Positions 1 to 33,053 of a stretch of DNA of 33,053 nt are shown one piece after another. Position numbers and translations under genes: made by a program. The stretch lies in assembly GCA_947306225.1 (NCBI GenBank), contig CAMZFW010000006.1, positions 1 through 33,053 on the forward strand, given 5' to 3'. Position 1 is the first letter of the stretch. The number at the start of each line of letters is the position of its first letter. This stretch comes from an uncultured Bacteroidales bacterium. Its GTDB lineage: Bacteria > Bacteroidota > Bacteroidia > Bacteroidales > P3. A model generated the notes under the pieces. The model was not told the origin of the DNA and ran no database searches. It was given only the letters and a program-made list of their open reading frames with translations.

Positions 1-9095: not shown

Positions 9096-10952
9096 ATGAA
9101 TAATATAGCCAAAATATCCATTGCCATCGTCGCCACATTGGCCTTTATTCCTGTGACCAAGGCGCAGTCGGACAGCAACGTGTACAATGAGCGTGTGGTT
9201 GTCACCAGCCGTTACAAACCTGTGGTCGAGGAGACGCAGAAGATAAACGTCGCACCCACCATCACCGACACGGTGTCGACCCTGTCGAAGTCGTTAACAT
9301 ACGATATCTCCACCCGTCGACTCACGTCGCTCTACGAGCCGTCGCGCATCAAGGCGGCACGTATCATCGGCGAACCTGCCACCAAGCTCTACAATAACTA
9401 CCTCAAGCTGGGTTTCGGAAACTATCTGTCGCCATTGGCGGAGGTGTATTTCAACTCGTTGCGCAATCCTGACAAGACCTACGGCATTCGCGCTACCCAT
9501 CACTCCTCGTGGGGCACGATAGGCAGGCCCGACAAGGAAAAGCCCTCGCCCGACTACTATGGGCAGGCACCTTTCTCGCTCACCGACATTACCGCCTTCG
9601 GCAAACTAATCACCAAGAGCCACCACCAGTTGAGTGCCGACATTGGCTATCAGAACGATTTCAACCGTTACTACGGCTTCAGCGACAGCACTCTGTATAG
9701 TGTCATGGGACTGATTCGCGATTCGGTGAAGAAGCCATCCTATCGCGCTGTTTATAATACAGTATCGGCCAATGTCGGTCTTAAGACGTTGAACACGGAT
9801 GTTCGCGCCCTTGGCTACGAGGCGAATGTGAACGTCACCGATTTGTTTGCCTCCTATAATCAGAATGAGTTCAACATCAACTTCGACGGCAATATGCACT
9901 ATGGCTTCACCATTGCTCAGAAGCACAAGGCGATAGCCTATCTGCACCTTACCTACAACGGCTATATCAACAACTACGACCCCACCGAGCTGCCCTTTGG
10001 AGCAGATTCTAGCCTATTGGCAGTACTGCCCGACCCAGACCAGCCGACCATTGTTTCCCCACTCCGCAGCCACTCCTATCTGGGACTCTACAAGGCGAAT
10101 CCCTATATCGACTTCATCTTCTCAGGCTTCCAAATCCATGCTGGCGCGGTGGTCATGCTCGACGGCTATAACCATCCCGGTAGCGGCAAGGTGCATGTCT
10201 ATCCCGATGCCACGGTCAGCAAATCATTCTTTAACGAACTCCTCAACGCGACTCTTGAGGCCAGGGGCAACATGGATGCCAACAGTTGGAACTATATCCG
10301 CACCGTCAACCCCTACATTGCTCCTAACAGCCTTGTGCGGGCCACCAGCCATTTGGACCTCGCTGCCAAGGTACGCCTCAATCTCAGCAAGAAGATTGAT
10401 ATCAACCTCTACGGCATATATAGCAATCTGAACGACGACCTCTCCTTCCGTCTTGACAACAGGTATCACCTCAACAATGTGTTTACTCCCATCTACGACA
10501 GCCTGACCCGCATCAAGTTGGGTGGCAACTTTGTGTTCCTCAATGATGAGATGCTACGCCTCGAAGCCAAAGGTAACTACTACATCTATCGCAACAAGAG
10601 AACGCAGCTTGTCGGCTGCGTATGGAGGGAACTTCCGCTCTACTATCGTCCCGATTTTGATGCAGGCGTCTGTGCCACGGTCAACTATCACGACAAGATT
10701 ATTGGGCGGCTAGAGTTTCAGCTTCTCGGTCGCACCTATGCCACAGCCCCAGCCTTCGACGGCTCTGCATCAACGTATCACCTCCCCATGCGCTATGGGC
10801 TGAATATGGAAGTCGAATACCGCCACAACAAGGCACTCAGCTTCTTCCTCAAGGCTGATAATCTGCTCTTCCAGCGTTACTACTATTGGCAGAACTATCC
10901 CAGCTATCGCGGCCTGTTCCTGCTGGGGCTGACCTACACAATACCGAATTGA
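9096..10952 (+). CDS. Outer-membrane beta-barrel protein (TonB-dependent-receptor-like barrel, no plug seen)
   Basis: Signal peptide; YLKLGFGNYLSPLAEVYFNS..., alternating amphipathic strands, C-terminal FLKADNLLFQRYYYWQNYPSYRGLFLLGLTYTIPN; 27 nt after the TPR gene. Confidence 0.75.
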   Translation: MNNIAKISIAIVATLAFIPVTKAQSDSNVYNERVVVTSRYKPVVEETQKINVAPTITDTVSTLSKSLTYDISTRRLTSLYEPSRIKAARIIGEPATKLYNNYLKLGFGNYLSPLAEVYFNSLRNPDKTYGIRATHHSSWGTIGRPDKEKPSPDYYGQAPFSLTDITAFGKLITKSHHQLSADIGYQNDFNRYYGFSDSTLYSVMGLIRDSVKKPSYRAVYNTVSANVGLKTLNTDVRALGYEANVNVTDLFASYNQNEFNINFDGNMHYGFTIAQKHKAIAYLHLTYNGYINNYDPTELPFGADSSLLAVLPDPDQPTIVSPLRSHSYLGLYKANPYIDFIFSGFQIHAGAVVMLDGYNHPGSGKVHVYPDATVSKSFFNELLNATLEARGNMDANSWNYIRTVNPYIAPNSLVRATSHLDLAAKVRLNLSKKIDINLYGIYSNLNDDLSFRLDNRYHLNNVFTPIYDSLTRIKLGGNFVFLNDEMLRLEAKGNYYIYRNKRTQLVGCVWRELPLYYRPDFDAGVCATVNYHDKIIGRLEFQLLGRTYATAPAFDGSASTYHLPMRYGLNMEVEYRHNKALSFFLKADNLLFQRYYYWQNYPSYRGLFLLGLTYTIPN

Positions 10953-10959
10953 TAATTTG

Positions 10960-11031
10960 TCGGACGGGTCGGACTAGTCGGATGTGTCTGATTGGTCTGA
11001 TAAGCCTGATTGGTCTGATTAATCCGACATG
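10960..11031 (+). repeat. 9-bp tandem array, locus 2 (8 units, 72 bp)
   Basis: TCGGACGGG TCGGACTAG TCGGATGTG TCTGATTGG TCTGATAAG CCTGATTGG TCTGATTAA TCCGACATG; begins 8 nt after the stop at 10950-10952. Confidence 0.85.
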
Positions 11032-11045
11032 ATGCCCCTTTCACT

Positions 11046-12398
11046 ATGACCTACCAAGAGACCCTAGATTACCTGTTTAACAGCCTACCCATGTACCACC
11101 GCATAGGGCAGGCAGCCTATAAGGCAGACATTACCAACACCATCGAGCTGATGCGGCACCTTGGCAACCCCGAACGCAAGTTTCGCAGCATCCATGTGGC
11201 GGGTACCAATGGCAAAGGCTCAGTCTCCCACATGCTTGCTTCTGTCCTTATGCAGGCGGGCTACAAAGTGGGGCTTTATACCTCACCTCATTTGGTGGAC
11301 TTCCGTGAACGCATCCGCATCAATGGGCAGATGATACCCCAACCATGTGTTACCGACTTTGTCGAGCAGCACCGTGACTTTATGCAGACGCTGCATCTCA
11401 GCTTCTTTGAAATGACCGTTGGGCTGGCATTCGACTATTTTGCAACTGAAAAGGTCGACGTGGCGGTTGTAGAGGTGGGAATGGGAGGACGGCTCGACAG
11501 TACTAATGTCATCAACCCCGACCTTTGCGTCATCACCAACATCGGCTTCGACCACACTCAGTTCCTTGGCGACACACTGCCTAAGATAGCCGCCGAAAAG
11601 GCGGGCATTATTAAGCCTCACGTACCTGTGGTGATAGGGGAAACCCATCCCGAAACAAGACACGTTTTCGAGCAGCGAGCTGCAGAGCTACAGGCTCCCA
11701 TCTCCTTTGCCGACGACAATTACCGAATCATACCCATTGATAAACAAGCGTCTCAGGCAGATGGCCTCACTTTTCCATTGTTAGACTTTAAAGTGGAGGC
11801 ATCCAATTTTCAATTTTCAACTTTCAATTCTCAATTAACCTGTCCCCTCTCGGGCAGTTACCAACTTAAGAACCTTGCCACCCTGTTTCAGGCTCTTTGG
11901 CTATTGCCCTCTGTAGGCTATCATATTACTGAAGATAACGTCCGTGACGGCATTGCCCGTGTGGTACAGGACACTGGTCTGCACGGACGTTGGGAGAAGA
12001 TGGACGAGCACCCACTCACCATCTGCGAGACGGCTCACAATGCCGACGGCGTGGCGGCAATGCTGCACAAACTATCAGAAATACCCTACCGCCATCTGCA
12101 CCTCATATATGGCTGTGTCAACGACAAGGACTTCCGCAGCATCCTCCGTATGCTTCCGCACGAGCGCACCACCTACTATTACTCGCAGCCCAGTGTCCCA
12201 CGCGCCCTGCCAGTCAGACAACTCGCCGCCGCTGCTGCCGACCTAGGCATGGTGGGTGAGACTTTCCCACAAGTGGCAGGTGCTATTAGCGCTGCCCGTC
12301 ATGCGGCTGACGTACAACGCGATTTGGTGTTGGTGACAGGTAGTATTTTCCTTGTTGCTGACGCTGTAGCGTTATACCACAGTGCCGACAAGGACTAG
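11046..12398 (+). CDS. folC: Bifunctional folylpolyglutamate synthase/dihydrofolate synthase
   Basis: HVAGTNGKGSVSHMLASVLMQAGYKVGLYTSPHLVDFRERIRING; VVEVGMGGRLDSTNVI; LSGSYQLKNL; HLIYGCVNDKD. Confidence 0.96.
   Translation: MTYQETLDYLFNSLPMYHRIGQAAYKADITNTIELMRHLGNPERKFRSIHVAGTNGKGSVSHMLASVLMQAGYKVGLYTSPHLVDFRERIRINGQMIPQPCVTDFVEQHRDFMQTLHLSFFEMTVGLAFDYFATEKVDVAVVEVGMGGRLDSTNVINPDLCVITNIGFDHTQFLGDTLPKIAAEKAGIIKPHVPVVIGETHPETRHVFEQRAAELQAPISFADDNYRIIPIDKQASQADGLTFPLLDFKVEASNFQFSTFNSQLTCPLSGSYQLKNLATLFQALWLLPSVGYHITEDNVRDGIARVVQDTGLHGRWEKMDEHPLTICETAHNADGVAAMLHKLSEIPYRHLHLIYGCVNDKDFRSILRMLPHERTTYYYSQPSVPRALPVRQLAAAAADLGMVGETFPQVAGAISAARHAADVQRDLVLVTGSIFLVADAVALYHSADKD
11804..11840 (+). repeat. 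In-frame intragenic copy of the dispersed TCAATTTT-type repeat, inside folC
   Basis: CAATTTTCAATTTTCAACTTTCAATTCTCAATTAACC; the first 26 bp are identical to 30961-30986. Confidence 0.85.
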
Positions 12399-12440
12399 GC
12401 TGGCAGTTTCGTCTTTCCTCCCTCCTGTTGCCGATGTTTT

Positions 12441-12546
12441 CCCAATGCTTATCCGATGGTGTAGTATCGGAAAACCACCTGCTATTCGGTAGAAAGCGGT
12501 AGAATGAAGTAGAATGCAGTAGGAATCGGTAAGATGCCGTAACAGA
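12441..12546 (+). repeat. Dispersed intergenic element, copy 3 (divergent): CCGAT-N8-ATCGG hairpin 12453-12470 plus 6 decamer units 12487-12546
   Basis: TTATCCGAT block shared with copies 1 and 2; CGGTAGAAAG CGGTAGAATG AAGTAGAATG CAGTAGGAAT CGGTAAGATG CCGTAACAGA. Confidence 0.8.
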
Positions 12547-12561
12547 TAGAATAAAAATGTG

Positions 12562-12569
12562 TACTTTTG
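12562..12569 (+). promoter_or_regulatory. Orphan -7 box (TACTTTTG) after decamer array copy 3
   Basis: GTGTACTTTTGCACACGG; no + strand CDS follows before the terminator at 12673. Confidence 0.4.
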
Positions 12570-12672
12570 CACACGGATTTAGAAAAAGTGTGTATATTTG
12601 GAAAAAAAATATAGGGTAATGGATATAGTAAATTTGTCATAAACCCTATTGGCCGATTTGGGTTAAATAAAA

Positions 12673-12710
12673 CAAGAGGGTGTCTCAATTATGCTTGGGA
12701 CACCCTCTTG
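12673..12710 (-). terminator. Rho-independent terminator for the lipoprotein gene (- strand)
   Basis: CAAGAGGGTGTC-N14-GACACCCTCTTG, 12-bp stem; minus-strand reading continues TTTTATTT. Confidence 0.85.
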
Positions 12711-12740
12711 ATATGGGGTGGAAAAACCACTTTGTTGGCT

Positions 12741-13196
12741 CTATTGTTGTGCCGAGCCGAGGGCTTGCAGCAGTTGGATGATGGCGGTGGCGGTGCCGAC
12801 GCTGTTGGTGATGGTGGCAGCGTTGACGTTGAGACCCGTCAAGTTGTTCATAGTGTTGATAATGCCGTTGACATTAGCGGCGGTGATGAGGCCTGCTCCA
12901 GCAGCGACCATGCCCGAAGCAAAGGCTTTCTTGTAATTGGCATCGGCCTGATTGTTGCGGAAGTTGGTGTAGGCAGTGGCAAGGCTGAGGGCAGCGGTGA
13001 GGTCGGCGGGGTTGCCCAGATTGACAGTGCCGGTGCTACGATACGAGTTGTAGAGCGAAATAATGGATGCACCTGCCGCACGACCGTTATCCTTGGCTGC
13101 CGAAGAGACGGAACCGCTGGCACCGCCAAAGGTCGAGCCACAGGAACTGAATGCCAATGTGGCAAGACACATCATAATGATACTTAATCTCTTCAT
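12741..13196 (-). CDS. Small lipoprotein of unknown function
   Basis: MKRLSIIMMCLATLAFSSCGSTFGG lipobox (SSC|G); Ala/Asn/Gly-rich, hydrophobic body. Confidence 0.8.
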   Translation of the reverse strand: MKRLSIIMMCLATLAFSSCGSTFGGASGSVSSAAKDNGRAAGASIISLYNSYRSTGTVNLGNPADLTAALSLATAYTNFRNNQADANYKKAFASGMVAAGAGLITAANVNGIINTMNNLTGLNVNAATITNSVGTATAIIQLLQALGSAQQ

Positions 13197-13234
13197 AATG
13201 GTTAATATTGTTGGATTTGTTATTTTTTGTGCTG

Positions 13235-13242
13235 CAAAGATA
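13235..13242 (-). promoter_or_regulatory. -7 box (TATCTTTG) for the lipoprotein gene
   Basis: CAAAGATA on + strand followed by TGCAGC on the - strand. Confidence 0.5.
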
Positions 13243-13272
13243 CATTTTTTTTTTCAATTCGGAAAAAAATTG

Positions 13273-13280
13273 TACATTTG
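13273..13280 (+). promoter_or_regulatory. -7 box (TACATTTG) upstream of P5C dehydrogenase
   Basis: AATTGTACATTTGCAAAT; TAnnTTTG consensus. Confidence 0.55.
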
Positions 13281-13332
13281 CAAATTGTTTTTTGGAATCA
13301 ATTATAATTAAATACTAAAGTACTACATTCTT

Positions 13333-14967
13333 ATGAACAACACCCTTTTTTCATTTCCGAAGCCTGAGAACGAACCTGTTCTTGGCTACAAACCCGGCAG
13401 TCCCGAACGTAAGGAAATCCGCAAAGCCCTTGATGAGCTGTATAACATGGTGACCGACATCCCCGCCATAATTGGTGGCAAGGAGGTGCGTACCGCTGAG
13501 ACGGGCACCATTGTGATGCCTACTGAGAGCCACCATGTGCTGGCCAAATATTACAAGGTCGGTGAAAAGGAGGTGCAGATGGCTATCGACGCAGCCATGA
13601 AGGCTCATGAGGAATGGGCTAACACGCCTTGGCTGGACCGTGCCAGCGTGATGCTGAAGATTGCCACGCTGATTAGCGGCAAGTACCGTTGGCTTATCAA
13701 TGCCGCCACGATGCTGGGTCAGGGCAAGACCACCATGCAGGCTGAGATTGACTCGGCATGCGAACTGGTGGACTTCCTGCGCTATAATGCCTATTATGCT
13801 TCGCAGATATACAGCGACCAGCCCTGCAGCGACAAGGGTACGCTGAACTATGTGACCTACCGCCCGATGGAAGGCTTTGTGTTTGCCATCACCCCGTTCA
13901 ACTTCACCTCTATCGCCAGCAACCTGTGCCTGTCGCCAGTGCTGATGGGTAATGTGTGTATCTGGAAGCCCAGCACCACCGCCATGCTCTCCAACTTCCT
14001 GCTGATGAAGATTTACAAGGAAGCGGGTCTGCCCGACGGCGTGGTGAACTTCCTGCCCGGCAGCGGCTCGCTGATTGGCAAAGTGGCATTCGCCGACAAG
14101 AACCTCTGTGGCGTCCACTTCACTGGGTCTACCGGTACGTTCAACAGCTTCTGGAAGTCGATTGGCGACAACATTGCCAACTATCGTACCTATCCTAAGA
14201 TTGTTGGTGAGACGGGCGGTAAGGACTTTATCTTTGCCCATACCTCTGCCAATGCCGACCAAGTGGCTACTGCCATTGTGCGTGGTGCCTTCGAGTTCCA
14301 GGGTCAGAAGTGCTCGGCAGCTAGCCGCGCGTATGTGCCTGCCAGCCTGTGGCCCGAAGTGAAGCGCATTGTGGGCGAGATGCTGAAGGAGATAAAGGTG
14401 GGCGATGTGCGCGACTTCAGCGCATTCGTCAATGCCGTTATCGACGAGGCTTCGTTCGACAACTGCATGCGCTATATCGAACATGCCAAACAGAGCCCCG
14501 ACGCGGAAATCGTGTTCGGCGGCACGGGCGACAAGAGCCAAGGATGGTTCATCCAGCCCACGGTAATCCTTGCCAAAGACCCGAAGTACAAATCAATGTG
14601 CGAAGAGATTTTCGGACCTATCATCACTATCTATGTGTATGATGATGACAAGTACGAGGAGACGCTGCATCTCTGCGACGAGACTTCGCCTTACGCCCTC
14701 ACGGGTGCCATCTTCGCCAACTGCCGCAAGGCGTTGCGCAAAGGCGCGGAGATTCTGAAGTATGCCGCGGGCAATATCTATTATAACGATAAGCCCACAG
14801 GAGCCGTAGTGGGTCAGCAGCCCTTCGGCGGTGCACGTGCTAGCGGCACCAACGACAAGGCGGGTTCGTACTTGAACCTTATCCGCTGGACCAGTCCGCA
14901 GGCCATCAAGGAGACCTTCGACCCGGCTCATGACTACAAGTATCCTTTCATCAGCGACGCTGAATAA
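13333..14967 (+). CDS. pruA: L-glutamate gamma-semialdehyde (delta-1-pyrroline-5-carboxylate) dehydrogenase
   Basis: ALDH superfamily: GFVFAITPFNFTSIASNL, VHFTGSTGTF, VGETGGKDFIFAH, FEFQGQKCSAASRAYVP, CEEIFGPIITIYVYDD, QQPFGGARASGTNDKAG. Confidence 0.94.
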   Translation: MNNTLFSFPKPENEPVLGYKPGSPERKEIRKALDELYNMVTDIPAIIGGKEVRTAETGTIVMPTESHHVLAKYYKVGEKEVQMAIDAAMKAHEEWANTPWLDRASVMLKIATLISGKYRWLINAATMLGQGKTTMQAEIDSACELVDFLRYNAYYASQIYSDQPCSDKGTLNYVTYRPMEGFVFAITPFNFTSIASNLCLSPVLMGNVCIWKPSTTAMLSNFLLMKIYKEAGLPDGVVNFLPGSGSLIGKVAFADKNLCGVHFTGSTGTFNSFWKSIGDNIANYRTYPKIVGETGGKDFIFAHTSANADQVATAIVRGAFEFQGQKCSAASRAYVPASLWPEVKRIVGEMLKEIKVGDVRDFSAFVNAVIDEASFDNCMRYIEHAKQSPDAEIVFGGTGDKSQGWFIQPTVILAKDPKYKSMCEEIFGPIITIYVYDDDKYEETLHLCDETSPYALTGAIFANCRKALRKGAEILKYAAGNIYYNDKPTGAVVGQQPFGGARASGTNDKAGSYLNLIRWTSPQAIKETFDPAHDYKYPFISDAE

Positions 14968-14980
14968 TCATTCAACATAC

Positions 14981-15007
14981 GGGGCGCGAAGAGTTGCTTT
15001 GCGCCCC
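14981..15007 (+). terminator. Rho-independent terminator after pruA
   Basis: GGGGCGC-N13-GCGCCCC followed by ATTTTATTTTATT. Confidence 0.85.
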
Positions 15008-15022
15008 ATTTTATTTTATTGC

Positions 15023-15754
15023 ATGAATAAAAGACTCTTTCTATTACTTTTGCTTGTGGCTGCATTTGTGCCAATGATGGCACAGGAAGTCGAAGTACCC
15101 ACGCAGCTAGAGGAGCCTGCGGTCGAGCAGAATTGGCATTGGAGCGTGGGTGTGACGGGCGGCTTGGACCGCAACTATCATATCATTGACATGTCGTATA
15201 TGAGCGACTTTCGCTACACGAAATTTGCCGAGGGGAGCAGCTATGGCTTGCAACTCGGTTTCACGCCCGTGAACTGGCTTACCCTGCGTGTGGACGGGGT
15301 GATGCTGCAAAAGAACTACATTCGCAGTCATGTCGTCAGTGGCACCGCTACCTCGTTGCCAGACACGACATATAACAAATATCTGAATGTGCCTGTAGTG
15401 TTGATGCTCAATGTGGGCAAGACTGTGCGGCTACATGCCTTCGGAGGCGGATATTGGGGCCGATGGCTCGAAAGCAGGCGTACCGGTATCACGTACGGCA
15501 TGAATGGGTTGGAGTCTTACTCGGAAGAGGTGGATTTCAATTCGCCCGAATCGCAGGTACGCGACAATCGTACCGATATCGGGTTTGTATGGGGAGGTGG
15601 ACTGAGTGGCGTGATAAAGAAACGAATAGAAGTGGGTGTGGAGGCTCGGTGGTACTATGGTGTGAAGGATATCCAGAACGACTATATGGCACATCTCAAC
15701 CCCCGTTACAATACCACCTTTGTCGTACAGGGAGGATTAAGCTTCTGGTTCTAA
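15023..15754 (+). CDS. Outer membrane beta-barrel protein (OmpA/PorT-like fold)
   Basis: ATG at 15023 gives MNKRLFLLLLLVAAFVPMMAQEVEV signal peptide; beta-strand pattern; ends FVVQGGLSFWF. Confidence 0.75.
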   Translation: MNKRLFLLLLLVAAFVPMMAQEVEVPTQLEEPAVEQNWHWSVGVTGGLDRNYHIIDMSYMSDFRYTKFAEGSSYGLQLGFTPVNWLTLRVDGVMLQKNYIRSHVVSGTATSLPDTTYNKYLNVPVVLMLNVGKTVRLHAFGGGYWGRWLESRRTGITYGMNGLESYSEEVDFNSPESQVRDNRTDIGFVWGGGLSGVIKKRIEVGVEARWYYGVKDIQNDYMAHLNPRYNTTFVVQGGLSFWF

Positions 15755-15788
15755 GTTCACACTTATCAACAGCAAAACATTTGACAAT

Positions 15789-17138
15789 ATGAAGTATCCG
15801 TTATACAGAACAGCAATTCTTTCTTTAGTGGTGATGATATGTCTGACATCTTGTCGCAAAGAGTCGGAGGTGTCGGATCTGACGAACCCGAACAGCCGTA
15901 TATGCAAGACGTACACCCAGCAGTTTGAAGCGGTGTGGAACGGCATGAGTCAAGGCTATGTGTTTTGGGGACGTGACACGGTGGACTGGGATGCCCGTTA
16001 TGAGCAGTTCAAGCCTGTCTTCGAGGAGTTTGACTCACGCCCTGCCAACCGCCCTGTGTCGGCTGCTGAGTACAATTCCGCCTATCAGGGGCTGTTTGAA
16101 GGTCTTCTGGATCATCACCTGTATGGTATGTTCACTGTGCCGAGGGCTCAGTATGAAGCATTTGTCAGCCCGGGTAGGAATGACTATTATCATGACATGG
16201 ATTCATACACCCAAAGACGTGAAGAATTGAAGGTTTTGAGACAACGTCTAGACCTAGTGCCAAACTCATACTATGCCTATGACCCAGAGGACTATGGGTC
16301 GTTCTCCATTCCGGGCATGTATTGCGCCTTGATAAAACTGGTGACAAATAAAAATGTGGCGTATTTTCGGTTCACTAATTTCTATTTGTCGAATGTTCAC
16401 GAATATTACCCGGCTTTGGATCACGGCGAGTCGGTGCAGGAGCCGTTGCGTAAGTTCTATGGCCCCCGTTATTGGGAAGGCATCAGCAGCGAAGGCAGCT
16501 ATGCCAATGACCCGACAGTGGTCGGCATCATTATTGACTTACGTGGCAACGGTGGCGGAAGCACTGCTGATTTAGTGCCCTTTATGGGTTCGTTGACGCA
16601 GCGGTCGACATTAGTGGGCTACACCCGTGTGAAGGATGGCTATGGACGTTTGGACTACAGCCCTTGGTCGAAATTTGAGATAGGTTGCCCCCGTCTGCAT
16701 TTGGGCACAGAGAAGCCCATCGTGGTGCTTGCCGACATCAACTCTGTCAGTTGTGCCGAACTGGCGACGATGCTGATTAAGAATCTGCCCAATGGCACAT
16801 TCATAGGTGAACGCACCTACGGTGCCGTGGGAGCCCTGCTGCCTGATTCAGAACACCAACACGACCTTTTCTATAGTGGATGCTTTGGCGATTACGATTA
16901 CTACCAGTACGGAAGCAGTATATATAGGTATAAGGAAACATATCCCTACTATGTGTATACCAGCACCTACCACATGGTAGACTGTAACTATGACGATATT
17001 GAGGGGGTCGGCGTGCAGCCCGACATAGAGGTGAAATTCAACGGAAGTGCTCTTAGGGCTATTAACGGAAAGGATGTGCAACTCAATCGCGCGGTAGATT
17101 ACCTGCGAAAGGTGTGCATCTGGGATCAGAACAAGTAG
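15789..17138 (+). CDS. S41-family peptidase (C-terminal processing protease-like) lipoprotein
   Basis: Lipobox LTSC|RK; VVGIIIDLRGNGGGSTADLVPFMGSL; VVLADINSVSCAELATMLIKNLPNGTFIGERTYGA. Confidence 0.87.
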   Translation: MKYPLYRTAILSLVVMICLTSCRKESEVSDLTNPNSRICKTYTQQFEAVWNGMSQGYVFWGRDTVDWDARYEQFKPVFEEFDSRPANRPVSAAEYNSAYQGLFEGLLDHHLYGMFTVPRAQYEAFVSPGRNDYYHDMDSYTQRREELKVLRQRLDLVPNSYYAYDPEDYGSFSIPGMYCALIKLVTNKNVAYFRFTNFYLSNVHEYYPALDHGESVQEPLRKFYGPRYWEGISSEGSYANDPTVVGIIIDLRGNGGGSTADLVPFMGSLTQRSTLVGYTRVKDGYGRLDYSPWSKFEIGCPRLHLGTEKPIVVLADINSVSCAELATMLIKNLPNGTFIGERTYGAVGALLPDSEHQHDLFYSGCFGDYDYYQYGSSIYRYKETYPYYVYTSTYHMVDCNYDDIEGVGVQPDIEVKFNGSALRAINGKDVQLNRAVDYLRKVCIWDQNK

Positions 17139-17149
17139 CGTCGTTACCG

Positions 17150-18037
17150 CTAGTGCAAGCGGTCAAAGAGGAATTGTATTGCCTCGGTGTTACGTGGCAC
17201 CTGAAGGTCGATTAGGCTGCTCTCAATGGCTATTACCCGTCCGCTTTTCACGGCTTGAAGTTGGTTGTATGGTGCCATGCGGCAAAAAGCGGCACTGTCT
17301 TCCTTGCGGATGACGATATATTCGGGATTCTGCTGCATGAGTTTTTCCAAACTATAACTCCATCCGGAGATGTCTTCGGCAATATTTCGTCCACCAGCCA
17401 GACGGATGATGTCGTTTATGAACGAGTCGCCTCCGGCAGTGAAGTTGCCCGATGCCCCAAAGCCGACCACATAATAGACACTTTTGGGCTGTGCTGTGGT
17501 CTGCACGTCCAGTTGCTTTAGGCGGTCGCGAAGCAAAGCGTTGAGGCTGTCGGCAGCCTCTGTGCGACCGATGAGGCGGCCTATCTTGCTGATGTTCTCG
17601 TATAGGCCTTCGTAGCGTTGCTGCTCAATGACGCAGACTGTCGGCACGCCCATCTTCTCCATTTGGACGGTACTTTTCTTGGGTATCATAGAGCCGCTGA
17701 TGACTAGGTCGGGGTCGAGCGACACTATGCGCTCGATGTTCAAGTTACTGATTCCGCCTATACTGGTTATCTGCTTTGCTTCTGGGGGATAGACACAGAA
17801 GTCGGTGCGTCCCACCAGTAGGTCGGCTCCGCCAAGGGCAAAGATAATCTCGGTTACGGCCGGGGATGTGCTGACGATGCGCTGTGGGTGTAAAGGTATC
17901 TCGACAGCGCTTCCATAATCGTCGGTGTATGTGACAGTCTGCTGATTATTGCTTTCGGTGTCACTGGGTTGGTTGCAACCGACAAATAGTATAATTGCCA
18001 GTAGGAGGACTGGCAGGTATGCGGTATGTGCTTTCAT
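17150..18037 (-). CDS. Periplasmic-binding lipoprotein of ABC-type cobalamin/Fe3+-siderophore class (BtuF-like)
   Basis: ATG at 18037 gives MKAHTAYLPVLLLAIILFVGCNQPS lipobox; RIVSTSPAVTEIIFALGGADLLVGRTDFCVYPPEA; LDPDLVISGSMIPKKSTVQMEKMGVPTVCV; SFINDIIRLAGGRNIA. Confidence 0.87.
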   Translation of the reverse strand: MKAHTAYLPVLLLAIILFVGCNQPSDTESNNQQTVTYTDDYGSAVEIPLHPQRIVSTSPAVTEIIFALGGADLLVGRTDFCVYPPEAKQITSIGGISNLNIERIVSLDPDLVISGSMIPKKSTVQMEKMGVPTVCVIEQQRYEGLYENISKIGRLIGRTEAADSLNALLRDRLKQLDVQTTAQPKSVYYVVGFGASGNFTAGGDSFINDIIRLAGGRNIAEDISGWSYSLEKLMQQNPEYIVIRKEDSAAFCRMAPYNQLQAVKSGRVIAIESSLIDLQVPRNTEAIQFLFDRLH

Positions 18038-18047
18038 GACGGAAGGG

Positions 18048-18794
18048 TTATGCATCTTCCATGCCACCACATATTGGCAGGACAACGCTAGTGATGTATG
18101 GGCACATGTCGCTGGCAAGGAACAGGCACGCCTGCGCCACCTCGTCGGTAGTGCCGGGACGCTTCATGGGTATGCGGCTGCACCATGTGTCCATCAGTTC
18201 TTTGGGAACTTCGGCGGTCATCTCAGTCTCAATAAATCCGGGACAGACGATATTGACACGTATATTGCGGGCGGCAAATTCTTTTGCACAGCTTTTGCTA
18301 AAGCCAATGATACCGGCCTTTGAGGCAGCATAGTTCGCCTGATTGTAATTCCCCGCGATACCGACAACGGAACCAATATTGACTATAGAGCCTTTCCCTT
18401 GTTTCCACATGAGGGGCTGCACGGCCTTTGTCATGCAGAATACGCTCTTGAGATTCACGCCGACAACATGGTCGAATTGTTCTTCAGTCATGCGCTTAAG
18501 GGCTGAGTCGTCGGTGATGCCGGCATTATTGACCAATATGTCGATGTGTCCAAAGTCCTGCATCACTTCGGCAACGAAAGTCTGGGCTTGGTTGTAGTCT
18601 GCCACGTCGACAGCGTAGCCCTTTGCCTGCACGCCTGCGTCGATAAGCTCTTGCTCCACTTGAATCATCTTCTCGTTCCGACTGCGGGCGCAGAATGCTA
18701 TGTTGCAGCCTTCTTTAGCAAAGCGGCGGGCGATGGCAAGGCCGATGCCGCGTGTGGCACCAGTAATAATAGCAACTTTGTTTTCTAAAAGCAT
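18048..18794 (-). CDS. fabG: 3-oxoacyl-ACP reductase (SDR family)
   Basis: VAIITGATRGIGLAIA (TGxxxGIG), VNNAGITDD, NIGSVVGIAGNYNQANYAASKAG (YxxxK), RVNIVCPGFIETEMT. Confidence 0.95.
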   Translation of the reverse strand: MLLENKVAIITGATRGIGLAIARRFAKEGCNIAFCARSRNEKMIQVEQELIDAGVQAKGYAVDVADYNQAQTFVAEVMQDFGHIDILVNNAGITDDSALKRMTEEQFDHVVGVNLKSVFCMTKAVQPLMWKQGKGSIVNIGSVVGIAGNYNQANYAASKAGIIGFSKSCAKEFAARNIRVNIVCPGFIETEMTAEVPKELMDTWCSRIPMKRPGTTDEVAQACLFLASDMCPYITSVVLPICGGMEDA

Positions 18795-18824
18795 AGCTGT
18801 TTTGTATAGAGTATTATTATTAAA

Positions 18825-18857
18825 AAGGGAGTTGTCTCAAAATGAGGCAACTCCCTT
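18825..18857 (-). terminator. Rho-independent terminator after gapA
   Basis: AAGGGAGTTGTCTCA-AAA-TGAGGCAACTCCCTT; minus strand continues into TTTAATAATAAT. Confidence 0.85.
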
Positions 18858-18885
18858 GGGTGATTTAATTACTTGACAATGTTGA

Positions 18886-19893
18886 TTAGAGCAGAGTTGC
18901 CAGTTTGGCAGCCAGATCGCCAACGCGGGTGCTGTAGCCCTTCTCGTTGTCGTACCAGCTGACAACCTTCACGAAGTTGCCATCCATCACCTGGGTCAGC
19001 AGGCTGTCGAAGATGGAGCTGTGGGTGTTGTCGATGATGTCGACGCTGACGATAGGCTCGTCAACATACTGCAGCACACCCTTCATCGAGCCTTCGGCGG
19101 CTTCTTTGATGGCGGCATTGATTTCCTCCTTGGTGACATTGCAGCACATCTCGGCGGTCAGGTCGACGACAGAGCCGTCAGGAGTGGGAACGCGCATGGC
19201 GAAACCGTCCAGTTTGCCCATCAGTTCGGGGATTACCAGACCCACGGCCTTGGCAGCACCGCTGGAGGTGGGGATGATAGAGATGGCGGCAGCACGGGCA
19301 CGACGCAGGTCGCTGTGGGGCTGGTCGAGAATCTTCTGGTCGTTGGTATAGCTGTGGATGGTGTTCATCAGACCACGCTTGATACCGAACTTGTCGTTCA
19401 GCACCTTGGCAACGGGAGCCAGGCAGTTGGTGGTGCAGCTGGCGTTGCTGACGAGTTGCATATCCGGGGTCAGCACGTTGTCGTTCACGCCCATGACGAC
19501 GGTGGCATCCACATCGTCAGCCTTGCCGGCGGGAACAGTGAGGATAACCTTCTTGGCTCCGGCATTGATGTGCTTCATCATCTGGTCTCTCTTCTTGAAG
19601 AGGCCGGTGGATTCGATTACGATGTCAACACCCAGTTCGCCCCAGGGGAGGTTCTGCGGGTCGCGCTCGGCATAGATTTTCACTTTCTTACCATTGACCA
19701 CAATGCAGTCGCCTTCGGCATGCACTTCACCCTCGAAATTGTCGTGGATGGAGTCGTATTTGAACAGATAAGCGAGCGTGTCAGCGCTGGTGAGGTCATT
19801 GATAGCTACGATGTCCAACTCGGGGTGGTCAAGCATAGCGCGGAAGGACATACGTCCAATTCGGCCGAAACCATTGATTGCAACTTTTGCCAT
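18886..19893 (-). CDS. gapA: Glyceraldehyde-3-phosphate dehydrogenase, type I
   Basis: VAINGFGRIGRMSFRA; LVSNASCTTNCLAPVAKVL; MRVPTPDGSVVDLTAE; WYDNEKGYSTRV. Confidence 0.97.
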   Translation of the reverse strand: MAKVAINGFGRIGRMSFRAMLDHPELDIVAINDLTSADTLAYLFKYDSIHDNFEGEVHAEGDCIVVNGKKVKIYAERDPQNLPWGELGVDIVIESTGLFKKRDQMMKHINAGAKKVILTVPAGKADDVDATVVMGVNDNVLTPDMQLVSNASCTTNCLAPVAKVLNDKFGIKRGLMNTIHSYTNDQKILDQPHSDLRRARAAAISIIPTSSGAAKAVGLVIPELMGKLDGFAMRVPTPDGSVVDLTAEMCCNVTKEEINAAIKEAAEGSMKGVLQYVDEPIVSVDIIDNTHSSIFDSLLTQVMDGNFVKVVSWYDNEKGYSTRVGDLAAKLATLL

Positions 19894-19944
19894 AGTATTG
19901 TTTTTTAAATGATTATAGATAAAATTACTTAATTTTTGATTTTA

Positions 19945-19952
19945 CAAATATA
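19945..19952 (-). promoter_or_regulatory. -7 box (TATATTTG) of gapA
   Basis: CAAATATA on + strand. Confidence 0.5.
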
Positions 19953-19982
19953 CATTTTTTTTTCGTATTGATAAAAAAATTG

Positions 19983-19990
19983 TACTTTTG
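19983..19990 (+). promoter_or_regulatory. -7 box (TACTTTTG) of the transglycosylase cluster
   Basis: AATTGTACTTTTGCAGCAAG. Confidence 0.55.
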
Positions 19991-20029
19991 CAGCAAGAAA
20001 TATTTTCTAAATTGTGTTTAGAATACTAA

Positions 20030-20977
20030 GTGACAGTGATAAAGAAATATAAAAATGCCGATCCCATCCGTCAAAGAAAGCTGCTCATCGCCAGACGTTG
20101 GTGCTTTTTTGCGTTGATGGTTATCGCCATTTTTATGTATGTCTTTTGGAGCAATACACACTGTGGTTCCTTCGGACGCATTCTGTCATGGATTATCTTC
20201 GGGTTGTGGCTGGTTCCTCTTGTCCAAGTCCTTTATTGCAAGTTCTTTCCACCCATTGTCACCCCATTGATGGTGCATCGTTATTTTCAGCAGCGCAAGG
20301 CAGGTAAGTCAGATGTCCGTATCCGATGGCAGTATGTCCCAATCGAAGAGATTTCTCCATATTTGATTAACGCAGTGGATGTGGCTGAAAACATGGGACT
20401 ATTCATGTATAGTCGTGGTTTTCTTTTCTATGCACTTCGTTGGGCACATACACTCAACCAGATGAGTCCTAGGTTGCGCGGTGGAAGTATTATTACACAG
20501 CAGACTGCTAAGAATTGTTTCCTGCCCCACAGTCGCACATTGCTTAGAAAGCTAGTAGAGGTATATTATGTTGTGCTTATGGAACTCTTTTGGAACAAAA
20601 AGCGTATTATGGAGTGTTATTTGAACATTGTTGAATTCGGTGAAGGACTATATGGCTGCGAAGTTGCCAGCCAGCACTATTTCCAACATTCCGCTGCCGC
20701 CATCACAGAACGTGAGTCCATTCTGTTGGCAGCGACCCTTCCTTGGCCTTTGTCGGCAAATCCTGACAAACATACGTCATACTACGATGAGCGTATAAGC
20801 AGAATCTCAGCACGTCTCCTAGAGCATGAGCCAATTGATTGGAATGCCCGTTATGAGGATTTGGATTCTGAAAAGATTAAAGAGGGCAACCGTGGACTGC
20901 TATTCTTTGTCAAATGGCTGTGTCTTCAACAAATTAAAAGCATTCAATCACGGAAAAGGATGTTTTTTTTATCATAA
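20030..20977 (+). CDS. GT51 peptidoglycan transglycosylase-like (MtgA-like), paralog 1, altered motifs
   Basis: N-terminal TM; RGGSIITQQTAKNCFLPHSRTLLRK; WNKKRIMECYLNIVEFGEGLYGCEVASQHYF. Starts at GTG; TAA immediately upstream at 20027-20029. Confidence 0.88.
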   Translation: MTVIKKYKNADPIRQRKLLIARRWCFFALMVIAIFMYVFWSNTHCGSFGRILSWIIFGLWLVPLVQVLYCKFFPPIVTPLMVHRYFQQRKAGKSDVRIRWQYVPIEEISPYLINAVDVAENMGLFMYSRGFLFYALRWAHTLNQMSPRLRGGSIITQQTAKNCFLPHSRTLLRKLVEVYYVVLMELFWNKKRIMECYLNIVEFGEGLYGCEVASQHYFQHSAAAITERESILLAATLPWPLSANPDKHTSYYDERISRISARLLEHEPIDWNARYEDLDSEKIKEGNRGLLFFVKWLCLQQIKSIQSRKRMFFLS

Positions 20978-20986
20978 TTGAATTTT

Positions 20987-21934
20987 ATGTTGCCAAAAGT
21001 CACTAATAGCAAACATAATAAAAGAAGTAGCAGTCGGTGGAAACAACCTAAGGTTGGACATAAGGTGTGGCGCATCCTATGGGTGATGTGTGTGTTGTTG
21101 ATCCTGTTTGTTGCCTTGCAGGTAGTATGCAGGCATTTTATGATTACTATCACACCCCACATGATAGCCAGATGTCTAGGGGTGATTTGTGTGTCTTTGT
21201 TGCTATTTACGGTCTTACAGGTGGTAGTATACAAGTTCGTGATTCCTCCTATCACCCCCCACATGATAACTAGATACTTTCAACAGCGTAAGGATTCTGG
21301 TCGTCAAGTGCGTTTTGAGCGAAAATACGTCCCTATTGATGATATCTCATCGAATCTGATTGATGCAACCCTTATTGCCGAGGATTGGCTGTTTGTGTAC
21401 CATCATGGATTCTTGTTTAATGAGTTATGTCGTGCCTATTCAAGGAATAAGCAGGATTCGGGTTTGCGAGGCGGCAGCACAATCAGCCAGCAGACTGCAA
21501 AGAATTGTTTTCTGCCGTTCAGTAGAACCCTCTTGCGCAAAGCTGTTGAAGCTTACTACACCTTCCTGATTGAAAAGATATGGGGCAAGAAACGCATCAT
21601 GGAGTGTTATCTCAATGTGATTGAATTTGGCGATGGTATTTATGGTTGTGAGGCAGCCTGCCGTCACTTTTTTCATCATTCATCCAAGTCCGTTTCTGTA
21701 GAGGAAGCCGTGTTGTTAGCAGCCTTGTTGTCGTCTCCGTTAACTGCTGACCCATATCACCATACCGACTTGTATGATGCGCGTATCGCGCATATAAAGA
21801 AACATATCTATAACCAGCCCCCAACAGTCTGGAACCAAAAGCGCGAAGATATGGATCCAGAAAGACTGGCAAGAAGTGAGCACGGACTGATTTTCTTTAT
21901 TAAATGGTGGTGTCTGCAAAAACTCAAAAGATAA
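20987..21934 (+). CDS. GT51 monofunctional peptidoglycan transglycosylase (MtgA-like), paralog 2
   Basis: LIAEDWLFVYHHGF; RGGSTISQQTAKNCFLPFSRTLLRKAVEAYYTFLIEKIWGKKRIMECYLNVIEFGDGIYGCEAACRHFF; ATG at 20987 preferred over the track's TTG. Confidence 0.92.
   Translation: MLPKVTNSKHNKRSSSRWKQPKVGHKVWRILWVMCVLLILFVALQVVCRHFMITITPHMIARCLGVICVSLLLFTVLQVVVYKFVIPPITPHMITRYFQQRKDSGRQVRFERKYVPIDDISSNLIDATLIAEDWLFVYHHGFLFNELCRAYSRNKQDSGLRGGSTISQQTAKNCFLPFSRTLLRKAVEAYYTFLIEKIWGKKRIMECYLNVIEFGDGIYGCEAACRHFFHHSSKSVSVEEAVLLAALLSSPLTADPYHHTDLYDARIAHIKKHIYNQPPTVWNQKREDMDPERLARSEHGLIFFIKWWCLQKLKR
21081..21278 (+). repeat. In-frame 99-bp (33-aa) internal duplication in paralog 2
   Basis: VMCVLLILFVALQVVCRHFMI-TITPHMIARCL versus VICVSLLLFTVLQVVVYKFVIPPITPHMITRYF; matching DNA blocks GGGTGATnTGTGTGT and CCCCACATGATA. 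Confidence 0.8.
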
Positions 21935-21998
21935 AATTAAAAGGTCGTTTCCCACAATTTACCAAACACGTTCCACAATTCACTAATCACAATTAACT

Positions 21999-22874
21999 AT
22001 GTCACGAAAGGTAAAAAAAACAAAGCATAGTAAGAAGCGCAAGCTCAAACGCTGGAAACAGCTCAGTTTTGGCGGTAAGTTATGGCGTTTTATTTGGGTC
22101 ACAGTCCTTGCCGTGTGGGGTTTTACCATCTTTCAGGTGCTGTTTTGTGCCATTTTCAATCCCCCGCTCACGCCGCTGATGGTCAAGCGTTTCTTCCAGC
22201 AGGTGAAAGACCCCGATCGCGTAGTGCGCTTTGAGCGCGACTATGTGCCGCTTAGCCATATTTCCGACAATCTGGTCAACGCCGTCGTTGTCTCCGAGGA
22301 CGGCCTCTATATGTATCACCATGGCTTCGATGTCCACCAGATGAAGATGGCGTATGTCGAAAGCAAGAAAGGCCGTCGCGAGCGTGGTGGCAGCACCATC
22401 AGCCAGCAGACTGCCAAGAACTGTTTCCTGCCCCACAAGCACAGCATGGTACGCAAGGCTGCCGAAGCCTACTATACCTCCCTTATCGAACTCGTTTGGG
22501 GCAAGAAGCGCATCATGGAATGCTACCTCAACATTATCGAGTTTGGCGATGGCATCTATGGTTGCGAGGCTGCCAGCCAGCACTATTTCGGCCATTCCGC
22601 CAGTTCCCTCTCCAAGCGCGAGGCGGCACTGCTCGCCGTCTGTCTCCCCACCCCTTTGAAGAGCAACCCGGGACGTCCTTCGCGCTATCTCAGCCGTCAG
22701 GCCTCCACCGTGCAGGGTCGTATGCGCAGCTATGGGCGTGTCAATCTCGATGCCAAACGCGAAGACCTCAACCCACGCTATGTCAAGATGATGGAGGAAG
22801 AGAACCTTTGGGATTTCGCCTGGTGGGTGCTTACCGATGGCGAGAATCTTAAGAAAGTAAAAACCAAGAAGTAA
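21999..22874 (+). CDS. mtgA: GT51 monofunctional peptidoglycan transglycosylase (MtgA-like), paralog 3, canonical motifs
   Basis: VVVSEDGLYMYHHGFD; RGGSTISQQTAKNCFLPHKHSMVRKAAEAYYTSLIELVWGKKRIMECYLNIIEFGDGIYGCEAASQHYFG. Confidence 0.94.
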   Translation: MSRKVKKTKHSKKRKLKRWKQLSFGGKLWRFIWVTVLAVWGFTIFQVLFCAIFNPPLTPLMVKRFFQQVKDPDRVVRFERDYVPLSHISDNLVNAVVVSEDGLYMYHHGFDVHQMKMAYVESKKGRRERGGSTISQQTAKNCFLPHKHSMVRKAAEAYYTSLIELVWGKKRIMECYLNIIEFGDGIYGCEAASQHYFGHSASSLSKREAALLAVCLPTPLKSNPGRPSRYLSRQASTVQGRMRSYGRVNLDAKREDLNPRYVKMMEEENLWDFAWWVLTDGENLKKVKTKK

Positions 22875-22920
22875 CAACTACAGCTTGTTGGACACATACC
22901 CCCGTTAGTTTATAGGCATC

Positions 22921-23820
22921 ATGGACTGGCATAGATACATTCGAGATTTCGAGGCACACCTCCGGCTGGAGCGCAACCTCGCCGACAACTCGGTGCAGGC
23001 GTACCTACGCGATGTGGAGCATCTGCGCCGCTTTGTCGAGCCCGCAGGCATCGAGCCACAGGATGTGGATGTCGAGCACATCCAAGGCCTCCTCAAAGAA
23101 CTCGCCGAGTCGGGCATTGCCATCACCACCCAGTGCCGTATCATTTCGGGCTTGCGCACCTTTTATCGTATGCTTGTCATTGAGGATGTTGTCTCAGAGA
23201 ATCCTGCCGAATTGGTCGACATGCCCACCCGTCCACAGCATCTGCCCGACGTGCTTACCGACGAGGATGTGGCCGCCATACAGGACACCTTCAACCGTAG
23301 CCTTCCATGGCAGGACCGCAACTATGTCATCGTCGAAGTGCTCTACGGTTGTGGCCTTCGGGTCTCCGAGCTGGTCAATCTCCGTCTCTCCAACATCTAC
23401 CCCGAAGAGGAAATGCTGCAAGTCATCGGCAAAGGCAATAAAGAGCGCTGGGTGCCCATCAACACCCATGCGCTCAACCTTTTGCAGGACTATATCCACA
23501 CCACCCGCAGCCAGCTCACTCCCCAGCCCGGCGAGGAAAAGTACGTCTTCCTCAACCTCCGTGGCCATCACCTCACCCGCGTGGCGGTCTTCCAGTTCAT
23601 CAAGGAGGCTGTCGACAAGGCCGGCCTGCACAAGAATGTGTCGCCACACAGCCTCCGCCACAGCTTCGCCACCGAATTGGTGCAGAACGGTGCCGACCTC
23701 CGTGCCGTGCAGGAAATGCTGGGCCACGAAAGCCTCTCCACCACCCAAATCTACACCCATCTGTCACACCAATACCTCCGCGACACCATCTCTACCTATC
23801 ATCCTCATTATAAGAAATAA
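22921..23820 (+). CDS. xerD: Tyrosine recombinase XerD-like
   Basis: LYGCGLRVSELVNLRLSNI; SPHSLRHSFATELVQNGADLRAVQEMLGHESLSTTQIYTHLS (R-HxxR-H-Y). Confidence 0.94.
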   Translation: MDWHRYIRDFEAHLRLERNLADNSVQAYLRDVEHLRRFVEPAGIEPQDVDVEHIQGLLKELAESGIAITTQCRIISGLRTFYRMLVIEDVVSENPAELVDMPTRPQHLPDVLTDEDVAAIQDTFNRSLPWQDRNYVIVEVLYGCGLRVSELVNLRLSNIYPEEEMLQVIGKGNKERWVPINTHALNLLQDYIHTTRSQLTPQPGEEKYVFLNLRGHHLTRVAVFQFIKEAVDKAGLHKNVSPHSLRHSFATELVQNGADLRAVQEMLGHESLSTTQIYTHLSHQYLRDTISTYHPHYKK

Positions 23821-23840
23821 GACCCATATCCCTCAGCCCC

Positions 23841-24785
23841 ATGTTCTATCTAACATTGATATTAGGCCCGATTGTAGGCGCAGTGATCGGCGGTTTCACC
23901 AACCGTGTCGCCATACGTATGCTCTTCCGTCCCTACACCGCCAAATACATCGGCAAGGTCCACATCCCCCTCACGCCGGGCATCATCCCTAAGGAGAAGG
24001 AGAACATAGCCAAGGCCATCGGCTCCATCATCAGCGACAATCTGCTCAGCTCCCAGGTGCTTTCAGCCACCCTGCTTTCCGACGAGATGGTTGAAAAGCT
24101 CTCCGCCTCCATCGACACCCTTCAGGCGCGGCTGCTCTCCAATCAGGAGTGCCTGCGCGACAGCCTTCTGCGCTACATGTCCCCCGACGAGCTCGACCGC
24201 CTTTCCTCCCAACTACAAGGCGATATCACCCAAGCCGTCTATGCCAAGCTCGCCGACAAGGCCTTGGGTGAGAAAGTGGCAGCCCTCGCCATCGACCAGG
24301 TGATGCAGCACCTCTCCGAGGGCTTCCTCGGCAGCATCAAGGCGGGCATCTTCGACCTCCTCCGCAATTCCATCCAGTCCCGTCTTGCCGACATCATCAA
24401 CGAGATGATGCACAACAATGCCGAACAGATGGTTGCCGACCTGCTTCGCACCGAGACCGACCGCCTCCTCGCCATGCCCGTCCGCGACCTCTGCCAAGGC
24501 AAGGAAGAGCTGTTCGACCAGTTGCGCACCGTCCTTTTAAAGGCCTACCGAATGCTGGTCGAGAACAGTCTCCCGCGTATGCTCGGCACACTCGACATAC
24601 AGCGCATCGTTGAGGAGCGCATCAACGACATGGATATGGCCGAAACCGAACAAATCATCACCACCATTATGGACAAGGAACTGAAGGCCCTGATATGGTT
24701 TGGCGCGCTGTTGGGTTTCCTGTTAGGGTTTGTCACCAACATCTTATTCGGTGCCATGATGGGTTTCCAACTAGGCGTGTTTTAA
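23841..24785 (+). CDS. DUF445 family membrane protein
   Basis: GPIVGAVIGGFTNRVAIRMLFRPYTAKYIGKVHIPLTPGIIPKEKENIAKAIGSIISDNLLS; C-terminal TM LIWFGALLGFLLGFVTNILFGA. Confidence 0.9.
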   Translation: MFYLTLILGPIVGAVIGGFTNRVAIRMLFRPYTAKYIGKVHIPLTPGIIPKEKENIAKAIGSIISDNLLSSQVLSATLLSDEMVEKLSASIDTLQARLLSNQECLRDSLLRYMSPDELDRLSSQLQGDITQAVYAKLADKALGEKVAALAIDQVMQHLSEGFLGSIKAGIFDLLRNSIQSRLADIINEMMHNNAEQMVADLLRTETDRLLAMPVRDLCQGKEELFDQLRTVLLKAYRMLVENSLPRMLGTLDIQRIVEERINDMDMAETEQIITTIMDKELKALIWFGALLGFLLGFVTNILFGAMMGFQLGVF

Positions 24786-24798
24786 ACAATTATGCTTT

Positions 24799-25212
24799 AT
24801 GAGAGAGATTGACGACATCATCATCCACTGCACCGCCACCCGCAAGAACCGACATCATACCGTCGAAGAGATTCGCAAGTGGCACTTAGAAAGAGGCTTC
24901 GACGACATTGGCTATCACTATGTCATCTACCTCGACGGCACCGTCCACATCGGGCGGCCTGTCGAAATAGTGGGTGCCCATGCCTATGGTCACAACCAGC
25001 ACAGCATCGGCATCTGCTATGTGGGTGGGCTCGACCGTCGTGGCCGTCCCGCCAACACACTCAACAAGGCGCAGGAGAGGTCGCTGGTGACGCTTATCCG
25101 AGTCCTGCAAAGCATCTTCCCACAGGCCGGTCTGCATGGCCACAACGAATACTCTGATAAGGAATGCCCCTGTTTCAATGTGGGCGAATGGTGGAACAAA
25201 TACAACAACTGA
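24799..25212 (+). CDS. N-acetylmuramoyl-L-alanine amidase (Amidase_2/PGRP, T7-lysozyme-like)
   Basis: IDDIIIHCTATRKN; HLERGFDDIGYHYVIYLDGTVHIGRPVEIVGAHAYGHNQHSIGICYVGG; GHNEYSDKECPCFNV. Confidence 0.93.
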   Translation: MREIDDIIIHCTATRKNRHHTVEEIRKWHLERGFDDIGYHYVIYLDGTVHIGRPVEIVGAHAYGHNQHSIGICYVGGLDRRGRPANTLNKAQERSLVTLIRVLQSIFPQAGLHGHNEYSDKECPCFNVGEWWNKYNN

Positions 25213-25215
25213 TAT

Positions 25216-26178
25216 ATGGAAAAAGAACTATACCTAGCCGCCGGCTGCTTTTGGGGCGCCGAGCATTTTCTCAAACAAATCGATGGCGTCACCTTCACCG
25301 AAGTGGGCTTCGCCAACGGACACACCGACAATCCCACCTACAAAGAGGTCTACACCGACACCACGGGCTATGCCGAGACCGTGCATCTGCGCTACGACCC
25401 GCTGCGCGTCAGCCTGCGTTTCCTCTTGGAAATGTATTTCAAGGCCATAGACCCCACTAGCCTCAATCAACAAGGTGAAGACCGTGGCACCCGTTACCGC
25501 ACGGGCATCTACTACACCGACCCCGCCGACGAACCCCTTGTCCGCTACATGATGTCCGAGGAGGCAAAACACTACGGCCGGCCCTTGCAGGTCGAGGTGC
25601 TGCCACTCACCAATTTCTACCGCGCCGAGGACTACCACCAGGACTATCTTGTCAACAACCCCGACGGCTACTGCCACCTGCCTGTCGAGCTCTTTGCCTA
25701 TGCCCGCAACAATCGCGACACCGGCACTGTTCAGAAGTCTGACACCTACCGCCTGCTTCTGCGTCAGGCCGAAGCCCTTGCCGATGGCGAGACAGACCGC
25801 ATAGCCCTCATGTCCAATTTCGCTGCCCTGCTGCACGACGCGCTCCACTTCTGGTGGACAGGTTTCTATCGCGTGGTGGGTGACGAGTTGCTGCTGGGTC
25901 CCTTCCAAGGCCCCGTCGCCTGTATGCACATCGGCTACGGCCGTGGTGTCTGTGGCACGGCATGGCAGCAGCGTACCACCCTCATCGTCCCCGACGTGGA
26001 GGCATTTCCCGGCCACATCGCCTGCAGCGCCGCATCGCGTAGCGAAATAGTGGTCCCTGTCTATGACGGTGACACTGTCGTGGCAGTGCTCGACATCGAT
26101 AGCCAGCACTTCGCCACCTTCGACGACTGCGACCGCCACTACCTCGAGCAGCTCGTCGCGCTGCTCTGCCGCCCATAG
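25216..26178 (+). CDS. msrA: Fusion of peptide-methionine (S)-S-oxide reductase MsrA and GAF-type free-methionine-(R)-sulfoxide reductase (fRMsr/MsrC)
   Basis: N-term AAGCFWGAEHFLKQIDGV, SLNQQGEDRGTRYRTGIYY, FYRAEDYHQDYL, NPDGYCHLP (MsrA); C-term WTGFYRV..ELLLGPFQGPVACMHIGYGRGVCGTAWQQRTTLIVPDVEAFPGHIACSAASRSEIVVPV (fRMsr). Confidence 0.93.
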   Translation: MEKELYLAAGCFWGAEHFLKQIDGVTFTEVGFANGHTDNPTYKEVYTDTTGYAETVHLRYDPLRVSLRFLLEMYFKAIDPTSLNQQGEDRGTRYRTGIYYTDPADEPLVRYMMSEEAKHYGRPLQVEVLPLTNFYRAEDYHQDYLVNNPDGYCHLPVELFAYARNNRDTGTVQKSDTYRLLLRQAEALADGETDRIALMSNFAALLHDALHFWWTGFYRVVGDELLLGPFQGPVACMHIGYGRGVCGTAWQQRTTLIVPDVEAFPGHIACSAASRSEIVVPVYDGDTVVAVLDIDSQHFATFDDCDRHYLEQLVALLCRP

Positions 26179-26291
26179 GCATACTGATTATGCCCCGTAT
26201 TTCATCCCAGTCGCTCTGCCCAATAGTCGTCTTTTGGTCGGCTTCTGACGCTCCTGTACCCCATTTTTCGCCCGTTTTTCTCTTGTACTTA

Positions 26292-26446
26292 ACCGTTCGT
26301 TTGCCGTTCGTTATCCGATCGTTTGCCGTTCTAGCGACGGCAAACGACCCCCCAATCGGTAGAATGCGGTAAGATGCGGTAGAATGCGGTAAGATGCGGT
26401 AAGTTTCGGTAAAATGCGGTAAGATGCGGTAAGATGCGGTAAAGAA
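26292..26446 (+). repeat. Dispersed intergenic element, copy 2: hairpin 26320-26346 plus 9 decamer units 26357-26446
   Basis: GTTCGTTATCCGATCGTTTGCCGTTCTAGCGACGGCAAACGACC block identical to copy 1; CGGTAGAATG CGGTAAGATG CGGTAGAATG CGGTAAGATG CGGTAAGTTT CGGTAAAATG CGGTAAGATG CGGTAAGATG CGGTAAAGAA. Confidence 0.95.
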
Positions 26447-26564
26447 CTGCGTAGTTTTTTTTGGAATGGTGTGACTGATTGCACGTAAACACACACAATA
26501 CCCCCTCTCTACGGCCGGATGAGGGCAGCAAAGGGGAAGGATGGTTGAAAGGGAGAGAGTGTGG

Positions 26565-26840
26565 CTATTTCTTGCCCATCATGCCGCCGGCGAAGTTCTT
26601 CAACTGTTTGGTCAACTCAGCTTTCTCGGCATCGGTCAGTTTTTTGTCCTTCAAGGCATCAACGGCTGTAGAGATGAGGTGCTGCACCTCGTTTTCGTTC
26701 TTGGCACTGGCCAGTTTGGTCATAAACTCCTTGTTGCCGGTCAGCGACTTCAGGATTTCCATGATGTTGGCATTGCCCAGTAGAGCTTCGGCCTGCTGGA
26801 TAATGTTCTTGTTACCAAGTAATTTGTCAAAAAGTCCCAT
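26565..26840 (-). CDS. Small hypothetical cytoplasmic protein (91 aa)
   Basis: ATG at 26840: MGLFDKLLGNKNIIQQAEALLGNANIMEILKSLTGNKEFMTKLASAKNENEVQHLISTAVDALKDKKLTDAEKAELTKQLKNFAGGMMGKK; preceded by a - strand TATATTTG box. Confidence 0.75.
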   Translation of the reverse strand: MGLFDKLLGNKNIIQQAEALLGNANIMEILKSLTGNKEFMTKLASAKNENEVQHLISTAVDALKDKKLTDAEKAELTKQLKNFAGGMMGKK

Positions 26841-26866
26841 AGTAATTTGTTTTAAAAATCCGTCTG

Positions 26867-26874
26867 CAAATATA
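26867..26874 (-). promoter_or_regulatory. -7 box (TATATTTG) of the 91-aa gene
   Basis: CAAATATA on + strand. Confidence 0.5.
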
Positions 26875-26969
26875 CGAATAAAAAATAATTGAAACAGAAT
26901 AATTACATGGTGAATAGTGCTTCGGGAGGTTTTTAACAAAAAAAAATTGCATATCCCGCAAAAAAGGTG

Positions 26970-26977
26970 TATATTTG
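26970..26977 (+). promoter_or_regulatory. -7 box (TATATTTG) upstream of the T9SS cargo locus
   Basis: GTGTATATTTGCAAAATG. Confidence 0.5.
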
Positions 26978-27004
26978 CAAAATGAAAATCTAACACTTTA
27001 TATT

Positions 27005-27119
27005 ATGAAAGCACATTTATTTTTATTTTTTTTCAGCACTTTGTATGATTGTATGCATACAAGCACAAGGGCAGACCTACTATAACTTTGCGCATAGAGG
27101 GGTTTACATTACATATTAA
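27005..27119 (+). pseudogene. Remnant N-terminus/signal peptide of a secreted protein, frameshifted at a T8 run
   Basis: Reading as T7 instead of T8 gives MKAHLFLFFSALCMIVCIQAQGQTYYNFAHRGVYITY*; as written it gives MKAHLFLFFFSTLYDCMHTSTRADLL*. Confidence 0.45.
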
Positions 27120-27133
27120 ATACATATAGAACA

Positions 27134-28570
27134 ATGAAAGTAAAGTATTTGGTTTTATTATTGGCTGTGCTGGTGTCGGGAGAGGTACTCGCACAGCAGG
27201 ACAAGGACACTCTCAGCTATCCCGACGGGAGGTACCTTTATCCTCCATTGGACACATCAGCTAATCTGGTTATTCATGCTCCTAACGGACAAACACCTGG
27301 CCCTTTATTAGGGTCGATGACAATATGTGCGTCGCCCGGATATTGTGGCAATGTGGAATATAGCACCATACAGCCCCTTACAATCTATGGAGTTGCATTC
27401 ACGACAGCCGGGGAGCATCCTGTGTTTCTGAGAACGTTTTCGGGTCAGAGTCGATATACTCCCGATCCGCCAGATGTGGATTCAAGCGTCCTCGACCTTT
27501 ATGCAGTGCTTATCCAGAAGGTAAATGGTAGTGGTTGTGAGATGATTCACGTGGATTCGGTTAAGTGGCATAGCCGTAGACCTGACCATTACTTCCGATA
27601 TAGGGGAAACATGGCTAGTCCGCGTGAATATGTGGCACCCGTATTTGAGTTCTTTTTTGATACGCCAATAGTCGTGATGGACACGTTCTACGTAGGATTC
27701 AGGTCTGGCTATGCAAGTTCGGATTATTGGGATAGTGTTCGTTCTCTGACGACATCATTGCCAAGTGATTATGCATACCATTATCCGCAGCAATGGGTGT
27801 GGGAATTGGTAAACTTGGGGTCGAATCCACCAAATCGAAATAAGTGGTATAATGAAGGTTGGGCATCCGCACGGTTGCCTGTGGCGAGTGGTACCTGTAC
27901 AAATACCTTCATGATGGACTGGGGTGGCATTTTCCCAATCGTGGTACCGCCAGATACGGACGTGGTTGAGGGAATTCCAGTGTTGGGATTTCGTAAGACA
28001 GATAACTACGACGGATTTCCCTCGTTTGCGTGGTACGGAAGTAGTGGACAAGAATTGTACGAAGTGGGATATGGACAAACAGACCAGAATCCCGATAACT
28101 ATACTGTTGTTTCTACCACTTCTATTTCTTTGGTGCTACAGGATAGCACATTAGACTCGACGGTGATGTATGCGGCTCGATGCCGAGCCAGGAGTCACCA
28201 TACGTGTGCTATTCACGATACGTTGGTCTGGAGCGAATGGACCGACACTGTGGAATTCTATACAGGCAAGTATCGACCAGGCAGTTTGCCAGACGACACC
28301 GTGGAGGTAGCGTCGCCGGAGGAGAATGGCTTGTCACGCTATGTACAGTTGATGCCCAACCCAGCGAGCGGGAGCGTGACGGTGATGTCGTCGTACGGCA
28401 TTGATGGCGTAGAGGTGTATGACGTGAGGGGCGAGCGGGTGCTGGAACTCTCAGGTATAGGCCGTGTGACGACGACAGGATTCGACGTGTCGAAGTGGGA
28501 GAAGGGTGCCTACGTGGTGCTTGTGCGCACCCCCGCCGGTACAGCCAGCAAGCGGCTGGTGGTGAATTGA
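27134..28570 (+). CDS. Secreted protein with FN3-like region and T9SS type A C-terminal sorting domain
   Basis: Signal peptide MKVKYLVLLLAVLVSGEVLAQ; C-terminus VQLMPNPASGSVTVMSSYGIDGVEVYDVRGERVLEL...FDVSKWEKGAYVVLVRTPAGTASKRLVVN. Confidence 0.87.
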   Translation: MKVKYLVLLLAVLVSGEVLAQQDKDTLSYPDGRYLYPPLDTSANLVIHAPNGQTPGPLLGSMTICASPGYCGNVEYSTIQPLTIYGVAFTTAGEHPVFLRTFSGQSRYTPDPPDVDSSVLDLYAVLIQKVNGSGCEMIHVDSVKWHSRRPDHYFRYRGNMASPREYVAPVFEFFFDTPIVVMDTFYVGFRSGYASSDYWDSVRSLTTSLPSDYAYHYPQQWVWELVNLGSNPPNRNKWYNEGWASARLPVASGTCTNTFMMDWGGIFPIVVPPDTDVVEGIPVLGFRKTDNYDGFPSFAWYGSSGQELYEVGYGQTDQNPDNYTVVSTTSISLVLQDSTLDSTVMYAARCRARSHHTCAIHDTLVWSEWTDTVEFYTGKYRPGSLPDDTVEVASPEENGLSRYVQLMPNPASGSVTVMSSYGIDGVEVYDVRGERVLELSGIGRVTTTGFDVSKWEKGAYVVLVRTPAGTASKRLVVN

Positions 28571-28614
28571 AAAAAAGATAAAGAAATAATCTGTCATCCT
28601 TAATGTATCAAGAT

Positions 28615-29907
28615 ATGAAGAAGGTCGTTCTTATCCTTATCCTCGTTGTCTGCGGCAATGCTTTGCTGGCGCAGGCTCCCAAAACGATGGATACAATCAT
28701 AGGTCGCGAGCCTACCTATCTCTACCAACGCTGGTTTGACTCAGTGGATTTTTTACATGCCCAAACTTGTAGAAAGAAGATTGTTGGTTATGGTGGTGTA
28801 GAACTGGCAAAATATAATTATACAGATTCTGCACTCAAAGTAGTCGGTATTGCAGCATACGTCTGGGCCAGGTACGACGGTCCCGGGTTGCCGTGGGAAC
28901 CGCGATGTGCAGATACCACATTCGACAATTGGTATGAGAATTTTATTCTATACAAACCAACTGATACGGGAATGGTGATGTTGGCAACACAAAGATACAG
29001 TGTCCTTGACACAACCCGATGGATGAGATTGTACTATAACGTTGACTATTATATGCCTAATAGTGACTCTGTGTATGTAGGGTACTTTCCAATATACGAG
29101 GCCTATTTTGATGAACCTGTCACGGTAACAGATTCATTTTATGTTGCCACAACTGGCTACCACGAGGTAGTCGATTCGCAATCATGGACATATCCTGGGC
29201 CTCGTCCGGGAACAGGATGTTATAGTAACACAAATACGAACAAGCCATGTTATTGGCAGCATTATATGTGGAAAGATCAGACTACTGGCTTTCAATGGAG
29301 ATATGCTTTTTCTGATCAAGTGTTAATTGTTTTCCCCATTATCGACACGACGCAGCCGAGGTGCTGGAGGCCTGTGGGGCTAAACGTACAGTCGCAGGAC
29401 TCTAGTGGGGTGTATCTGGCTTGGGAAGGAGGCGAGAACAATCAGACTTGGGAGGTGGCATACGGACGTGCCGATGAGGAACCCAACGGATATGCGACAC
29501 GGACAACCTCCTCGCCCGCGTACACATTGACAGGCCTCACTGCGGGAGTGGAGTATGCAGTGCGGTTGCGGGCCATCTGTTTCGACAACACTATGTATAG
29601 CAGTTGGACGGACACGATATGTTTCAACCGCGAGGGCGAGCCGCTCGATATCGTTGTCCCTGACAATAACATCGGCAACATACAGCTGATGCCCAACCCG
29701 GCAAGCGGGAACGTGATGGTACTGTCGCCTCTTGAAATAGAGCTGATAGAGGTGTACGACGAGAAGGGCACCCGTGTGCTAGAACAGAAGGAACGGAACC
29801 ACACGACATCGGTGGGCTTCGATGTGTCGAAATGGGCGAAGGGAACCTATGTGGTGTTGGTGCAAACCCCTACAGGAACCACTGCCAAGCGGCTTGTTGT
29901 GAACTAA
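28615..29907 (+). CDS. Secreted protein with FN3 domain and T9SS type A C-terminal sorting domain (paralog of the preceding gene)
   Basis: Signal peptide MKKVVLILILVVCGNALLAQ (ATG 28615); FN3 CWRPVGLNVQSQDSSGVYLAWEGG...; C-terminus IQLMPNPASGNVMVLSPLEIELIEVYDEKGTRVLEQ...FDVSKWAKGTYVVLVQTPTGTTAKRLVVN. Confidence 0.87.
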   Translation: MKKVVLILILVVCGNALLAQAPKTMDTIIGREPTYLYQRWFDSVDFLHAQTCRKKIVGYGGVELAKYNYTDSALKVVGIAAYVWARYDGPGLPWEPRCADTTFDNWYENFILYKPTDTGMVMLATQRYSVLDTTRWMRLYYNVDYYMPNSDSVYVGYFPIYEAYFDEPVTVTDSFYVATTGYHEVVDSQSWTYPGPRPGTGCYSNTNTNKPCYWQHYMWKDQTTGFQWRYAFSDQVLIVFPIIDTTQPRCWRPVGLNVQSQDSSGVYLAWEGGENNQTWEVAYGRADEEPNGYATRTTSSPAYTLTGLTAGVEYAVRLRAICFDNTMYSSWTDTICFNREGEPLDIVVPDNNIGNIQLMPNPASGNVMVLSPLEIELIEVYDEKGTRVLEQKERNHTTSVGFDVSKWAKGTYVVLVQTPTGTTAKRLVVN

Positions 29908-29914
29908 GAGTGTG

Positions 29915-30034
29915 TTGATTGCTTGATTGTTTGATTGCTTGATTGTTTGAGTATTTTTCACTCAAGCATTTACACATTCAAGCATTAACCCATTCAAGTA
30001 TTAACACATTCAAGCATTAACACATTCAAGCATT
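29915..30034. repeat. Compound 8-bp/16-bp tandem repeat around a TTGAGT...ACTCAA hairpin
   Basis: TTGATTGC/T x4 (29915-29946), hairpin 29947-29965, then 4 x 16-bp AACACATTCAAGCATT (29971-30034). Confidence 0.9.
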
Positions 30035-30066
30035 ATTTGATATATCAATTATTGATTTATTTTTTG

Positions 30067-30074
30067 TATATTTG
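30067..30074 (+). promoter_or_regulatory. -7 box (TATATTTG) upstream of the DUF4230 pair
   Basis: TTTTTGTATATTTGCAACATG. Confidence 0.5.
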
Positions 30075-30171
30075 CAACATGAAAGAGTGGGTGCTTGTTT
30101 TATGACGATTGTTGTAACATGTTGAAAATAAGTATATGATGTAAATTGATAAATGAATAAGGAGTATTGAA

Positions 30172-30777
30172 ATGAGGTTAAAAAATGTTATATGGCCGAT
30201 GATACTGCTTGCGGCGGTGCTTTTGTCCTCGTGCAATAAGGAGGAGAAAGAGAGCGCGTGGCAGCAAAGAATCAGGCAGGTGTCCGAGCTGGGCACGGTG
30301 CAGTATACGGTGCAGAAAGTGGTGAGCAATAGCGACGAGACGTGGCAGATATTCGGAAACAGGAAGATACTGTTTTCGTTCAAGGCTGTTATCAAAGCCG
30401 GTATCGATATGGATAAGTTCGATACCGAGTCGGTACGTATCAGCGTCGACAAGAAACACAAGACCAAGAGCATCTCGTTGGTGCTGCCACAGCCGGAGGT
30501 GTTGAGCTATAACATTAGTCCAGACGATGTGAAAGTGGTTTACCATCAGGTGTCGTTTCTGCGAACAGAGTATAGTGTCGAGGAGCTCAACGCCATAGAG
30601 GCAAAAGGCGAGCTGGAGTTGAAGGAGGACAAGGAGTTGACGGACATGATATTGAAGGATGCACGGCAGAATGCTGCCATATTTATGGAGATGCTGTTGC
30701 GCGAAAACGGATTTACGAATGTGACGATTACTTTTAAGCAGGGAAGTCAGCGAAGAGAAGTAAGAACTAAGAACTAA
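30172..30777 (+). CDS. DUF4230-like lipoprotein
   Basis: Lipobox LLSSC|NK; SELGTVQYTVQKVV..., IKAGIDMDKFDTESVRIS....SISLVLPQPEVLSYNISPDDVKV, C-terminal RQNAAIFMEMLLRENGFTNVTITF. Confidence 0.8.
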   Translation: MRLKNVIWPMILLAAVLLSSCNKEEKESAWQQRIRQVSELGTVQYTVQKVVSNSDETWQIFGNRKILFSFKAVIKAGIDMDKFDTESVRISVDKKHKTKSISLVLPQPEVLSYNISPDDVKVVYHQVSFLRTEYSVEELNAIEAKGELELKEDKELTDMILKDARQNAAIFMEMLLRENGFTNVTITFKQGSQRREVRTKN

Positions 30778-30780
30778 AAT

Positions 30781-30826
30781 TGAATGTGTGAATGTGTAAA
30801 TCTTTGACTAACGAATTAACACATTA
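30781..30826. repeat. Octamer-type hairpin (module P, copy 1)
   Basis: TGAATGTGTGAATGTGTAAATC-TTT-GACTAACGAATTAACACATTA. Confidence 0.75.
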
Positions 30827-30833
30827 GGTGGTT

Positions 30834-30930
30834 TCTAAAAATAGGATTAAACGAAATTCCCTACGGGAAATAAATATTGTTAATCAATGCGTTTCTATTG
30901 AACGAAAAGCCCTGACAGGCTATTTTTAGA
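30834..30930. repeat. Palindromic MITE/REP-like element 1 with perfect 11-bp terminal inverted repeats
   Basis: TCTAAAAATAG (30834-30844) ... CTATTTTTAGA (30920-30930); internal TTCCC-TAC-GGGAA and CCT-GAC-AGG hairpins. Confidence 0.75.
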
Positions 30931-30960
30931 GGTTGCCATTAACGAATTAACGAATTCTTT

Positions 30961-30990
30961 CAATTTTCAATTTTCAACTTTCAATTTTCT
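30961..30990 (+). repeat. TCAATTTT-type array
   Basis: CAATTTTCAATTTTCAACTTTCAATTTTCT; 26 bp identical to 11804-11829 in folC. Confidence 0.85.
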
Positions 30991-30995
30991 GAAGT

Positions 30996-31817
30996 ATGAT
31001 GGAAGAGATTCAGAATATAGACCAGCCAGAGGGTATGCCAGAGGTAGAGGTAAAGGAGTTAATGCCCGAGACAGATGCCCCAGAGGAACAGCAGGAACAG
31101 GAGCAGACGGATGCTCCCGAGGATGCTTCTGAGGAGAAAAAACGTTTGAGTTTCGGCGATGTATGGAAGGTTTTGTGGGAGTTTCTGATAAAGAAGAAAC
31201 GCACGGTGTTGTTTATCGCGCTAGCATTGGTGGCTGTGCTGGTGGTAGTGTTTGTCATTTATAGGAACCAGGTGGGGAAGAACCGCTACGAGACATTGGT
31301 GCAGACCATCACCGAGATGAAGCGTATATCGGAGTTTTGCACGGCCAGCTATATTGGAGAGGTGATGATTCAGGACGAGGAGAAGCAGTTTTTGAACCGT
31401 AAGAATATTGTCTTGATAGTGCGGGGAAAGGTGCGAATGGGCTACGACCTCTCTAAGATGGAGACCGAGGTGGTGAACGACTCTACCATCAACCTGACAC
31501 TGCCTCAGGCGCAGGTGCTCGACATTATCACCAACCCGTCGGACGTTCGCATTTTTAACGAGAAGGGCAATTGGTCGCACGAGCGGGTCACTATAACCAA
31601 GAATGCGGCACGAGCTAAGTTGCTGGAACTGGTGATGGAGGATAATATGCTGGCCACGGCCGAGGATAACGGGAAACGACAGCTGGAGGCTATCTTTTCA
31701 TCGTTTGGTTTCAAGCATGTGAACATAGCCGTTGTGGTGGATTCGACGGGATGCCTGAACACAGAGATGGTGGGCGATTCGGTGTCTGAAAACGCCACGA
31801 CACTCTTCTCTCATTGA
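30996..31817 (+). CDS. DUF4230-like membrane-anchored protein with acidic cytoplasmic tail
   Basis: Acidic N-terminus, single TM TVLFIALALVAVLVVVFVIY, then ELxTASYIGEV-like DUF4230 region similar to the upstream paralog (LTLPQAQVLDIITNPSDVRIFNEKG). Confidence 0.82.
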   Translation: MMEEIQNIDQPEGMPEVEVKELMPETDAPEEQQEQEQTDAPEDASEEKKRLSFGDVWKVLWEFLIKKKRTVLFIALALVAVLVVVFVIYRNQVGKNRYETLVQTITEMKRISEFCTASYIGEVMIQDEEKQFLNRKNIVLIVRGKVRMGYDLSKMETEVVNDSTINLTLPQAQVLDIITNPSDVRIFNEKGNWSHERVTITKNAARAKLLELVMEDNMLATAEDNGKRQLEAIFSSFGFKHVNIAVVVDSTGCLNTEMVGDSVSENATTLFSH

Positions 31818-31826
31818 GAACTTTTT

Positions 31827-31905
31827 TGAATGTGTTAATTCGTTAATGTGTTAATTCGTTAGTCAATGACTCACACATTAACGCATTCACACGCTAACAC
31901 ATTCA
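31827..31905. repeat. Octamer-type hairpin (module P, copy 2), 38-bp arms
   Basis: 31827-31864 versus reverse complement of 31868-31905: 29/38 identical by hand count; loop AAT. Confidence 0.85.
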
Positions 31906-31910
31906 GGAGA

Positions 31911-32042
31911 GTTCTATAAATCACCTCGAAGAGGTGAGATTATTAATAACACGGTACAAGCCGAAGGCGCAGTGCCGTGACATTCAAACATAAGGAAACT
32001 GCGTCCCGAAGGGACGCGACATATATACAGTATTTACAGAAC
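31911..32042. repeat. Palindromic MITE/REP-like element 2: terminal inverted repeats plus three GAA-loop hairpins
   Basis: GTTCTATAAAT ... ATTTACAGAAC ends; TCACCTC-GAA-GAGGTGA (31921-31937), CACGGTAC..GCC-GAA-GGC..GTGCCGTG (31950-31979), GCGTCCC-GAA-GGGACGC (32001-32017). Confidence 0.85.
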
Positions 32043-32097
32043 CCACCTTAGCGAATTAACACATTCAAATAATTCTCAATTATCAATTTATTTTGAG

Positions 32098-32105
32098 TAT
32101 CTTTG
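32098..32105 (+). promoter_or_regulatory. -7 box (TATCTTTG) of sufB
   Basis: TTGAGTATCTTTGCAGTTTG. Confidence 0.55.
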
Positions 32106-32134
32106 CAGTTTGATTTAATTGAACAGACTTTATT

Positions 32135-33053
32135 ATGGCCGAAGATAACAATAGTATAATTCAAGAGGTTACAAACGAAGAGTATAAATGGGGTTTTGTG
32201 ACCGATATTGACACGGACACCATTGGCAAGGGGCTGAACGAGGATGTGGTGCGCCTGATCTCGAAGAAAAAGAACGAACCGGAATGGCTGTTGGAGTTCC
32301 GACTGAAGGCCTTCCGCAAATGGCAGACGATGAAGGAGCCCGACTGGGCACACCTGCAGTACGACAAGGTGGACTATCAGGACATTATCTACTATGCCGC
32401 CCCGAAGCAGCGCGAGCTGAAGAAGAGCCTCGACGAGGTGGATCCCGAGCTGTTGGCGACGTTCGACAAGCTGGGTATCCCCCTGCGTGAGCAGAAGCAG
32501 CTGGCAGGCGTGGCGTATGATGCCATTATGGACTCTGTGTCGGTGAAGACCACTTCGCAGAAGATGCTGGAGGAGAAAGGTATTCTGTTCTGCCCCATCA
32601 GTGAGGCGGTGCAGAAGTACCCCGATTTGGTGCGACAGTATCTGGGCTCAGTGGTGCCAATTGGCGACAACTTCTTTGCAGCGTTGAACTCGGCAGTGTT
32701 TAGCGACGGGTCGTTCTGCTATATCCCCAAGGGGGTGCGCTGCCCAATAGAGTTGTCGAGCTATTTCCGCATCAATGCCCGTGGCACAGGCCAGTTTGAG
32801 CGCACGCTGATTGTGGCGGATGAGGAGGCGTATGTAAGCTATATGGAAGGCTGCACCGCTCCGCAGCGCGATGAGAACCAGCTGCACGCCGCCATAGTTG
32901 AGATTGTGGCGCTGAAGGATGCCGAGGTGAAGTACAGCACGGTGCAGAACTGGTACCCCGGCGATAAGGAGGGCAAGGGCGGTATCTATAACTTTGTGAC
33001 CAAGCGCGGCATCTGCAAGGGGTCGCACAGCAAGATTTCGTGGACGCAGGTGG
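32135..33053 (+). CDS. sufB: Fe-S cluster assembly protein SufB, truncated by the window end
   Basis: [118 protein letters not shown]. Confidence 0.97.

Follow-up and report, generated by a model that had tools for sequence, protein, structure and literature searches.

Background

Insertion sequences of the IS5 family and the MITEs that belong with them are characterized by a DDE transposase, inverted ends and 4-bp target duplications. Among the intergenic mosaics described in other bacteria, the Correia elements are MITEs of 100-155 bp that lie within the neisserial intergenic mosaic elements (NIMEs) (PMC3898611). Insertion sequences are also found to insert into REP sequences, often site-specifically (Tobes and Pareja 2006, PMC1525189), and direct repeats of the intergenic heptamer TAACTGA have been described in Beggiatoaceae, cyanobacteria and some Bacteroidetes (MacGregor, PMC4679880).

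Here we analyze an intergenic mosaic in a stretch of 33,053 nucleotides (the window; contig CAMZFW010000006.1) from an uncultured Bacteroidales bacterium. Two successive gaps look alike, namely that between DUF4230-1 and DUF4230-2 (gap 1, 30778-30995) and that between DUF4230-2 and sufB (gap 2, 31818-32134). A domain search bore out the gene names, with two hits to PF14014 followed by the SufBD N-terminal and core domains. An earlier note on this DNA proposed that both gaps share a mosaic of four modules in the same order, and this observation was confirmed in part: gap 1 and gap 2 each contain an octamer hairpin, together with an element that has internal palindromes and inverted ends of the TTCTA(a/t)AAAT type. 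We consider it likely that each gap represents an extragenic hairpin built of octamers that was hit by a different IS5-type MITE, and that the resemblance of the two gaps reflects two insertions into one type of target rather than inheritance of one composite. The assembly of this organism comprises 2.41 Mb and is 85% complete; 1.61 Mb of it was searched with each module, using module families seeded from the window's own sequences.

Structure and history of gap 1

The following features were assigned to gap 1.

30778-30826, plus strand: octamer hairpin of gap 1, with the 5' arm, the core TTTGACTAACG and the initial part of the 3' arm (nhmmer family)
30823-30826, no strand: left ATTA copy of a 4-bp target duplication (flank comparison)
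30827-30937, plus strand: 111-bp MITE B1 with ends GGTGGTTTCTAAAAATA and GGCAACCTCTAAAAATA and two internal hairpins, CCCTACGGG and GCCCTGACAGGC (approximately 14-20 full or partial copies; empty site at four loci)
30938-30957, plus strand: right ATTA copy and the rest of the octamer hairpin 3' arm, ATTAACGAATTAACGAATTC, which rejoins 30805-30826 after removal of one ATTA
30958-30989, plus strand: T-rich heptamer array, TTTCAAT/TTTCAAC (sequence; heptamer TRF families; orientation rule)
30990-30999, plus strand: TGAAGTATGA, with the ATGA stop/start overlap motif of relatives still legible (4-nt overlap in L161, L162 and L163)

The octamer core of gap 1 has a 100% identical copy on contig C69. 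When B1 and one copy of ATTA are deleted, the 37-bp sequence GACTAACGAATTAACACATTAACGAATTAACGAATTC results, which has exact matches at four other loci in the genome, while the junction retaining both ATTA copies had no match in the searched part. The stretch written as (TT)AGCGAATTAAC/TTAACGAATTAAC, which had been taken for a separate third module, belongs to the octamer hairpin as its 3' end, severed by the insertion. The elements had been measured at 97 and 132 bp; their lengths do differ, but we place their boundaries at 111 bp (30827-30937) and 142 bp (31906-32047). Since DUF4230-1 and DUF4230-2 overlap by 4 nt in L161, L162 and L163 and lie 1 nt apart in L164 and L165, comparison with these relatives shows the entire 218-bp mosaic of gap 1 to be a lineage-specific arrival, and the old ATGA junction can still be read at 30996-30999.

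Structure and history of gap 2

Gap 2 contains the features listed here.

31826-31905, minus strand: octamer hairpin of gap 2, reversed relative to that of gap 1 (core comparison; fold; hairpin at the same place in L162 and L161)
31906-32047, plus strand: 142-bp MITE B2 with ends GGAGAGTTCTATAAAT and GGTGGGTTCTGTAAAT (relatives in the same genome at 85-92%; missing in L162)
31922-31936, no strand: B2 internal hairpin 1, CACCTCGAAGAGGTG (sequence, fold)
31950-31979, no strand: B2 internal hairpin 2, CACGGTACAAGCCGAAGGCGCAGTGCCGTG (sequence, fold)
32001-32017, no strand: B2 internal hairpin 3, GCGTCCCGAAGGGACGC (core shared with a MITE family that has 8-bp duplications)
32048-32068, minus strand: distal end of the octamer hairpin of gap 2, cut off by B2, TTAGCGAATTAACACATTCAA (pairs with 31826-31846 when the element is left out; uninterrupted in L162)
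32098-32105, plus strand: sufB promoter -7 motif TATCTTTG, with no repeat array (conserved before sufB in relatives)

With the element removed, the fold of gap 2 is a single stem of approximately 45 bp at -38.8 kcal/mol, versus -13.6 for shuffled sequence (z = -9.3). The octamer cores of gaps 1 and 2 match at 89% in inverted orientation, so the order of modules reported as common to both gaps is superficially the same but runs through hairpins that point in opposite directions. The array of TCAATTTT named as a fourth module exists in gap 1 only; at the corresponding place in gap 2 stands the promoter motif, which is kept upstream of sufB in L162, L163, L164, L170 and L171 and has the form TACCTTTG in L165.

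B2 is flanked by TTCA and TTAG, with no clean target duplication, and its insertion is therefore concluded from L162, whose gap 2 is an empty site in which the octamer hairpin carries no element. An unrelated MITE of the family with 8-bp duplications and GGCTC ends interrupts this hairpin in L161. A diverged octamer hairpin is found in gap 2 of L164 and diverged octamer-like repeats in L165; L163 has no hairpin there and has nonetheless kept the sufB promoter, and L170 and L171 have an ordinary stem and T-run between DUF4230-2 and sufB. This comparison shows that the hairpin of gap 2 predates the insertion. Downstream of DUF4230-2, IS5 ends were seen in L168 and the three-hairpin core in L167.

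The gap after DUF4230-2 has the appearance of an insertion hot spot, with differing transposon-related insertions in L161, L167 and L168.

The 142-bp element was found in none of 118 other genomes of the order. A structured RNA of known family was considered and set aside, as no Rfam family matched at its gathering score within 29900-32300.

MITEs with IS5-type ends and their parent

Neither B1 nor B2 has an open reading frame inside, both have terminal inverted repeats, and the ends of the two align with each other. From end pairs and profile hits we compiled by hand a list of 13 to 15 IS5-type elements, within which the group with TTCTATAAAT ends showed exact 4-bp duplications in 9 of 13 cases, compared to 3.8% for cross-paired flanks (p ~1e-10). 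The earlier suggestion that mobile elements are involved was right, and empty sites do exist. Terminal inverted repeats of the GGnnnnTTCTannAAAT type were present in 26 of 59 genomes of the same genus, and the reversed control pattern gave zero in every genome listed.

Lone ends near contig ends in genomes of the genus run into the start of a gene, and by following such ends we found full copies of a 1.33-kb insertion sequence in L275, L278, L285, L286 and L288. Its transposase is a DDE enzyme of the IS5 family (NF033581, E ~1e-80, over the cut-off; also PF01609 and PF05598). Its termini read GGGGAGTTCTATAAAT on one side and GGTGGGTTCTAT..AT on the other (the ends are also given as GGGGAGTTCTATAAAT and GGTGGGTTCTATnnAT), and the L288 copy has a TAGA duplication. 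These ends clearly match those of B2 (31906-32047), and the match is looser for B1 (30827-30937), GGCAACCTCTAAAAAT. A search of the window's own 85% complete genome with the IS5-family transposase protein gave no match; that genome does contain a shortened copy of the insertion sequence at L080:9613-9725, a deletion derivative with bp 1-41 fused to bp 1253-1329 (93-95% identity), which directly illustrates the way such miniatures originate. Taken together, ends, duplications and transposase show B1 and B2 to be two different MITEs of IS5 type, and an autonomous IS5-family element with matching ends is present in the genus. We classify both as new MITEs whose ends are of the IS5 type; the hairpins inside them do not come from the known 1.33-kb parent.

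Two other candidates were discarded during this search. The open reading frames beside lone ends in the window's own genome, considered as transposases, looked like ordinary genes, and a putative composite transposon in L244 (two TTCTATAAAT ends 2.5 kb apart, enclosing an AraC-like and a porin-like gene named by eye) has flanks without a matching duplication and probably consists of two unrelated elements.

The internal hairpins, such as GCGTCCCGAAGGGACGC, resemble REP sequences, and it might be proposed that the elements are REP- or BIME-like palindromes spread by a RAYT, a Y1 transposase related to IS200/IS605, as the earlier note had envisaged. We regard this as extremely improbable. A search of the genome (85% complete) for Y1_Tnp (PF01797) was empty while positive controls matched, and the units are 111-203 bp long with terminal inverted repeats and 4-bp duplications of the IS5 type, not palindromes of 20-40 bp without duplication. 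To our knowledge, Y1 enzymes produce neither long terminal inverted repeats nor 4-bp target duplications, and the genus has an IS5-family parent whose ends match.

A second MITE family

The three-hairpin core of the 142-bp IS5-type element is also found in the MITEs with 8-bp duplications, so that one core occurs with two unrelated sets of ends. Perfect 8-bp duplications were present in 12 of 17 copies of this family in the window's own genome (anchored boundaries).

Copies of the family in this genome (L101, L107, L116, L124, L140, L160 and others) are approximately 172-185 bp long, with one of 243 bp, and have ends GGCTCTTATGCTATATTTGACTGATTTTT / ...TTAGAGCG and A+T-rich 8-bp duplications. 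At L103, L126, L138 and L152 an extra hairpin of the GTCGCGACCGAAGGGAGCAAC type sits in the loop of the core's second hairpin, as if hairpins had been swapped or nested.

The GGCTC ends and the A+T-rich 8-bp duplications resemble those of ISL3, and we treat that label as a lead only. ISL3 was tried as the parent and rejected, as a search of the window's own genome (85% complete) gave no PF01610 and no parent was found.

Octamer and heptamer repeats across the genome

The octamer module has 81 non-overlapping copies in the 1.61 Mb searched with nhmmer, and octamer-related sequence was found in 44 of 59 genomes of the genus. A third gap with an octamer hairpin directly precedes the two described above, and it carries no inserted element.

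29908-30040, plus strand: octamer hairpin in the gap before DUF4230-1, third consecutive such gap, TTGATTGC.../...CAAGCATT with loop GAGTATTTTTCACTC (sequence; core comparison)

Using longest-ORF gene calls made for this analysis, we counted how often modules share a gap, taking gaps of 120 bp or more. Members of the octamer family were found together with the 111-bp element in 3 gaps versus 1.3 expected, and octamers and heptamers in 10 versus 5.3 expected. Elements touched arrays of 7- or 8-bp units in 12 of 32 mapped cases, compared to 15.6% of intergenic positions, an excess of approximately 2.4-fold (p = 0.04 and 0.02 for two element classes). The modules are thus only weakly coupled and mostly independent across the genome, and we therefore take the two neighboring gaps to reflect separate insertions into a common kind of target. 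For the elements this is largely the independence that the earlier note had named as evidence against its own proposal, while an order rule for the heptamers survives. Where heptamer arrays adjoin octamer hairpins, the A-rich form stood to the left and the T-rich form to the right without exception (21 of 21), and inverted heptamer pairs no more than 200 bp apart followed the same rule in 54 cases versus 1, the two tests overlapping in the arrays that they count.

Copying of a single mobile or recombining composite into both gaps, with octamer, element, octamer and heptamer in series as in a BIME-like unit, would also give the same superficial order in adjacent gaps, and T-rich heptamers do follow some other octamer copies. 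We judge it very improbable. The elements of the two gaps belong to different families and the hairpins are mutually inverted. The earlier statement that this is not a simple recent duplication stands. Most elements lie away from arrays, and with the excess of element/array contacts being modest we see no fixed mosaic or four-module unit with a preferred order. The empty sites, the gap 2 hairpin without element in L162 among them, largely refute such a unit. Under the reading that we prefer, an extragenic hairpin of 8-base tandem repeats would have been present first, and a different IS5-type MITE would have inserted into the hairpin of each gap, severing its far end.

Other tandem repeats were observed elsewhere in the window. 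Arrays of a 10-bp unit (AAGATGCGGT type) occur three times (4048-4166, 12474-12562 and 26334-26472), two of them overlapping a repeated 182-bp block (3968-4149 and 26264-26445; 86% identical). A 56-bp inverted repeat with a 5-bp loop, made of ATCAACGAT/ATCGTTGAA units, lies at 2144-2260, and short intergenic arrays of a 9-bp unit (TCGGAGGGG type) lie at 5728-5790 and 10961-11005.

A possible role as terminators

The octamer cores were distributed unevenly among gap types, with 46 in co-directional gaps, 12 in convergent gaps and none in divergent gaps, the latter making up 81 of 401 long gaps. When octamer blocks were merged and restricted to those with genes on both sides, 1 of 59 lay in a divergent gap. 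The blocks lie a median of 13 bp downstream of the preceding stop codon, and the hairpins place a stem-loop after the 3' end of a gene, as intrinsic terminators do. Gap type, position after stop codons, the strict orientation of the heptamers and the ordinary stem and T-run that L170 and L171 have in gap 2 suggest that the octamer hairpins serve as strand-symmetric terminators, although the near-absence from divergent gaps could instead reflect selection against insertions that damage promoters. Folding was variable, with only 41% of copies at z < -2 and a median copy at z = -1.4. The stems are A+T-rich with no consistent T-run, and fewer than half of the copies are followed by T-rich heptamers, which where present stand on the correct side; base bias in the flanks of octamer blocks overall was not significant (p = 0.07-0.19).

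If the hairpins act in this way at gene 3' ends, they could become landing sites because putative terminator hairpins would tolerate insertions. It is tempting to extend this to the genus and to propose that strand-symmetric hairpins, assembled from short tandem repeats with octamer arms between A-rich and T-rich heptamers, are used as dispersed bidirectional terminators that spread between gene ends and are shared landing sites for several transposon families, a proposal that we put forward tentatively and with considerable doubt.

The arrays might alternatively be A+T-rich filler made by slippage and without function, where elements land simply as in any intergenic, A+T-rich sequence. The modest association between elements and arrays would fit this explanation, as would the lack of a hairpin in L163 and the abundance in this genome of arrays of several periods (7, 8, 10 and 11). 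Filler would not be expected to show the strict orientation of the heptamers or the near-absence from divergent gaps, and the recurrence of the same octamer sequence in most genomes of the genus also argues against it. We consider this explanation rather unlikely.

Comparison with known systems

Our search of the literature on Bacteroidales for mosaic repeats and for hairpins of octanucleotides, the coverage of which was incomplete, found no account of these families. The results place two MITE families in an uncultured genus of rumen-type Bacteroidales and add, for one of the two, its IS5-family parent. They illustrate how a look-alike arrangement in adjacent gaps can come about when separate insertions hit one kind of target more than once, and a natural experiment is available in the relatives, whose hairpin is either empty or occupied by one or another element. 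If the octamer and heptamer hairpins do terminate transcription, their design is an unusual one for a terminator.

The MITEs share inverted ends and 4-bp duplications with the IS5 family, whose NF033581 transposase is found in the parent, and differ in that the copies in the window have no transposase. As in the Correia elements and NIMEs, transposase-less MITEs with terminal inverted repeats lie in intergenic arrays of short repeats; Correia elements, however, have a TA duplication, 26-bp ends and dRS3/RS arrays, compared to the 4-bp duplications, IS5-type ends of approximately 16 bp, octamers and heptamers found here (PMC3898611). Like the insertion sequences found in REP sequences, these are transposons inside dispersed extragenic palindromes, but targeting of REP sequences is often site-specific, whereas here we see only the approximately 2.4-fold excess, with several element families sharing the target (PMC1525189). 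The TAACTGA repeats are likewise short tandem repeat families scattered between genes; they are direct and mostly just before start codons, while those described here form inverted concentric arms and lie mostly after genes (PMC4679880). We regard the arrangement as a further case, from a rumen-type gut bacterium, of a type of intergenic mosaic already known in bacteria.
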